Positions 1-64,000 of a stretch of DNA of 64,000 nt are shown piece after piece. This stretch comes from Nitrosospira briensis (GTDB lineage: Bacteria > Pseudomonadota > Gammaproteobacteria > Burkholderiales > Nitrosomonadaceae). The stretch spans positions 1-64,000 of the forward strand of contig NZ_FOVJ01000007.1 in the NCBI RefSeq assembly GCF_900115125.1, in the 5' to 3' direction. Under the pieces are notes generated by a model. That model saw nothing but the letters and a program-made list of their open reading frames with translations, was not told the origin of the DNA and did no database searches. The translations under genes were made by a program, and so were the position numbers. Within the stretch, counting starts at the first letter, position 1; every line of letters starts with the position of its first letter.

Positions 1-2
1 TT

Positions 3-95
<93 letters not shown>

Positions 96-140
96 GCGGC
101 TGACGAGGTGATTAGCTGAAGCTGCTTTGGCTTTACGAGC

Positions 141-178
141 AACGCCCCGCTCCCCGAATCCGGGGAGCGGGGCGTTTT
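141..178 (+). terminator. strong rho-independent terminator
   Basis: A perfect 16-bp G+C-rich stem (arms 141-156 and 161-176) closes a 4-base loop and ends in a short T run. It lies 45 bases past the stop of the partial plus-strand gene. It also lies downstream of ftsK on the other strand, so it could serve both converging transcripts. Confidence 0.8.
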
Positions 179-202
179 AACTTGCACGACCACGGTGACG
201 CT

Positions 203-229
203 CTGGATACCCGCTTTCGCGGGTATGAC
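203..229. repeat. short dispersed hairpin repeat (VIPAKAGIQ type)
   Basis: The unit contains ATACCCGC-TTTC-GCGGGTAT, an 8-bp hairpin. When translated on the minus strand it gives the VIPAKAGIQ peptide familiar from a very common proteobacterial intergenic repeat that is often mis-annotated as coding. Only this one copy was noticed in the window. It sits in the convergent gap between the first gene and ftsK. Confidence 0.6.
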
Positions 230-319
230 TGTTGTGGTGTTTGATAGCTGGATCAACTGCTGGCGATCGCGTTGAATGATTTGGCCGACCAGGCATGACT
301 TTGCAGCATTTGCCGGCTT

Positions 320-2617
320 CTATTCATTGCGTGCGGGAACCAGTACTTCCCGGTTACCGTTGGTCTGCATGGCTGAAACCAGACCGGCGCGTTCCATTTC
401 TTCAATCAGCCGCGCCGCCCGGTTGTAACCAATGCGCAAATGCCGCTGTACCAGTGAAATGGAGGCACGGCGGGACTTGAGCACCACTCCCACGGCTTCG
501 TCATAAAGCGGATCGGATTCCCCGCCTTCCTGCGCTGCCATGCTCCCACTGTCGCCCGCCCCGTTATCCTCTTCCAATGCGTTAAGCACGCCATCCACAT
601 AACGCGGCTCACCGTGCTCCTTCAGATATTCCACAACCCGGTGCACTTCCTGATCCGCAACGAACGCGCCATGCACTCGTTGCGGATACCCACTGCCCGG
701 CGGCAGATAAAGCATATCGCCCTGCCCCAGCAGCGCTTCCGCCCCCATCTGATCGAGTATCGTGCGGGAATCAACCTTGCTGGATACCTGAAACGCGACC
801 CGCGTCGGAATGTTCGCCTTGATCAGGCCGGTAATCACATCCACCGAGGGCCGCTGGGTGGCGAGCAATAAATGTACACCCGCGGCACGCGCCTTTTGCG
901 CAAGCCTGGCAATCAATTCCTCCACCTTCTTGCCGACCACCATCATCAGATCCGCCAGCTCATCTATCACCACTACAATCAGCGGCATCTCTTCCAGCGG
1001 TTCCGGCGCATCGGGCGTAAGGCTGAATGGGTTGGTCAGCGGTTTCTCGTTCTTGATCGCGTCGCGGATCTTCTGATTGTAACCAGCGAGATTACGCACC
1101 CCCAACGCAGACATCAGCTTATAGCGCCGCTCCATTTCCGCCACACCCCATCGGAGCGCGCTCGCCGCCTGCCGCATATCTGTTACCACAGGTGCCAGCA
1201 GATGCGGAATGCCCTCATATACGGACAACTCAAGCATCTTCGGGTCTACCAGGATCAGGCGCACCTGCTCAGGCGTCGCCTTGTAGATGAGGCTTAGTAT
1301 CATTGCATTGATCGCCACCGACTTGCCTGATCCCGTCGTTCCCGCCACCAGTACATGCGGCATTCTTGCCAGGTCCGCCACGACCGGATGTCCGCCGATG
1401 TCCTTGCCCAGCGCAATCGTCAAAGGCGACGCCATCTCCGCATAGGCCTGCGAACTGAGAATTTCTGATAGCCGCACCACCTGCCGTCTTGGATTGGGAA
1501 TTTCCAGGCCCATGCTGGTCTTGCCCGGGATCGTTTCAACCACCCGTATGCTCACCACGGATAACGATCGCGCCAGGTCTTTCACCAGGTTGAGTATCTG
1601 GTTGCCTTTAACGCCGACGGCGGGCTCTATTTCATAGCGGGTAATGACGGGACCGGGATATGCCGCCACCACTTTAACCTCCACGCCAAAATCAATCAGT
1701 TTCCGTTCAATGAGGCGGGAAGTAAATTCGAGCGTGTCGGTGGACAATATCTCCACATCCTTCTTCGGCGGCTCATCCAGGAGACGCAATGGCGGCAACG
1801 GCGAATCAGGCAGATCAACGAATAGGGGCGTCTGTTTTTCCTTGATTACCCGAGGCGACTTCGGAATCGCGGTGGCCGGCTGTTCAATGTGTAAAGGTGG
1901 GCTCTCGTGGAAACGTTTCTTTCCCACCTCGACGAGCTCCTCGCGTTTGACTGCCGAGGCCAGTCCTGCGCGGCGATCTTGCCAGTTCTCCCATTGCCGT
2001 TTGAGGAGCAGGCAACTCCCCTCGATGATGGCGCCCAGTTTTTCAACGAAGCGCAACCACGAAAGGCCGGTAAACAGGCTGAAACCGATTGCAATCAATA
2101 TGACCAGCGCGAGCGTCGCGCCGGTGAAACCCAGCATCTGGGACAGGTTCTTGCTGATTACCAGGCCCAGCACACCGCCCGGTGTCTGAGGCAAGGTTAT
2201 CTGGAGCGTATAAAACCGCAGCGCTTCAAGTCCGCTGCTGGCAATCAGCAATACCAGAAAACCCGCGACGGATACAAACAAGGGACGTCGGTCGAAAACT
2301 CCTCCATCAAGGCGGTGGTACGACCATGAGACCAGGAAGAGAAAGAATAATACCGACCACCAGGCTGAAGCGCCGAATAAATACAATAACAAGTCTGACA
2401 ACCATGCGCCCGCAAGCCCGCCGGGGTTTTGGGCTTGAGCGCTCCCGCTGTGCGACCATCCCGGGTCGGCGCGATCATATCCATAAAATATCAGCACCAG
2501 ATAAAGCACCACGCCCAGCAACGCAAGCCCGGCGGCCTCGCGCAGCAACCGGGCGAGCCGGGGCGGCAGGGGATTGGAGCTTGATTTTTTCGCCATCGGC
2601 TTGTTGACAAAGCTCAT
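320..2617 (-). CDS. ftsK: DNA translocase FtsK
   Basis: Septal DNA pump that moves chromosome dimers and termini through the closing septum and activates XerCD at dif. The 765-residue protein begins with four hydrophobic segments (about residues 28-48, 75-97, 112-130 and 160-185), followed by a short charged linker. The motor domain has Walker A GTTGSGKS near residue 425 and Walker [10 protein letters not shown] near 547. A winged-helix gamma domain for KOPS reading fills the last 65 residues ([20 protein letters not shown]). The linker is much shorter than in E. coli FtsK (1329 residues), as is usual in betaproteobacteria. An internal Met at residue 8 is an alternative start; neither has a clear ribosome site. 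Confidence 0.95.
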
Positions 2618-3251
2618 GGATAGTGCCGGACGACCTCGGGATAAAGAAAAGTTAACTGATTATATAGGGTTAAAGCAGGGGTAAAAAGCGAAACGGCCGC
2701 TTCGTGGGCGATACCTGGCACGACAAGCCGGACACGAATTCCTGAAAACCGGGCTAAGCGAGAGCAGTTTGCATGGATTCGCCTATCATTCATAGCATAT
2801 TTATCCTGGGTAAATCCCATGGATTTCCTCCTCCCCACCTGGAGGTAGAGGGTGTTATTCCCGATTGGCTATCCGGCACGCTTGTGCGTAATTCGTTCGT
2901 AGGTTTGCTTCTAACCGTAGCCATTGGGCAACATGAAGAAAGGTCAGACCGCCGGGCCGATTCTTTTAACGGCAGTAAAGAATTACTTGAAACCGATAGA
3001 TGAGTCGGCCTAACCCCGTCATCGTCCAGGGCGCCTTCCTTGCGGCCTGACCCCAATATTTTCATCGCCGGCACTCCGGACTGCCGTGATGCTTCATAGT
3101 CTGACCACTGATATTTCCTTTTTCCAACCGGTCTTGAATGGTGGAGGCGGTCCGGCGGAATGCACTCGTCAATCCTCCCAGTTTTTCCAAGCCAGCGGCA
3201 CAGACACGCCCAGGCCAGGACGAGCCCGGGCTGACCAGGGCAAGCTTCGGG
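2618..3251. other. intergenic stretch without a supported gene
   Basis: Between ftsK and the ligase-D remnant no frame has a ribosome site or a recognisable product. A long minus-strand open frame crosses it, but only its first third (positions 3252-3404) resembles a protein; the rest is Ser/Arg/Pro-rich and looks random. Probably decayed DNA. Confidence 0.5.
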
Positions 3252-3404
3252 GCGAAACGAAGGGTGGCGGATACGGCCATCGCGGGTCCATTCGGAAAAT
3301 GAGACTTCCGCAACCAGTATGGGCTTGACCCACTGAACGTTGCGAGGAATGTCCGTTGCTCTGGCAAAGAGATTGTCGGCCGTCTCTATCTTGTCCAACT
3401 CAGA
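3252..3404 (-). pseudogene. remnant of an ATP-dependent DNA ligase D ligase domain
   Basis: About 50 residues on the minus strand read NVQWVKPILVAEVSFSEWTR followed by DGRIRHPSF. This matches the C-terminal OB-fold end of LigD-type ATP-dependent ligases, where W-V-x-P-x-LVAEV-x-F-x-EWT-x-DGR-x-RHPSF is the hallmark. Nothing recognisable as the adenylation lysine motif precedes it and no polymerase or phosphoesterase domain follows, so only a fragment of the gene survives. LigD acts with Ku in bacterial end joining; no ku gene is in the window. The family call rests on motif recall. Confidence 0.65.
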
Positions 3405-3758
3405 TGGCCGGCTGGAGTAAGTGCGGATGCAAAGACTCGATACCATCATAAGCAGCATGCCTTGCATGGATGGTTATAGTTCATCCGGCCCGTGCGGAAT
3501 CTCTCCGCCGATAAGGCAAACAGACACCAGCTTTGGCCTTTACTGCGCTAAACGCCCCTGAGTATCGGGCCAAGCGCATCTTTCCAAGTCCGTCTCATTG
3601 TAGGTGCGAGTTAAGACCATTGCGGGTATGATAAGCCTGCCTGTGGACTTCCCTGATTAGTAGAGACAAAATTTCTCCCCCTCTTTCTCTTCTTCCCTCG
3701 TTTCCTTTTCCTGGAGGTAAAACTGCCCTCCTTAACTAATTAACATAGAAAAACTACC
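3405..3758. other. intergenic stretch before the response regulator
   Basis: No gene is supported here. The last 100 bases contain a long pyrimidine-rich tract (about 3672-3712) and then TGGAGG at about 3713, too far from the GTG at 3759 to act as its ribosome site. This may be the untranslated leader of the response-regulator gene. Confidence 0.4.
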
Positions 3759-4172
3759 GTGAGGGTTACTAACAAACCAATTCTCCTCGTCGAAGACGAC
3801 CAGGTGGACGTGATGAGGGTTACCCGTGCTCTTAAGGGAATTCATGTGACAAATCAAATCGTGCACTTCGAAAACGGCGAGGATGCGCTAAATTACCTGC
3901 GGGATGAGAACAGCGACAAGCCCTGTCTCATTTTGCTGGATTTGAATATGCCCATCATGAACGGCATCGAATTCCTGCGGGCAGTGAAAAAGGACGAGAA
4001 ACGCAGGGCTATTCCGGTAGTGGTGCTGACCGCCTCCGATGATCAACAGGACAAGCTAAACAGCTTCAACCTCGGCGTTGCCGGGTATGTGGTGAAGCCA
4101 GTTGACTACCGCCAATTAGTGGAAGTCATGCGTTCTATTGACACCTACTGGACTATAAGCGCGATGCCATAA
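3759..4172 (+). CDS. single-domain response regulator (Rcp1/CheY-like)
   Basis: A stand-alone receiver of 137 residues. The acidic pair is in LLVEDD (residues 9-14), the phospho-acceptor Asp is in LILLDLNMP (about residue 62), the conserved Thr is in VVVLTAS and the Lys in VVKPVD (about 114). No output domain follows, so signalling would be through protein contact. The sequence style (LVEDDQVDVMRVTRALK, DALNYLR) matches the Rcp1 group that partners phytochrome-like or hybrid histidine kinases. No kinase lies nearby, so the partner is unknown. The GTG start is the only one compatible with an upstream in-frame stop at 3741. Confidence 0.85.
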   Translation: MRVTNKPILLVEDDQVDVMRVTRALKGIHVTNQIVHFENGEDALNYLRDENSDKPCLILLDLNMPIMNGIEFLRAVKKDEKRRAIPVVVLTASDDQQDKLNSFNLGVAGYVVKPVDYRQLVEVMRSIDTYWTISAMP

Positions 4173-4301
4173 TCAGGAGCGGTTCGACTTGAACCTCGTT
4201 GACCTCAGCAGCAAGGACAGTAACCGAGCTTGGCGCCTTAGGGCGACATAAATGCAGTAAAATCAGTATGAAGTGGAGCATAACCAACCTAAGGATAACC
4301 A

Positions 4302-4541
4302 ATGATCAGAGTAAGCTGGCTTTTGCCAGGAATATTTGTGTTGGCCTGCGAGCGGGAAGTGCCGCAGGTTGACGACCCAGACAACATCGTAGTCAATGGC
4401 AAAGAGATGAGCCAGGATGCTTTCCTCAACAAATATTGTATCGAAAAAGAAAATCATCCGATCTGTTCCAAGATATTGGATGCAGCGGCTCAGAGTATGA
4501 TAGAAAGGGCTCGCAATCCTAATGAGGGGCGAATGAATTAG
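4302..4541 (+). CDS. small putative lipoprotein of unknown function
   Basis: A 79-residue protein preceded by a good ribosome site (AAGGA, 8 bases before ATG). It starts with a short hydrophobic segment ending in FVLAC at residue 16, a weak lipobox. The mature part is acidic and hydrophilic, with a second Cys pair (KYC, PIC) about 10 residues apart. I do not recognise the family; an entry-exclusion-type lipoprotein was considered but the sequence does not match what I know of it. Its neighbours are an orphan response regulator and decayed potassium-transport genes, so context gives no role. Confidence 0.6.
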   Translation: MIRVSWLLPGIFVLACEREVPQVDDPDNIVVNGKEMSQDAFLNKYCIEKENHPICSKILDAAAQSMIERARNPNEGRMN

Positions 4542-4566
4542 AGTAATCCAGCTTTGTCAGCCGTAG

Positions 4567-4905
4567 TTGGAGCCGCATGCACTCCAGGATGCTGCAGAGA
4601 ACCCGGGCCACCTGGCAGCTACACATATTCAAGGTGTACACATGCTGCCCAACACCTTGGAGTCATCCTTTCGCGCAAGGAGCCTTCTTGCCAATCCGTT
4701 CAAATCTTTCATTTCTGAGCGCCTCGCGGGGAAGAGCATCAATGCCTTACACTTGGCGGAGAATAATCTTCGGTGCTTGTTGATCGAGCATCTGGATGAG
4801 GCGGTGTCGACTCCTCCGCTAGAACACTATGATCTCAAGGTTAACGACAAGATCATTTTGTTCGGTACCCTCGGTGACTTGCGTAAAATCAGCAAGTATC
4901 TGTAA
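4567..4905 (+). pseudogene. remnant of a TrkA/K+-channel regulatory protein (RCK_C end)
   Basis: Roughly the last 65 residues (from about position 4711: LAGKSINALHLAENN ... VNDKIILFGTLGDLRKISKYL) have the pattern of an RCK C-terminal (TrkA_C) domain, which gates potassium channels and Trk/Ktr systems. No NAD-binding RCK_N half or channel pore precedes it, and the first 45 codons look unrelated, so this appears to be a truncated 3' end. The stop overlaps the next start as TAATG, the coupling expected of an original two-gene potassium-uptake operon. Confidence 0.6.
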
Positions 4906-5488
4906 TGTGTTCAGCATTACATTCCCACTGGCTCCTGCTCGGAAAGAAGTGGTTCCTTAGTCTCCAACCCCCTCAAGCCCTGATCTTGTCCTATATCGGG
5001 CTATCCATCCTTGGAACTCTGTTGTTGAAACTGCCAGCTGCTAGCCACGAGCCTATTTCATGCGGGGGCAGTGGCTCGACGGCCGGCGGGATAAAAGTCA
5101 GCACTTTTCGCGTGGCATTGCTGGCAACATGGACATTTCTGCGAGGGCAGGAGCGGCCTCTCGTATTTGGTCGCAGCATTCAACTCGATATCATCCGCAA
5201 ACCATTGGCCATAACGGTGATTTCGTTGTTTTGCGCAGCACCAGCGTGTTCCTGCTGACTATCACAGAAAAGGGAGGTTTCCTTGACCTGGCATTTGAAG
5301 CGGTATCGGCAGCTGCCGCAGTGGGACTGTCAAGAGGGATAACGGCTGATTTATCAGTCGCCGGGTAATACATTATCGTTGTGCTAACCTTGATTGGCCG
5401 TGTTGGACCACTAACTATCGCATTCACGCTGGCAGATGCGCGCAGCGAAAATATTCAGTATCCAGCCGGTCAGGTGAATAGAGGGTAG
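4905..5488 (+). pseudogene. decayed TrkH/KtrB potassium-uptake membrane subunit
   Basis: Three blocks of a KtrB/TrkH-type K+ translocator survive. The first helix is LSLQPPQALILSYIGLSILG TLLLKLP. It is joined directly to a late selectivity-loop block, GGSGSTAGGIKVSTF, so the middle of the protein has been deleted. After about position 5240 the homology moves to another frame (FLDLAFEAVSAAAAVGLSRG) and crosses an in-frame TAA at 5366-5368. It then continues (LIGRVGPLTIAFTLA, YPAGQV) to a stop at 5486-5488. An internal deletion, a frameshift and a nonsense codon together mean no functional transporter. Confidence 0.8.
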
Positions 5489-5584
5489 CCTTTACTTCTA
5501 TCCCAGATTGGTTTCTGCGATCAACGACTCTGGCCGGCGCTGTAGCCTCCCCTTGCAACGGTAGCCGATACAGACATAACAAAT

Positions 5585-5610
5585 TCCTCACACCAGGAGG
5601 ACTTTTTTTT
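5585..5610 (+). terminator. possible rho-independent terminator
   Basis: A 5-bp stem TCCTC/GAGGA with a 7-base loop is followed at once by eight T residues. It sits about 100 bases past the broken potassium gene and before the carbonic anhydrase. The stem is short, so strength is uncertain. Confidence 0.45.
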
Positions 5611-5683
5611 CACATGAGGCATGCTACTTTTAGCTGAGCAATAATTGTTTTGTATCCTTTAACGCTCCTCAGGAGGTTGTAGC

Positions 5684-6562
5684 ATGCACACATCGATTTC
5701 CCGGTTACTGCAACTCACCCCACTCATTTCTGCACTCTGCCTGACCGGATTACCGGCGACGGCGAGTGCAGCAAGCGACAGGCTGGCTGATAGTGTAATA
5801 GACAGCGTATTGGAAGGGATGGAGGCCCAAAGCCCCATCAACATTCGTTCCCATAACACCTATTTCGGGCAATTATCGCCATTGCATTTTAACTTAAGCT
5901 CCAGCACTGATCTGAGCGTCATTAATAATGGGTCACCGAGTGCGGAAAGCACGATAAGAGCCAATATTGATCCCGGTGAAGGATCGCTGACAGTTGACGG
6001 GAAAACTTATAGCCTGGCTCAATTTCATTTCCATGAACCTTCTGAGCATCTAGAAAACAACAAGGCTGCCCCAATGGAGATGCATCTGGTGTTTGCCAAT
6101 GCCGATAACCTTGTAGTAGTCGGCCGATTGGTCAACGAAGGCAGCTTCAACAGTGCACTTGGCCCAATTTTTTCAGACTTGCCAGAAACCATTACGGAGA
6201 CGAAATCAATAGACAACTTTAATCTGAATTCACTTCTGCCGGACAGGATGGAAACTTTTCGTTATACCGGTTCGCTCACAACCCCCCCCTTCACCGAGGG
6301 CGTGCAATGGATCACTTTTGCGCAACCGATGGAAATGTCCGCGACTCAACTTCAGGCTTTCGAAACACTCTTTCCGGATGGGAACGCCCGTCCAGTCCAA
6401 CCCCTCAACGGACGAATAATACTGACTGATCTACCGGGATTCGTCAGCGCCATGCCTGAGCCGGAGACCTACGCCATGCTGCTGGCCGGGTTGGGGTTGG
6501 TCAGCTTCGTCGCGAGCAGACGTCAACGCTTGAAAGCGAATGAGGCTTGGTTCCCGGTTTAA
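5684..6562 (+). CDS. alpha-carbonic anhydrase with PEP-CTERM sorting tail
   Basis: Zinc enzyme interconverting CO2 and bicarbonate outside the cytoplasm. The 292-residue protein has an N-terminal signal peptide (cleavage likely after TASA). The alpha-family marks are QSPINI (about 49-54), the zinc histidines in QFHFHEPSEH (about 114-123) and MEMHLVF (about 132-138), and the TTPPFTEGV substrate-pocket block (about 197-205). The C-terminus is PEPETYAMLLAGLGLV plus a basic stretch, a PEP-CTERM signal processed by exosortase and normally seen on secreted proteins of EPS producers. A strong ribosome site (AGGAGG) precedes ATG. The usual N-terminal W-Y-EG segment is shortened. In an autotroph it could supply CO2 or bicarbonate at the surface; zinc need may explain the neighbouring zinc genes. 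Confidence 0.9.
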   Translation: MHTSISRLLQLTPLISALCLTGLPATASAASDRLADSVIDSVLEGMEAQSPINIRSHNTYFGQLSPLHFNLSSSTDLSVINNGSPSAESTIRANIDPGEGSLTVDGKTYSLAQFHFHEPSEHLENNKAAPMEMHLVFANADNLVVVGRLVNEGSFNSALGPIFSDLPETITETKSIDNFNLNSLLPDRMETFRYTGSLTTPPFTEGVQWITFAQPMEMSATQLQAFETLFPDGNARPVQPLNGRIILTDLPGFVSAMPEPETYAMLLAGLGLVSFVASRRQRLKANEAWFPV

Positions 6563-6834
6563 CCCTTCTCTTTCTGCCTCCCTTTAGTTCCTCCCCGGGA
6601 TCGCGCTCCCGCGATCCCCTTCTCTTTTATTTCTCTTTACTTGAACAGTATGGAGGAATAGATGAGATCCTGTTCCATCCTGGGAAAGTTGCAACACGCC
6701 CTCATATTTTTACTGCCGTTTCTCTTGCGATGGCAGGCAACCTTGTCATCTCTGATCCCGCGACCCCTCAATCGCCTTGCTGATTCAGTCTCCAAACGCA
6801 TGATTGCGCTCGTGCAAATACCCAAGTATACTAG
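6563..6834. other. gap without a supported gene
   Basis: Short frames cross this gap, including one with ATG at 6662 preceded by GGAGG. It would encode about 63 residues with a hydrophobic centre but resembles no family I know and ends just before the regulator gene. I leave it as unproven. Confidence 0.4.
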
Positions 6835-6849
6835 TGCAACCTTGTTGCA
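6835..6849. promoter_or_regulatory. dyad TGCAAC-N3-GTTGCA upstream of a Fur-family gene
   Basis: A perfect 6-bp inverted repeat with a 3-base spacer lies 13 bases before the ATG of the Fur-like regulator. That position would allow autorepression, or the dyad could act as a start-proximal hairpin. It does not resemble the longer A+T-rich dyad at 11380, so the two may bind different regulators. Confidence 0.4.
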
Positions 6850-6861
6850 ATAAGGGCTTTT

Positions 6862-7284
6862 ATGTTTAACCTTCAGAAGCAGGCTGAAGAGATGATCCGC
6901 AGTATTGGAGAGCGAGTGACCTCAGGCAGGGTGGAGGTGCTTTCCATGCTGCTGGCTGAACAACGGGCTGTAACCCACCACGAAATTGAGGAGCGCTTGC
7001 GGGGTAAACACAAATTAAACCGCGTAACGCTCTACCGCGTGCTTGAATGGTTGAACGAAAATGGTTTCGCTCACAAATTGGTGAGCGATGACCGCGTATG
7101 GCGTTTTCGTGCAAATACCCATTTTTCGCAATCGGAGCAGCATGCGCATTTTGAATGCCTGCGCTGCACAAAAGTAATCTGTCTTGACGACATAAAGGCA
7201 GGGTATAACCTTCCGCTGCCTGCTGGTTATCAGTTCCGGGAAATTGGACTGACGGTCAAAGGACTATGCGCTGCCTGCGCATAG
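6862..7284 (+). CDS. Fur-family metal-responsive repressor
   Basis: A 140-residue Fur-fold protein. A winged helix (about 10-85, with LNRVTLYRVLEWL as the recognition-helix region) is followed by a metal/dimer domain with HFSQSEQHAHFECLRC (about 109-124) and a C-terminal GLCAAC pair. The two CxxC pairs form the usual structural zinc site. Zur is the likely subtype because the next genes are a DUF2946-like protein and a ZnuD-like receptor, but Fur-family specificity cannot be read reliably from sequence. The stop overlaps an out-of-frame start for the following gene, so the set is probably one transcript. A second, only distantly similar Fur-family gene lies at 10.9 kb. Confidence 0.85.
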   Translation: MFNLQKQAEEMIRSIGERVTSGRVEVLSMLLAEQRAVTHHEIEERLRGKHKLNRVTLYRVLEWLNENGFAHKLVSDDRVWRFRANTHFSQSEQHAHFECLRCTKVICLDDIKAGYNLPLPAGYQFREIGLTVKGLCAACA

Positions 7285-7328
7285 CCGCCGCCATGCTGTC
7301 CCCAGTGAATCGTGGTGAAAGTTTCTCG

Positions 7329-7676
7329 ATGATTCTGCGTAAAGCGTTTTTGCTGATTTTAGTATCGGCGTTGACGTTCCTTCCGATCCTCCAGGGAGCA
7401 CATGCGTTGACGCACGTGGACGATGCCGAGATTACCGGTATGATTTACGCCGGTGGACATGAAGAAGGCGGTGAAATCGATGCCGAGGCAGGTAGCGACG
7501 TAGATCGAGTCTGTCTCGATTGCGTGGCACTGGCAGGGCTTACCATTATTTTCATGGCGCTGGTTGTGCTTTCCTTTAATCAGAGGAAATGTCAGATCCT
7601 GCCATCTCTAAAATCGGAACCTTTCCCCCTCGATTTTTCTCTCCCCTATCTCGTCCGCGGTCCCCCTCAAGTTTAA
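7329..7676 (+). CDS. small secreted Cys-x2-Cys protein, DUF2946-like
   Basis: A 115-residue protein with a signal peptide (about 1-26, ending GAHA), a short acidic/His stretch, and VCLDC immediately before a hydrophobic segment of about 20 residues. It ends in RGPPQV. This architecture and the Pro-rich end resemble the DUF2946 family, whose members often sit beside metal-uptake TonB receptors. I chose ATG 7329 because the signal peptide begins there; an upstream ATG at 7266 would overlap the regulator and add a non-signal leader. Function is unknown; a metal-related role is inferred from neighbours only. Confidence 0.65.
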   Translation: MILRKAFLLILVSALTFLPILQGAHALTHVDDAEITGMIYAGGHEEGGEIDAEAGSDVDRVCLDCVALAGLTIIFMALVVLSFNQRKCQILPSLKSEPFPLDFSLPYLVRGPPQV

Positions 7677-7827
7677 TCCTCTGCTTGCTCCGATTGGCTG
7701 ACCTCGGCACTCGTTTGGCGCGTGCCGTCTCCAGCCCTGTCCATCCGCCCATAAAGGGTGGCGGTTATTGATTACTGCGTGGCCTGAATCTGTTGCACAA
7801 ATTCACCCGGAATACTCAAAGAGTGAT

Positions 7828-9882
7828 ATGAATATTTCAATTTGCAATTCCGCATTCCTGTTTCCAGGACGCGCGAAAGCATCGCTGCTCGCCATAGTGA
7901 TGCTTGTTTTATGCGGCGTGCCGTTTGTTCAAGCCCAGGACGCGGGCAGCCAAAGTGTATTGCCACCAGTTATGGTGACCGCCACGCCATTCCAAGACCG
8001 TAGCGAACTTGACATGGCCCAACCGGTTTCTGTGTTGCGCGGCGATGACTTGCGCCGCAAGCGGGAAGCGAACCTCGGAGATACGCTTTCCCGGGAGCTT
8101 GGCGTGTCTTCAAGCTCCTTCGGACCGGGAGCGGGCCGTCCGATCATTCGCGGCCTTGACGGTCCCCGCCTACGGGTGCTGGAAAATGGCATTGGCACGC
8201 TGGATATTTCTTCCTTGAGCCCGGATCATGCCGTGACCGCCGAATCCTTGAATGCTTCCCAAATTGAAATCCTGCGCGGCCCCGCCACGCTGCTCTACGG
8301 AAGCGGTGTATCCGGGGGAGTGGTCAACGTTGTAAATCGCCGCATTCCGAGTGAGTTGTTCAAGTCACCAAGAGGTGACTTTGAAGTACGGGGCAACACC
8401 GCGACCGAGGAGCGTGCAGGTGCTTTCAATGCGGTTACAAGCGTAGGGCCTGCATCCTTGAGCGTAGGCGCCTTCAAGCGAAAAACTGGTGACTATCACA
8501 TTCCCGGGCGCGCGAATATGGACGATCCCAATAGCAGGGCAGGGGTTGTTGAAAATAGCGCAGTGGACTCAGGGGGAATATCCGTAGGGGGGTCCTTTGT
8601 TGGCGAGAGGGGCTTTCTAGGCGGGTCGGTGTCCCGCTTGGAAAATAAGTATGGCATACCCACTCCGGAAGGCTCAAAAATCGATCTCAAGCAGACCCGC
8701 TACGATTTGTCAGGTGAGTTGGACCAGCCCATCGCTGGCCTTGAGAAACTCAAAGTGCGCATGGGCTACAACGATTACAAACATAACGAGATCGAAGGGA
8801 GCGGGGAGATTGCCACGCGATTCAAGAATCAGGGATTGGAAACCCGTGCAGAACTCCTGCATGCCCCCATAGCCGGATGGAGGGGGGTATTTGGAGTGCA
8901 ATTCCGGGACCGCAACTTTTCCGCCCTGGGGGAAGAGGCGGTGATCCCTGCTACCAAATCTCGTTCCACAGGCATATTTTTGGTCGAAGAACGCAACTGG
9001 GATCGCTGGCGCCTGGAAATCGGAGGGCGCGGCGAGTACGCGACCCAGGACCCCACCAGCAACCTCCCTTCGCGCACCTTTGGTCTCTACAACGCTTCCA
9101 CCGGTATTCTATGGAAATTCATGGATGGCCACGGCCTGGGCTTCACCGCCACTCGGGGACAGCGCGCTCCCGCCACCGAAGAGCTGTACATCAATGGCGC
9201 ACATCATGCCACGGCCACATTCCAGATGGGCGATAGTGCGTTAAGGAGCGAGACCACCAATAACCTCGATCTTGCATTGAGCAAGACTACGGGAATAGTG
9301 AAATGGAAATTCAATGTATTCCATAACTGGATTGGAAATTATATTTTTGCGCATGGTGTCGACGCCAATAATGACGGGATTGCGGATCGCTCCGACGAGA
9401 CCGGAATGCTGGATCCGGAAGGAGAATTCCTTGTGCAGAACTTTGCACAGGCTGGGGCGAGATTTTATGGGGCCGAAGGCGAAGTCATTGTCGCTCTAAA
9501 GCCTGATGAACTCGATTTGCGCTTTTTTGCCGATTACGTGCGCGGGAAACTCAACAATGGAAGCAACGTTCCACGTATCACCCCGCCCCGCTTTGGGCTG
9601 GAATTGAACCATAGGACAGGGCCTTGGACAGCGAACATTACGGCGATGCGGGTAATGCAACAAAACCGTGTTGCGGAACTTGAAACCAGTACGCCCGGTT
9701 ACACGTTATTGAATGTGGAAGCGAGCTACCGTATTAAGGAAACCAGATCGAACGGGATCAAGGTCTTCCTTCAAGGCAGGAATTTACTTAATGAAGAAAT
9801 GCGTGTTCACACGTCTTTCCTCAAGAATTTCGCCCCGCTACCGGGACGAGCGCTGGTTGTCGGCCTAAGGGGCGAGTTTTAG
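7828..9882 (+). CDS. znuD: ZnuD-like TonB-dependent outer-membrane receptor
   Basis: Outer-membrane beta-barrel that imports a metal or metal complex using TonB energy. From ATG 7828 it has 684 residues: a signal peptide (about 1-36, VQAQ), a TonB-box-like VMVTATPF, and a plug domain with RPIIRGLDGPRLRVLENGIG and EILRGPATLLYGSG. The barrel ends in GLRGEF with a terminal Phe. The block ELYINGAHHATATFQMGD and the Asp-rich loop GVDANNDGIADRSDETG are typical of the ZnuD zinc-receptor group. A TTG 20 codons upstream is possible but would place extra sequence before the signal peptide. Its position among Fur-family and COG0523 genes supports zinc uptake. Confidence 0.85.
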   Translation: MNISICNSAFLFPGRAKASLLAIVMLVLCGVPFVQAQDAGSQSVLPPVMVTATPFQDRSELDMAQPVSVLRGDDLRRKREANLGDTLSRELGVSSSSFGPGAGRPIIRGLDGPRLRVLENGIGTLDISSLSPDHAVTAESLNASQIEILRGPATLLYGSGVSGGVVNVVNRRIPSELFKSPRGDFEVRGNTATEERAGAFNAVTSVGPASLSVGAFKRKTGDYHIPGRANMDDPNSRAGVVENSAVDSGGISVGGSFVGERGFLGGSVSRLENKYGIPTPEGSKIDLKQTRYDLSGELDQPIAGLEKLKVRMGYNDYKHNEIEGSGEIATRFKNQGLETRAELLHAPIAGWRGVFGVQFRDRNFSALGEEAVIPATKSRSTGIFLVEERNWDRWRLEIGGRGEYATQDPTSNLPSRTFGLYNASTGILWKFMDGHGLGFTATRGQRAPATEELYINGAHHATATFQMGDSALRSETTNNLDLALSKTTGIVKWKFNVFHNWIGNYIFAHGVDANNDGIADRSDETGMLDPEGEFLVQNFAQAGARFYGAEGEVIVALKPDELDLRFFADYVRGKLNNGSNVPRITPPRFGLELNHRTGPWTANITAMRVMQQNRVAELETSTPGYTLLNVEASYRIKETRSNGIKVFLQGRNLLNEEMRVHTSFLKNFAPLPGRALVVGLRGEF

Positions 9883-9920
9883 TTTCCCATTACATTTTTA
9901 CGGTAGCATTCCTCCACTAT

Positions 9921-9948
9921 TGCTAATAATATATCGTTATACTTAACG
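9921..9948. promoter_or_regulatory. candidate operator, degenerate copy of the 11380 dyad
   Basis: Starting with TGCTAAT, this 28-base stretch matches the perfect dyad at 11380-11407 at about 19 of 28 positions. The left arm (TGCTAAT-ATA) and parts of the right half (TAT..TTA) are kept. It lies about 90 bases before the ATG of the PEP-CTERM gene, a sensible operator position. The same regulator, probably Zur, could bind both; this is inference. Confidence 0.4.
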
Positions 9949-10034
9949 CAGTTCATCAACCCGTATTTAAAATCAATCGCTTCAGGTGCACGTTTTCGGT
10001 CTTCTTCATTAATTAAAACCATAAGGAGGTAAAA

Positions 10035-10757
10035 ATGTTACGACATGTTCCTATCGCCATCAGGCTAGCTGTCGTTTTGATATTGGTTTCGTCACCCCAG
10101 GTATTGGCGCAAACGCACGGTGATGTCGAGCCGAGTGTGATACAGGGTAGATTGGTAGTGGATGAATCGAATTCGGTTCCGGTAGCATTTTCGACTGGCT
10201 ATAAGATTTTTGAAGGGAATTTGGGCGACCTCTACGGCGGGTCGTTAAAAACGAATGATCCTGGATTTGTTGCTGCCTCCGGGTCCTTTCTATCCGGAGA
10301 GCAGCTCTGGTATCAGGCCATTGGCAAGCTAAACTTCTGGAATGGCACCAGCTGGGTTGCAGCGCCCGACAATATATCGTTGAAACTGGAAGACGCGCTA
10401 GGAAGCGATACCTTGATAACCGCAGCCGGAGTAATCAATCCGCTAGGTGTGATTGATGCAGCCGATAGCAGTGGTGGTATTCATAGACACCTGGACTTCT
10501 CGATATCGGACTCAAATCCTGCAGGTTCCTATCTTGCCACGCTCCAGCTCAGCTCGCGTGATGCTTCAGGCAACTTGCCCTCTCCCTATCTGGACAGCGA
10601 TCCGTTTCACATCGTCTTCAATCAGGGGCTCAGCGTCCCCGCTTTCGAAGCATCCACCATCGCACTCACTGTTCCCGAGCCTGAAACCTATGCAATGTTT
10701 CTGGCAGGCCTAGCCCTGATGGGTTACACGGCAAGGCGGCGGGGGAGGAGGGATTAA
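10035..10757 (+). CDS. PEP-CTERM protein, all3515 (Zur-repressed) type
   Basis: A 240-residue secreted protein with a strong ribosome site (AAGGAGG). The signal peptide (about 1-26) ends VLAQ, the mature beta-rich domain contains GIHRHLDFSIS, and the C-terminal sorting signal is PEPETYAMFLAGLALMGYTA followed by RRRGRR. The overall plan (HGDVEPSVIQGRLVV at the mature N-terminus, SGGIHRHLDF in the middle) matches what I know as the all3515 family, named after a cyanobacterial Zur-repressed gene. Exosortase would remove the tail and release or anchor the protein. The zinc-region position and an upstream operator-like site agree with zinc control. Molecular function is unknown. Confidence 0.8.
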   Translation: MLRHVPIAIRLAVVLILVSSPQVLAQTHGDVEPSVIQGRLVVDESNSVPVAFSTGYKIFEGNLGDLYGGSLKTNDPGFVAASGSFLSGEQLWYQAIGKLNFWNGTSWVAAPDNISLKLEDALGSDTLITAAGVINPLGVIDAADSSGGIHRHLDFSISDSNPAGSYLATLQLSSRDASGNLPSPYLDSDPFHIVFNQGLSVPAFEASTIALTVPEPETYAMFLAGLALMGYTARRRGRRD

Positions 10758-10784
10758 TTTTCAGCTGAGTGCAAACGAGATTTT

Positions 10785-10816
10785 CCCCCTCCCATCCGTG
10801 TCTGGATCGGAGGGGG
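10785..10816. terminator. hairpin between convergent genes
   Basis: CCCCCTCC pairs with GGAGGGGG, with an inner ATCC/GGAT stem around a 6-base loop. There is no clean T tract on either side, so it may slow both converging transcripts rather than being a classic terminator. Confidence 0.35.
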
Positions 10817-10879
10817 GAGGGTTGAAGGATTCCAGCAAGACATTTAGAAAAGATTAGCTTGGCATTAAACGGCTTTGAA

Positions 10880-11290
10880 TTACGTATGTTTGCTCGCTCC
10901 CGGCCCGGAATTTCGGCTCTTGGGAGTGCAATCCTTACACCGGCCATAAAGAATAAGGTCATAGCTCTCGACGACGAAATCGGCGGGAACCGGAAGCTCC
11001 TTATTCTTGATCGTCTCATGGATATCGAACACTTTGCTGCATGAACTGCATTTGAAGTGGTAATGCTCTCCCAACTTTGTGACCTCATAGCGGTCCGCCT
11101 CGCCTGGGAGTTTAACCGGCAAAACCCAGCCTTCGGCCGTCAGATCTTTCAGATTCCGATAGACGGTCGCAATACTTAGCGTGGGCACAACTACCTGTGC
11201 TTCTGTAAGGATTTCTTGAGTCGAAAGGGGCCTCCTCGCGTCCGAGATTGCGCCGAGGATCGCATCGCGCTGTCGGGTATTACGTTTCAT
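10880..11290 (-). CDS. Fur-family repressor, probable Zur
   Basis: A 136-residue Fur-fold repressor. The DNA-binding half reads STQEILTEAQVVVPTLSIAT VYRNLKDL. The metal half has HYHFKCSSC (about 76-84) and RCKDC near residue 117, giving the two CxxC structural-zinc pairs. It is divergent from the COG0523-dksA-like-DUF1826 genes, with a perfect dyad in the shared 262-base region, the layout of an autoregulated repressor and its targets. Those targets are standard Zur-regulon members in other bacteria, so zinc is the most likely signal; PerR or another Fur branch is not excluded. The last 18 residues beyond the second CxxC are poorly conserved in style. Confidence 0.85.
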   Translation of the reverse strand: MKRNTRQRDAILGAISDARRPLSTQEILTEAQVVVPTLSIATVYRNLKDLTAEGWVLPVKLPGEADRYEVTKLGEHYHFKCSSCSKVFDIHETIKNKELPVPADFVVESYDLILYGRCKDCTPKSRNSGPGASKHT

Positions 11291-11379
11291 GCATCAATAC
11301 CTCGTGGAGCAACACCAGGGAGAATACTAGGGCGTTTGGATGCAGCCAATGTTAGCAATGCGACAGTCTGTTTTCACTA

Positions 11380-11407
11380 TGCTAATGATAATATGATATC
11401 ATTAGCA
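11380..11407. promoter_or_regulatory. perfect 11-bp dyad, candidate Zur operator
   Basis: TGCTAATGATA, six spacer bases, then TATCATTAGCA: the arms are exact reverse complements. The site is 90 bases upstream of the Fur-family start on the minus strand and 146 bases upstream of the COG0523 GTPase start on the plus strand. Its core TGATAAT...ATATCA resembles the A+T-rich palindromes bound by cyanobacterial and proteobacterial Zur. The match is by eye. Confidence 0.65.
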
Positions 11408-11552
11408 TTAATGCTACCCTACAACCAGGCCGCGCTGCCTCTATAGTAATGATTTTACAACTGCACACGTGGAAAGTATATGTGGCCCAAGGCGTTAGAT
11501 AAGCGAGTGTATCTTCTCATTTCATTTCCCAGTCAACCTCTAGGCGAGCCTT

Positions 11553-12803
11553 ATGACGACATCGAGTAAGCATTTGCCGGTGACAGTGCTTTCCGGATTT
11601 CTTGGCGCAGGCAAGACGACCCTGCTCAATCACGTTCTGGCGAACCGCGAAGGACTGCGGGTGGCAGTGATCGTGAACGATATGAGCGAAGTAAATATTG
11701 ATGCATCGCTTATACAAAGAGGTACGGAAAATGCCGGCTCGGCTTTATCCCGTACCGAGGAAAAATTAGTCGAAATGAGTAACGGGTGCATCTGCTGCAC
11801 TTTGCGCGAGGACCTGCTCATGGAAGTGCGCAAGCTCTGCGACGAGGGCCGTTTCGATTACCTGCTGATTGAGTCGACCGGGATCGGCGAACCCATGCCT
11901 GTTGCCGCCACGTTTGAGTTTCGAGATGAAAAAGGCGAGTCGCTTAATGATATAGCCCGCATCGACACAATGGTCACGGTGGTGGATGCGGTGAATCTGT
12001 TACGCGATTTTTCCAGTGAAGATCTATTGGCCGAGCGGGGTGAAGTGGCAGGTGATGAAGACAATCGGACGCTCGCTGGCTTGCTGACGGAGCAGGTCGA
12101 ATTCGCGGATGTAATCGTGGTAAGCAAGATAGACAAGGTCACGGCAAGTCAACTTTATGAAGTCATTGGGGTCGTCAAGGCTTTGAACCCTGTTGCGGAA
12201 GTGCTGTATGCCGAGCATGGAGACGTTCCATTGAGGAAGATTCTCGGAACAGGACGGTTCGACCTGGACCGTGCAAGCAAAATGGCAGGCTGGTTCAAAG
12301 AACTGGCAGGAGAACATACCCCTGAAACCGAGGAGTTTGGTATCACCAGCTTCATTGCACGCTTGACAGAACCACTGCATCCAGAGCGTTTCGCAGCATT
12401 TATGGAGAAACCGTTGCATGGCGTCTTGAGGGCGAAAGGATACGTGTGGCTGGCGAGTCGCCCCGATTGGGCAATATCCTATTCGCGGTGCGGCAACATC
12501 GCCACCGTGGAACCGGTAGGACGATGGTGGGCGGCAGTGCCGCGAGAACGTTGGCCAGCCGAGGGAAGTGAAGCGCGCGCGTCCATAGAGGAGAGCTTGC
12601 GGCAGCCTTACGGTGATCGCATTAACGAGGTTGTCTTCATCGGCTGCGACATGGATCGGGAACTGGTGGAGAAAACTTTCGCCCAATGCCAGCTCCAGCC
12701 TGCGGAGATTCACACGGGCATGAGCTCCTGGCGCGAGTTGCCGGACCAGTTTCCAGATTGGATACCTGTGGAGGGACAGGTTGAAGAAGTGGGAGAGCCC
12801 TAA
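11553..12803 (+). CDS. COG0523 GTPase, putative zinc metallochaperone
   Basis: G3E-family P-loop GTPase of 416 residues. It has Walker [10 protein letters not shown] (about 15-23), the metal-binding CxCC motif in [10 protein letters not shown] (about 75-84), a Walker B/switch region [11 protein letters not shown], the SKID base-specificity motif (about 194), and a CobW C-terminal domain (about 265-400). Members in Zur regulons (ZigA, YeiR, ZagA) hydrolyse GTP to deliver zinc to essential enzymes under starvation. The CobW cobalamin role is unlikely because no cobalamin genes are near. It is the first gene of a plus-strand run with a dksA-like gene and DUF1826, the classic zinc-limitation set. 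Confidence 0.9.
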
Positions 12804-12858
12804 TGATGAACTTAAAAAATCCATCACAGCCCATACATGCAATACCTGAAGGTGAGTA

Positions 12859-13218
12859 ATGTCCTGCGCACAACTGGAGTTCTTCCGCCTGCGATTGCAG
12901 GATGAGCGGCGCAGATTGCTTGAGAGCGCGCAAAGCACGCTTGAACAGATGCGAGCTATTGCTCGCGGGGCTGATTCCAACGATCGGGCAAGTACCGAGG
13001 AAAAGCTTTCCCTGGAGTTCCGGATTAGAGATCGTGAGCGCAAGTTGCTGAAGAAAATCGACGACGCCCTTATGCGCATTGATGAGGGCACGTATGGCTG
13101 GTGCGCTGAGACGGGTGAACCTATTGGCATCCCCCGTTTGCTCGCCAGGCCGACCGCTACCCTTTGCATAGAAGCCCAGGAACGTCATGAGTCGAATAAA
13201 CGTGCTTATGAGCTCTAG
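12859..13218 (+). CDS. DksA2-like, zinc-sparing RNA polymerase factor
   Basis: A TraR/DksA-family protein of 119 residues with a long coiled coil (about 5-80) and a C-terminal globular part. Classical DksA holds zinc with four Cys. Here the first pair reads WCAET and the second LCIEA, so only one Cys of each CxxC remains. That is the pattern of the zinc-independent paralogue of Pseudomonas aeruginosa, made when zinc is scarce so that ppGpp-linked transcription control continues. The coiled-coil tip reads GADSNDRASTEEK. It has a good ribosome site (AAGGTGAG) and lies 55 bases after the COG0523 gene. Confidence 0.85.
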   Translation: MSCAQLEFFRLRLQDERRRLLESAQSTLEQMRAIARGADSNDRASTEEKLSLEFRIRDRERKLLKKIDDALMRIDEGTYGWCAETGEPIGIPRLLARPTATLCIEAQERHESNKRAYEL

Positions 13219-13243
13219 AGTAAAGTCAGTGTAATAGAGAACA

Positions 13244-13912
13244 ATGCTGAAGACAGTGATAAATGCGGATGTAGAGCGAATCGAATCTCATGCATTCATT
13301 ACGAATGAGCCGGCTGAACTCATACACATATTTCATCCCTTTACCCAAATTGCTCTTTGGCGCAGGGGTGTTAACAGCATTATTGAGGCTTATCTTCAGA
13401 AAGGACTGACAAATAACCTTCTTGGACCAGGATTTCGTACCATTATTCGTTCGCCATATACACTGGCGCTCGACCTGTTTCCTGATTTTCCTGGCCGTGA
13501 GGCATTGCTTGAGGATATTCGTCTCATTGCAGAGATTTACGCCGACTTGCTGGGCTGCGACGAAATCGCGTTACGCCTTGAAATACTTGATTGCGTCATG
13601 TGTCCCCGCTTTCATGTTGATCGCACTGGTATCAGGCTGATTTGTACCTACCTCGGGTCTGGAACTGAGTGGATCAATGATGAGCTGGTGGATCGCGGCA
13701 AGCTCGGACCGGGATGTCTTGATCTTCCTGACGAAGCTTCTGGCCTGTTTGACGAGAGAACCACGATTGAGTCGCCTAATCTGTTCGATCTTTTGCTTTT
13801 TAAAGGTTCCCTATGGCAGGGGAATTCGCATAGAGGCGCAATTCATCGTTCCCCGGCTGTCGCCTCTGGCGAGCACCGTGTTCTGCTTATCATGGATGCC
13901 CTCTGGAACTAA
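13244..13912 (+). CDS. DUF1826 protein of the zinc-limitation group
   Basis: A 222-residue soluble protein with a conserved MCPRFHVDRTGIRLICTYLG block (about 118-137), GTEWIND, LFKGSLW, and HRSPAVASGEHRVLLIMD near the end. These match DUF1826. The Cys/His/Asp pattern (C-P-x-F-H-x-D and H-R-S) resembles an Fe(II)/2-oxoglutarate-oxygenase-like double-stranded beta helix, but no activity is established. The family is repeatedly found next to COG0523 GTPases and dksA2 in Zur regulons, exactly as here. It lies 25 bases after the dksA-like gene and is closed by a terminator, so it is the last gene of the operon. Confidence 0.85.
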   Translation: MLKTVINADVERIESHAFITNEPAELIHIFHPFTQIALWRRGVNSIIEAYLQKGLTNNLLGPGFRTIIRSPYTLALDLFPDFPGREALLEDIRLIAEIYADLLGCDEIALRLEILDCVMCPRFHVDRTGIRLICTYLGSGTEWINDELVDRGKLGPGCLDLPDEASGLFDERTTIESPNLFDLLLFKGSLWQGNSHRGAIHRSPAVASGEHRVLLIMDALWN

Positions 13913-13938
13913 ACCCAAGATTTAGTCTCCGCTCCTTT

Positions 13939-13963
13939 AACCCGCTTCGGCGGGTTTTTTATT
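13939..13963 (+). terminator. rho-independent terminator of the zinc operon
   Basis: AACCCGC-TTCG-GCGGGTT with six T residues, a UUCG-capped 7-bp stem. The same 25 bases recur in inverted orientation at 61752-61776. Confidence 0.85.
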
Positions 13964-13996
13964 ATTCACAGACTATTTGGAGCAGAAAAAAAATTT

Positions 13997-14152
13997 TCAG
14001 CCAGGCATTGTGCGGTACGTGACAAAGTTTTCAATGCAACGATATCCACGCGCTTTCTTACGCCGGTCATAGAGATCAGTCGTACGCGCACTTTCGTGAG
14101 CTGCCATTTGCTGCGCCACTTCCTGCTTTTCCACCACTACGCCAGTATTCAG
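13997..14152 (-). pseudogene. C-terminal remnant of a tyrosine-recombinase integrase
   Basis: On the minus strand about 50 codons read KQEVAQQMAAHESARTTDLY DRR and then run to a stop. This is the catalytic-tyrosine end of a phage-type integrase (in the family, xxA..MAAHES.RTT.LYDRR, with the Tyr attacking DNA). A TAA lies just upstream in frame and no other catalytic Arg/His motif is found, so only the tail survives. The 219 bases from here to glcF hold no supported gene. Confidence 0.65.
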
Positions 14153-14371
14153 TTATCCCTGTAGCGCGAAAGAATGATTGCCGATACGGATGAGGACATC
14201 TGCATCCGCGGCGCGCGGGTGGATCATCCGGTTATCCATCGGCCTGGCGCATCGGCCGATCGGATAGCTGCCCGGTGCAGCCAAGCGCTGTGCGGAATAG
14301 AATGCTTTTGGGCTTCCGTCAACTGGGCGGTACCGCTGGATAATGTTAAGTTTGAACGCTAACGTCCTTTA

Positions 14372-15697
14372 TCATTCGTAATAGCCATTTTGGCTTCCTG
14401 GGGCGCCGCCATCGCCAAGTATCCCATCCAGTATTTCGATCCAGTGCTCAACCGGCAAGGACGTCCCGCTTTGTACATGCATGAGGCAACCGATATTGGC
14501 GGTGGCTATCCGGGTGGGATCGCCCGATTCCAGTGCTGAAACTTTGTTTTTCAGCAGCTGTTGCGACAGCTGTGGCTGCAGAATCGAGTAAGTTCCGGCC
14601 GATCCACAGCAAAGATGAGCGTCAGGTACGTAAGTCAATTCGAAACCAGCGGCGATCAGGATCTTCTCTGCGACGCCTCGGATGCGCATCCCGTGTTGCA
14701 GAGTGCAAGGGGAATGAAAGGCAAGCCTGGGTTTTACTGTATTGCTTGCATTGGAAGGCAATCTGGCGAGAAGCGGTACAAGTGCGTGTGTTTCCGCTTC
14801 CAGAATTTCGCTGATATCTTTGGTTAATTCGGAAATCCGAGCCGCCTTTTGCGCATAGGCAGGGTCGTGCCTCAGCAAATGACCGTATTCCTTTACGGTG
14901 ACGCCGCAACCACTGGCGGTCATAATGATGGCTTCCACTCGACCTGCCCCTTCCCCCCCTCCGGCATCTTCCATTTCAACATATGGCCACCATGCATCTA
15001 TATTGCGGCGCATGTAATCCAGCCCTTCCTGCTGGGCATTGAGATGATAGGACACTGCGCCACAGCAGCCCGCATTCGCGGCCCTGATGAGGGATATGCC
15101 GAGCTTGTCTAGTACTCGCGCTGCCGCCGCATTGATATTGGGGGCCAGGGTGGGCTGAACGCAGCCTTGGAGTACGAGCATTTTGCGTTCGTGGCACTCG
15201 GGCGGCCATGACTCTGCCGCTCGCGTGCCCTGCACAGGCGCCGGCAGCGTGTCCTTCATACTTTCCGGCAGTAATGGACGGAAAGACTGCCCCATCTTCA
15301 ACAGTGACGCGAATACGCCGGGTTTGGGTAAAGTCTGACGCAGCGCGTATCGCATGGCACCGGCGGCCAAACCACGTCCCACCTTCTTCTCGACGATGCC
15401 ACGCCCGATATCGACCAGCCGCCCGTAGCGCACGCCGGAAGGACAAGCTGTCTCGCAGGCACGGCAAGTCAGGCAGCGATCCAGATGTAGCTGGGTCTTT
15501 TCCGTGACTGGTTCGCCTTCCAATACCTGTTTCATCAGATAAATGCGGCCGCGCGGACTGTCCAGTTCATCGCCCAGCAACTGGTAAGTCGGGCAAGTGG
15601 CGAGACAGAAGCCGCAATGGACACAGGTCCGCAGTATGGCTTCCGCTTCCTGTCCCTCGGGAGAGTCCTTGATGAAATCGGCGAGATTGGTTTGCAC
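14372..15697 (-). CDS. glcF: glycolate oxidase iron-sulfur subunit
   Basis: Iron-sulfur subunit of the three-part glycolate oxidase. The 441-residue protein starts with two 4Fe-4S motifs, CVHCGFCLATCP (about 25-36) and CLTCRACETACP (about 75-86). Two cysteine-rich CCG domains follow, with GCCGAVSYH (about 215) and CCGSAGTYS (about 370) as marks. Electrons from glycolate pass from GlcD through this subunit to the quinone pool. It starts at GTG with GGGAA 7 bases upstream, one base after the GlcE stop, so translation is coupled. It is the last gene of the glcD-glcE-glcF set. Confidence 0.93.
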   Translation of the reverse strand: MQTNLADFIKDSPEGQEAEAILRTCVHCGFCLATCPTYQLLGDELDSPRGRIYLMKQVLEGEPVTEKTQLHLDRCLTCRACETACPSGVRYGRLVDIGRGIVEKKVGRGLAAGAMRYALRQTLPKPGVFASLLKMGQSFRPLLPESMKDTLPAPVQGTRAAESWPPECHERKMLVLQGCVQPTLAPNINAAAARVLDKLGISLIRAANAGCCGAVSYHLNAQQEGLDYMRRNIDAWWPYVEMEDAGGGEGAGRVEAIIMTASGCGVTVKEYGHLLRHDPAYAQKAARISELTKDISEILEAETHALVPLLARLPSNASNTVKPRLAFHSPCTLQHGMRIRGVAEKILIAAGFELTYVPDAHLCCGSAGTYSILQPQLSQQLLKNKVSALESGDPTRIATANIGCLMHVQSGTSLPVEHWIEILDGILGDGGAPGSQNGYYE

Positions 15698-15698
15698 T

Positions 15699-16823
15699 TT
15701 ATATTCCCGGATACATCCGGCCTAAATTGAATATGCGGTCAGGATCAAATTTTTCCTTCAGCCGCTGGGTGATATTCATCATTGCCGGCGCAAGCGGATG
15801 GAAAATGGGCGTGTGTAACCCGTAGCTGCGAAACAGGGTCGCGTGGCCCCCGGCGTCTTGTGCCGCCTTGCGTACAGCTATTTGCACCGCTTCCGTATCG
15901 GCGCCTGCATTCGTATCAGCCACGAGCCAGCGCAACGCTCCTCCCCACTCGATCAATTGCTTTCCCGGCAGCAAAAGGGGCGGTATGGTTGATTTGATAG
16001 ACAAGCGCCAAAGCGGCTTCCCCTGCTGAAAAAAAGCGTGCGTCTGTTCGCGTAGCGATTCCCAGAAGGTCCTGCCTTCAATGATTTCCTCGCCGCCTAA
16101 TATCGCACGGGCAGCACGCACCGCCGGTACAGCACCGGAGAGCCTGACGGTAAGTTCACCTTCATAAAAGCAGGTTGCCGAAACCGGGAGGGATCTACCC
16201 CCCCAAAGGTTCATTTTCTTGATAGCTTCCGCCTCGCTCATCTGAAAGCGCAGCGTAAGCGCCGTCGCCGGCAGGGGCAATACTTTTAGCGAAACCTCCA
16301 GCAATAAACCCAGTGTTCCCATCGAGCCCGTCATCAAACGTGAGACATCGTAACCCGCGACATTTTTCATTACCTGGCCGCCAAAACTCAGGTCGTCTCC
16401 TTTGCCGTCCAGCATGCGCAGGCCCAGCACAAAGTCACGTACCGCCCCGGCCGACGCGCGACTGGGGCCGGACAGTCCGGATGCCACACAACCACCGAGC
16501 GTGGCGTCGGGGCCAAAATGCGGAGGCTCAAACGCCAGCATTTGACCCTGCTTGCGCAATTCTGTTTCAAGATCTGCCAAACGAGTGCCGGAGCGAGCGG
16601 TCACCACCAGTTCGGTTGGTTCGTAATCCACTATGCCCGCATAAGCTCTGGCATCAAGAATGCCGGGCGGGCTAACGGGATTAACGGGACTCACGGTATT
16701 GAAGGGATTCAGGGGGCCGTTGCCGTAAAAATCCTTGGTGCCGCCGCTGCGTATAAGCAAGGGCGTGTTATTTTCAGCGGCGGCGCGAATTGTGTCGGCA
16801 AGTTGATGGACGGTATGTTGCAT
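15699..16823 (-). CDS. glcE: glycolate oxidase FAD-binding subunit
   Basis: A PCMH-type FAD-binding protein of 374 residues that partners GlcD. It has LLIRSGGTKDFYG (about 20-32), IVDYEPTELVVTARSGTRLA DLE (about 63-85), the GGCVASGLSGPSRASAGAVR flavin-site block (about 109-128) and MKNVAGYDVSRLMTGSMGTL G (about 151-171). A low-complexity insertion, NPFNTVSPVNPVSPP, lies between the GGTKDFYG block and ILDARAYAGIVDYEP, where other GlcE proteins are compact. At the DNA level it is built from GGGATTAACGGGACT-like short repeats. It begins 53 bases after the GlcD stop. Confidence 0.92.
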   Translation of the reverse strand: MQHTVHQLADTIRAAAENNTPLLIRSGGTKDFYGNGPLNPFNTVSPVNPVSPPGILDARAYAGIVDYEPTELVVTARSGTRLADLETELRKQGQMLAFEPPHFGPDATLGGCVASGLSGPSRASAGAVRDFVLGLRMLDGKGDDLSFGGQVMKNVAGYDVSRLMTGSMGTLGLLLEVSLKVLPLPATALTLRFQMSEAEAIKKMNLWGGRSLPVSATCFYEGELTVRLSGAVPAVRAARAILGGEEIIEGRTFWESLREQTHAFFQQGKPLWRLSIKSTIPPLLLPGKQLIEWGGALRWLVADTNAGADTEAVQIAVRKAAQDAGGHATLFRSYGLHTPIFHPLAPAMMNITQRLKEKFDPDRIFNLGRMYPGI

Positions 16824-16876
16824 GGCTTATAATCAGACACTCAACCAGTACGAGCTGCCTAAGATACCCATCAGCT

Positions 16877-18331
16877 TCAGAATCTTGGGAGCTCAGGGAA
16901 TTTTTCTTCGCCCCGATGCACGTGCATGGCGCCATGCTCGGCGCAACGGCGCAACACCGGTACCGCTTTTCCGGGATTAAGCAGCCCATCCGGATCGAAG
17001 GCTGCCTTTACCGCATGGAACATTTGCAGTTCGGCGGTCTTGAATTGCGAGCACATCTGATCGATTTTCTCGATACCGACCCCATGCTCGCCTGTAATGG
17101 TTCCCCCCGCCTGGATGCACATCTGGAGTATCTGTGCGCCAAATTCCTCAGTCAGCTCAAGCTCTCCAGGCCGGTTGGCGTCATAGAGAATCAACGGATG
17201 CAAATTACCGTCGCCTGCATGAAAAACATTCATGCAACGCAGGCCGTACTTGCCGGAAAGCGCTTCGATTCCGGTTAGCACCTGCGCGAGATTCTTGCGC
17301 GGAATCGTCCCGTCCATGCAATAGTAATCCGGTGAAACACGCCCCGCCGCTGGAAATGCGGCTTTCCGTCCGGCCCAGAATCTGAGCCGCTCGGCCTCAT
17401 CGCGGGATATTCTGATCTCGGTTGCACCGCTCTTGATCATGATTTCATCGATGCGGTCGATTTCCTCCGCCACTTCCTCTGCCGCGCCATCTGATTCACA
17501 TAAGAGAATCGCAGCCGCCTCGAGATTGTAGCCCGCGTGAACATACTCCTCTACTGCGCGAGTTGTGATCTGGTCCATCATTTCCATGCCGGCCGGGATG
17601 ATTCCCGCGCCAATTACGTTGGCTACCGCGTTTCCCGCCTTGCGTATGTCATCAAAGGCGGCAAGCACCACCTGGGCTTTTTGAGGCCTGGGCGTAAGTT
17701 TTACCGTAACTTCTGTCACAACGCCCAGCATGCCTTCGCTGCCGGTCATGAGGGCCAGCAGGTCGTAACCTGGTGCGTCCAGACTGTCGCCGCCGATTTC
17801 AAGAAGCTCTCCCTCTATGGTCAGCACGCGTAATTTAAGGATGTTGTGAACGGTAAGCCCATACTTCAGGCAATGCACGCCCCCCGAATTCTCAGCCACA
17901 TTGCCGCCAATGGAACAGGCGATTTGCGAAGAAGGATCGGGCGCGTAATACAGGCCGTACTGCGCCGCCGCTTCGCTGATGGCAAGATTGCGCACGCCGG
18001 GTTGTACCCTTGCGGTGCGGGCTGCCGGGTCCAGTTCTAGTATCTGCTTCAACTTGGCGAGCGACAACAATACGCCCTCTGCGTGGGGTAATGCGCCACC
18101 CGATAAACCCGTCCCCGCCCCTCGCGCCACCACCGGAACTTTCGCGGCGTGGCAAATCCGCAGGATTCTGGCCACTTCTTCTTCGGTTTGCGGAAGTGCC
18201 ACTATCATTGGTGTTTGCCGGTAAGCGGATAACCCGTCGCACTCGTACGGTCTCATGTCCTCTTTCTCATGCAGCACCGCTTCAGGCGGCAGAAAAGCTC
18301 GCAGGCTTGCGACAAGTTGGGGAGAATTCAT
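16877..18331 (-). CDS. glcD: glycolate oxidase catalytic subunit
   Basis: Oxidises glycolate to glyoxylate with FAD. From ATG 18331 it is 484 residues, close to the 499 of E. coli GlcD. The FAD domain has VVARGAGTGLSGGALP (about 67-82), DPSSQIACSIGGNVAENSGG (about 129-148) and GYDLLALMTGSEGMLGVVTE (about 185-204). The C-terminal FAD-oxidase domain ends with the conserved GDGNLHPLI (about 392) and GEHGVG (about 436). An earlier in-frame start would add 66 residues overlapping the reductase gene and unlike the family, so it was rejected. In an autotroph with RuBisCO this set removes 2-phosphoglycolate-derived glycolate. Confidence 0.95.
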   Translation of the reverse strand: MNSPQLVASLRAFLPPEAVLHEKEDMRPYECDGLSAYRQTPMIVALPQTEEEVARILRICHAAKVPVVARGAGTGLSGGALPHAEGVLLSLAKLKQILELDPAARTARVQPGVRNLAISEAAAQYGLYYAPDPSSQIACSIGGNVAENSGGVHCLKYGLTVHNILKLRVLTIEGELLEIGGDSLDAPGYDLLALMTGSEGMLGVVTEVTVKLTPRPQKAQVVLAAFDDIRKAGNAVANVIGAGIIPAGMEMMDQITTRAVEEYVHAGYNLEAAAILLCESDGAAEEVAEEIDRIDEIMIKSGATEIRISRDEAERLRFWAGRKAAFPAAGRVSPDYYCMDGTIPRKNLAQVLTGIEALSGKYGLRCMNVFHAGDGNLHPLILYDANRPGELELTEEFGAQILQMCIQAGGTITGEHGVGIEKIDQMCSQFKTAELQMFHAVKAAFDPDGLLNPGKAVPVLRRCAEHGAMHVHRGEEKFPELPRF

Positions 18332-18359
18332 AATAATTCCACGTCCATTTTTGTATGGC

Positions 18360-19346
18360 TCAGCCTTCAGATTTTCCTGCTGAATCCTGAATCTCGTGAT
18401 TCGCCAATTTTTCGAGCATTCGTACCATTGCCGCGCTGTCCCGCCCTCCGGCGCCATTAGCGGTGCAGGCATTGAGCAGTTCCTGCACTGCAGCAGTGTT
18501 GGGCAAACTGATGCCCAACGTCCGCGCATTGGAAAGCGCCAAGCCCAAGTCCTTCTGATGTAGTTCGATGCGAAATCCCGGTTCGAATTCCCGCTTGATC
18601 ATGCGCTCGCCATGAACCTCGAGAACGCGCGATGCCGCGAATCCACCCATGAGGGCTTGCCGAACCTTTGCCGGATTCGCGCCAGCTTTGGAGGCAAACA
18701 ATAACCCCTCGCCCACAGCTTCGATAGTGAGCGCAACAATAATTTGATTGGCAATCTTGCAAACCTGGCCTGCGCCATTGGTTCCGATCAAGGTTACGCT
18801 TTTGCCCATTAATTCGAGGATGGGTTTCACTTTCTCGAATACCGTCTCGGTGGCGCCGACCATAATGGTAAGGATTGCATTTTTTGCGCCGATATCGCCA
18901 CCCGACACCGGAGCGTCCACATAATCGCAACCCAGCTTACCGATATCGGCCGCAAATCTTCGGGTTTCGATCGGGGAAATGGAACTCATGTCCATTACGA
19001 TCTTGCCGCTGCTCAAGCTGGTGTCCAGGGCGGTATTCGCGGTGTTCAACCCCGCATTCCGCCCTTGATTCAACCCCGATTTCAATCCCGACACCACGCC
19101 ATTCTCACCGAACAGAACCCGTTCCACGTCCGGCGTATCGGGCAGCATGGTAATGATGATATCAGCGTTTTGCGCCACTTCCCCCGGCGAGGAACAAGCG
19201 CAGCCTCCCTGCTTGAGCAATTCCTCCGGCACGCCGCTTCGGGAATGAAGAAATAGCGCATGTCCACCGTTGATAAGGTGCCCAGCCATGTGCTTGCCCA
19301 TGATGCCAAGACCAATGAAACCGATTTTCATTCCCTGTTCACTCAT
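18360..19346 (-). CDS. 2-hydroxy-3-oxopropionate (tartronate semialdehyde) reductase
   Basis: A beta-hydroxyacid dehydrogenase of 328 residues: NAD(P)-binding GFIGLGIMGKHMAGHL (about 8-23), substrate motif DAPVSGGDIGA (about 139-149) and catalytic Lys in GAGQVCKIANQ (about 190). It would reduce tartronate semialdehyde, made from two glyoxylates, to glycerate. It is 28 bases upstream of glcD on the same strand, so glycolate to glyoxylate to glycerate is plausible, although the glyoxylate carboligase is not in the window. A Gly/Asn-rich insertion (about 97-118, GLKSGLNQGRNAGLNTANTA) made of short repeats is unusual for the family. GlxR and GarR paralogues cannot be told apart here. Confidence 0.9.
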   Translation of the reverse strand: MSEQGMKIGFIGLGIMGKHMAGHLINGGHALFLHSRSGVPEELLKQGGCACSSPGEVAQNADIIITMLPDTPDVERVLFGENGVVSGLKSGLNQGRNAGLNTANTALDTSLSSGKIVMDMSSISPIETRRFAADIGKLGCDYVDAPVSGGDIGAKNAILTIMVGATETVFEKVKPILELMGKSVTLIGTNGAGQVCKIANQIIVALTIEAVGEGLLFASKAGANPAKVRQALMGGFAASRVLEVHGERMIKREFEPGFRIELHQKDLGLALSNARTLGISLPNTAAVQELLNACTANGAGGRDSAAMVRMLEKLANHEIQDSAGKSEG

Positions 19347-19814
19347 CAATAAGATTATTCCTTCGGTCTAATCTCGGCTATTCTTTCGTCTGCTCGAATC
19401 CGATCATGAATTCGAGAAGCGCCGGATTTCCCCTAGTATAAACTTTCGCGATGTTCAGTTGCCGAAATAAGGGTAGTGCACTCTCAAGCTCTTATATGCC
19501 AAAGGTCATCGGCAGGATAAGTGGATGTAGCATAAGCCGTCGAGAGATACGCGATGGGTTGCGGCTTAAAGCCTCCACCCATCCTGCGAACGGTTCACCG
19601 CTGCCTCGGAGAAATATGGTTACCGTATTTCAAATGCGGGTTCATAAACTTTTTAAAGTGGTCAAAATCAAAATTACTTATCATTTGATAATTTCAGAGG
19701 AAATTGAATGAATGAATTGCAATCGCATGGGAATGAGCATCGCTACCTCGTGCATGCCAAGACAAGCACCGGGAATCGTATAAACGTCGATCATGGATCG
19801 GGAGAAGCTGGGGG
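19347..19814. other. intergenic region with one hairpin repeat, no gene seen
   Basis: This 468-base divergent region separates the glycolate operon from the rubredoxin-reductase gene. Apart from the hairpin repeat at 19553-19583 and an A+T-rich patch with a TTATCATTTGATAA dyad near 19677-19690, nothing is recognisable. It presumably holds the promoters of both flanking genes. Confidence 0.5.
19553..19583. repeat. GATGGGT hairpin, dispersed-repeat type
   Basis: GATGGGT...GGCTT-A-AAGCC...ACCCATC folds into two stacked perfect stems separated by a 3-base internal loop. Sequences of the form GGATGGGTxGxGC...ACCCATC are common intergenic repeats in betaproteobacteria; the assignment is by resemblance. 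Confidence 0.5.
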
Positions 19815-20969
19815 ATGAGCGTGCAACCTATTATCATTATCGGAAGTGGCCTGGCAGGCTATACCGTCGCTCGAGAATTTCGCAAGCTGGACACCGAAAC
19901 GTCCATACTGATCATTTCAGCCGATCATGGCGGTTTCTATTCGAAGCCGATGCTTTCCAATGCCCTGGCTACGGGTAAAACGCCTGCGTCCATATTGAAT
20001 GCCAGTTCCGAAAAAATGGCCGAGCAACTGAAGATGACGATCCGGCCCTATAGCCGGGTATCGGCCATTGACCCGTCCAGTAAAACAGTAACGTTGCAGG
20101 GTGGAGAAAAACTTGTCTATAGTAAACTCGTCCTGGCGATGGGAGCTGATCCGATCCGATTACCTCTGGAAGGCGAGGGCGCGGAGGATATTCTTTCGGT
20201 AAATGATCTGGATGACTACCAACGTCTGCGTGATGCGCTGGAAGGAAAAAAGGATGTAACGATCCTGGGTGCCGGCCTGATCGGTTGTGAGTTTGCCAAC
20301 GATCTGACCATGGCAGGCTACCGTGTACGCGTGATCGATATCAGCCCCCAACCCCTGGGGAGGCTTCTGCCGCAGGCAGGCGGCGCATTCATGCAACGCA
20401 AGCTGGAGGCTGCCGGTGTTGTTTTTTACCTGGGGGCAGCAACCCGGTATGTGGAGCGGATCCATGAAAGCCTGCGCCTGACTCTCGCCAATGGAGAAAT
20501 CATCCAGACGGATATCGTGCTCTCCGCTGTCGGTTTGCGTCCCCGCACTGCACTGGCCCAGGCTGCGGGTATTGCGATAAATCGCGGCATCTCGGTCAAC
20601 CGCTCTCTGCAAACCTGTTATGAAGACATTTATGCCCTGGGCGATTGCGCCGAAGTGGAAGGCAGAGTGCTGCCGTTCGTGATGCCTATCATGCACGCGG
20701 CGCGCGGACTGGCGGCTACGCTTGCCCAAACTTTAACTGCGGTACGCTATCCTGCCATGCCCGTGCTGGTTAAAACACCGTCTTGTCCAGCTGTCGTATC
20801 GCCGCCTGACACCTCTTTCCAGGGTGAATGGCTCGTTGAGGAAGATGAAAATGGAGTCAAGGCCCTGTTTAAAAGTGCGGAGGATAAACTGCTGGGCTAT
20901 GCCCTGCTGGGCGCATCTACCAAGGAAAAAAACGCGCTGGCCGCGCATTTACCGGCAGTAATGGAATAA
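19815..20969 (+). CDS. rubredoxin-NAD(+) reductase-like flavoprotein
   Basis: A pyridine-nucleotide-disulfide-type flavoprotein of 384 residues: FAD dinucleotide fold IIIGSGLAGYTVAREFRKLD (about 7-26), PMLSNAL, second Rossmann fold VTILGAGLIGCEFANDLTMA GY (about 152-173) and the second FAD motif YALGDCAEV (about 275-283). No redox-active CxxxxC is present, which separates it from thioredoxin-reductase-type enzymes. It best fits rubredoxin reductases that pass electrons from NAD(P)H to rubredoxin. No rubredoxin gene is adjacent. It has a strong purine-rich ribosome site (GGGGG) and appears to be a single-gene unit. Confidence 0.85.
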   Translation: MSVQPIIIIGSGLAGYTVAREFRKLDTETSILIISADHGGFYSKPMLSNALATGKTPASILNASSEKMAEQLKMTIRPYSRVSAIDPSSKTVTLQGGEKLVYSKLVLAMGADPIRLPLEGEGAEDILSVNDLDDYQRLRDALEGKKDVTILGAGLIGCEFANDLTMAGYRVRVIDISPQPLGRLLPQAGGAFMQRKLEAAGVVFYLGAATRYVERIHESLRLTLANGEIIQTDIVLSAVGLRPRTALAQAAGIAINRGISVNRSLQTCYEDIYALGDCAEVEGRVLPFVMPIMHAARGLAATLAQTLTAVRYPAMPVLVKTPSCPAVVSPPDTSFQGEWLVEEDENGVKALFKSAEDKLLGYALLGASTKEKNALAAHLPAVME

Positions 20970-21045
20970 GGAAAGTATGCGTTTTTCATTATCTCCCACC
21001 GAGGAATCATCTGTATCCCGGGAAATGCGGAACCCAGACGAATAA

Positions 21046-21088
21046 TTAGCAATGATGCGACGAGGGAATTACGCCGCCTCATTGCTAA
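21046..21088. repeat. 10-bp perfect inverted repeat with 23-base centre
   Basis: TTAGCAATGA and TCATTGCTAA are exact reverse complements. No T run follows on either strand, so it is not an obvious terminator. It lies 77 bases after the rubredoxin-reductase stop and before the convergent glycine-zipper gene. The core is related to the TGCTAAT arm of the 11380 dyad, but the spacing is quite different. Confidence 0.45.
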
Positions 21089-21173
21089 TTCTCACTCGAT
21101 CTGGGTCAGACCCGGAAACGATGAATCTCGTCTTCTCTGTCTGGATCGACAGGGCTGACCCGGAATATTTCTC

Positions 21174-21761
21174 CTAGTAACCCTTCGATCGCATGCAAGC
21201 GGAATAAACGGCCTGATATTCCTCATCCCGTGACTTGGTTTCGTTGAGCCCGTAAAGCGTTCCCCCCGCCACTCCGGTTACGCCACCGATAGCGGCGCCC
21301 TTTCCGGCACCTTTTCCGCCGCCCGCGATTGCGCCACCCGCTGCGCCAACCGCTGCGCCAATAGCAGCACCCAGCGCTGCGTTCTTGAGCACTTCCTCGG
21401 TTTTGCTGTTTACCTGCTCATTTGCATATCTGTTGCATGCTTCCGTGACCGACTGCGGAGGGTAGGCGGGCTGGGGCGGGTATGCTGCTTGCGGAGTATA
21501 AGTCGGGGGTGGCGGCGGGGCAGCTGACACGTTCCGGTTTGACCGTGCAGCGCCCCCGCTGCGTTTGGGAGGTATAGCCTCCTCAACCACCGGATCCGGG
21601 ATAGTCTTTTCCGCTGCGTCAGCGATTGGGGCTTCGTTGACGGACGTGGACTCAGTTCCCGAATCGCGTCCCGTGACCAGCACCGTCGCGGCAACGGTTG
21701 CGCCAACCAGCAGTATTCCAATCGTCGCAAATTTCCAATAATTAATAGATTCATTCGACAT
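21174..21761 (-). CDS. glycine-zipper envelope protein with N-terminal anchor
   Basis: A 195-residue protein with an uncleaved-looking transmembrane helix (about 12-31), a Pro-rich spacer containing PPPPPTYTPQAAYPPQPAYP, and a glycine-zipper hairpin (about 127-165, AALGAAIGAAVGAAGGAIAG and a second GxxxG run). The C-terminal tail has Cys (VYSACMRSKGY). Proteins of this YMGG/OmpA-like zipper class associate with the cell envelope, but the role is unknown. It has a strong ribosome site (AAGGAGAT). The same zipper plus YxxCMxxKG ending occurs in the lipoprotein at 23600-24184, so the two are related. Confidence 0.75.
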   Translation of the reverse strand: MSNESINYWKFATIGILLVGATVAATVLVTGRDSGTESTSVNEAPIADAAEKTIPDPVVEEAIPPKRSGGAARSNRNVSAAPPPPPTYTPQAAYPPQPAYPPQSVTEACNRYANEQVNSKTEEVLKNAALGAAIGAAVGAAGGAIAGGGKGAGKGAAIGGVTGVAGGTLYGLNETKSRDEEYQAVYSACMRSKGY

Positions 21762-21876
21762 CGTATCTCCTTCCGAAATTTATTTTTTTAGCCGGGATCT
21801 ATTCCGTGGCTACCAAGCCAACTCGCTTTTCCGGCTGCCTATTCAGTGCGACCCCTGCTTGCCGCCTTTCCCCTTG

Positions 21877-22260
21877 TTATTTGCTATCACCGCTTTTGCC
21901 CTTGCTGCCCTTGTTGCTCTTGTCACTTTTGCCCTTTGCCGCAAACTCATGACCCTTATGCTTGCCTTCTTCAAGACTCCGGTCTTTGCCCCGTGTTTCG
22001 TGCCCATGGTGGTCTTGATTCCTCGAGTCAGAACGCTCCTGGCCCGTTGTGGCTCCGATAGACCATTGCGCGTTTGAGTTTTCGATTCCCTGCTGACCCA
22101 TGCGTCCGGACGCCATCCCGCCAGACTTCTCATGTTGACCAGCATCAGCCATTCCGTGATGACCACCATGATGCCCGCCTCCACCACCCTCACGTGCTAC
22201 TGCCGTATTGCCATATACGAGGACAATACCCACCAGCAATACCGATAAACCTTTGTGCAT
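21877..22260 (-). CDS. secreted Gly/His-rich then Lys/Ser-rich protein, unknown
   Basis: A 127-residue protein with a clear signal peptide (about 1-22, VAR), a GGGGGHHGGHHG cluster right after it, and a C-terminal half of charged repeats (KGKSDKSNKGSKGKSGDSK). It has a strong ribosome site (AGAGGAGA). The histidine cluster suggests metal binding but the composition is low complexity, so homology cannot be judged. It belongs to a run of small secreted proteins (21.2-24.2 kb). Confidence 0.65.
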   Translation of the reverse strand: MHKGLSVLLVGIVLVYGNTAVAREGGGGGHHGGHHGMADAGQHEKSGGMASGRMGQQGIENSNAQWSIGATTGQERSDSRNQDHHGHETRGKDRSLEEGKHKGHEFAAKGKSDKSNKGSKGKSGDSK

Positions 22261-22680
22261 GTTCGATCTCCTCTTGTGCTTATTAAACTGATTTTATTGA
22301 TGACAGCTTGCCCGGCAACCGGGTCCTGCGAATGCAGGAACGAAATGCCCTCTTCAAACTTATTTTTCGACTCTCGATCTTTACTTATTTCGCTACCCCT
22401 GACTATTGGACTGAAGTACAACATTGCAATGCATGAGCAATCAGGGCAGTCCATCCGGATTACCTATTCGCAATAACGCAGATCGGCTCCGCCCGTTTAC
22501 CCCGAAGCCGCCAATGTGAGCGGACATATAACATTTTTGTGATTTTTTTGTGAAGTTTATGTAACTATACGACAACCGATTGTGTATTGATGCGTTATAT
22601 CTTTTACGCACACCAAAATTTGTTTTCTGGCCGGCGGTTCTTTATCAACCGTGATCCTTATCGAGGAAATGGAGACTTTC
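22261..22680. other. divergent promoter region without a supported gene
   Basis: This 420-base region lies between the minus-strand His-rich gene and the plus-strand His-rich pair. It contains an A+T-rich patch (about 22530-22620) that probably holds the plus-strand promoter. No open frame here has a ribosome site or a recognisable product. Confidence 0.45.
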
Positions 22681-23046
22681 ATGACAAAAATAAAACTTGC
22701 CTGCATCGCTCTTATCATGCTTGGAATGGTTCCCACGAGTTCAGTCTGGGCAGGAAGGGGTCAGGGCCACGGTCACAATAATCACGGTCACCACCGCAAT
22801 CACCATGGGGGCAACCATCATAATAACCATGGTCATGGACACCATCATAACCATGGAGGTCATGGAGGATATGGACTGGCTATAGGGATGGGATTATTAG
22901 GCTATGGCCTCGGCTACCTGAATAACAGAGCGCCCGCTTATCCACCACAATATGGCTATCCGTCCCCCGGATACGCGCCGGGTTATGGATATGCGCCGGT
23001 TGTCGTACATCCAGCACCGCCGGTGTATATCCAGCAGGGATGGTGA
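22681..23046 (+). CDS. secreted histidine-rich protein, tandem copy 1
   Basis: A 121-residue protein with a signal peptide (about 1-24, ending VWAG), then a His/Gly/Asn-rich stretch of about 45 residues, a small hydrophobic block (YGLAIGMGLLGYGLGYLNNR), and a Tyr/Pro/Gly-rich tail (APAYPPQYGYPSPGYAPGYG). ATG 22681 is chosen for the signal peptide and the GAGGAAATGGAG region ahead; earlier in-frame starts lack a leader. The layout matches the next gene closely, so they are tandem duplicates. Metal (Ni, Cu, Zn) sequestration is a guess from the His content. Confidence 0.7.
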   Translation: MTKIKLACIALIMLGMVPTSSVWAGRGQGHGHNNHGHHRNHHGGNHHNNHGHGHHHNHGGHGGYGLAIGMGLLGYGLGYLNNRAPAYPPQYGYPSPGYAPGYGYAPVVVHPAPPVYIQQGW

Positions 23047-23104
23047 TAAAGAGCGCAACCCTTTTTTGACTGGCAACATGCACTATATGGGTATGGAGAC
23101 GAAA

Positions 23105-23590
23105 ATGGGAAAAATGAAATTGATGTGCGTGGCAGTCATGCTGCTCGGGTCGATTCCATCAGCATCGGCAGGCAGGGGCCACGGTCACCATGGGCACCAT
23201 GGCCACCACCATCATGGGCATAATCACCACCGTCATGGGGGAGGACTTGGACTGGCGCTAGGAATGGGATTATTAGGTTATGGCTTGGGCCACTATGTCA
23301 ACAGGGCGCCTTATTACCCACCTTCGTATGGCTACGGGAACCGTTACGGCTATCCTCCTGCCGGCTACGCGCCCAATTACGGATATACGCAGCCTTATGG
23401 ATATGCCCCTGTTGTTGCGGCGCCTCCCGCTCCGGTTGTTTACATCCAGCAGCGGGAGACCGTGCAGGTCCAGCCGCAAGCTCAAGCTGCCAACTATTGG
23501 CACTACTGCCGAAACCCCGAGGGGTATTATCCCTACGTGAAAAAATGCCCGGACGGATGGCTGCAAGTCTCACCCCAGCCGAGTCAATAG
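23105..23590 (+). CDS. secreted histidine-rich protein, tandem copy 2 with Cys tail
   Basis: A 161-residue paralogue of the preceding gene: signal peptide (SASAGRGHG), His-rich run (GHHGHHGHHHHGHNHHRHGG), the shared GLALGMGLLGYGLGHYVNRA P block and a Tyr/Pro-rich linker. It adds a C-terminal domain not present in copy 1: YWHYCRNPEGYYPYVKKCPD GW. This short two-Cys motif (YYC..P.GYYPYV..C..GW) recurs at the end of many small proteobacterial envelope proteins of unknown role. ATG 23105 is chosen over earlier in-frame starts because GGAG lies 8 bases before it and the leader follows directly. Confidence 0.72.
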   Translation: MGKMKLMCVAVMLLGSIPSASAGRGHGHHGHHGHHHHGHNHHRHGGGLGLALGMGLLGYGLGHYVNRAPYYPPSYGYGNRYGYPPAGYAPNYGYTQPYGYAPVVAAPPAPVVYIQQRETVQVQPQAQAANYWHYCRNPEGYYPYVKKCPDGWLQVSPQPSQ

Positions 23591-23599
23591 GTCGTTGCC

Positions 23600-24184
23600 A
23601 TGCACAAACTATTGAGGCTATCACCACTGCTGGCAATATCGTTGGTTGCGTGCACAAGCATACCTACGGGACCCAGCATGACTGTTTTGCCTGGTTCCGG
23701 CAGAAGTTTCGATCAATTTCGTCACGACGATTACTCCTGCAGGGAGTTCGCCCACGAGCAAACAGGCGGCTCGTCGCCTGACCGGGCCTCGATATCCAGC
23801 GGGGCAACGAGTGCCGCCGTAGGTGCGGGCCTGGGCGCAGCGGCGGGCGCAGCTATGGGAGGCGGACGCGGCGCGGCTATAGGAGCGGGCCTGGGCCTGC
23901 TGGCAGGCGCGCTCACGGGAACACGGGCTGCGGAGGCTTCCGGATCGACCAGCCAGCAACGTTACGACATGCGCTATGCCCAATGTATGTACGGGAAAGG
24001 GCATCGCGTTCCCATAGGCGGCCAGGTAACGGATGGCGCTTATGGAAACGGTGGCAACCCCAACCCATATACCAACGCTCCTTCTCCAGCTTACTCCCCT
24101 CCCCCGACTGGAAGCGGGGGCTCCGTGCAACCACCACGGCCTCCGCCGCCGCCCGGTATTCCCCCTCCACCTCCACCGCGATAA
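23600..24184 (+). CDS. glycine-zipper lipoprotein
   Basis: A 194-residue lipoprotein: leader ending LVACTS, giving a lipidated Cys at 18; an N-terminal PSMTVLPGSGRSFDQFRHDD YSCREFA block; a glycine-zipper hairpin (about 70-108); QQRYDMRYAQCMYGKGH; and a Pro-rich disordered tail ending PPPPPPR. The block MTVLPG.G..FDQF..DD..C is a familiar signature of glycine-zipper family envelope proteins, whose function is not settled. It starts 9 bases after the preceding His-rich gene, so the three plus-strand genes are probably one transcript. Confidence 0.75.
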   Translation: MHKLLRLSPLLAISLVACTSIPTGPSMTVLPGSGRSFDQFRHDDYSCREFAHEQTGGSSPDRASISSGATSAAVGAGLGAAAGAAMGGGRGAAIGAGLGLLAGALTGTRAAEASGSTSQQRYDMRYAQCMYGKGHRVPIGGQVTDGAYGNGGNPNPYTNAPSPAYSPPPTGSGGSVQPPRPPPPPGIPPPPPPR

Positions 24185-24274
24185 TTTTCAGGCAGGGTTT
24201 TCTTACGGCTGCACGCGATGGCAAGCTGCTATTTTTTCCCAAGCAGCTTGCCGGGAATTTGCTTTAATGAGGTT

Positions 24275-24982
24275 ATGAGGTGCAACCGCTTCGCTTCAGG
24301 CGCATTCCTTTATTTCTGTTGTTTTTTACCGTCCCACGCGGCGGATTTCGACGCGTTGCGCAACAAGATGGTAGAGGAGGTACTCGCCACATCCGGTAGT
24401 TCTCCTCCTGGTCCTGAAGTCATGGCGGCGATGGGAAAAGTGGAGCGCCATCGCTTCGTCCCTGCCTTGCTTGCTCCAGTTGCCTATCGCAACCACCCTC
24501 TTCCCATCGGTCATGGCCAAACCATTTCACAGCCTCTTATCGTAGCGCGGATGACCGATCTGCTGAAAATCAAGGAAAGCGATAAGGTACTTGAGATCGG
24601 TACGGGCTCCGGCTATCAGGCCGCTGTCCTCGGGGAAATAGCGAAAGCCGTCTATAGCATCGAGATCATCGAACCGCTGGGAAAACTTGCGGAAGAGCGG
24701 CTGAAATCGCTCGGCTACGGCAACGTCAAAACAAAAGTGGGTGACGGCTATTATGGCTGGCCTGAAGCGGCGCCGTTCGATGCCATCATGGTAACAGCTG
24801 CCGCCAGCCATGTTCCGCCCCCTCTGCTCAAGCAGCTAAAGCCGGGCGGCCGGATGGTAATTCCACTCGGGGCCAGTTTCATGACTCAATATCTGATGCT
24901 GGTCGAGAAACGGCAGGACGGTTTGATAACGACCCGCCAAATTGTGCCGGTGAGTTTCGTTCCGCTTACTGGTGGACATTAG
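24275..24982 (+). CDS. pcm: protein-L-isoaspartate O-methyltransferase, exported form
   Basis: Repairs isoaspartyl residues in aged proteins using S-adenosylmethionine. The 235-residue protein contains PLPIGHGQTISQPLIVARMT (about 79-98), SAM motif I VLEIGTGSGYQAAVL (about 109-123) and the motif LKPGGRMVIPLG (about 190-201). From ATG 24275 it carries a hydrophobic leader ending SHAADF, so it is probably exported. SAM is not normally found outside the cytoplasm, so the leader is odd unless the protein is only membrane-tethered. It is followed after 12 bases by a membrane SAM-fold protein, suggesting an operon. Confidence 0.88.
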   Translation: MRCNRFASGAFLYFCCFLPSHAADFDALRNKMVEEVLATSGSSPPGPEVMAAMGKVERHRFVPALLAPVAYRNHPLPIGHGQTISQPLIVARMTDLLKIKESDKVLEIGTGSGYQAAVLGEIAKAVYSIEIIEPLGKLAEERLKSLGYGNVKTKVGDGYYGWPEAAPFDAIMVTAAASHVPPPLLKQLKPGGRMVIPLGASFMTQYLMLVEKRQDGLITTRQIVPVSFVPLTGGH

Positions 24983-24994
24983 CGGGCCACAGTC

Positions 24995-27406
24995 ATGACC
25001 ATTCCGCGTCCGCCCTTTATCGCCATCGGGCTGCTTTCCGCCTGTATGCTGGCATATGAAGTGCTGCTGACGCGTCTGCTCAGCATCATGCTCTGGCACC
25101 ATTTCGCCTACATGATTATCAGCGCAGCAATGCTGGGGTATGGGGCGAGCGGTACGGCTATTGCATTGCTGAAGGACAAAATTGCTCCGCATGTCGGGTT
25201 GGCCTATATCTGTGCTGTCGCCGCCATGGCTTTTCTGATGCCTGCCGCATTTCTGCTGGCCCAACAGGTTCCCTTCAATCCGCTCGAACTGCTGTGGGAT
25301 CAAACCCACCTGTCGAAGTTGCTCGCCATTTACCTGCTGATGATGTTGCCCTTCTTTTGCGCCGGGCTGGGCATCGGTCTCATCTTGTGGCACTTCGGCA
25401 AGGAGGCGGGGGCCATCTATGCTTCCGACATTCTGGGTGCGGGCGTGGGAAGCCTGGGCGTTATCGGCATGCTGTTTCTCGCCCCCCCCGATAAGGTGCT
25501 GGTGCTCCTTACTGCATTGGCCCTGCTGGCGGCCTCCATTGCCGTCATGGAATTGAGGATGCGGCCGAAATGGCTCGCGGCCGTTTTTTTTGCGCTGGGT
25601 TTGATCGTAGCCGTGGCGCTGCCCGCCAATTGGCTGGAGGCGCACCCCTCACCGTACAAGGATCTAAGCCAGGTACTGAACATAGCGGGGTCGCGGGTGA
25701 TAGCGGAACGGTACAGCCCGCTGGGCCACATCACCGTGGTGGAGAATACCCGTATTCCCTTCCGTCATGCGCCCGGGATGAGCCTCAACGCCCTGGACGA
25801 GCCTCCCCCCCAGCTGGCTGTGTTCGTGGATGGAAATGGACCTTCCGTATTGACACGGTTTGATGGCAGGCTTGCACCGCTGGCCTACCTTGACCAGCTT
25901 ACCTCGGCCCTGCCTTATCATTTGTTGACACAACCCAAGGTGCTGGTGCTGGGCGCGGGAGCAGGCAGCGACGTGCTGCAGGCGCTTTACCACGACGCAA
26001 TCCCGATTGACGCAGTGGAGCTTGATCGCAGCGTCATCGATCTGGTCCGGCAGCGCTTCCATGCCTTTGCCGGCGATCTTTACAGCCGGCCCCAAGTACA
26101 CGTGCATGAAGCCGAGGCGAGAGGTTTCGTTGGTGCGAGCCAGGACCAGTATGATCTTGTCCAGGTGGCGCTCATGGATTCGTTTGGCACCGCCTCCGCA
26201 GGGCTCTATGGCCTGAGCGAGAGCTATCTCTACACGGTAGAGGCGCTCCAGACCTACCTCAGCCGCCTCACCCCGGACGGAATGCTGGCAGTGACCCGGT
26301 GGTTGACCCTGCCGCCGCGCGATGCATTGAAACTGTTTGCCACGGCGGTGCTTGCGTTGGAGCGGAACGGTGTCTCCAACCCCGCTGCTCGGCTAATCAT
26401 GGTGCGAGGCTGGAAAACGGTCACGCTGCTGGTGAAAAACAGCGATTTTACATTGCAGGAAATCGAGGCAATCAAGGAGTTCGGCCGCGCGCGTTCTTTT
26501 GATGTGGCTTATTATCCCGGGATGTCTCCCGAGGAGGCGAACCGCTATAACATGCTGGAGCATCCGTATTTCTTCGAAGGAGCGGTTGCACTGCTGGGTC
26601 CGCAGCGGCAGGTCTTCATAGACCGGTACAAATTCCACATCGAGCCTGCGACCGACGACCGGCCCTATTTTTTCCGTTTCTTCAAGTGGGAGGCGGCCCC
26701 GGAATTACTCGCCCTGCGCGAGCACGGAGGCATGCCGCTCCTCGATTGGAGCTACCCCCTGCTGGTCGCAACGCTCGTCCAGGCATTTATTGCCAGCGTT
26801 CTTCTGATCCTGGCTCCGTTGGCTGCGTCGCGCGCCCGGCAGGCGCTACCCAGCGCGCCAGTAGCCCTGTACTTTCTTGCTATCGGTCTGGCTTTCATGT
26901 TCATGGAAATCGCCTTCATTCAGAAATTCATACTGTTTCTCGCACACCCCCTCTATGCGGTGGCGGTAGTGCTGTGCGCATTTCTGATATTCGCCGCGGC
27001 AGGAAGCTGGCTTGCGGGACGATTACAAAAAAGGTCGATGGAAAGCAGGCATCTAACCTTTGCGGTAATGGCGATAGCCGCGTTATCGCTACTTTATCTC
27101 GTCGTCCTGCCGGGCTTGTTCCAGACGCTAACCCATTTGCCCGACCCGGCAAAAATAGCTATCTCGATAGCACTGATCGCGCCTCTGGCAATATGCATGG
27201 GGATGCCTTTTCCGACCGGAACAATGCGGCTGGCATCAACAGCCCGGGAATCCATTCCCTGGGCGTGGGCAATCAACGGCTTTGCCTCGGTAGTGGGTGC
27301 GGTACTCGCCAGCTTGATGGCCATTCACCTGGGCTTTGCCGCAGTGATTCTGCTGGCGGTTCTGATCTACGGTTTGGCTGCCGGGGCATTGAGGAGATTT
27401 GCTTAG
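24995..27406 (+). CDS. polytopic membrane protein with spermidine-synthase-like domain
   Basis: An 803-residue protein in three parts: about six N-terminal membrane segments (1-215), a soluble Rossmann methyltransferase/aminopropyltransferase-like domain (about 300-560) with VLVLGAGAGSDVLQALYHDA (about 313-332) and AVELDRSVIDLVRQ, and about six further membrane helices (600-800). This architecture belongs to the large SpeE-like membrane family, whose substrate is unknown; true spermidine synthases are soluble and near 290 residues. The block DQYDLVQVALMDSFGTASAG replaces the catalytic-Asp region of polyamine synthases. It sits directly behind pcm, so both depend on the SAM pool. Confidence 0.8.
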   Translation: MTIPRPPFIAIGLLSACMLAYEVLLTRLLSIMLWHHFAYMIISAAMLGYGASGTAIALLKDKIAPHVGLAYICAVAAMAFLMPAAFLLAQQVPFNPLELLWDQTHLSKLLAIYLLMMLPFFCAGLGIGLILWHFGKEAGAIYASDILGAGVGSLGVIGMLFLAPPDKVLVLLTALALLAASIAVMELRMRPKWLAAVFFALGLIVAVALPANWLEAHPSPYKDLSQVLNIAGSRVIAERYSPLGHITVVENTRIPFRHAPGMSLNALDEPPPQLAVFVDGNGPSVLTRFDGRLAPLAYLDQLTSALPYHLLTQPKVLVLGAGAGSDVLQALYHDAIPIDAVELDRSVIDLVRQRFHAFAGDLYSRPQVHVHEAEARGFVGASQDQYDLVQVALMDSFGTASAGLYGLSESYLYTVEALQTYLSRLTPDGMLAVTRWLTLPPRDALKLFATAVLALERNGVSNPAARLIMVRGWKTVTLLVKNSDFTLQEIEAIKEFGRARSFDVAYYPGMSPEEANRYNMLEHPYFFEGAVALLGPQRQVFIDRYKFHIEPATDDRPYFFRFFKWEAAPELLALREHGGMPLLDWSYPLLVATLVQAFIASVLLILAPLAASRARQALPSAPVALYFLAIGLAFMFMEIAFIQKFILFLAHPLYAVAVVLCAFLIFAAAGSWLAGRLQKRSMESRHLTFAVMAIAALSLLYLVVLPGLFQTLTHLPDPAKIAISIALIAPLAICMGMPFPTGTMRLASTARESIPWAWAINGFASVVGAVLASLMAIHLGFAAVILLAVLIYGLAAGALRRFA

Positions 27407-27425
27407 CAGGACTTTGTCATGTGCC

Positions 27426-28523
27426 TCAGCCGAATGGCTGTGCACCCCCGTATTGTATAAGCAGTTTTCTCACCGGTGAGGGGATAGCCACCTTCAGCGC
27501 CTCATCAGGTGTTATCCATCTACTTTCAACCCTTTCCTGCCCTTTTCCCCCAGTAACGCAGGAAGATGAAGCAACTTGCAGTGGCTGCGGGTGAATGCGT
27601 AGCCGGAAGTGAGTAAAGGTATGGTCGAACGGCTGCATCTGCGCCAGCGGCTGCACGTTCATTCCAAAGCGCTGAGTACAATAATCTGTTGAAATGGCGC
27701 TCACCGGCATTTCAGGCAGGCACCACAGACTGCCCCAAACGCCGCTTGCCGGGCGTTTTTCCAGAAGAATCATGCCTTGCCTCATCAGTAGCAACAGGAC
27801 GGTCTCCTTTTCCGGCAGAAGCTTTCGAGGCCGGGGAACAGGCAGCTTGCCCGTCCGGTTTTCCCGCAACGCGATGCAATCGGCTTGCAGCGGGCATATC
27901 GGACATTTGGGTTTGCCGCGAGTGCAGACGGTTGCGCCAAGATCCATCAATGCCTGAGTATACGCTTCGATCCCCCCGTCGATTTGGTTCTCGCCCGTCC
28001 CGGACGGGGGCGGCAGGAGTTCTTCGGCCTTTCGCCATAGCAGCGTTTCGTTCCGTTTCTCTCCGGGATAACCGTCAATTCCAAAACAGCGGGCAAAAAC
28101 ACGTTTGACGTTGCCATCCAGTATCGCGCGCCGCTCCCCATAAGCGAACACGGCGATTGCGGCAGCGGTTGAGCGTCCTATGCCGGGAAGCTGGCGGATT
28201 ATTTCCTCATTCCCCGGAAAGCGGCCTTGATGGTCTCCAACAATCACGCGCGCTGCCCGGTGCAGATTTCTTCCACGCGAGTAGTAACCCAAACCGCTCC
28301 ATTGGGCCAACACATCATCAAGCGGTGCCAAGGCAAGGGTTGTGACGTCCGGAAAACGCTGCAGAAATCTCTGGTAGTAGGGAATAACCGTGCCTACCTG
28401 CGTCTGCTGCAACATGATTTCGGAAAGCCAGATCGCATAGGGGTCGCGCGTATTCTGCCAAGGCAGATCGTGCCGGCCATGCTGTTTTTGCCAGCTGATC
28501 AGCTTTGCGGAAAAAGAGTTCAA
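27426..28523 (-). CDS. mutY: A/G-specific adenine DNA glycosylase
   Basis: Removes adenine mispaired with 8-oxoguanine. The helix-hairpin-helix core has SEIMLQQTQVGTVIPYYQRF (catalytic Glu in SEIMLQQT), LPGIGRSTAAAI with the essential Asp in ILDGNVKR, and a 4Fe-4S cluster Cys set CTRGKPKCPICPLQADC. A C-terminal Nudix-like domain (about 245-365) reads 8-oxoG. The open frame extends upstream through the tRNA-Gly gene, so the true start must be later. I chose TTG 28523, 9 bases after GGAG, giving 365 residues (E. coli has 350). It lies just downstream of tRNA-Gly on the same strand and may be co-transcribed. Confidence 0.92.
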   Translation of the reverse strand: MNSFSAKLISWQKQHGRHDLPWQNTRDPYAIWLSEIMLQQTQVGTVIPYYQRFLQRFPDVTTLALAPLDDVLAQWSGLGYYSRGRNLHRAARVIVGDHQGRFPGNEEIIRQLPGIGRSTAAAIAVFAYGERRAILDGNVKRVFARCFGIDGYPGEKRNETLLWRKAEELLPPPSGTGENQIDGGIEAYTQALMDLGATVCTRGKPKCPICPLQADCIALRENRTGKLPVPRPRKLLPEKETVLLLLMRQGMILLEKRPASGVWGSLWCLPEMPVSAISTDYCTQRFGMNVQPLAQMQPFDHTFTHFRLRIHPQPLQVASSSCVTGGKGQERVESRWITPDEALKVAIPSPVRKLLIQYGGAQPFG

Positions 28524-28595
28524 ATTCGGATCTCCACGACCAGGCTGATAGTCAGCTGCAGTTTCAAGCTGACTATATTTTATAGGCGGGGAAAT

Positions 28596-28669
28596 TGGAG
28601 CGGGTGAAGGGAATCGAACCCTCGTCGTAAGCTTGGGAAGCTTCTGCTCTGCCATTGAGCTACACCCGC
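28596..28669 (-). tRNA. tRNA-Gly (anticodon CCC)
   Basis: On the minus strand GCGGGTGTAGCTCAATGGCA starts the acceptor and D arm. The anticodon loop is TTCCCAA, giving CCC, which reads GGG. The T arm carries GGTTCGATTCC and the 3' CCA is encoded. The sequence closely parallels the E. coli glyU type. Confidence 0.93.
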
Positions 28670-29048
28670 CGAGTAGACGGATTATACGATGGAAACTGTC
28701 TTATAAACGCTGCCCGATGCGAACGCATATAACTGTTGTCAGCGTTCGCGATTTTATTTTTTCAAGTTCTTGCGGTTGCGCTGCGGCCATAATAATAAAT
28801 GGAGCGGTGTGCAACGTTGTGCAGATGCTCCTACGCTCCGTTTACAATGCATGCTATAAGCTCATGATACGCAGAAACGGTGCTGACCTATGCGCCACCA
28901 AAATAAAGACCGGGAATCATGGCGGAAAATGCGCGTACCTCCCTTGTCGACTATGGAATTGCCGCGCCGTATAATCAGCTGTTAAAGCAAGTTCCCGCTA
29001 AGTTAAATTACGTATATCCGCACTGTATCCGCAGGAGGCGGTTTTAAA
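28670..29048. other. intergenic region before thiS with a candidate -10 box
   Basis: No gene is supported in these 379 bases. TATAAT at 28970-28975 is a good -10 candidate for thiS, 74 bases before its ATG, but no well-spaced -35 was found. No TPP riboswitch (THI element) was recognised. Confidence 0.45.
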
Positions 29049-29294
29049 ATGATACAACTCATTGTCAATGGTCAGCCACAGTTCATTCCCGTCGTCCATC
29101 GAACGGAATCAATTACGCGGAATCCGGATGACGCCACCCTGAACATCGCGCAATTGCTGGAGCATATGGGCTTGCAGGGAAAGCGTATCGCGGTTGAGCG
29201 TAATGGCGAAATCGTCCCCCGCAGCAAGTTCGATCAACCGATTCTCACGGATGGCGACCGTCTCGAAATCGTCGTCGCCGTAGGCGGGGGTTAA
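29049..29294 (+). CDS. thiS: sulfur carrier protein ThiS
   Basis: Small beta-grasp protein that carries sulfur as a C-terminal thiocarboxylate for thiamine thiazole synthesis. Its 81 residues end in VAVGGG, the required Gly-Gly tail, after [10 protein letters not shown]. About 16 extra residues ([19 protein letters not shown]) lie between the first strand and the helix, making it longer than the 66-residue E. coli protein. AGGAGG is present 10 bases before ATG. It is followed after 2 bases by thiG. Confidence 0.92.
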
Positions 29295-29296
29295 AG

Positions 29297-30127
29297 ATGG
29301 CCGATAAGCTCATGGACAATCTTGTTATCGCCGGCACAGCTTATTCTTCACGGCTTCTGGTCGGTACGGGCAAATACAAGGATTTTGACGAGACCCGCGC
29401 GGCGGTTGATGCCAGCGGCGCGGAAATCATCACGGTCGCTATCCGAAGAACCAACCTTGGACAGAACCCCGAAGAGCCAAACCTGCTGGACGTGCTGCCA
29501 CCGTCGCAATATACCTTGTTACCCAACACAGCGGGGTGCTACACACTGGAGGATGCGGTGCGCACCTTGCGTCTGGCGCGTGAACTGCTGGATGGCCACA
29601 CCCTGGTGAAGCTGGAAGTCCTGGGCGATCCCAAGACGCTCTACCCTAACATGGTGGAAACCCTCAAGGCTGCGGAAATCCTGATCAGGGAAGGTTTCCA
29701 GGTGATGGTTTATACCTCTGATGATCCTATTGCCGCCAGGCAACTGGAAGAAATGGGTTGTGTGGCCGTGATGCCTCTGGCTTCCTTGATCGGTTCGGGC
29801 ATGGGCATCCTGAATCCGTGGAATTTACAGATCATTATCGAGAACGCGACTGTTCCGGTAATCGTGGATGCAGGTGTCGGCACAGCTTCGGATGCGGCTA
29901 TCGCCATGGAGCTGGGTTGCGACGGCGTGCTGATGAATACTGCGATTGCCGCGGCGCAAAATCCGGTATTGATGGCTTCCGCCATGAAAAAGGCGGTTGA
30001 GGCGGGCCGCGAAGCCTACCTCGCAGGACGCATGCCCAAAAAATTATATAGCGCGAGCCCCAGTTCGCCAGTCGATGGGACTATTGGCGGCAGTCAAAGA
30101 CCTAGAGACAGGGGCAAGGCCGCGTAA
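29297..30127 (+). CDS. thiG: thiazole synthase ThiG
   Basis: TIM-barrel enzyme that forms the thiazole phosphate of thiamine from deoxyxylulose 5-phosphate, dehydroglycine and ThiS thiocarboxylate. The 276 residues show [11 protein letters not shown] (about 20-30), TVAIRRTN (about 48), LPNTAGC (about 76), the Schiff-base Lys in VKLEVLGD (about 106), GSGMGILNP and [21 protein letters not shown]. The last 20 residues ([11 protein letters not shown]) extend past the usual end. It follows ThiS, so the pair is one unit; the other thi genes are elsewhere. Confidence 0.95.
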
Positions 30128-30171
30128 TTTCTTCACCCTCCGGCCCCTCTCTCCTTCCCGGTACTTGATAA

Positions 30172-30855
30172 ATGGCAGAGCACCGCCCCATCCGCAGCTT
30201 TGTCCTTCGTCAGGGACGAGTTTCGAATGCTCAGCGCCGCGCCCATGAAATGCTCATGCCGGAATACGGCATTCCATTTACCGGAACGTCCTCGGAAAAC
30301 CTGTTTGATCTTGATCATATCTTTGATAGACACGCGCCCAGATTTCTTGAAATAGGCTTTGGGATGGGCGAAACGACTGCGGCCATCGCAAAGATGCACC
30401 CTCAGAATGATTACCTCGCCGTCGAAGTTCACACCCCGGGGGTAGGCAGCCTGCTCAAGCAAATCGAAGAACTCGGATTGACAAACGTACGTGTTATCCA
30501 GCATGACGTTGTGGAGGTACTGCAATACGCGCTCCCGCCCGAATGCCTGGACGGGGTGCATATCTTTTTCCCCGACCCCTGGCCTAAAGCGCGCCATCAC
30601 AAGCGCCGGCTGATGCAAGCGGATTTCATTTCGCTGCTGTGCCGGCACCTGAAGCGCGGCGGCTACATCCACGCCGCGACCGACTGGGAAGATTACGCCT
30701 GCCAAATACTGGACGTATTGAGCAGGGAACCGCAGCTAAGCAACACGGCTATCGATTATGCGCCGCGTCCGGAATACCGTCCTTTGACAAAATTCGAGCA
30801 GCGCGGTTTAAGGCTGGGACACGGCGTATGGGATTTGATATTCCGGAAAAAATAG
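30172..30855 (+). CDS. trmB: tRNA (guanine-N7)-methyltransferase
   Basis: Methylates G46 in the variable loop of tRNAs with SAM. The 227-residue protein has [14 protein letters not shown], motif [17 protein letters not shown] (about 58-73), [13 protein letters not shown] and the family signature [16 protein letters not shown] (about 131-146), ending GHGVWDLIF. It lies 44 bases after thiG and converges with hemW. Confidence 0.95.
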
Positions 30856-30875
30856 AGCGGGCTTCCGAACCACTC

Positions 30876-32105
30876 CTATGCCTTGCCTTTCTCCGGAAGA
30901 AAGATCTGCAACAGATCGTTCAGGAACCGCCTGCCAGTCAGGGTAGGCACGATGCGATGATGATCACGCGTTATCAGTTGCCGCTGCTCCGCCTCGTCAA
31001 GCTGGCGCTGGATACTGTTGATGGGCAGGCCGGTACGCTCCACGAACATTTCCGTGGCAAAGCCTTCCGTCAACCGCAGTGCATTCATCATGAATTCAAA
31101 GCCCCGGTCTCTGCGCCCGACTTCATGCTGCTCCAGGATAAACAGGCCGGACTCCGGTGTGCCCGGTACGGCTTTTGCAAGATATTCCCTGGGCTGCTTG
31201 TAACGCATCTGGCGCACTATCTTGTCGGCAAAGCTTATCTTGCTATGCGCTCCGGCGCCGATTCCAAGATAATCGCCGTATAGCCAGTAATTCACGTTGT
31301 GGCGGCACTCTCTTCCCGGCTGCGCGAATGCGGAAGTTTCGTAATTCGCGTAACCCCTCAGCGCAAGAGTTTGCTCAATCGTCGCCTGCATTTCCGCCGC
31401 CAGGTCATCGTCTGGTAACGGTGGCGGATAGCGGTGAAACAGCGTGTTGGGTTCCAGCGTCAGGTGATAAGCGGAAATATGCGAAACATCGCAAGCAATT
31501 GCGGTTTCAATATCGCTCCGTGCCTCCTCCAGCGTTTGTTCTGGCAGACCATACATCAGATCGAGATTCACATTGTCAAAATTTTTCCGCGCGATCTCTA
31601 TCGCCCGGCGTGCATCGCTATCGTCATGTATTCGACCCAGCGATTTGAGATGCCTTGGATTGAAGCTCTGGATGCCGATGGATAGGCGATTAATCCCGGC
31701 AGCACGGAAATCCGCGAATTTTTGTACCTCGAACGTTCCGGGATTGGCTTCCAGCGTTATCTCGGCAAAAAGCTCCAATGGCAGCAAGGCCCTGACGGCT
31801 GCAAGGATGGCATCGATGGATTGCGCGCTGAACAGGCTGGGCGTGCCCCCGCCGAAAAAAACGCTCACCACTTTGCGCCCCCATACCTGGGGCAATGCGG
31901 CCTCAAGATCACGAATAAGCGCGGCCACATATTCAGCTTCCCGCATGCCGCCGCTCTGATCACGCACCTCATGTGAGTTGAAGTCGCAATAGGGGCATTT
32001 TTTCATGCACCAGGGGATATGAATATAGAGGCTCAGCGGAGGCAGCGACGTCAGCCTCGGCGCTTGGGAGCCCAATATGGATGCAGGAGAAATGATTGTT
32101 GTCAT
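30876..32105 (-). CDS. hemW: radical-SAM haem chaperone HemW
   Basis: Often annotated as oxygen-independent coproporphyrinogen oxidase, but HemW proteins bind haem and aid its transfer. The 409 residues include the radical-SAM cluster motif CMKKCPYCDF (about 33-42), FFGGGTPSLF (about 83), LEANPGTFE (about 118), RLSIGIQSFN, and the C-terminal HemW domain. True HemN has a second Cys downstream of the CxxxCxxC; the plain CxxxCxxC pattern favours HemW. It is last in the rph-rdgB-hemW run, 93 bases after rdgB. An aerobic hemF lies at 60.3 kb. Confidence 0.9.
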   Translation of the reverse strand: MTTIISPASILGSQAPRLTSLPPLSLYIHIPWCMKKCPYCDFNSHEVRDQSGGMREAEYVAALIRDLEAALPQVWGRKVVSVFFGGGTPSLFSAQSIDAILAAVRALLPLELFAEITLEANPGTFEVQKFADFRAAGINRLSIGIQSFNPRHLKSLGRIHDDSDARRAIEIARKNFDNVNLDLMYGLPEQTLEEARSDIETAIACDVSHISAYHLTLEPNTLFHRYPPPLPDDDLAAEMQATIEQTLALRGYANYETSAFAQPGRECRHNVNYWLYGDYLGIGAGAHSKISFADKIVRQMRYKQPREYLAKAVPGTPESGLFILEQHEVGRRDRGFEFMMNALRLTEGFATEMFVERTGLPINSIQRQLDEAEQRQLITRDHHRIVPTLTGRRFLNDLLQIFLPEKGKA

Positions 32106-32198
32106 GGTTGTTGGAGAGACAACAACAGGCGAACGAAGTTACCGCTTCAATTTACGAGCGGGATCTATCCTTTATTCGGGCGACAGGCGGGAGTTGGG

Positions 32199-32792
32199 TC
32201 AAAACCATTTCTCTCCAAGCTGTTCGAAAAGTTGCGCCAGTGCCTTCCCCCGATGGCTGATACGATTTTTTTGCTCTATCGGGAGTTCCGCCGCGGTTTT
32301 TCCGAGACTTGGGATAAAAAAGTAGGGATCGTAGCCAAACCCGCCTTCGCCGCTCGGCTTCAGGCCGATTTCGCCGTACCAGCTTCCCGTGGCGATAATG
32401 GGTTCCGGATCGTCTGCAAGGCGCAGGAGTACGATTACGCAGTAATAATGAGCTTTGCGGTCGCTCTGGTTTCTCAATGCCTCGATCAGCTTCAGATTAT
32501 TTTTCTCGTCCGATCTGGGCTCGCCCGCGTAACGGGCGGATAGGGTGCCGGGCTTCCCCTTCAGGGCATCAACACAAATGCCGGAATCATCCGCGAGAGA
32601 AGGCAGGCCCGTACATGCTGCGGCATGACGCGCTTTGGCAAGGGCGTTTTCAACGAATGTGCAATGAGGCTCGTCAGCCTCGGAAACATTGAATGCGGAT
32701 TGAGGCAGCACCTGGATTTCCAGCGGCTCCAACAGATGACCTATCTCCCGAAGCTTGCCGGAACTGTTGCTGGCAATGACAATTTTTTGCAT
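32199..32792 (-). CDS. rdgB: XTP/dITP pyrophosphatase
   Basis: House-cleaning enzyme that hydrolyses deaminated purine triphosphates to monophosphates. The 197-residue HAM1-family protein opens with IVIASNSSGKLREI (about 4-17) and has FVENALAKARHAA, SLADDSGICVDALKG (about 65-79, catalytic Asp pair), GFGYDPYFFIP and SHRGKAL. AGGA precedes ATG. It is 9 bases after rph, so translation is likely coupled. Confidence 0.95.
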   Translation of the reverse strand: MQKIVIASNSSGKLREIGHLLEPLEIQVLPQSAFNVSEADEPHCTFVENALAKARHAAACTGLPSLADDSGICVDALKGKPGTLSARYAGEPRSDEKNNLKLIEALRNQSDRKAHYYCVIVLLRLADDPEPIIATGSWYGEIGLKPSGEGGFGYDPYFFIPSLGKTAAELPIEQKNRISHRGKALAQLFEQLGEKWF

Positions 32793-32801
32793 GTCAGAGT
32801 C

Positions 32802-33518
32802 CTATCCAGCCAGCGCCATTTTCTGAATCCGGATCAATTCCCGTATTCCGCTCTGCGCCAGATCCACCATGGCGCCCAGATCCTCCCGGCTGAACGGAAC
32901 GCCTTCCGCGGTCCCTTGCATTTCCACCAGGCCGAAATCGCTTGTCATAACAACATTCATATCGGTATCGCAGCGGGAGTCTTCCAGGTAATCGAGATCC
33001 AGCACCGGCACACCCTCGTATATGCCCACTGATACCGCGGCCACATACGCAAGTATTGGTGTCGTTTCTATCTGTTGCTGGCGCAGCAGTTTCTCTACCG
33101 CATCGTGCAGCGCCACAAAAGCGCCGGTAATGCTGGCGGTTCGGGTGCCGCCGTCGGCCTGTATCACATCGCAATCGATCTGGATGGTGCGCTCGCCCAG
33201 TTTTGTCAGGTCCATTACTGAACGCAATGCGCGCCCGATCAACCGCTGAATTTCCATGGTGCGCCCGGATTGCTTGCCCTTGGCTGCTTCACGCTGCATC
33301 CGCTCATTGGTGGAGCGCGGCAGCATGCCATATTCCGCCGTAAGCCAACCCTGCCCTTTACCCCGCAGAAACGGGGGGACCTTCTCGTCCAGACTGGCAG
33401 TACACAATATCCGCGTATCACCACACTCGATCAACACAGCGCCTTCCGCGTGCTTGGTGTAATGCCGCGTGATTTGAACGGGACGGAGTTGATCAGGAGT
33501 ACGTTTGCTGGGGCGCAT
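32802..33518 (-). CDS. rph: ribonuclease PH
   Basis: Phosphorolytic 3'-5' exoribonuclease that trims tRNA 3' ends. The 238 residues have [12 protein letters not shown] (about 2-13), [21 protein letters not shown] (about 53-73), the phosphate-site [30 protein letters not shown] (about 113-132) and DLDYLEDS. It is the first gene of rph-rdgB-hemW and divergent from yicC, an arrangement common in betaproteobacteria. Confidence 0.96.
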
Positions 33519-33674
33519 GATGATAGTTCCCTTGAAGGTGGTCGACTAATGTTCCCTGTGCCAATTGTTACCAGGCAACGGATTGGCAAGGGTATGAGTC
33601 GCTGCGCCTTTATTCACGACGACGATATGCGATAATTTGCGGCACTCGTATTTTAACGTATTAAGGACCTGTCA

Positions 33675-34556
33675 GTGGATGAGTTAGCCACGATCTACAG
33701 CATGACCGGCTATGCCGTGGTCGCCAAGGAACTGCCGAAAGGGTCATTGAATCTGGAGCTACGCTCTGTCAATAGCCGCTATCTTGATATTCAGTTTCGC
33801 CTGCCCGACGAATTTCGCCTCCTAGAAGGGGCAATGCGCGAGTTTCTGGCGGCGCGGCTGAAGCGGGGAAAAATCGAGTGCCGAGTGAATTTTTCCCGCT
33901 TTGCAGGTGCGGAAGACCTGCAGCATATCAATGCAGATCTGTTGCAAAAATTGCTCGAATTGGATCGCACCGTCAGAGCAGTGCTACCCGAGGCGCGTGG
34001 TCTGGAGGTGGCGGACATTCTCCGCTGGCCCGGGATGCTGGGTACGGATTCCCTGCCTGCCGAGAATCTGTTCGGGCCTTGCATGGATTTGCTGCGCGGT
34101 GCCCTGAATGAGTTGGCTGAGGCACGCGCCCGGGAAGGTCATAAACTCAAACTCATACTACTTGAGCGCCTCGAGGCGATGCGGCGATTGGGAGCTGAGG
34201 TAAGTCCACGTATCCCCGCCTTGCTCCTGGCATTCCAGGAAAAGCTCAGGGGCCGCCTGGGCGAAGCGATGATAAATTGCGACGACGAGCGCATTCGGCA
34301 GGAGCTTACTTTATTTGCCAGCAAGATCGACGTGGATGAAGAGTTGTCCCGTCTGCAGACTCACTTTGACGAAGTAGAAAGAGTGTTGGAGAAAGGTGGG
34401 GCAATCGGCAAACGCCTGGATTTTTTGATGCAGGAGCTTAATCGCGAGGCCAATACGATAGGCGCAAAATCGGTGGATGCAGAGGTATCGAAGATTTCGA
34501 TCGAACTCAAGGTACTGATCGAGCAGATGCGGGAACAGGCGCAGAATATTGAATGA
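33675..34556 (+). CDS. yicC: YicC-family endoribonuclease
   Basis: Widespread YicC/YloC protein, reported as an RNA-cleaving enzyme and stress factor in E. coli. The 293 residues have YSMTGYA near the N-terminus, LELRSVNSRYLDIQFRLPDE (about 28-47), KRGKIECRV (about 64) and the C-terminal block DEELSRLQTHFDEVERVL followed by RLDFLMQELNREANTIGAKS. GTG 33675 has AAGGA 7 bases upstream; an ATG nine codons later fits the family start SMTGYA but lacks a ribosome site. Confidence 0.93.
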   Translation: MDELATIYSMTGYAVVAKELPKGSLNLELRSVNSRYLDIQFRLPDEFRLLEGAMREFLAARLKRGKIECRVNFSRFAGAEDLQHINADLLQKLLELDRTVRAVLPEARGLEVADILRWPGMLGTDSLPAENLFGPCMDLLRGALNELAEARAREGHKLKLILLERLEAMRRLGAEVSPRIPALLLAFQEKLRGRLGEAMINCDDERIRQELTLFASKIDVDEELSRLQTHFDEVERVLEKGGAIGKRLDFLMQELNREANTIGAKSVDAEVSKISIELKVLIEQMREQAQNIE

Positions 34557-34597
34557 GGTTTTACAGAGACTCAGGCAGCCTCTCACGATCCCCAGTA

Positions 34598-34662
34598 ATT
34601 TCAGGAAAGCCACTATTCATACAGCTTTTTTTCATTTCAGGAAGTTGCATTTCATTTCAGGA
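34598..34662. repeat. three copies of ATTTCAGGA
   Basis: The 9-mer occurs at 34598-34606, 34634-34642 and 34654-34662 in the gap after yicC. The last two sit inside a 20-base-spaced direct repeat of TTCATTTCAGGA. They may be remnants of an insertion or binding sites. The rest of 34557-34838 shows nothing coding. Confidence 0.5.
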
Positions 34663-34838
34663 CAGCTCACAATCCGCTTCTACCCAGCCACTGACAAGGC
34701 TCTACCGAACAGGCGTACCGATGCAAGCAAAACCACAAGCTGTCTGTTAAGCCATCTCTATCCCGGCTAGGAAAAAGCAGAAACCTTCACGTTTGGGACG
34801 GCATCTAATTGAAGGATACACTTTGAAGGCAGTGAGAA

Positions 34839-35453
34839 ATGAACAACTGGGAGCTTTTGGAAATACGTGAGTCATTGCTACGGGACTTGGCCGAATTTAT
34901 TGAAGACAATTATTACGGAACGCCAGCGCCCCATGAGTATAGAAGACATGAGCTTGATGTTCGGCTTGGCAAAAAGCTAAAGTTTTCTTCGTCTTATCCA
35001 CAAATGACGATTAGACAGCGTCGGGCGAGTGACTTGCTACTGCAAGTAGGATTGTGCGGAGCTACTGAATATGCACTCGGCACGATTGAGGACGAAGATC
35101 AGCTGAAACATGGGAGGGAACGGCTCGTTAAAATGAAGGGCGACTTAGCCGATCTTATGCGTGATTACGATAATTGTCTTTCGGAAGAAGAGCGTAAGCT
35201 TTTGCTTAGGCAAGCGAAAAACAATTCAAACCGGGAGGAGAGTCTTAAAGATAGCGAACGCGATAGCTTGCTAAAACTGGTAATCGGTATGGCCGTAGGC
35301 GCTTATTGCTACAATCCTGCTGCATTAAAAAATGATGCTGTTTCTGATATAACTAAAGACTTGGAAGAGCTGGGCATTTCAATTAGTGATGACACAGTAC
35401 GCAAGTATCTAATACAAGCAGCAGCAAAATTCCCGCAAGCGCGTAAAGCCTAG
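34839..35453 (+). CDS. uncharacterised protein of mobile-region type
   Basis: A 204-residue soluble protein of unknown function. The N-terminal 130 residues are charged and helical (LLEIRESLLRDLAEFIEDNY, LKHGRERLVKMKGDLADLMR). The C-terminal 60 (LLKLVIGMAVGAYCYNPAAL ... DLEELGISISDDTVRKYLIQ AAAKFP) match a short module I associate with hypothetical proteins in mobile or accessory regions. It probably forms a helix-turn-helix-like unit, because DDTVRKYLIQAA resembles a recognition helix. The gene is visibly A+T-richer than its neighbours and interrupts the usual yicC-gmk order, both signs of transfer. No mobility gene or flanking repeat pair is complete. Confidence 0.7.
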   Translation: MNNWELLEIRESLLRDLAEFIEDNYYGTPAPHEYRRHELDVRLGKKLKFSSSYPQMTIRQRRASDLLLQVGLCGATEYALGTIEDEDQLKHGRERLVKMKGDLADLMRDYDNCLSEEERKLLLRQAKNNSNREESLKDSERDSLLKLVIGMAVGAYCYNPAALKNDAVSDITKDLEELGISISDDTVRKYLIQAAAKFPQARKA

Positions 35454-35530
35454 CATCAAAACCTAATCGTCCACCGACGGTTGAGGTGCGTGGGAGTTGC
35501 TCTATTAACTGCCACTTGTAGAAAATTCTT

Positions 35531-35962
35531 ATGAGCGATTCCCTACACCTCGTTTGTCCTAAATGCCAGGCGGTCAATCGCGTACCGACCGCCCGGCTCG
35601 ACCAGCAACCGAATTGTGGCCAATGCCATCAGCCATTATTCACGGGCCATCCGGTGGAGTTGACTGCCGCGACCTTTGCACGACATCTCGAACGCAACGA
35701 CATTCCGCTACTAGTGGATTTCTGGGCGCCATGGTGCGGGCCATGCAAGACAATGGCTCCAGCCTTTGTACAAGCTGCCTCAATGCTGGAGCCGCGCTTC
35801 CGTCTTGCAAAGGTAAACACCGATGCGGAACAAACGCTAGGGGCGAAATATAGTATCCGCAGCATTCCTACCCTGATTCTTTTCAGGGGCGGGCGCGAGC
35901 TGGCGCGGCAGGCCGGCGCCATGACAGTGCAGGATATCGCACGTTGGGCTCGCTCCCATTAG
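35531..35962 (+). CDS. trxC: thioredoxin 2
   Basis: Disulfide reductase of 143 residues. An N-terminal zinc ribbon (CPKC at about 9-12, CGQC at about 29-32) distinguishes TrxC from TrxA. The thioredoxin fold has active site DFWAPWCGPCKTMAP (about 63-77), cis-Pro IRSIPTLILFRGG (about 107) and a C-terminal helix. TrxC is usually part of the oxidative-stress response. It sits between the transferred-looking gene and gmk, 104 bases from gmk. Confidence 0.94.
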   Translation: MSDSLHLVCPKCQAVNRVPTARLDQQPNCGQCHQPLFTGHPVELTAATFARHLERNDIPLLVDFWAPWCGPCKTMAPAFVQAASMLEPRFRLAKVNTDAEQTLGAKYSIRSIPTLILFRGGRELARQAGAMTVQDIARWARSH

Positions 35963-36066
35963 TTGGGTTGGTTGGAGGGGTAGAAGCTGTTACACTTCGT
36001 AAAGGCATTCTGTAAGGCGAAGCCGGAAGGAGGCTGAATCGGTACCACTGCGCGGCGAATTCAAAC

Positions 36067-36699
36067 ATGACAACAACGCCAGGCAATCTATTCATTATCA
36101 GCGCGCCCTCAGGCGCCGGGAAGACCAGCCTCGTCAAAGCGTTACTTCAAACGGGTATCGACCTGAAGTTGTCAATTTCATACACGTCGCGGCCAGCGCG
36201 TGATGAAGAAGCCGACGGACGCGATTACCATTTCGTAAGCCGTGAAGTTTTTGAGCAGAAACTGAAACAGGACGAATTTCTGGAAAGCGCCCAAGTCTAC
36301 GGAAATTTCTATGGTACTTCCAAAAAATGGATTAATGAAACCATCGTGTCAGGACGCGACATTCTGCTGGAAATCGACAGCCAGGGCGCTCGCCAGGTGC
36401 GGGATGCGTTTCCCGCGACCGTCGGAATTTTTGTTCTTCCACCCTCTCTGGAGGTGCTGGAAAAGCGCTTGAGGAATCGCGCTCAGGATAGCCCCGAAGC
36501 GATCGGCCGCCGTCTGGCTTCCGCGCGAGAGGAAATCGGCCATGTGGGCGAATATGACTATGTTATTATCAATGACGATCTGGACAAGGCTTTGCAGGAT
36601 TTGAAATGCATCGTACACGCCGAAAGCTTGAGAATGACGAAGCAACTTGTCCGTCATCACAGCCTGATAACGCAACTCGGAGAGGTGCCTGTTCCATGA
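36067..36699 (+). CDS. gmk: guanylate kinase
   Basis: Converts GMP to GDP with ATP. The 210 residues have P-loop FIISAPSGAGKTSLVKALL (about 9-27), the GMP-binding SISYTSRPARDEEADGRDYH F region (about 38-58), LLEIDSQGARQVR (about 100) and the lid RLRNRAQDSPEAIGRRLASA. It begins the conserved gmk-rpoZ-spoT block, so guanine-nucleotide supply and ppGpp metabolism are co-located. Confidence 0.96.
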   Translation: MTTTPGNLFIISAPSGAGKTSLVKALLQTGIDLKLSISYTSRPARDEEADGRDYHFVSREVFEQKLKQDEFLESAQVYGNFYGTSKKWINETIVSGRDILLEIDSQGARQVRDAFPATVGIFVLPPSLEVLEKRLRNRAQDSPEAIGRRLASAREEIGHVGEYDYVIINDDLDKALQDLKCIVHAESLRMTKQLVRHHSLITQLGEVPVP

Positions 36700-36818
36700 A
36701 TGGCATAACTTCGAACATACCTCCCCTGGCTTAAAGCTCCCTAAGCGGCTTTTATTGATAGGGTTGCCTTTATTTGGCTGGGCATTCTATACTGCTACTC
36801 TGATACAAGGGCAAAACC

Positions 36819-37025
36819 ATGGCACGCATTACAGTTGACGACTGTTTGAAAAAAATTCCCAATCGTTTCGATATGACACTGGTTGCGACCATTCGGGCAA
36901 GACAACTCTCAATCGGGGGCAGCCCGATGGTGGAACCCGCGAGGGATAAGCCTACAGTCATTGCCTTGCGCGAGCTTGCCCAGGGAAAGGTGGGGCTGGA
37001 AATTCTCACCACCGTGCCCCTCTGA
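36819..37025 (+). CDS. rpoZ: RNA polymerase omega subunit
   Basis: A 68-residue omega subunit that helps assemble beta-prime and forms part of a ppGpp site. [20 protein letters not shown] and [15 protein letters not shown] are the family marks. It is shorter than the 91-residue E. coli protein, lacking the acidic tail, as in many betaproteobacteria. It lies between gmk and spoT. Confidence 0.95.
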
Positions 37026-37183
37026 TTTTTATAAGCGGCTGACGCTTTTATAGAGAATCTGGTTGAATGCGCATTAATCAATAAACTGTGAAGCGGCACT
37101 AGAAGAAGAAATCGGATTATATAAGATCGTCATGGAGGGGGTTGCCGTCGTCTTGAAAAAACTGGTATTGGCACAACGGAGAA

Positions 37184-39343
37184 ATGAAGGAAATCACGAT
37201 GCAAGCCCGAGGTCTGCCGGATTCCTCTGCTACCTTGCCCGAGGCGGATTTCCTATTCCGGGAGCTGGCCAGCTATCTTAAGCGCGAGGATGTTTCCGAG
37301 CTTCAGAACGCCTATCTTTTCAGCCAGAGCGCCCATTCAGGGCAATTCCGCAAGTCTGGCGAACCTTACATCTCCCATCCGCTGGCGGTAGCCAGCATAC
37401 TCGGCAAATTGCGTCTGGACACCCAGACCCTGGCTGCCGCGCTATTGCACGATGTAATGGAGGATACGCACGTATCCAAAGCCGAGATCAGCGACAGATT
37501 TGGCAAGTCGGTCGCGGAACTGGTGGACGGTGTCTCCAAACTGGACAAGATCGAATTCCAGACCCATGCCGATGCGCAGGCGGAAAATTTCCGCAAGATG
37601 CTGCTGGCCATGGCGCGGGACGTACGCGTCATACTTATCAAGTTAGCGGACCGGCTGCACAACATGCGTACGCTCGAAGCGATGCGGCCCGAAAAACGGC
37701 GCCGCATCGCACGCGAAACAATGGAAATCTATGCCCCTATCGCCAATCGGCTAGGGCTCAACAATATCTACCACGAGCTGCAGGATCTCAGCTTCCGTTA
37801 TCTGTTTCCGACACGCTACCGTGTTCTGGCCAACGCAACCAAGGCGGCGCGGGGAAATCGCCGGGAAATGGTGTCGAAAATCCTTGATACCATCAAGCAG
37901 CGTTTCAAGGCGGCAGGGCTGGATGCGGAGGTGACCGGGCGTGAAAAGCAGCTTTACAGCATATACAAGAAAATGGTGGAAAAGCACCTTACGTTTTCCG
38001 AGATTCTCGACATTTACGGCTTCCGCGTGATTGTCAAAGACGTGCCTTCATGCTACATCGCGCTCGGCGCATTGCACAGTCTCTACAACCCTATTCCCGG
38101 GAAATTCAAAGACTATATTGCCATTCCCAAGGCGAACGGCTATCAGTCCCTGCACAATACTTTGTGGGGACCTTATGGCACTCCTATAGAGGTGCAGATC
38201 CGCACACCTGAAATGCACCGCATCGCGGAAGCGGGGGTTGCCTCGCACTGGCTGTACAAGAGCACCGATGCGGATCTTAACGACCTGCACATGAAAACCC
38301 ACCAGTGGTTGCAGAGCCTGCTGGAAACCCTTAGCGACTCCACCGATTCGCTGGAATTCCTCGAACATCTCAAAGTTGATCTGTTTCCCGGCGAAGTCTA
38401 TGTATTTACGCCCCAGGGCAAGATATTGGCCCTGCCGAAGGAATCCACGGCCGTGGATTTTGCGTACGCAGTGCATACGGATATAGGGGACTGCTGCGTA
38501 GCTGCAAGAATAAACGGTGAGAACGCGCCCTTGCGCACGGTTCTCAGAAGCGGCGACCGCGTGGAAATTGTTACCGCATCACACGCTAAACCAAATCCCG
38601 CCTGGCTTAATTATGTGGTTACCGGAAAGGCGCGGTCACACATCCGCCGTTTTCTCAAGACGATGCAATATGAAGAATCGGCAAGGCTGGGGGAGCGCTT
38701 GCTGAACCAGGCTTTAATGTCCCTCAAGGTCGATCCGCAGACGATAACCGAGGTCCAGTGGGAAAAACTGGCACGCGACAGCGGGGCCAAATCAAAAAAA
38801 GATTTACTGGCGGACTTGGGCTTAGGCAAGCATTTGCCTGCCGTACTCGCAAGGCGATTGGCAACTCCGGGAGAATCCGACACCGGCCCGAACGGGACTT
38901 CGGATGTCATCACCATACTCGGCACAGAAGGAATGGCAGTGCAATTCGCGAAATGTTGCCGCCCGATTCCAGGGGACCCCATCGTTGGCTTCATCAAGAA
39001 AGACCAGGGGTTGGTGATTCATATCCATGATTGCCCGGCGGTTTCCAAAAACAGGAGCAACTCCGACAATTGGCTGGATGTAGCCTGGGGTAAGGATATT
39101 AACAGGCAGTTCGAGGTCAGCATCAGGCTGATGGTGGTCAACCAGCGCGGCGTTTTAGCGAGAGTGGCGGCGGCAATCGCCGAGGCAGGGTCCAATATCG
39201 ACAATGTCGGCATGGAAGGAGATGGCGAGTACACAACCATGAATTTCATGCTGCAACTTCGGAACCGCCATCATCTGGCACAGGTGATACGGCGGTTGAG
39301 GCGAATCCCTGAAGTAGCGAAAATCAGCCGTATCAAAGGTTGA
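37184..39343 (+). CDS. spoT: bifunctional (p)ppGpp synthetase/hydrolase SpoT
   Basis: Makes and degrades the stringent alarmone. In 719 residues: an intact HD hydrolase domain (about 45-190, with HPLAVAS and LLHDVMEDT), a synthetase domain (about 240-350, IYGFRVIVKDVPSCYIALG, GYQSLHNTL, EVQIRTPEMHRIAE), a TGS domain (about 395-455, VFTPQGKILALPKESTAVDFAYAVH split over that stretch), a zinc-finger-like region (about 585-610, AKCCRPIPGD) and a C-terminal ACT domain (about 645-719). The intact HD motif supports hydrolase activity. An ATG 15 bases later has AGGA before it and is an alternative start. Confidence 0.95.
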   Translation: MKEITMQARGLPDSSATLPEADFLFRELASYLKREDVSELQNAYLFSQSAHSGQFRKSGEPYISHPLAVASILGKLRLDTQTLAAALLHDVMEDTHVSKAEISDRFGKSVAELVDGVSKLDKIEFQTHADAQAENFRKMLLAMARDVRVILIKLADRLHNMRTLEAMRPEKRRRIARETMEIYAPIANRLGLNNIYHELQDLSFRYLFPTRYRVLANATKAARGNRREMVSKILDTIKQRFKAAGLDAEVTGREKQLYSIYKKMVEKHLTFSEILDIYGFRVIVKDVPSCYIALGALHSLYNPIPGKFKDYIAIPKANGYQSLHNTLWGPYGTPIEVQIRTPEMHRIAEAGVASHWLYKSTDADLNDLHMKTHQWLQSLLETLSDSTDSLEFLEHLKVDLFPGEVYVFTPQGKILALPKESTAVDFAYAVHTDIGDCCVAARINGENAPLRTVLRSGDRVEIVTASHAKPNPAWLNYVVTGKARSHIRRFLKTMQYEESARLGERLLNQALMSLKVDPQTITEVQWEKLARDSGAKSKKDLLADLGLGKHLPAVLARRLATPGESDTGPNGTSDVITILGTEGMAVQFAKCCRPIPGDPIVGFIKKDQGLVIHIHDCPAVSKNRSNSDNWLDVAWGKDINRQFEVSIRLMVVNQRGVLARVAAAIAEAGSNIDNVGMEGDGEYTTMNFMLQLRNRHHLAQVIRRLRRIPEVAKISRIKG

Positions 39344-39386
39344 TCCTTCCCGTACCCGTCCAGCTGAAGCATTGCCACCCTCCGGG

Positions 39387-42300
39387 TTAGCTACGTTCGT
39401 ATGCAAGAACCGGTGCCAGCCATTTTTCCGTCTCCTCCAGCGTCCAGCCTTTACGCGTCGCATATTCTTCCACTTGATCCTTGCCTATCTTGCCGACAGC
39501 GAAATAATCAGCATCCGGGTGGGAGAAATAGAATCCTGATACCGCCGCGGTAGGCACCATGGCATAAGACTCGGTTATGATTATCCCCGCGTTTTCGGGA
39601 GCTTTCAGCATTTCGAACAATGCCCCTTTCTCTGTGTGATCGGGACAGGCAGGGTAGCCCGGCGCGGGACGGATACCGCGATACTCTTCGGCGACCATCT
39701 GCTCACTGCTCAGGTTTTCATCTTTGACGAAGCCCCAAAATTCGCGCCGCACGCGCCAATGCATATGTTCGGCAAAAGCTTCCGCCAGACGGTCGGCCAG
39801 CGCTTTCAGGATAATCGCGCTGTAATCGTCATTTACTTCCTCGTATGCCTTTATTCTTGCATCTATGCCCATCCCCGCGGTTACCGCAAATGCACCGATG
39901 GCGTCGCGAATACCGGTTTCCTTGGGAGCGATAAAATCGGCGAGGCACAAGTTGGGCCGGCCAGCTGGTTTGGTAGTCTGCTGCCGCAAGTTGTGAAAAG
40001 TCATTGCCACCCTCGTGCGAGCTTTATCCGCATAGATCTCTACGTCATCGCTGTTTACCGTGTTGGCAGGAAAAAGGCCGAATACCGCATTGGCGGTGAG
40101 CCATTTCTGCTCGACAATTTTTTTCAGCATGGCCTGGGCGTCCCGGTAGAGACTGCTCGCAGCCTCTCCCACGACTTCATCTTCCAGAATCGCTGGAAAG
40201 CGTCCGGACAGCTCCCATGCCTGAAAAAACGGTGTCCAGTCTATGAAAGGAATCAGTTTTTCCAGGGGATAGTTTCTGAGTGACCTCACGCCGATGAATT
40301 CCGGCTCAGGCGGGGTGTAATTCTCCCAGTCGGCTTTAAATGCATTTTTTCGGGCATCGGCGATCGATAGCATGGGCGCCGGCCCCCGCTTGTTTTTATG
40401 CTGTGCGCGGACTTTCTCGTATTCCGCCTGGACTTGTTTTACGTAATCCGGCTTCAAATCCTCCGATAGCAAATTACTGCACACGCCCACGGCCCGGCTC
40501 GCGTCCGGTACCCAAACGGTAATGCCGCTGTAATGCGGCGCAACCTTCACGGCCGTATGCACTCGGGAAGTGGTTGCGCCGCCAATCAGCAGCGGAATGG
40601 TAAAGCCTTCGCGCTCCATTTCTTTTGCCACATAAGCCATTTCTTCCAGCGAAGGCGTAATCAGACCCGATAAGCCAATCATGTCTGCCTGTTCCTGCCG
40701 CGCCATCTCAAGAATCTTGGCACTGGGCACCATCACGCCCATATTTACTACTTCATAATTATTGCACTGAAGCACCACCGTGACGATGTTCTTGCCGATG
40801 TCATGTACATCGCCCTTGACGGTGGCGATGACGATCTTGCCTTTGGGCCGGGAATCGCCCAGCAATTTCTTTTCCGCCTCGATAAAGGGCAGCAGGTGCG
40901 CGACCGCCTGTTTCATCACGCGAGCCGACTTGACTACCTGGGGTAAAAACATCTTGCCCGAGCCGAACAGGTCACCCACCACACCCATGCCGTTCATGAG
41001 AGGTCCTTCGATCACCTGGATCGGCCGACCGCCCTCTTCGGCTACTTTCAGTCGCGCCTCCTCGGTATCTTCCACGATATAAGTCGTGATACCTCGTACC
41101 AAGGCGTGGGTCAGGCGTTGTTGCAACGGCTCGTCGCGCCAGGCGAGATCTTCGGTATTCTCCTTGCTTTTTCCCTTGAAGCTTTCGGCGAATTCCACCA
41201 GCCGCTCGGTAGGAGTGGCCTCTCCACCGTCTTTTGGCTGGCGATTGAGCAGCACGTCCTCCACTCGTTCAAGCAGCTCCTTTGGAATATCCGAATAAAC
41301 ACCCAGTTGGCCAGCGTTCACGATACCCATTGTCATGCCAGCCCGAACCGCGTGATAGAGGAAAGCGGTATGGATCGCTTCCCGCACGGGCTCATTGCCG
41401 CGGAAGGAGAACGACACATTGGACACTCCGCCGCTCACCTTCGCGTACGGCAGGGTCTGCTTGATGAGGCGAGTGGCCTCAATGAAATCCACGCCGTAAT
41501 TATTGTGTTCCTCTATGCCGGTAGCGATCGCGAAAACGTTCGGATCAAAAATGATGTCTTCAGGCGGAAAATCCAGCTGGTTAACAAGAATGTTATAGCA
41601 GCGCTTGCAAATCTCCACTTTTCGTTCCAGCGTATCGGCCTGGCCGGTTTCATCGAACGCCATCACAATTACTGCCGCACCATAGCGGCGCGCGAGTTTT
41701 GCGTGTTCGATAAACTCCGCTTCGCCCTCCTTCAAGCTGATGGAGTTGATAACAGCCTTGCCCTGCACGCACTTCAGGCCCGCTTCAATTACCGACCATT
41801 TGCTAGAATCGATCATGATCGGTACACGGCTGATATCGGGTTCGGCGGCAACGAGGTTCAGGAACGTTACCATCGCCTTCTGCGAATCGAGCATCGCCTC
41901 ATCCATGTTGATGTCGATGATCTGCGCGCCATTCTCCACCTGGCTGCGGGCAACACTCAACGCATCCGCATAATTGTTATTCAGTATCAGGCGGGCAAAA
42001 GCTTTCGAGCCGGTGACATTCGTGCGCTCGCCCACATTCACGAACAGCGAGTCGTCGCTTATGGCAAGTGGCTCCAGGCCCGACAACCGCAGTTTCTTTG
42101 GAATATCGGGAACGGTCCGCGGCGCAATATCGCTCACCGCATCAGCGATAGCCTTGATATGGGCAGGGGTCGTACCGCAGCAGCCGCCGACGATATTGAC
42201 AAAACCCGACTGCGCAAAGTCCTTTATCAAACCGGCAGTGTATTCCGGTGATTCATCGTAGCCTGTTTCGGCCAGGGGATTTGGCAGCCCTGCATTGGGG

Positions 42301-43121
42301 TGCGCGCTGACATACACCCCGGCGACCCTGGAAAGCTCCTCGATATAGGGACGCATCAATTCCGCTCCCAGTGCACAGTTGAGCCCCACCGACAACGGGC
42401 GCGCGTTACTGACGGAGTTCCAGAAAGCCTCCGGCGTTTGCCCGGAAAGCGTGCGTCCTGAAGCATCCGTAATCGTTGCCGAAATCATGATCGGCAAGCG
42501 TATCCCGTGCGTCTCGAAATATTGATCTACCGCGAACAGCGCGGCCTTGGCATTCAGCGTATCGAAAATCGTTTCCACCAGCAGAATATCAGCACCGCCA
42601 TCAACCAGGCCCCGGATGGATTCGGAATAATCCACCACCAACTGATCGAAGGTGATGCCACGAAAACCGGGGTCGTTCACGTCCGGGGAAATCGAGGCGG
42701 TCTTGGTGGTCGGCCCCAGCACCCCCGCCACGAAACGCGGCTTATCGGGGGTTTTTGCCTCCATTGCCTGCGTCGCTTCTTTTGCCAGCCTCGCCGCGGC
42801 AGAATTGAGTTCGTAGACCATGTCCTGCATGTGATAGTCGGACATCGAAGCGGCGTTCGAATTGAAGGTATTAGTCTCGATGATGTCCGCCCCTGCTTCC
42901 AGATAGCCGTCATGGATGGACCGGATGACCTGTGGCTGGGTCAGCGTCAGAAGATCGTTATTGCCCCTGAGATCATGCGGAAAATCCGCAAAACGGGTTC
43001 CACGATAATCCGCCTCGTTGAGCTTGTGGCTCTGGATCATGGTGCCCATCGCCCCATCAAGCATCAGGATGCGGCGCGCGAGGAGGTCTTCAAGTAATCT
43101 GGTTCGGGTGGTTTCGTTCAT
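39387..43121 (-). CDS. metH: cobalamin-dependent methionine synthase
   Basis: Transfers methyl from 5-methyltetrahydrofolate to homocysteine through cobalamin. From ATG 43121 it is 1244 residues. The homocysteine domain (about 5-330) has zinc Cys in GLNCALGAE and GGCCGTTP. The pterin domain (about 350-620) has [13 protein letters not shown]. The B12 domain (about 640-890) has DVHDIG supplying the lower-axial His, and the SAM-reactivation domain (about 900-1244) contains [12 protein letters not shown]. The 39 residues before ATG 43121 in the same open frame do not look like MetH, so the later start was chosen. No cobalamin riboswitch was recognised upstream. It converges with spoT over 43 bases. 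Confidence 0.96.
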
Positions 43122-43383
43122 GGCACCGCTGCGTTTGAGGTGGAGGCTTGATTCTATCACGCCCGCCCAAAACTGACTCTTTGCTCGATTCGGCAAATGA
43201 CAACCGGCTACTGAGAGCGCAGTGAGACAGGCTCTCATTCATTATTATCCCGCTCCGGCCTTCAATGACGCGTTGGCCTCTTCCAGCTTATCGAACCGGC
43301 TAAATTCGAGCTTCATCCCGAAATGCCCCGCCAAATGTCTCGACATGACTGCAAACGAGATCAGGAAAAGAAATCTGTCCTGC

Positions 43384-45486
43384 TCAGTCCATCGACTTTG
43401 CTTGTTTTTCAATGATGCGCAGAACACGTCTTGCAGATCGAAGCGAACCTTCGATAAAGCCCTGATAGTCGGAAAATGCTTCTCCGCAGACGTGGATATT
43501 TTTTATTCCCGATGCATCCGGCTGCAGGGAAAACGCCTCAAGGAACTCGATATGCTTCCAGGACATCACGCCTGGCAACCATCCATGAGCCGCCGCGCCA
43601 AAGGGTTTCTTGCCCCAGTCCCGCATTCCGCAGGCGAGCAGGCGGTCCTCCGTGAAATCATGGTGTTCGTATTCCCTCGCAAACTGCACAAACCGCTGCC
43701 ACAACCGGGGATAGCCTGGCTCTTTTAAGATAACTGCTGTTCCTCCGTTAAAATATAGCTCCGCGGATGCATCAGACTCGAAAAATTTTTTTTCCAGTTT
43801 CAAAAACCAGGTCCTGGCTATTTCCTGGCTTTCAAGCTGGGGATCTTCCGATGGTTCCTGCTGTGGCTGGTTGTGACTGGTTTCCCTCGCTCGCAGGTAG
43901 TCGGACCAGAAGGTGATTGCCGGGCGGTCTGTATAGACCATTATCAGCCCTTTGGTCCCGTCGTTGCTTTTCATATATAACAACTCTCGAGTCGGTATAT
44001 CGGAGGCATTGCGGTTAAGCGGCCTGTTATCTTCCCACCACGGCCTGTCGATAACGAAGAAGCACTTCAATAACGGAAGACAAGCCACTGCGTTCACTGC
44101 TTCCTTGAGCGTTCCTTGCGGTGGATGGCCATTCCAGGACATTTCCTCGAGTGGACGCTTGGGCAAGGCAAGAATAACCCTCCTTGTCTTGATGACTTTT
44201 TCCTCATTCTCGATCAGAACATTGATTTCGCCACCACTGGATTCAAGGCCCAGTACTTTCCTGTCTTTTTGAATGCACAACCCCGGAGTGTTTTTTCTTT
44301 CGTCATGCAGCCTCTCCAGAAGCTTCCAGATGATCCGGCTCATTCCTCCGCGAATGCCGCGAAGCGTTCCCGTGCTTCGGATAGCTTTAAGCCAGAAAAT
44401 TATCCACTCCGCAGCATTCAAATTTTCATGCACGAAGTGATAGTAGCTGCCCCAATCCCTGATCTTGATAACGGCATAGTGGCTCAGCACATCACTGAGT
44501 ATGTTCCAGAAACCCAAATTCCAAAGCGGATGCCCCCTGAAGCGAGCGTGTTCACGGATGTTCTTGAAATCAGATTCAGTGAGATTCTGAATCCACTCCA
44601 GCAATTCTCCTTTCCAGTAGTCACGATAAAAAAACGAGCCGTTTTGCAAGTGATTCCACTGTTGATTGGCGGCATCGGTAAGCCATGGCCCTGGTACTCT
44701 GGAACCAGGGTTACTTCCACTTGTGGAGGCTCCGCTTTCGCCGGCAGCGGCTTGCCTTTTAAAAACAGCGTGATTTTCGGAAGGCGCTGACTCGTACTTT
44801 TCGTTTTTATCGCCAACCTTTAAAACTTTTACGCCAGATTCAAGGCCTTCAACAAGTTCAAAGATGCGCCTGAGGGCCAGTATCATCAAATCAAAGGGAG
44901 TTTTTTGCAGGGCCTCCTCTTCGCGCAGCGTAAATCGCGGCTCCATTGGATCTTCCGATGCGTAGGACGAGAATGGCACCAGATCATCCAGACTTTCTTC
45001 TTCGCCCGGGACGGGCTCCCTTATTTTCAGTTCTTCCAGCAGTGCCTGTAATAAAGGCTGATTACGGGGCTCAATTCTCATCGGCCCAAATTCCGCGCGA
45101 AAGTATTCAATCTTCGATAGCTTCTCGGCAACCTTACCGTCTTTTTCTACCGATTGTTTTTCTATAGGGCCTTTATAGGGAGACTGCTTGTTGCCTTGCG
45201 GCTCGAGAGGGTCGGGTTTGCCGCTGGCAAAGTCCCAGTTGCATGGATCCCAGGTATCCTCGAAACCGGTGGCTTCTCCATTCTTCTCGTCAGTCCTCAG
45301 CAATGACCAGGTTTCTATCCGGCCACCAAACCGGTTGGAGGCCTCAAGAAGGAGAATGCTGTTTATTTTGAGCAATTCGCGCTGCTTGATCAGTTCGTTG
45401 CAACAGTACAAGCCGGCAATTCCGCCGCCTACAATTACCACATCATATATTTCGGATTCCTGCGTATGAGTTTCATTGTTCGGCAT
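43384..45486 (-). CDS. flavin amine oxidase (L-amino-acid-oxidase-like)
   Basis: A 700-residue FAD protein with the dinucleotide fold VVIVGGGIAGLYCCNELIK (about 17-35), LLLEASNRFGGRIET (the R-R-GGR motif region, about 46-60), GIRGGMSRIIWKLLERL in the middle and the C-terminal FAD site GEAFSDYQGFIEGSLRSA (about 669-686). That plan fits flavin monoamine/L-amino-acid oxidases, which yield keto acid, ammonia and H2O2. A long insertion (about 225-270, GASTSGSNPGSRVP) is low complexity. No signal peptide is present. A strong ribosome site (AAGGAG) precedes ATG. The substrate cannot be inferred. Base composition is somewhat A+T-richer than metH beside it. Confidence 0.78.
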   Translation of the reverse strand: MPNNETHTQESEIYDVVIVGGGIAGLYCCNELIKQRELLKINSILLLEASNRFGGRIETWSLLRTDEKNGEATGFEDTWDPCNWDFASGKPDPLEPQGNKQSPYKGPIEKQSVEKDGKVAEKLSKIEYFRAEFGPMRIEPRNQPLLQALLEELKIREPVPGEEESLDDLVPFSSYASEDPMEPRFTLREEEALQKTPFDLMILALRRIFELVEGLESGVKVLKVGDKNEKYESAPSENHAVFKRQAAAGESGASTSGSNPGSRVPGPWLTDAANQQWNHLQNGSFFYRDYWKGELLEWIQNLTESDFKNIREHARFRGHPLWNLGFWNILSDVLSHYAVIKIRDWGSYYHFVHENLNAAEWIIFWLKAIRSTGTLRGIRGGMSRIIWKLLERLHDERKNTPGLCIQKDRKVLGLESSGGEINVLIENEEKVIKTRRVILALPKRPLEEMSWNGHPPQGTLKEAVNAVACLPLLKCFFVIDRPWWEDNRPLNRNASDIPTRELLYMKSNDGTKGLIMVYTDRPAITFWSDYLRARETSHNQPQQEPSEDPQLESQEIARTWFLKLEKKFFESDASAELYFNGGTAVILKEPGYPRLWQRFVQFAREYEHHDFTEDRLLACGMRDWGKKPFGAAAHGWLPGVMSWKHIEFLEAFSLQPDASGIKNIHVCGEAFSDYQGFIEGSLRSARRVLRIIEKQAKSMD

Positions 45487-45624
45487 ATCTTTCTCCTTAA
45501 AATCTCAGTGCCGCAGGTTGAGGAACCGTTGATCTCCGTGCATGTGATTGCACGCTCCAACCACCGCACTTGATGACCCCAGGATAAGCATTGCAATGCC
45601 CCGTCCCGGACCGTTGGTCCTTTC

Positions 45625-46830
45625 TTACTTGCGAACGATGACGCCTTGCCTGACGACACATTTACCAGCTTTATATACAGACCGATTCTTCGGAACCGAC
45701 ACGACCGCCTCAGGGATATGTCCTGCGTCAAGCACCACGAAGTCAGCACTTGCGTTCTCTCGCAATCCATAATTGGCAAATTGAAGCGCTTTTGCGCCTG
45801 CCTCTGTAACGACATCGAAAGCGACGCGAAGATCGTCATCTGTATAGAAACCAGAGCGATAGCCGATGATCATCGCGCGGTTCAGCATGTCACCATCCCC
45901 GTATGGCCACCAGGAGTCCCGGATATTGTCACTGCCGCTAAAGACCACAACGCCAGCTTTGCGTAATTCCAGGACGGGCGGAAACGAGCGATCACCGGGC
46001 GCATTAGTCATGATGGCGACGCCGGCTTCAGCAAGAACTTGCGCAATGTGCCTGACGACATCGGCAGGAACTTCGCCCAGCGCATAAGCATGGCTCGCAG
46101 CAACATGCCCTTGCAGACCCAGCGCCCGGGTTCGGGCCGAGATTTCTTCGAGTTCGAATATCCCCAACATCCCCTGGTCGTGAAGGTGAATGTCGATATC
46201 AACCCCGCGTCTTTCCGCAATGCCGAACACCACGTCGAGATGTGCTTTGATGTCTCTATCGAATGAGGCGGGGTCCAGCCCGCCGATTACGTCGCAGCCT
46301 GCATCGAAAGCCGCATCCAGCAGTTCTGCCGTTCCGGGACACGCAAGGATGCCATTCTGCGGGAAGGCGACAAGCTGAATATCAATAATATCCCGGTATT
46401 CTTCACGGACCTCGACTATGGTTTCGAGAGACTTGAGGCCAACGCTCGCGTCCACCATGACGTGACTGCGCATATGGGTAGATCCGTTGGCTATGCAGAG
46501 CTCCAGCTGATTACACGCGCGCTCAGCGAGCGGTGCAGCCTGCGCCATGTTCTGACGCTGGAATTCGACACGTTCACGTACGTCAAATCCGGCAGTGCAC
46601 GGCTTGTGTGGCTTCCAGCCATCCCCGTAAAAGCTGGTATCGAGATGAATGTGACCTTCGACAAAACCCGGCACAACAAGGGCGCCGCCGAGATCGACGA
46701 TATGATCCGCCGAGATATCCGCGCCGCCCGCCGGTTCGATGGAGATGATCCTGCCGTTTTTTACTGCAATGGACGAAAGCGCTCCATCCAAGAGCCTCGC
46801 CCCCCGAAAAATGGTATCGACCTCACGCAT
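45625..46830 (-). CDS. cytosine-deaminase-like amidohydrolase
   Basis: Metal-dependent TIM-barrel hydrolase of 401 residues: GHIHLDTSF (about 59-67), THMRSHVMVDAS, IQLVAFPQNGIL, DIHLHDQG (about 212-219), SHAYALG (about 243) and the metal Asp in FSGSDNIRDSWWPYGDGDML (about 299-318). The order matches CodA/AtzC enzymes that deaminate or dealkylaminate pyrimidine- or triazine-like rings. CodA has a catalytic Glu three residues after the first His of H-C-D-E; here that position is Asp, as in HxHD-type AtzC-like members, so cytosine is not a safe substrate call. It lies 138 bases upstream of the amine oxidase on the same strand. Confidence 0.8.
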   Translation of the reverse strand: MREVDTIFRGARLLDGALSSIAVKNGRIISIEPAGGADISADHIVDLGGALVVPGFVEGHIHLDTSFYGDGWKPHKPCTAGFDVRERVEFQRQNMAQAAPLAERACNQLELCIANGSTHMRSHVMVDASVGLKSLETIVEVREEYRDIIDIQLVAFPQNGILACPGTAELLDAAFDAGCDVIGGLDPASFDRDIKAHLDVVFGIAERRGVDIDIHLHDQGMLGIFELEEISARTRALGLQGHVAASHAYALGEVPADVVRHIAQVLAEAGVAIMTNAPGDRSFPPVLELRKAGVVVFSGSDNIRDSWWPYGDGDMLNRAMIIGYRSGFYTDDDLRVAFDVVTEAGAKALQFANYGLRENASADFVVLDAGHIPEAVVSVPKNRSVYKAGKCVVRQGVIVRK

Positions 46831-47276
46831 CAAAAACCTCTCCGAACAGATTTTTCACGGCTCTTCCGCTTGCGCTGCGCTTGACCTCGTCCTGTCATCG
46901 CCTTATAACTCATCAGCCGAATTGTTTACGGGATTTGACAACGCTGTGCAGACATATGAAGCGTACGTCACTGGCAAGCTGACAGCGCATTCTATCTTAT
47001 GCGGAAGAACACGCGCACCTTGCGCTGCCTGGGAGAACGCCCAATTCGCATCCCCGGTTACAGCAACCGGCCTGTCATATCATCAAATTTCGCGGCGCCT
47101 CTCTTCAAGCGCATATCCACCGCTGGCGAGTATTGCCTATCAGGTCTCTGCCTGGCACCCCACCCACCCAAAAACACCTTGACTATCAGGATCGGCAACG
47201 CGTACTTTGAATCTACGTAGGTTGAGAAACGTTCTTTTGAGATAATTCACTTCCACATTCTTATTCATTCAATCGC
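46831..47276. other. divergent intergenic region, no gene seen
   Basis: These 446 bases separate the amidohydrolase from DUF445. A plus-strand open frame crosses the region but overlaps the amidohydrolase heavily, lacks a ribosome site and has no recognisable sequence. Promoters for both neighbours are presumably here. Confidence 0.45.
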
Positions 47277-48554
47277 ATGCATCCGTTCGAACCACGGGCT
47301 ACGGATCAAGACAAAAGCTTGCTGATGCCATCCTTCGCTGATAACCGGATGCGGCGGCTGGCGACGGGGATGCTGATAACGATGCTCGCCGTTCTCGTTC
47401 TCGCTAATGTATTTCTTTCAGTTCATCCGTCGATGGGCTATCTCCGCGCTTTCGCAGAAGCGGCAGTAGTGGGCGCGCTGGCGGACTGGTTCGCTGTTAC
47501 CGCACTATTTCGTCAACCGCTGGGCCTGCCTATTCCACACACTGCTATCATTCCCCGCAACAAGGAACGCATTGGCGCATCGCTCGGGCGTTTCGTCGAA
47601 CTGAATTTTGCCTCTCCCGAAGTGGTTTCGGCAAAGCTGGCGCGCGTGGACCTGTCGGGCAACCTCGCCCAATGGCTTTCGGACTCGACGCGAACCGAGG
47701 TCTTAGCCGACCATATGACGCGCCTGATCCCGCAATTGCTTGATTCTATAGAGGAGCATCAGCTGCGGCGCTTTATTTCCGGTGACGTGTCGAAGCGCGT
47801 GCAAGGTATTGATCTCGCCCCCTTGATTGGGGAAGCCGTCGCGATGCTCAGCGAAGAGAAACGACACCAAGTGCTACTCGACAAGTTGTTGCGCGAAACG
47901 GATGACTACATTACTGCCAATGAACAACGCATCCGCGAGCGCGTGCGTGAGAATACAGCCTGGCTTTGGCAGCGGCTTTCGATAGACAGCGAGGTCGCTG
48001 ATAACGTTATATTGGTGCTGCGCGAGCTTCTCGCAGAGATCGCTCGCGACTCCAGACACCCGCTGCGCCTCAGGCTCGACTCGGCAATCGAGAAGCTGGT
48101 CTCCGAGCTGGCTACTTCACCCGAATACCGCAAGCAGATTGCTGTACATACACGGAAATTACTGAATCAACCCGCACTACACAAATTCGTGGCGACGTTG
48201 TGGCGCGATATTCGCATCAGCCTGCACAAGGAAATCGGCAGTGCCGACTCGACCATTAAGGCGTTGCTGCGGGAAGCAACGCAATCGGCGACGCGCGCAC
48301 TACTGCGCGACACAGGCCTACGCGAACGCCTCAATGACTGGATGCGCAACGTCGTAGTGGAAGCGGTGCAGTCTCACCAACGCGACGTCGGCTCGCTAAT
48401 AGCGGATACCGTGCGTGGCTGGGACACCGAAACCGTCACTCGCCGGATAGAACAGCAGGTGGGCGAAGACCTGCAGTATATTCGCATCAACGGCACGATG
48501 ATCGGCGGGTTGGTGGGGTTGGCGATCTACACCATTTCCCGCGCCTTCGGCTAG
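47277..48554 (+). CDS. DUF445 membrane protein
   Basis: A 425-residue protein with an N-terminal membrane segment (about 30-50), the DUF445 signature AEAAVVGALADWFAVTALFR followed by PLGLPIPHTAIIPRNKERIG (about 62-101), a long helical middle, and a C-terminal membrane helix (GTMIGGLVGLAIYTISRA). The family (YjiN in E. coli) is common and uncharacterised. It stands alone between divergent and convergent neighbours. Confidence 0.88.
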   Translation: MHPFEPRATDQDKSLLMPSFADNRMRRLATGMLITMLAVLVLANVFLSVHPSMGYLRAFAEAAVVGALADWFAVTALFRQPLGLPIPHTAIIPRNKERIGASLGRFVELNFASPEVVSAKLARVDLSGNLAQWLSDSTRTEVLADHMTRLIPQLLDSIEEHQLRRFISGDVSKRVQGIDLAPLIGEAVAMLSEEKRHQVLLDKLLRETDDYITANEQRIRERVRENTAWLWQRLSIDSEVADNVILVLRELLAEIARDSRHPLRLRLDSAIEKLVSELATSPEYRKQIAVHTRKLLNQPALHKFVATLWRDIRISLHKEIGSADSTIKALLREATQSATRALLRDTGLRERLNDWMRNVVVEAVQSHQRDVGSLIADTVRGWDTETVTRRIEQQVGEDLQYIRINGTMIGGLVGLAIYTISRAFG

Positions 48555-48645
48555 CTTGAAAGGTGCAGAACTCTGCGAAGGCAGGATCAGAACAAATCAA
48601 AGTCGCAGTCCTGATTTTTCACTTTTGAACAGCCCAGTCCCGGAC

Positions 48646-50166
48646 CTAATTTCTATCCAGCTTCCGGTACTGCACCGCTTCGGCAATATGCGTGCTTGTT
48701 ATCCCGTTGCTCGCCGCGAGGTCCGCAATGGTGCGCGCCACTTTAAGGACGCGATGATAAGCCCGTGCGGAGAAATTCAGGCGGCTTATAGCCTGCTTAA
48801 GCAGGTTCTCCCCCAGCGTATCGGGTATGCAGTATTTATCGATATCCTTCACCGCCAGCCTGGCGTTGGCCTTGCCCTGCCGCTCCAGTTGGCGCTGATA
48901 AGCTGCTTCAACCCGCTGCCTGATGCTGCTGCTCGGTTCGCCTTGCGCCTGACGCATCAAATCTTCCTCGGGCACGGCTGGCACTTCAATCTGCACATCG
49001 ATCCGATCAAGCAGCGGGCCGGAAATTTTGCCGCGGTAGCGTGCAACCTGGTCGGGAGTACATCTGCACCTCCCGCTGTGGTGGCCGAGATAACCGCAAA
49101 GACAGGGATTCATCGCGGCGACCAGCTGGAACCGGGCGGGAAAATCAGCCTGGCGCGCCGCGCGCGAAATTGTGATGCGCCCGGATTCCAGCGGTTCTCG
49201 CAGCACTTCCAGTACCTTGCGTTCGAATTCCGGCAACTCGTCCAGAAACAACACACCGTTCATCGCCAGCGAGATCTCTCCTGGACGTGGATTGCTGCCC
49301 CCGCCCACCAGCGCAACGCCGGACGCGGTGTGGTGAGGCGAACGATAGGGCCGGCGTTTCCAGTTGGCAACATTGAAGCCGCCGCTGCTGAGCGATTGCA
49401 TCGCAGCGGATTCGAGTGCTTCATCCTCGGTCATGGAAGGCAAAATGCCGGGAAGACGCGAGGCCAGCATGGATTTTCCGGTACCCGGCGGGCCAACCAT
49501 CAGTATGCTATGGCCACCCGCGGCTGCTATTTCAAGCGCGCGTTTTGCATGCGCCTGCCCTTTCACCTCTTCCATGCCAGGGTATAGAGAAGGACTTGCA
49601 TCCGAATCATCGCCCACCGTTGCCTTGGCATGATTGACGTAAAGCTGCAACGGCTCTCGTCCGGCAAGGTGTGCACAAATCTGAAGCAATGATGTTGCAG
49701 CGTAAACAGACGCTTCCCTGACCAGTGCGGCTTCAGCTGCATTTTGCAGAGGCAGCACGAAACTCCGCCCTGAGCGGGATGCGCCGTAAGTCATCGCCAA
49801 TGCGCCCCGGATTGCACGCAGCTCTCCGGTCAGGGCAAGTTCACCGGCCCATTCATATTGGTCGAGCTTATCGGAGGGGACTTGGCCAGTCGCCGCAAGT
49901 ATGCCCAGCGCGATAGGCAGATCAAACCGGCCGCTCTCCTTGGGCAGGTCGGCGGGAGCAAGGTTGACCGTAATGCGTCGTGCGGGAAATTCGAACTGCG
50001 CGTTTTGCAGCGCCGCTCGCACCCGGTCCTTGCTTTCCTTCACTTCTGTTTCCGGCAGGCCGACGATGGTGAAGCTGGGAAGGCCATTGGCAATGTGGAC
50101 TTCCACCGTGACGAGTGGAGCCTCCATGCCCGAGATAGCGCGGCTATAGAGAATAGCTAGGGGCAT
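48646..50166 (-). CDS. YifB/ComM-type AAA+ ATPase
   Basis: Magnesium-chelatase-like AAA+ protein of 506 residues. The N-terminal ChlI-like domain (about 20-140) has EVHIANGLPSFTIVGLPE. Walker A is MVGPPGTGKSMLASRLPGIL (about 219-238), followed by the SPHHTAS block, Walker B LFLDELPEF and a C-terminal Mg-chelatase domain with CNP-like MNPCLCGYLG. In naturally competent bacteria the orthologue ComM is a branch-migration helicase for transformation. It follows ubiK on the same strand. Confidence 0.92.
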   Translation of the reverse strand: MPLAILYSRAISGMEAPLVTVEVHIANGLPSFTIVGLPETEVKESKDRVRAALQNAQFEFPARRITVNLAPADLPKESGRFDLPIALGILAATGQVPSDKLDQYEWAGELALTGELRAIRGALAMTYGASRSGRSFVLPLQNAAEAALVREASVYAATSLLQICAHLAGREPLQLYVNHAKATVGDDSDASPSLYPGMEEVKGQAHAKRALEIAAAGGHSILMVGPPGTGKSMLASRLPGILPSMTEDEALESAAMQSLSSGGFNVANWKRRPYRSPHHTASGVALVGGGSNPRPGEISLAMNGVLFLDELPEFERKVLEVLREPLESGRITISRAARQADFPARFQLVAAMNPCLCGYLGHHSGRCRCTPDQVARYRGKISGPLLDRIDVQIEVPAVPEEDLMRQAQGEPSSSIRQRVEAAYQRQLERQGKANARLAVKDIDKYCIPDTLGENLLKQAISRLNFSARAYHRVLKVARTIADLAASNGITSTHIAEAVQYRKLDRN

Positions 50167-50288
50167 GCAAAGAGTTTTTTTGCCAGAATCAGATCAGGGA
50201 GCAATACAAAAATTGCAGGCAGCACAGGATATCGGGATATCTCCCGCACCCTTGAAATCTGGAAAAGCCCGGTATTCCTGAACCTGGG

Positions 50289-50591
50289 TTATTCCGTCTC
50301 CGAGAGGTCATCCAGCGTTTCCGGGGGAATGTCCAGGCTATCCGCTTGCCCCTTCGACGTCGCGGCGGCTTCCAGCGCCTCCACCCTTGTTTCGAGCAAT
50401 GTGAGTTTCTCGCGCGCGCGCTTCAGTACTTCTTGCTGTACCTCGAACTCTTCGCGCGTAACCAGGTCCAGGCGGTTAAATACTCCTCCCAGCATAACCC
50501 GAAGATTCTTTTCCACATCCTTGACAGGGCTCTGCGCCAGCAATTCGTTGACCTTCGTTACGATTTCGTCCAGCACTCTTTGGTTAGCCAT
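50289..50591 (-). CDS. ubiK: ubiquinone biosynthesis accessory factor UbiK
   Basis: A 100-residue coiled-coil BMFP protein that aids the aerobic ubiquinone complex in proteobacteria. NQRVLDEIVTKVNELLAQSP (about 3-22), REEFEVQQEVLKRAREKLTL LETRVEALE (about 47-75) and an acidic tail are typical. I chose ATG 50591 with GAGGAA just upstream; the frame is open for 19 more codons without family resemblance. ubiH lies at 54.3 kb. Confidence 0.88.
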   Translation of the reverse strand: MANQRVLDEIVTKVNELLAQSPVKDVEKNLRVMLGGVFNRLDLVTREEFEVQQEVLKRAREKLTLLETRVEALEAAATSKGQADSLDIPPETLDDLSETE

Positions 50592-50693
50592 GATTTCCTC
50601 CATAATTTCTGCTCCATCGCCCGGTCGGGCGAGGAGTGACGCACGCATGCTAAAATCTCATACTTTAGCCAAATAGGCAATCAGCGGACTATT

Positions 50694-51731
50694 ATGGAGC
50701 GTTTCCGCCTTTTGGAAAACTGGATCAGGACGCAATTTCCCGATAAAAGCTTTACATTGTCGCCCGCCTCGGCAGATGCGAGTTTCCGCCGTTACTTTCG
50801 CGTGACTTTTAGCGATGGGACACTGATCGCCATGGACGCGCCGCCGGAACAGGAAGATTGTGCGCCCTTCCTGCATGTAGCAAATTTATTCACCGCCGCA
50901 GGCACGCATGTGCCGGTTGCACTGGGGCAGGATCTGGCTCAAGGCTTCCTGCTGCTTTCCGACCTTGGAGACACAACCTATCTCCAGGCGCTGAATGACG
51001 GTTCCGATAATGTCATAGCTGGAGAAAATAGGGACAAGAAGGCCGATCGCTTATATCGCGACGCATTGGCTGCCCTCCTTAAAATCCAGCTTGCAAGCCA
51101 GCCTGGCGTATTACCTGATTATGACGAAGCCCTGCTGCTACGGGAACTGAACCTGTTCCCGGACTGGTATCTGGCCAGGCATTTGAAAGTAACGCCCCGC
51201 GCCGCTCAGAAAGCAGAGCTTGAATCGATTTTTCAACGCATCGTGCAGAACAACCTGGCCCAGCCCAAGGTGTTCGTGCACCGCGACTTCCATTCGCGTA
51301 ATCTTATGGTTACCACCCCCAATCCCGGCATTATCGATTTTCAGGATGCGGTTTACGGCCCAATCACCTACGACCTGGTATCGCTGTTCAAGGACGCGTA
51401 CATAAGCTGGGATGAGGAGCGCGTACTGGACTGGTTGATCCGCTACTGGGAACAAGCCCGAAAACTGAAGTTGCCGGTAGCTTCCGATTTCGCGGATTTT
51501 TACCGGGATTTTGAATGGATGGGGGTGCAACGCCATCTCAAGGTGCTGGGAATTTTCGCACGCCTGAATTACCGCGATGGCAAACGCGACTACCTCGCCG
51601 CCCTGCCCCTGGTGGAAAGTTATTTACGCAAGGCGTGCGAGCGCTACCGAGAACTTAACCCGCTGCTGACACTGCTCGACGAGTGGAATATCAATGAGCA
51701 GCCGGAAGTAAAAGTTGGATACACCTTTTGA
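50694..51731 (+). CDS. amgK: anomeric MurNAc/GlcNAc kinase
   Basis: Phosphotransferase-fold kinase that makes alpha-1-phosphates of MurNAc and GlcNAc in peptidoglycan recycling. The 345 residues have the nucleotide-site start SADASFRRYFRV (about 26-37), APFLHVANLFTAAGTHVP, the Brenner motif VFVHRDFHSRNLMV (about 195-208) and the DFG-like IIDFQDAVYGP (about 214-224). Alone it would read as an aminoglycoside-phosphotransferase-family protein, but the overlapping murU makes AmgK the sound call. The pair bypasses GlcN-1-P synthesis and confers intrinsic fosfomycin tolerance in pseudomonads. Confidence 0.9.
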   Translation: MERFRLLENWIRTQFPDKSFTLSPASADASFRRYFRVTFSDGTLIAMDAPPEQEDCAPFLHVANLFTAAGTHVPVALGQDLAQGFLLLSDLGDTTYLQALNDGSDNVIAGENRDKKADRLYRDALAALLKIQLASQPGVLPDYDEALLLRELNLFPDWYLARHLKVTPRAAQKAELESIFQRIVQNNLAQPKVFVHRDFHSRNLMVTTPNPGIIDFQDAVYGPITYDLVSLFKDAYISWDEERVLDWLIRYWEQARKLKLPVASDFADFYRDFEWMGVQRHLKVLGIFARLNYRDGKRDYLAALPLVESYLRKACERYRELNPLLTLLDEWNINEQPEVKVGYTF

Positions 51732-52497
51732 CGTGGTCCCGTTCAGGGCGATGATTCTCGCCGCGGGCCGCGGCGAGCGTATGCGCCCCCTGACTGACAC
51801 CTTGCCAAAGCCGTTGCTGCGCGCCGGAGGCAAGGCGCTGATCGAATACCACCTGGAAAATCTCGCGCGCGCCGGTTTTATCAACGTAGTCATCAACCAT
51901 GCGCATCTCGGACAAATGATCGAAGCCGCGCTTGGCGACGGTACACGTTACGGTGTCACCCTCCATTACTCGCACGAACCGGTCGCGCTGGAAACTGCCG
52001 GGGGCATTGCCAAGGCACTACCCATTCTGGAAGATAAGCCGGGAAATACCCAGGGAACCCAGGAAGAATGCCCGTTTCTGGTAATCAACGCGGACATTTA
52101 TTGCGAACTCGATTTTACCTCCCTGCTGCCGGTCATGCGACAAATGCAATCCAGCGCGGATACGAATCTGGCGCACCTGGTGCTGGTCGACAACCCCGTC
52201 CATCATCCGGAAGGTGATTTTTCGCTGGATTCCGATAGAGTGACACTGCCGGGAAAAAACAACCTTACTTTCAGCGGCATCGGCATCTATCGGCCAAGCT
52301 TTTTCAAGGATGTCGCACCGGGTTCCGCAGCCAGGCTCGCGCTGCTGCTGCACCAGGCGATCGCAACCGGCAAGGTCGGCGGACAATATTACCGGGGAGC
52401 ATGGGTGGACGTGGGGACGCCGGAGCGCCTGCGCCTGATCGATCTCCAGCTCAGCCGTGTTGCAGTACATCCAGCCCACGGGATCGGTGGGTCCTAG
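51715..52497 (+). CDS. murU: N-acetylmuramate-1-phosphate uridylyltransferase
   Basis: Uses UTP to turn MurNAc-1-phosphate into UDP-MurNAc. The 260-residue nucleotidyltransferase has MILAAGRGERMRPLTDTLPK PLL (about 13-35), INHAHLGQMIEAALGDG (about 60-76), ALETAGGIAKALP (about 93), VINADIYCELDF (about 118) and YRGAWVDVGTPERL near the C-terminus. TTG 51715 has GGAAG 6 bases upstream and overlaps amgK by 17 bases; the later ATG 51751 would give the usual family N-terminus, so the start is uncertain. Confidence 0.92.
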   Translation: MDTPFDVVPFRAMILAAGRGERMRPLTDTLPKPLLRAGGKALIEYHLENLARAGFINVVINHAHLGQMIEAALGDGTRYGVTLHYSHEPVALETAGGIAKALPILEDKPGNTQGTQEECPFLVINADIYCELDFTSLLPVMRQMQSSADTNLAHLVLVDNPVHHPEGDFSLDSDRVTLPGKNNLTFSGIGIYRPSFFKDVAPGSAARLALLLHQAIATGKVGGQYYRGAWVDVGTPERLRLIDLQLSRVAVHPAHGIGGS

Positions 52498-52559
52498 CTT
52501 AAACCATAGTTTGGCTTTGGCTTTGCTTTCTCGCGCAAATACTGTAAGAATCGATACCC

Positions 52560-53882
52560 ATGATACCTGTGAAGTCTTTCAGCGAGCGGCGCCAGGATGT
52601 CGCATCCCAAATGCGCAAGGGCATTGCCATCATTCCTACTGCGCCGGAGCGGGTGCGAAACCGGGATGCGCACTATCCTTATCGCTTCGACAGCTATTTT
52701 TACTACCTGACGGGTTTCAGCGAGCCGGAGGCAGTTCTCGTGGTCGTGGCGGAATCCGATAAAGGGACCTCAAAAAACATTCTGTTTTGCCGCGAGAAGA
52801 ATGCCGAACGCGAAATCTGGGACGGTTTCCGTTATGGTCCGGACGCTGCGCGGGAAGCATTCGGGTTTGACGAAACATACCCCATAGGCAAACTCGACGA
52901 AATGCTGCCCAGGCTACTTGCCGGCCAGCCCTCCCTATATTGCGCCTTGGGCCACGATACGGAGTGGGACGCGCGCGTGCTCGGCTGGGTCAACCAGGTG
53001 CGGCAACAGTCACGCAGCGGCATTACCGCACCCGCCGAGATTCGGGATGTCCGGCTGTTGCTCGATGAGATGCGCCTATTCAAAAGCACGGAAGAGCTTC
53101 AAGTCATGCATCGCGCGGCAGAGATTTCCGGCGGCGCACATCGTCGCGCGATGCAGAAAACCCGGCCCGGCATGGGGGAATACGAAGTAGAGGCTGAACT
53201 GTTGCACGAGTTCAGGCGGCATGGAGCGCAGGCCCCCGCCTACACGTCAATTGTAGCCGGCGGTGCGAACGCCTGCGTTCTCCATTATGTCGAAAACAAT
53301 GCCATGCTTAAGGATGGCGACCTGCTGTTGATTGACGCGGGCTGTGAGCTGGACGGCTACGCGGCCGACATTACCCGCACTTTTCCGGTTAATGGAAAAT
53401 TCAGTCCCGCACAAAGGGATTTGTATCAACTGGTACTTTCGGCGCAGGCAGCAGCGATAGCCGAGGTAAAGCCCGGCAATACCTGGGATGCGCCGCATAA
53501 TGCCGCTGTGCAGGTACTGGCTCAGGGTTTTGTTGATTTTGGCCTGTGCCATGGAAACGTCGATGAGGTCATCCAGACCGAAGATTACAAGCGCTTCTAC
53601 ATGCACCGCACAGGTCATTGGCTGGGATTGGATGTGCACGACGCAGGCGAGTATAAGTGCAACGGAGAATGGCGCCCCTTGCATCCGGGGATGACCCTGA
53701 CGGTGGAACCCGGTTGCTATATTCGTCCAGCGGATAATGTTCCTTCTCATTTCTGGAATATCGGAATACGAATCGAAGACGACGTGGTGGTAACGGAGAC
53801 GGGTTGTGAAGTATTGACCTCGACTGCTCCCAAGACCGTTGCGGAGATCGAAGAACTCATGCAGCATCAACACAATGGATGA
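52560..53882 (+). CDS. pepP: Xaa-Pro aminopeptidase
   Basis: Removes N-terminal residues preceding proline. The 440-residue M24B peptidase has an AMP_N domain (about 1-135, NRDAHYPYRFDSYFYYLTGF) and a pita-bread domain with the two-metal ligands: Asp in LLIDAGCELDGYAADITRTF (about 256-275), His in HRTGHWLGLDVHD (about 351-363), Glu in LTVEPGCY (about 382) and the C-terminal Glu in GIRIEDDVVVTETG. It sits upstream of ubiH, a pairing kept in E. coli. Confidence 0.95.
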   Translation: MIPVKSFSERRQDVASQMRKGIAIIPTAPERVRNRDAHYPYRFDSYFYYLTGFSEPEAVLVVVAESDKGTSKNILFCREKNAEREIWDGFRYGPDAAREAFGFDETYPIGKLDEMLPRLLAGQPSLYCALGHDTEWDARVLGWVNQVRQQSRSGITAPAEIRDVRLLLDEMRLFKSTEELQVMHRAAEISGGAHRRAMQKTRPGMGEYEVEAELLHEFRRHGAQAPAYTSIVAGGANACVLHYVENNAMLKDGDLLLIDAGCELDGYAADITRTFPVNGKFSPAQRDLYQLVLSAQAAAIAEVKPGNTWDAPHNAAVQVLAQGFVDFGLCHGNVDEVIQTEDYKRFYMHRTGHWLGLDVHDAGEYKCNGEWRPLHPGMTLTVEPGCYIRPADNVPSHFWNIGIRIEDDVVVTETGCEVLTSTAPKTVAEIEELMQHQHNG

Positions 53883-54240
53883 AAATAACCGAATCATCAT
53901 AAAGCGCATATACCGGGACGGTGAAAAAGGCGCGTCGGAAGAAGAGATGCACGCTTTCCGCACGGGTGGCGCGAGCCCGGCCGGTCGCTGGCTGGCTTAC
54001 CTGATCCTTGTTCCGTTATTTATCATCATGGCGGTTCTCGGCATTTTCTTTTTTACCGCATTTCTTGCGCTATTTGCCGTTGCAGCCATAGGCCTTGGGT
54101 TCCGTTTATGGTGGCTGCGCCGCAAATTGCGTAAATCGATGGAGGCGGCGGAGGGGCAATATGTTGTCATCGAGGATGCGGAAATCGTCGAAGAAAGCAC
54201 GAAGAAGACAGACGAAACCGATACTCACGGCCGGCCGTGA
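53875..54240 (+). CDS. small membrane protein of the pepP-ubiH operon
   Basis: A 121-residue protein with a basic N-terminus, a strongly hydrophobic stretch (about 42-76, probably two close helices) followed by a basic RLWWLRRKLRKS, and an acidic tail (VIEDAEIVEES). I do not recognise the family. ATG 53875 overlaps the pepP stop by 8 bases, so translation is coupled; an earlier in-frame ATG at 53839 lies deeper inside pepP. The position before ubiH hints at a membrane role in the same operon. Confidence 0.72.
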   Translation: MDENNRIIIKRIYRDGEKGASEEEMHAFRTGGASPAGRWLAYLILVPLFIIMAVLGIFFFTAFLALFAVAAIGLGFRLWWLRRKLRKSMEAAEGQYVVIEDAEIVEESTKKTDETDTHGRP

Positions 54241-54315
54241 AGCATAAGCGGCAATAAACCGCTAACCGGAGGGGTCCGAGGCAGAACATTACTCAGGAAA
54301 TCACGCTGAAGCAAA

Positions 54316-55614
54316 ATGAACGTCAATCACCAGGATTACGACCTTATCATCATCGGTGGCGGGCCGGTAGGCATGGCCCTGGCGCTGGCCCTGCGCGGCA
54401 GCGGCACATCCGTACTGTTACTCGAAGCCCGCGGACTGCCTGGTAAAACGGAAGACCCCCGGCCTTTGGCATTATCTTACGGCAGCCGGCTCATCCTGCA
54501 GCGCCTGGGCGTGTGGAAGGGGTTACCGGGAGTGTCTCCCATCCTTACCATTCATATCTCCAATCGCGGGGGACTGGGCCGAACTGTATTGACCGCCGCC
54601 GAAACCGGAGTACCCGCCCTGGGCTATGTGATAAACCATCACGACTTGTTTCGGGCCATGTATAGGGCGCTGAAAAATTGCGACGCGGGTGAGCTGGAAT
54701 ATCTGACCGGGGCGCAGGTAACGCGACTGGAAACCCACGCCGGGCAGGGGCAGGTTGAATTCCAGCATGATGGAGTGACAAAAAAAGCAACGGCCAGGCT
54801 GCTGGTAGTGGCAGATGGAGGCCGGCTCATCAGCCAGATTGAAGGCGTGACGCAGCATGTGCAGGATTACCAGCAATGGGCGGTTGTTGCGCGTGTTAAA
54901 ACAGAGCGCTTTGCGAACATAGCACCGTCCGCAATGGCCGAAGTGGCGAAGCCACCCGTGAAAGCATCCCCCTCCAGGCGCCGGCATTTCTCCCAGGCAA
55001 AGCACCTTGCCGATAACGATTCCCCGCATACCCAGCCTGGTGTCGCTTATGAACGCTTTACCCCCGACGGGCCGGTTGCGCTATTACCGTCCGGCGAGTA
55101 TTTTTCACTGGTTTGGACCGTCTCTCCTTCCGCAGCCGAAGAAATTCTGGCGTTGGATGATGTCTCGTTTCTTGCCCGCTTGCATGGGCACTTCGGCGAT
55201 CGCCTGGGCAAATTTATCGAGGCCGGCAAACGGTCCGGTTTCCCCCTGGCGCTGAAATATGCCACTCCCATTACAGCTTGCCGTGTTGTGCTGATTGGTA
55301 ACGCGGCGCAGACCCTGCATCCGGTTGCAGGACAAGGTTTCAATTTGGGACTGCGCGATGCCTGGGAACTGGCTGAGGAAATCATCGCATGGCCCACCGA
55401 GGCCGGTACACCGGCAATGCTTGCCCGATATGGCAGCAAGCGCCAGATGGACAGCAGCGTTGGGCGCATATTCACGGACTCCCTGGTGAAATTTTTCTCC
55501 AATGATGACCCCGTGCTGGGAACGGTGCGCAGCATGGGCTTAAGCGCCCTGGACTGCCTGCCTCAAGCCAAGCGTTTCGTTGCGCGCCGCATGATGTTTG
55601 GCGCACGAGGTTAA
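54316..55614 (+). CDS. ubiH: ubiquinone biosynthesis FAD hydroxylase, UbiH family
   Basis: FAD monooxygenase that hydroxylates the quinone ring. The 432 residues show the FAD fold DLIIIGGGPVGMALALALRG (about 9-28), EARGLPGKTEDPRPLALSYG S (about 38-58), LVVADGG (about 161) and the second FAD motif VLIGNAAQTLHPVAGQGFNL (about 325-344). UbiH, UbiI and UbiF are closely related; the pepP neighbourhood and this sequence favour UbiH, but the ring position cannot be fixed. There is a possible insertion near 205-235 (KASPSRRRHFSQAKH) not seen in shorter homologues. Confidence 0.88.
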   Translation: MNVNHQDYDLIIIGGGPVGMALALALRGSGTSVLLLEARGLPGKTEDPRPLALSYGSRLILQRLGVWKGLPGVSPILTIHISNRGGLGRTVLTAAETGVPALGYVINHHDLFRAMYRALKNCDAGELEYLTGAQVTRLETHAGQGQVEFQHDGVTKKATARLLVVADGGRLISQIEGVTQHVQDYQQWAVVARVKTERFANIAPSAMAEVAKPPVKASPSRRRHFSQAKHLADNDSPHTQPGVAYERFTPDGPVALLPSGEYFSLVWTVSPSAAEEILALDDVSFLARLHGHFGDRLGKFIEAGKRSGFPLALKYATPITACRVVLIGNAAQTLHPVAGQGFNLGLRDAWELAEEIIAWPTEAGTPAMLARYGSKRQMDSSVGRIFTDSLVKFFSNDDPVLGTVRSMGLSALDCLPQAKRFVARRMMFGARG

Positions 55615-55878
55615 CCAGACTAAAAAACGCTTCCGAAAGTAAGTCGGTACTATTTGTGCCTTATCGAATGCCATTTTCATTCCATCCAGATTCAGTATAT
55701 TGTTTGTAAAGGATAAAAAGAAAAACCGCGTAATAAGGGAAAGACACTTGCCGAAATTCCACAACCGTGGACCACGGGCTTCGGGGGTGGGCTCCTGAAG
55801 TCATGAGCATTTCCTGTTAAGATTGCACTGTTTTGTCTTATACCTGCTTTGCCGCTTGCATCGGCATTCAATCCAAAT
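55615..55878. other. intergenic region between ubiH and dusB
   Basis: 264 bases with no coding signal. The start chosen for dusB leaves this as a plausible promoter region for the dusB-fis transcript. Confidence 0.4.
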
Positions 55879-56892
55879 ATGCGAATCGGTTCTCATATTC
55901 TCAAAAACAAGCTTATCGTCGCCCCCATGGCGGGGGTGACTGACCGTCCTTTCCGCCAGTTGTGCAAGAGCCTGGGCGCGGGCATGGCAGTATCGGAAAT
56001 GGTATCGAGCAATTCGCTGCTGTGGGGCTCCGAAAAGACGCGGCGCCGGGCCAATCATGAAGGCGAAGTGGACCCGATTTCGGTACAGATTGCGGGCGCC
56101 GACCCGGCGATGATGGCCGAAGCTGCACGCTACAATGTGGGGCAAGGCGCGCAAATCATAGATATCAATATGGGCTGCCCCGCCAAGAAAATCTGCAATG
56201 TAATGGCAGGCTCCGCGCTGCTGCAAGATCAACCGCTGGTAGGCCGGATACTGGATGCGGTAGTGGGAGCGGTAAATGTTCCCGTCACCCTGAAAATCCG
56301 CACCGGCTGGGATAAGCAGCACAAGAATGCACTTGCCGTGGCGCGCATAGCCGAGAGCGCGGGAGTACAGGCATTGGCCATCCATGGGCGTACCCGCGCA
56401 TGCGCTTATACAGGGCATGCAGAATATGACACCATTGCCGCGGTAAAAGCCGCGGTGAATATCCCGGTAGTTGCCAATGGCGATATCACTACCCCGGAAA
56501 AAGCAAAACATGTACTTGAATTTACCGGGGCGGACGCAATCATGATCGGTCGCGCCGCCCAGGGCCGGCCCTGGATATTCCGGGAGATAAATTACTACCT
56601 TGCCACAGGCACGCACCTCCAACTGCCCGAAGTCGCCGAAATTCACCATGTACTCATCAAGCACCTGCACGACTTATACCAGTTCTATGGTGAATATTCC
56701 GGCGTGCGCATTGCCCGCAAGCACATCTCCTGGTACACAAAGGGGCTTGTAGGTTCTGCGGGGTTCCGTCACGCCATGAACCAGTTGCAAAGCACAGACC
56801 AGCAATTGTCGGCAGTAAACGAATTTTTCAGTGAACTTGCCGGCTACGGGCGGCGGTTGACTTACGTTGAAGCTGAGGAGTTGGTTGCATGA
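55879..56892 (+). CDS. dusB: tRNA-dihydrouridine synthase B
   Basis: Flavoenzyme reducing uridine to dihydrouridine in the tRNA D loop. From ATG 55879 it has 337 residues: IVAPMAGVTDRPFRQLCKSL GAG (about 14-36), INMGCPAKKICNVMAGSALL (about 96-115, catalytic Cys) and AIHGRTRACAYTGHAEYDTI (about 168-187), with GADAIMIGRAAQGRPWIF at the FMN phosphate site. Upstream in-frame TTG starts add residues not typical of the family. It overlaps fis by four bases (ATGA), the layout known from E. coli. Confidence 0.94.
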   Translation: MRIGSHILKNKLIVAPMAGVTDRPFRQLCKSLGAGMAVSEMVSSNSLLWGSEKTRRRANHEGEVDPISVQIAGADPAMMAEAARYNVGQGAQIIDINMGCPAKKICNVMAGSALLQDQPLVGRILDAVVGAVNVPVTLKIRTGWDKQHKNALAVARIAESAGVQALAIHGRTRACAYTGHAEYDTIAAVKAAVNIPVVANGDITTPEKAKHVLEFTGADAIMIGRAAQGRPWIFREINYYLATGTHLQLPEVAEIHHVLIKHLHDLYQFYGEYSGVRIARKHISWYTKGLVGSAGFRHAMNQLQSTDQQLSAVNEFFSELAGYGRRLTYVEAEELVA

Positions 56893-57131
56893 GCATTATT
56901 AACGAAAATGACATAGCCCGGTGCGTGCGCACGGCTGTGGAAGATTATTTCAACGATCTGGACGGCGAAAAGCCTCATGCCATTCATGATATGGTAATAC
57001 GCAGCGTGGAGAAGCCCCTGATTGAACTGGTATTGAATCACGTGGGCGGCAACCAGACCCGGGCTGCTGAATTACTCGGGATCAATCGCAATACGCTCCG
57101 CAATAAAATGAAGCTGTATCAGATCAAGTAG
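56889..57131 (+). CDS. fis: nucleoid protein Fis
   Basis: DNA-bending growth-phase regulator of 80 residues, shorter than the 98 of E. coli but typical for betaproteobacteria. The C-terminal helix-turn-helix NQTRAAELLGINRNTLRNKM KLYQI is diagnostic. It is translationally coupled to dusB. Confidence 0.95.
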   Translation: MSIINENDIARCVRTAVEDYFNDLDGEKPHAIHDMVIRSVEKPLIELVLNHVGGNQTRAAELLGINRNTLRNKMKLYQIK

Positions 57132-57235
57132 GGTGTCAGCCCGGTCAGTTCAACCGTACAGCTGCAAAACCGTCAAGTGGCGCAAGTGACCAGCGCAAAA
57201 GCAATGCTCCGATCCGTTTCCAATAATAATTCCAA

Positions 57236-58798
57236 ATGTCCATCAAACAAGCCCTGATCAGTGTTTCCGACAAAACCGGCATTGTCGAACTTGCGCGAGA
57301 GTTGCACCAGCTTGGGGTAGCCCTCCTGTCCACCGGCGGTACGGCAAAATTGCTGAAGGATTCCGGCCTTACGGTCACCGAGGTTGGAGATTACACCGGC
57401 TTTCCGGAAATGCTCGATGGTCGGGTAAAAACCCTGCATCCCAAGATACACGCAGGCATCCTGGCGCGCAAAGAACTGCCCGAGCATATGTCAGCCCTGG
57501 AGAAAGCGACGATCCCGGTTATTGATTTGGTGGTGGTGAATCTTTACCCTTTCAGCCAGACCATTGCCCGTCCGGAATGCACGCTGGAAGAGGCCATAGA
57601 AAACATCGATATCGGTGGTCCCACCATGGTGCGAGCGGCAGCGAAGAATTATAAAAGCGTGGCAGTGGTTACCGACCCTGAAGACTATACGGCTCTATTG
57701 GGGGAAATGAAGTCAGCGAGCGGCGCGGTCAGGCAGGAATTCCGCTTCCGCCTTGCTTGCAAGGCTTTTTCCCATACTGCTGCCTACGATAGCGCCATCG
57801 GCAATTACCTTACCTCAATGGAGGGCGAAAGCGGAGAACGGCAGTATTTTCCCGAGCGGCTCAATTTTAATTTCAGCATGGCCCAGCATTTGCGTTATGG
57901 AGAAAACCCCCATCAGCAGGCGGCTTTCTATCGCGACCTGTCGCCTGCTCCCGGCAGTTTGGCCAGCTATACCCAGTTGCAGGGCAAGGAACTGTCATAC
58001 AACAACATCGCCGATGCTGATGCCGCATGGGAATGCGTCAAGACATTCGATTTGCCCGCCTGCGTTATCCTCAAGCATGCCAATCCCTGTGGCGTAGCCG
58101 TGGCCGATACGCCGCTTGCGGCCTATAAGCTGGCGTTTGCCACAGATCCAACTTCCGCCTTCGGCGGAATCATCGCTTTCAATCGCACACTGGACGCGGC
58201 CGCGGCTGAGGCGGTAATCAAGCAATTCGTTGAAGTGATTATCGCGCCCCAGTTAACCGGCGAGGCGCAGCAGGCTTTAGCCGGGAAGGCCAACGTGCGC
58301 GTACTGACCTTGCCGGTAGAAGCCGGAAGCAATATGTTTGACTTTCGGCGCGTGGGTGGCGGATTGCTGGTCCAGACACCGGACAATCTCAACGTAACAG
58401 CCGCACAACTGAAAGTCGTGACCAAAGTCCAGCCGACAGCGCAACAATTAGAGGACCTCCTGTTCGCTTGGCGCGTAGCGAAATTCGTCAAGTCCAATGC
58501 AATCGTATTTTGCGCGAACGGCCAGACGCTGGGTGTCGGCGCAGGGCAAATGAGCCGGGTGGATAGCGCCCGCATTGCGTCGATAAAAGCGCAGAATGCG
58601 GGACTTAGCCTCGACGGCTCGGTAGTGGCGTCCGACGCATTTTTCCCGTTTCGCGACGGGTTGGACGTTGTCGTCAAGGCGGGCGCCCGGGCGGTTATCC
58701 AGCCCGGTGGCAGCGTGCGCGACGAAGAAGTCATTGCTGCCGCGGATGAGCAGGGGGTAGCAATGGTGGTCACAGGGGCCCGGCATTTCAGACATTGA
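57236..58798 (+). CDS. purH: bifunctional AICAR formyltransferase/IMP cyclohydrolase
   Basis: Last two steps of IMP synthesis. The 520 residues start with the MGS-like cyclohydrolase domain ([21 protein letters not shown], about 3-23; [11 protein letters not shown], about 31; [15 protein letters not shown], about 62). The AICARFT domain has [14 protein letters not shown] (about 219), [13 protein letters not shown] (about 275, catalytic Lys-His) and the C-terminal [13 protein letters not shown] ... [18 protein letters not shown] block. It lies 104 bases after fis and is followed by purD. Confidence 0.96.
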
Positions 58799-58970
58799 TA
58801 TGCGAAATTACATTCAGGCAATATCCGGTATTTGGTCGCCTTTCAGGGTTTTTATCAAATAATTGCCAGTTTTCGCCGATGCCCTATAACCGAGATCAGT
58901 CAGCGATCGCAGCGGTAAAGCGGTGAGAAGGAGCAATCCAGGTGATAGCAACCAATATGAAATCAAGAAA

Positions 58971-60293
58971 ATGAAGCTATTGAAATTACTTGTAATCGGG
59001 GGAGGCGCAAGGGAACATGCCTTGGCGTGGAAACTGCTTCGGTCACCAGGCAACGTAAAAGTCTTTGTCGCCCCTGGCAATGCAGGCACGTCCCTGGAAG
59101 ACGGGCTGGAGAATCTTCCCATCACGGCCATTCCCGAATTGGTGGACTTTGCCAAAAAGGAATCCATTGCATTCACGATCGTTGGACCGGAAGCCCCGCT
59201 CGCGGATGGCATTGTCGACGCCTTCCGCGCCGCCGGGCAAAAAATTCTTGGCCCCACCCGGCAAGCTGCGCGGCTTGAAACGTCCAAGGATTTTGCCAAG
59301 TCCTTCATGCAGCGCCACGGAATTCCCACCGCGGCTTACGCCACCTTCACTTCCGCTTCCGAAGCGCATGATTACCTGAACGAGAAGGGTGCGCCCATCG
59401 TCATCAAGGCCGACGGACTGGCAGGCGGGAAAGGCGTGGTCGTGGCATCGACGCTGGACGAGGCCCATGCGGCAGTGGATAAGATGATGACGGAGGAGCA
59501 GCTGGGCGGTGCCGGAGCCCGCGTTGTAATCGAGGAATTCCTGGAGGGTGAGGAAGTCAGTTTTATTGTAATGGCCGATGGCCGCCACGTGCTACCGCTC
59601 GCTACCAGCCAGGATCACAAGCGCCTGAAAGATGGCGACCAGGGACCCATCACAGGCGGCATGGGCGCATATTCGCCCGCACCGGCGGTTACGCCCGCTT
59701 TGCATGCGAAAATAATGCGCGAAGTGATCCATGCAGCTATGAATGGCATGGATCAGGAAGGCGAGCCCTACACGGGTTTTTTGTACGCCGGGCTTATGAT
59801 CATGCCGAACGGCGCCATCAAGGTGCTCGAGTTTAATTGCCGCATGGGCGATCCGGAAACCGAAGCCATCATGTTCCGTCTGAAGAGCAATTTTGTGACT
59901 TTGGTGGAGCATACGGTCAACGGAACGCTCGACAAGGTGGAGGCCGAGTGGGACCGGCGCGCCGCCCTGAGCGTCGTGATGGCGGCACACGGCTATCCTG
60001 GCTCGCCGCGCAAGGGCGATGTGATCCATGGCCTGCCGAATCCAACGCCCACGGAAACATCTGAAACGCCGGAAGCGGATTTTTATGTGTTTCATGCAGG
60101 CACAGCTCTTGGTAGCGAACATGGCAAGGAAATTGTGACGGCAGGGGGACGAGTGCTTTGCGTGACCGTGCTGGGTGACAGCGTAAAAATAGCGCAGCGC
60201 CGAGCCTACGAAATCGCCGAGCAAATCCGGTTCGACGGCTGCCAGATGCGGCACGACATAGGGCACTGGGCAATCAACCACCACCGAAGATAG
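58971..60293 (+). CDS. purD: phosphoribosylamine-glycine ligase
   Basis: ATP-grasp enzyme making GAR. From ATG 58971 it has 440 residues: LLVIGGGAREHALAWKL (about 6-22), GPEAPLADGIVDAFR (about 77), the ATP-grasp block KADGLAGGKGVVVA (about 145-158), HKRLKDGDQGPITGGMGAYS (about 215-234) and LEFNCRMGDPETEAIM (about 287-302). A GTG 16 codons earlier exists but adds residues unlike the family. It is 172 bases after purH and 55 bases before hemF. Confidence 0.95.
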   Translation: MKLLKLLVIGGGAREHALAWKLLRSPGNVKVFVAPGNAGTSLEDGLENLPITAIPELVDFAKKESIAFTIVGPEAPLADGIVDAFRAAGQKILGPTRQAARLETSKDFAKSFMQRHGIPTAAYATFTSASEAHDYLNEKGAPIVIKADGLAGGKGVVVASTLDEAHAAVDKMMTEEQLGGAGARVVIEEFLEGEEVSFIVMADGRHVLPLATSQDHKRLKDGDQGPITGGMGAYSPAPAVTPALHAKIMREVIHAAMNGMDQEGEPYTGFLYAGLMIMPNGAIKVLEFNCRMGDPETEAIMFRLKSNFVTLVEHTVNGTLDKVEAEWDRRAALSVVMAAHGYPGSPRKGDVIHGLPNPTPTETSETPEADFYVFHAGTALGSEHGKEIVTAGGRVLCVTVLGDSVKIAQRRAYEIAEQIRFDGCQMRHDIGHWAINHHRR

Positions 60294-60348
60294 ACTTAAA
60301 GGCAAGCCTGTCTGGCAACTTGAACCAGGCGGCATCACGGAAAATTGA

Positions 60349-61248
60349 ATGGACACCATTCAGCAGGCTAAGGAATTTTTCACCGGACTTCAGAAGCGCA
60401 TAGTCGAGCGCCTGGAGGAGGTGGACGGCAAACGCTTTCACCGCGACAAATGGGAACGCCCGGAAGGCGGCGGCGGTTTAAGCTGCGTGATGGAAGAAGG
60501 CAACGTGTTCGAGCGCGGCGGGGTGAACTACTCGCACGTATTCGGTGGCGGACTGCCCGCCTCCGCCACCGCGGCCCGACCGGAATTGTCAGGGCGCGGG
60601 TTCGAAGCGATGGGTGTATCCATTGTATTGCATCCTCGTAACCCCTACGCGCCCACGGTGCACCTGAATGTGCGTTACCTGGAAGCGCGCAAAGCGGATG
60701 CCGAGCCAGTGTGGTGGTTCGGCGGCGGCATGGACCTGACCCCGTATTACGGTTTTGAAGAAGACGCCATACATTTTCACCAGACGTGCAAAGATGCGCT
60801 ACAGCCTTTTGGAAGCGATCACCATCCACGTTTCAAAAAATGGTGCGACCATTATTTCTACCTGAAGCATCGCAAGGAGCCGCGTGGCATCGGCGGCATT
60901 TTTTTTGATGACCTGGGCAAACCCGACTTCGACAGCTGTTTCAACCTGACCAAAAGCGTCGGCGATCACTTCGTGACTGCCTATTTACCGATCCTGGAGC
61001 GACGCCTGAATACGCCTTACGGCGAGCGCGAACGTGATTTCCAGGCCTACCGCCGGGGCCGCTATGTGGAATTCAATCTGGTGTGGGACCGTGGGACGCT
61101 GTTTGGCCTGCAATCGGGTGGGCGTACCGAATCGATTCTTATGTCGCTGCCACCTATAGTGAAATGGCGTTATGACTGGAAGCCGGAGGTTGGCAGCGCT
61201 GAAGATAAGCTTTATACGGATTTTCTGATTGGGAAAGACTGGGTGTGA
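60349..61248 (+). CDS. hemF: oxygen-dependent coproporphyrinogen III oxidase
   Basis: Oxidatively decarboxylates coproporphyrinogen III to protoporphyrinogen IX with O2. The 299 residues contain the family blocks [20 protein letters not shown] (about 40-59), [20 protein letters not shown] (about 90-109), [13 protein letters not shown] (about 122-134), [14 protein letters not shown] (about 180) and the C-terminal [24 protein letters not shown]. An obligate aerobe with high cytochrome content would depend on it. Confidence 0.96.
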
Positions 61249-61357
61249 CGGGTTTCAGCACTCCTCCCGCGTCATTGCTCGCGAAATAATTGCGACGGCT
61301 TATCAATTGGGCAACGTCATATTATGAAGCCGGTTTTTGTTATAAAATACGCGTAAT

Positions 61358-61433
<76 letters not shown>

Positions 61434-61455
61434 ATAACCCATTCTAAACAGGCCC

Positions 61456-61496
61456 AACCCGCTAAAGTCCAAAAGATTTGCGGGTTTTTGTTTTTT
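61456..61496 (+). terminator. terminator after tRNA-Ala
   Basis: AACCCGC and GCGGGTT (7 bp) enclose a 17-base loop and are followed by two T runs (TTTTTGTTTTTT). It lies 22 bases after the tRNA. Confidence 0.75.
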
Positions 61497-61751
61497 GCCG
61501 TCTAAGCTCATCTGTTGAAAATCGTGGGGGCATAGGGGGCATGATTCCGCAACAAGTGCCCTCAGTGCACCCGTCGTACTTTTGTTTTCAGATCAACCGA
61601 GTCTGGCGCCATCCATTTTTAGGGGCCGAGTCAGGGATTAGCGCAAGCCCCTTGGACCCGAAAAGCTAACTATCAATCTAATCCCGAATTCCTAAATCAG
61701 ATCACCTGCTATCGAAACTAAAACATGGACCTTTAAATCGATTAGTCCGGC
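61497..61751. other. possible attachment-site region, no gene seen
   Basis: From the tRNA terminator to the next hairpin there is no supported gene. The motif GTGGGGGCATAGGGGGCA near 61525-61542 resembles sequence often seen beside integrase genes in this group of bacteria, but no integrase or duplicated tRNA end is visible in the window. Confidence 0.35.
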
Positions 61752-61776
61752 AATAAAAAACCCGCCGAAGCGGGTT
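61752..61776 (-). terminator. UUCG-capped terminator of the small minus-strand gene
   Basis: Read on the minus strand: AACCCGC-TTCG-GCGGGTT then six T residues and ATT. It is identical over 25 bases to the terminator at 13939-13963. It lies 82 bases past the stop of the small gene at 61859-62056, supporting that gene as transcribed. Confidence 0.8.
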
Positions 61777-61858
61777 AGTACATCCTGTGTATCAAATAAA
61801 CGTTCTAGCTACGCACCTTCCAAGCGGGGAAGTTGCCTGCTGATATTAGTATTAATAC

Positions 61859-62056
61859 TTAATCCACGTTTGCTTGCATTTCATAACCAGCGTTCTGGTA
61901 GAGCTTAGCTGGAGCCTCATAATTATTTGCAGTTAAAGCAGTTTGTTCGACTGCGTTAGCCTTGAAATTATCTGTAGGCGCGACGGTCGATAGCAACGCT
62001 GTCATCATGCTTGCGACGTATATTACCGCAATAAATTTTCCGTTTTCCTTTTCCAT
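61859..62056 (-). CDS. small single-span or exported peptide, unknown
   Basis: A 65-residue peptide. ATG 62056 has GGAG 6 bases ahead; a GTG one codon earlier and a TTG further up are alternatives. A charged start (MEKENGK) is followed by a hydrophobic segment (about 8-26, FIAVIYVASMMTALLSTVAP) that could be a membrane anchor or a signal peptide. The rest is polar and Asn/Ala-rich (ANNYEAPAKLYQNAGYEM). No family was recognised. A ribosome site, leader-like start and a perfect terminator together make it a credible gene. Confidence 0.6.
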   Translation of the reverse strand: MEKENGKFIAVIYVASMMTALLSTVAPTDNFKANAVEQTALTANNYEAPAKLYQNAGYEMQANVD

Positions 62057-62370
62057 CACATGCTCCAACGTATAAAATTAGAATTTCCACTTCTAACCTT
62101 CGTTTTCCACTCCATATTCTCAGTTGTGAGGAATTTGTGAAGTGCGTGTGAATATTATGTGAGTCTTTTTGAAGAGTCAAGTCCTTTTTAGGGGATGCGT
62201 TGCAATGCGTCGTGAAGTATTTGAAATACCATGAACGGCAGCGGCTGAACGGTAAAGAGCGGGGGGCTGGCAAGCATTGCCCATCACGCTGCTGTCATTT
62301 GACAATTGGGCCGACGAGAGTATTTTCTTGTGTTCTGTGAGCCACAGCAGTTTGGCTCTAAATGGAAGGA
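62057..62370. other. intergenic region, no gene seen
   Basis: 314 bases, A+T-rich close to the small gene (about 62080-62170) and otherwise featureless. It probably contains the promoter of the small minus-strand gene. Confidence 0.4.
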
Positions 62371-62838
62371 TCAGCCACCAATAGCCAAGGCGCCGACAAC
62401 ACAACTCCACCAGCTAGTGGGTGACATGCGATGCGCTTCGAGGAGGGCACAAAGTTTCTTACTTGGATTGCTGGTTGTGTAGCCGCCGCACTTCCAGGAG
62501 TCGGTTTTCGTCCAACCCATCTCCTCTGCAATAGCAATAGCCTCTGGGTATCGAATGCATAGGTAACCGCTTTGTCTGGCGTGTCGAGATGCCACACGTG
62601 CGCAAGCATGAGGTTGGAAATTTTCGCGTACTTCTTGTCAACCGAGAACGATCGATTGGACGCCGCTTTCATTTGAATGGGGACAGCGACGAACGACCGG
62701 ACTTTGGAGGAAAGATCAGCGTATGCAATCAAATCAACACCGTGATCGCGCGCTGGGAGCGCCACTTCGAGGCCAAGCGCGCAAGAGCTCGCTCATCAGG
62801 CGATTGCGACCGAGCAATTCCGTGATCTGTGTGTCCAT
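62371..62838 (-). pseudogene. frameshifted nuclease-like gene (PD-(D/E)xK pattern)
   Basis: Reading the minus strand from ATG 62838 gives MDTQITELLGRNRLMSELLR. After a shift near 62778 a second frame continues with VALPARDHGVDLIAYADLSS, VPIQMKAASNRSFSVDKKYA and HVWHLDTPDKAVTYAFD. After another shift near 62550 a third frame continues with AIAIAEEMGWTKTDSWKCGG YTTSNPSKKL and MSPTSWW. The three pieces join into one about 150-residue protein, so the gene is broken twice, or the assembly has two indels. HGVD...PIQMK is the D-x(n)-QxK pattern of restriction-endonuclease-fold nucleases. I do not know the family name. Confidence 0.6.
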
Positions 62839-63022
62839 GGGCACAGGACTAATGTTAGCGTTTGACGTCGCGGTAAAAGCAGTAGGGTCGGACACCTTAA
62901 TTTCAAGCGACCGTAAGTTCCGACCGATTCGATATGGAAAGGTACAGTAGTTGGAGCCAATCGGGGTCGTCGCGTTTCTGATTACCTCGCGTTTGATCCC
63001 AGCAAAGATCTATTGTAGGTAT

Positions 63023-64000
63023 TTAATAGTTCCTGACCGCTATAAACTCCTGGAAGAGCTTGACCCACCGCGAGATCGTGGCGTGATCGAATGCGCTGAT
63101 GCCCCTTTTTAGCGCCAGTTCTTTCGTCCGCTTTGCAACTTCGACTTTCCATCCTTCGCGTAGTATCAGGTCTTGGGTTTCCGCCCAGGCTTCTACTTGA
63201 CCGATCAGCGGCTTGCCGTTGCGCAGAACATCCGCAAAAGGTATCTCCGTATTTCTTTCCCAGCGGTCTATTACTTGAGCAAGGAACGAAGCAGGTATTA
63301 AATCCTCTACTTCAGAACCGGCAAGGCCGGCATAGGTATCCGTTGATAAAACCCTCTCTTCCGCGCTGTTATACAACCCCGATTTCAATTCCCCGGTGAT
63401 GCGTTTTCCTCGCTCGTCACCGTCCAGAAGTATTTTGGGCAGCGGTTCGTCTCGGCCTGCGATGATACTTGCGATCACCCCCGCAGTTTTGCTTCCGCCC
63501 GATGGGCAAAAGACCAGTTCAAGCTTCGGCGTTATCTTGTTTGCACCGATGAGCAGCGTTTTGATCGCCGAGAGATAATATTGATCCGCCAAGCCCTGGA
63601 CGATGATGGGTTGGCAGCCGAGCAGCAGGCTCTCGGCGATGTTCAGGTTCAATGCGGAGTGAACAACATAAGCAGCGCCTGCTTGGCGGGGGTCCTTTTC
63701 CACAGGCCGAAGGTCTGGCGTCGCCCTGGTAGTGCCATTTTCGGACACGTAAACCTTGCGTGCGCGTCCCAGGTGTTCTGCGTCGATCAAAAACGGCGAA
63801 TGCGTGGTGTAAAGAATTTTATTGAAGTTCGAGAGATTGTCGAAGAAGGCCGACAGGTTCCTTTGTGCCAGCGGATGCAGCGACAATCCGGGCTCATCCA
63901 GCAACAGAATTGCGTTTTGGTGTTCTCCCTCGCTTTCCACCAGGAAGACGAGATAAAAGCTCAGGAACCACTGAAGACCGGTGCTTCTGCTTTCCAGCTC
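63023..64000 (-). CDS. OLD-type ATPase/TOPRIM protein (C-terminal part, runs off the window)
   Basis: 325 residues of the C-terminal part are visible. The first 85 finish an ABC-like ATPase: ILLLDEPGLSLHPLAQR is Walker B plus D-loop, and ILYTTHSPFLID is the switch His region. A TOPRIM domain follows: PIIVQGLADQYYLSAIKTLL, a Ser/Gly block CPSGGSKTAGVIASII, and the DxD motif in ILLDGDERGK. Canonical TOPRIM nucleases have Glu where this has Gln (VQG instead of VEG). Related proteins are the OLD nucleases and the GajA half of the Gabija defence system; the downstream partner that would prove Gabija is not seen. Walker A lies outside the window. Confidence 0.8.
   Translation of the reverse strand, partial: ELESRSTGLQWFLSFYLVFLVESEGEHQNAILLLDEPGLSLHPLAQRNLSAFFDNLSNFNKILYTTHSPFLIDAEHLGRARKVYVSENGTTRATPDLRPVEKDPRQAGAAYVVHSALNLNIAESLLLGCQPIIVQGLADQYYLSAIKTLLIGANKITPKLELVFCPSGGSKTAGVIASIIAGRDEPLPKILLDGDERGKRITGELKSGLYNSAEERVLSTDTYAGLAGSEVEDLIPASFLAQVIDRWERNTEIPFADVLRNGKPLIGQVEAWAETQDLILREGWKVEVAKRTKELALKRGISAFDHATISRWVKLFQEFIAVRNY

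Follow-up and report, generated by a model that had tools for sequence, protein, structure and literature searches.

Exported PEP-CTERM proteins have already been connected with zinc supply. A 2024 study reported zepA gene sets with DksA, COG0523, TonB receptor, and FUR genes and other PEP-CTERM genes, and described ZepA as an exported protein that feeds zinc to the bacterium; the available sections of that study name no receptor for it (PMC10957091). COG0523 genes have also been found with Zur-controlled DksA paralogues lacking the C4 finger, and DUF1826 is mentioned in the legend of a cluster figure in the available part of the same paper (PMC2770081). Among Betaproteobacteria, the accessible text on Cupriavidus metallidurans describes a Zur with ZupT and COG0523 genes (PMC11340326, PMC6103462), while that on Burkholderia cenocepacia lists zur-znuACB, a ZigA-type cluster, and two TonB receptors as rising without zinc (PMC10563805). 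The literature matches listed included no zinc-regulon study of ammonia oxidizers.

The locus described here lies in the window, i.e., the whole 64,000-nucleotide stretch of Nitrosospira briensis DNA that was analysed, which is part of contig C16 of the 3.2-Mb genome of this ammonia oxidizer from soil. As far as the ZepA clusters are covered in the available sections (PMC10957091), the window resembles them in combining an exported PEP-CTERM protein with COG0523, DksA, TonB receptor, and FUR genes, in having an upstream palindrome, and in the presence of other PEP-CTERM genes; unlike them, it lacks zepA, has an HxH motif rather than H-X2-9-H-F/Y-H, and contains two regulators and two operators. 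With the Zur clusters in the accessible part of PMC2770081 it shares COG0523, a DksA paralogue lacking zinc cysteines, and DUF1826, and it differs from them in regulator lineage, operator, and exported protein. The best family match of its receptor is the Neisseria-type ZnuD (NF038289), from which it differs by reaching half the curated score, lacking a His-rich loop, and sharing an operon with a dedicated regulator gene. The C. metallidurans arrangement of Zur with ZupT and COG0523 resembles the neighbourhoods of some homologs of one of our regulators, but a single Zur is named in the available passages, and an exported partner is not mentioned there (PMC11340326, PMC6103462); the zinc-starvation set of B. 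cenocepacia, to the extent that it is covered there, is similar in its ZigA-type cluster and TonB receptors (PMC10563805). In broad lines, the gene set is thus an ordinary kind of zinc-starvation set. A preliminary description of this DNA had called the gene combination unfamiliar; similar sets were published in 2024 (PMC10957091, available sections), and what looks new is the two-regulator layout together with the family of the PEP-CTERM protein. Three points are unusual: two regulator lineages with two operators, the regulator–receptor operon of the family, its ancestral copy lost, at a position taken by another receptor in relatives, and an undescribed exported family that is tied to receptors of the ZnuD type.

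From family matches, operators, and conserved neighbourhoods, we consider it rather likely that the window contains two adjoining zinc-starvation modules, each with its own regulator and operator (Table 1), and zinc is the best reading of both gene sets. The preliminary description had proposed one compact zinc-limitation island with two Fur paralogues. Its zinc-limitation reading gains support from predicted families, operators, and conserved neighbours, whereas the single island does not hold up: the two parts have different operators, and comparison of gene order in other Nitrosomonadaceae, which it had suggested, places modules 1 and 2 apart, including in relatives that hold both. All open frames at its coordinates were recovered in a frame check. 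From its family list, both Fur-family proteins, the ZnuD-like receptor, and the COG0523, DksA-type, and DUF1826 proteins stand and the all3515 label falls; it had overlooked the small membrane protein gene, the third operator (operator 1), and the alpha-carbonic anhydrase gene upstream. The genome contains three Fur-family genes, two of them in the window and the third, which matches more strongly, on contig C11. The G+C content of the genes is 48.7–56.5% and that of the window 54.3%.

Table 1 Features of the two modules, their surroundings, and the related scar elsewhere in the genome
Feature	Position	Strand	Basis or remark
Alpha-carbonic anhydrase with PEP-CTERM tail	5684-6562		Carb_anhydrase 134.5 bits; immediately precedes the two modules
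Module 1	6835-9882		TGCAACNNNGTTGCA ahead of genes for a Fur-type regulator, a small membrane protein with CxxC, and a ZnuD-like receptor
Promoter-like TTGCGC-17 nt-TATACT, module 1	6804..6832	+	Read from sequence
Operator 1, perfect palindrome TGCAACCTTGTTGCA	6835..6849	.	Upstream-region comparison, genome search
Regulator 1, Fur family, Zur-like	6862..7284	+	Fur domain PF01475 43.4 bits, cut-off 23.1
Small membrane protein with CLDC	7266..7676	+	Second gene of operon
ZnuD-like TonB-dependent receptor	7768..9882	+	NF038289 460.5 bits, cut-off 950
Module 2	9918-13912		Second Fur-type regulator, PEP-CTERM protein, ZigA, DksA, DUF1826
Operator 2b (weaker), upstream of PEP-CTERM gene	9918..9939	.	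Matrix score 23.8, second best in window
PEP-CTERM protein, undescribed family, here labelled ZepL	10035..10757	+	PF07589 34.8 bits, cut-off 20.7
Regulator 2, Fur family, PerR/Fur-like sensor residues	10880..11290	-	Family search
Promoter-like TTCACT-18-TATCAT, TG ahead	11373..11402	+	Overlaps operator 2a
Operator 2a, between regulator 2 and zigA	11383..11404	.	Matrix score 32.1, best in window
ZigA-type COG0523 GTPase	11553..12803	+	NF038288 579.8 bits, cut-off 600; CobW, CobW_C; CICC present
DksA paralogue without two of four zinc cysteines (CAET...CIEA)	12859..13218	+	TIGR02420 139.5 bits, cut-off 115.5
DUF1826 protein	13244..13912	+	PF08856 159 bits, cut-off 22
Terminator-like hairpin after module 2	13939..13956	+	9 in stretch vs 9.5 in shuffles
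Deletion scar of ancestral regulator–receptor operon	G000:C13:198137-198444 (L113:8137-8444)		Syntenic place

In the model that we propose, metal-bound regulator 1 would bind the palindrome at 6835, just past a -10-like box, and repress its own operon, while regulator 2, bound to operator 2a within the promoter-like sequence 11373–11402 and more weakly to the site at 9918, would repress zigA-dksA2-DUF1826, probably itself, and the PEP-CTERM gene. Upon zinc depletion, both regulators would release their operators and the receptor would import zinc; the exported His-bearing ZepL would capture zinc close to the cell surface and supply it to the receptor, ZigA would distribute the scarce zinc, and a zinc-free DksA would replace the zinc-containing one. 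The ZigA match spans the full NF038288 profile with a score just under the cut-off. The DksA of the window scores above the TIGR02420 cut-off and has lost zinc cysteines, as in zinc-independent paralogues, and a four-cysteine copy (CESC...CIDC) is encoded elsewhere in the genome (G000:C11:487990). Separately, G000:C10:462297 (L112) holds a znuABC-type operon next to what looks by eye like a divergently oriented TonB receptor gene, and genome searches placed neither operator 1 nor the module-2 operator at this znuABC on C10.

The exported protein is the least familiar component. It had been labelled all3515, i.e., ZepA, and we rejected this identification: it has no match to NF040463 at E ≤ 0.1 (cut-off 75 bits), and the ZepA motif H-X2-9-H-F/Y-H is absent from it. 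By comparison, one relative (L040) carries a true zepA between regulator 2 and zigA, with a score of 283.6 bits for the same model. Of 11 relatives' genes at that place, all 11 contain the motif; zepA lies there in 10 of the 23 genus genomes and is missing from that of the window. In a profile comparison (hhalign), ZepL and ZepA aligned with a probability of 90.7 and E 1.3e-6 over 61 C-terminal columns only, which are largely sorting signal. The proposed link to exosortase survives in part, in that the protein, though distinct from all3515/ZepA, carries a PEP-CTERM tail, its gene follows a module-2 operator, and two exosortase matches are present in the genome. Neither Pfam nor NCBIfam has a model that covers the mature part of ZepL, the nearest named relatives of the window protein are Nitrosospira records, and no description of the family was among the literature matches listed, which were open-licence papers searched for a family without a searchable name.

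H150, H152, D30, and D65 of ZepL are conserved in 41 of 41 sequences (40 of 42 aligned rows plus the window protein, from frames of 190–420 residues), the HxH motif is invariant, and the predicted structure is a beta-sandwich (pLDDT 88.3). A ZnuD-like receptor is present at 30 of the 33 ZepL loci, and this usual position beside an outer-membrane receptor of the zinc type suggests that ZepL helps to catch zinc outside the cell. We therefore regard ZepL as probably a zinc-capture partner of the ZnuD-like receptor. The chances seem evenly balanced for the wider reading, in which ammonia and methane oxidizers would have in the ZepL proteins a family of exported zinc-capture partners dedicated to their ZnuD-type receptors, with a PEP-CTERM, a VPxP-type, or no tail depending on the host, ZepL would stand in for ZepA here, and two Fur-family lineages would share the zinc programme. 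That the PEP-CTERM protein is instead a structural, adhesive, or matrix protein with no role in zinc capture strikes us as somewhat unlikely. Because ZepL and a ZnuD-type receptor are found together nearly always, they offer a concrete protein–receptor pair for testing. Among the Methylomonas-type loci, L213, L215, and L217 have the receptor followed by a long paralogue of ZepL, and PKD and dockerin parts occur in long members of the family.

The operators of module 2 emerged from comparison of relatives. In 12 of 12 relatives, including L048 from outside the genus, the stretch that separates regulator 2 from zigA contains a TTGAC hexamer followed by an inverted repeat with the consensus TATTGATAA-N4-TTATCAATA. 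A matrix built from 18 relatives' sites ranked highest in the window exactly the two sites, near 11380 and 9921, that the preliminary description had pointed out. For operator 2a, 0.01 occurrences are expected in the window by chance; the next site, which overlaps, scores 11.6, and ten resampled 64-kb sequences peak at 4.2–14.5. The consensus was drawn after the gaps of the 12 relatives and of the window had been seen, and the sites at 11383 and in L048 (35.0) are accordingly not blind, though neither entered the matrix; the site at 9918 had been flagged before, and L041:4752 (18.2) was previously unseen. Applied to 24 loci, the matrix placed a site in the regulator 2–zigA gap of all 12 with a Nitrosospira-type regulator 2, and four relatives (G102, G106, G107, and G112) have additional sites, both ahead of the receptor/PEP-CTERM pair and ahead of a second paralogue. 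The remaining 12 loci gave no site of at least 15 except two Nitrosomonas sites (20.4 and 15.5) inside zigA; among these 12 is L211, whose regulator 2 is more distant (58%) and which has no such site. In 48 control loci (159,581 bases), none of at least 15 was found. Across the 23 genus genomes the pattern matched 41 times, 19 times in islands and 22 times outside them, the latter exceeding the reversed control (12); three of the 22 were inspected. One off-island site of the module-2 type (L141, G102:C202, at 4450) lies shortly before a receptor-like fragment (4781–4984) of 68 residues that is 68% similar to the window receptor, with NicO-like and small membrane protein genes, by eye, on its other side.

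We considered a single operator for all genes and rejected it, since the module-2 matrix gave no good match upstream of regulator 1, upstream of the receptor or carbonic anhydrase gene (scan of the window), or upstream of znuA. The boundary between the modules may be permeable: the scan found no terminator-like site between the receptor stop and the PEP-CTERM gene, and this gene may therefore also be transcribed from the module-1 promoter. Overall, the promoter and terminator scan returned no more sites than in shuffled sequences.

The metal to which regulator 2 responds has to be argued from its company. Its best families are PerR (75 bits, below the cut-off of 200) and Fur, and its match among solved chains is the peroxide operon regulator 2fe3 (E 1.9e-11). 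The sensor site of Zur is expected to hold a cysteine. In regulator 2 this site has none and consists of an E/H/H/D set resembling those of Fur and PerR, with E69, H76, and H78 present in 24 of 24 sequences and D89 in 21 of 24 (the alignment took 23 of the 35 regulator-2 loci, the rest being short or containing stops). This set makes iron, manganese, or peroxide possible signals, and regulator 2 could then be a PerR/Fur-type sensor and module 2 an oxidative- or iron-stress set, leaving module 1 alone to zinc. We judge this unlikely, because the module-2 genes belong to zinc-starvation families, regulator-2 homologs adjoin ZnuCB, ZIP, ZigA, or DUF1826 genes, and a canonical Zur takes the place of regulator 2 in Nitrosomonas. 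Regulator 2 is divergent from zigA-dksA2-DUF1826 in 12 of the 23 genus genomes, that of the window included (zigA and dksA2 are truncated in G101). Within the order, homologs occur in 22 of 300 genomes, again counting that of the window, and 8 of these 22 also have a regulator-1 homolog; 14 of the 23 best-scoring loci have ZepL, ZnuD (at least 37%), ZigA/COG0523, DUF1826, ZnuCB, or ZIP genes nearby, the ZIP genes being recognized by eye. At L045 (G115:C15, ~11777–14014), in a further member of the genus, a DUF1826 fragment adjoins a ZnuD-like receptor of a different type (40%); this may be a decaying island.

The main argument for zinc as the signal of regulator 2 is that much the same genes adjoin a canonical Zur in Nitrosomonas. 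In loci of this type, Zur lies beside ZnuD and ZepL, the Zur gene being present in 16 of the 33 ZepL loci, and these 16 include zigA in 9 and DUF1826 in 6. The Nitrosomonas protein matches E. coli Zur with E 5.9e-21 and another Fur-family chain with E 2.5e-23. When 46 randomly drawn rows were placed in a tree, Nitrosomonas Zur grouped apart from both regulators, which themselves formed two groups (support 87/85 for that of regulator 2). Nitrosospira and Nitrosomonas would thus have similar zinc genes under different regulator lineages, a comparison that could help to understand how Fur-family proteins change metal and operator, and the sites described here provide candidate zinc operators for ammonia oxidizers that are open to test.

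Regulator 1 is closer to Zur. Curated Zur (PRK11639) is its best family match, with 46.4 bits against a cut-off of 167 that is not reached, and its nearest solved chain is E. coli Zur (4mtd, E 8.5e-10). In the alignment to this structure, regulator 1 has no cysteine at the position of the E. coli sensor cysteine, which we take to be C88; C107 was considered as the sensor residue and dropped, as it aligns with another cysteine. H39, H71, D77, H94, H96, C99, C102, C107, C136, and C139 are invariant in 49 of 49 sequences. Near full-length orthologs with at least 51% identity are present in 72 of 124 other family genomes searched, and homologs in 74 of 300 sampled genomes of the order. At 13 of the 29 best-scoring order-level loci (window excluded), four of them from the family of the window, a ZnuD, COG0523, or ZnuA gene lies within ~1.5 kb, and the count rises to 17 of 29 with DksA-type genes of unchecked type; ZIP and CDF transporters, recognized by eye, are near a few homologs in other genera. 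Among the order-level loci used for the two regulators, some (L185, L186, and L196) look near-identical. From these gene neighbours and this kinship we conclude that regulator 1 is a predicted Zur-type regulator.

The order regulator, small CxxC protein, receptor is kept in 19 of 19 relatives' loci examined (L085–L103). DUF2946 matched one ortholog of the small protein at E 0.012, under the cut-off. The palindrome TGCAACNNNGTTGCA precedes the operon in 20 of 20 upstream regions including that of the window, exactly in 13 and with the first base changed in 7. By eye, a TATAGT-like -10 lies ahead of it in most relatives; the promoter-like site of the window is absent from the list of the consensus promoter scan. 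Further afield, 9 of the 29 order-level homologs have a near-match within 250 bases upstream and the other 20 have none. The single exact match in the genome is that at 6835, and allowing up to one mismatch raises the number to 8, compared with 4 for the reversed control; within the window, one match compares with 0.24 expected, and 20 of 100 shuffles hold one. The Nur box reads TTGCAA-N5-TTGCAA. It is quite unlikely that regulator 1 and its receptor serve another metal, e.g., nickel, and adjoin zinc genes by chance: the palindrome does resemble the Nur box in shape, only one operon has the exact site, the canonical Zur sensor cysteine is missing, and the window receptor lacks the His-containing loop of the relatives' island receptor, but the best family and structure matches of regulator 1 are Zur, its homologs adjoin COG0523 or ZnuA genes in other genera, and the receptor scores 460.5 bits with the ZnuD model against 117.8 with the next.

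The predicted Zur-type operon has a second trace in the genome. One of the 8 operator-1 sites precedes a scar on contig C13 that consists of the operator and about 33 first regulator codons, with a stop among them, followed by about 62 last receptor codons, and both flanks match those of the intact operon in relatives. This indicates that the ancestral copy was lost and that the sole intact copy is the one beside module 2, where G102, G106, G107, and G112 hold a different receptor, 35–36% identical to that of the window. We rejected a recent relocation of the native copy as the origin of the window operon, because this operon is 68% identical to the scar and 79–90% identical to six intact relatives, with the qualification that the 68% refers to the receptor tail and that decay of the scar itself lowers identity. 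The intact copy may come from another strain by transfer or from an older duplication. On the other side of module 1, the carbonic anhydrase gene is followed by a terminator-like hairpin at 6597, and short frames at 4567–5427 with a TrkA_C domain and, by eye, TrkH-like stretches look like a decayed potassium-uptake gene.
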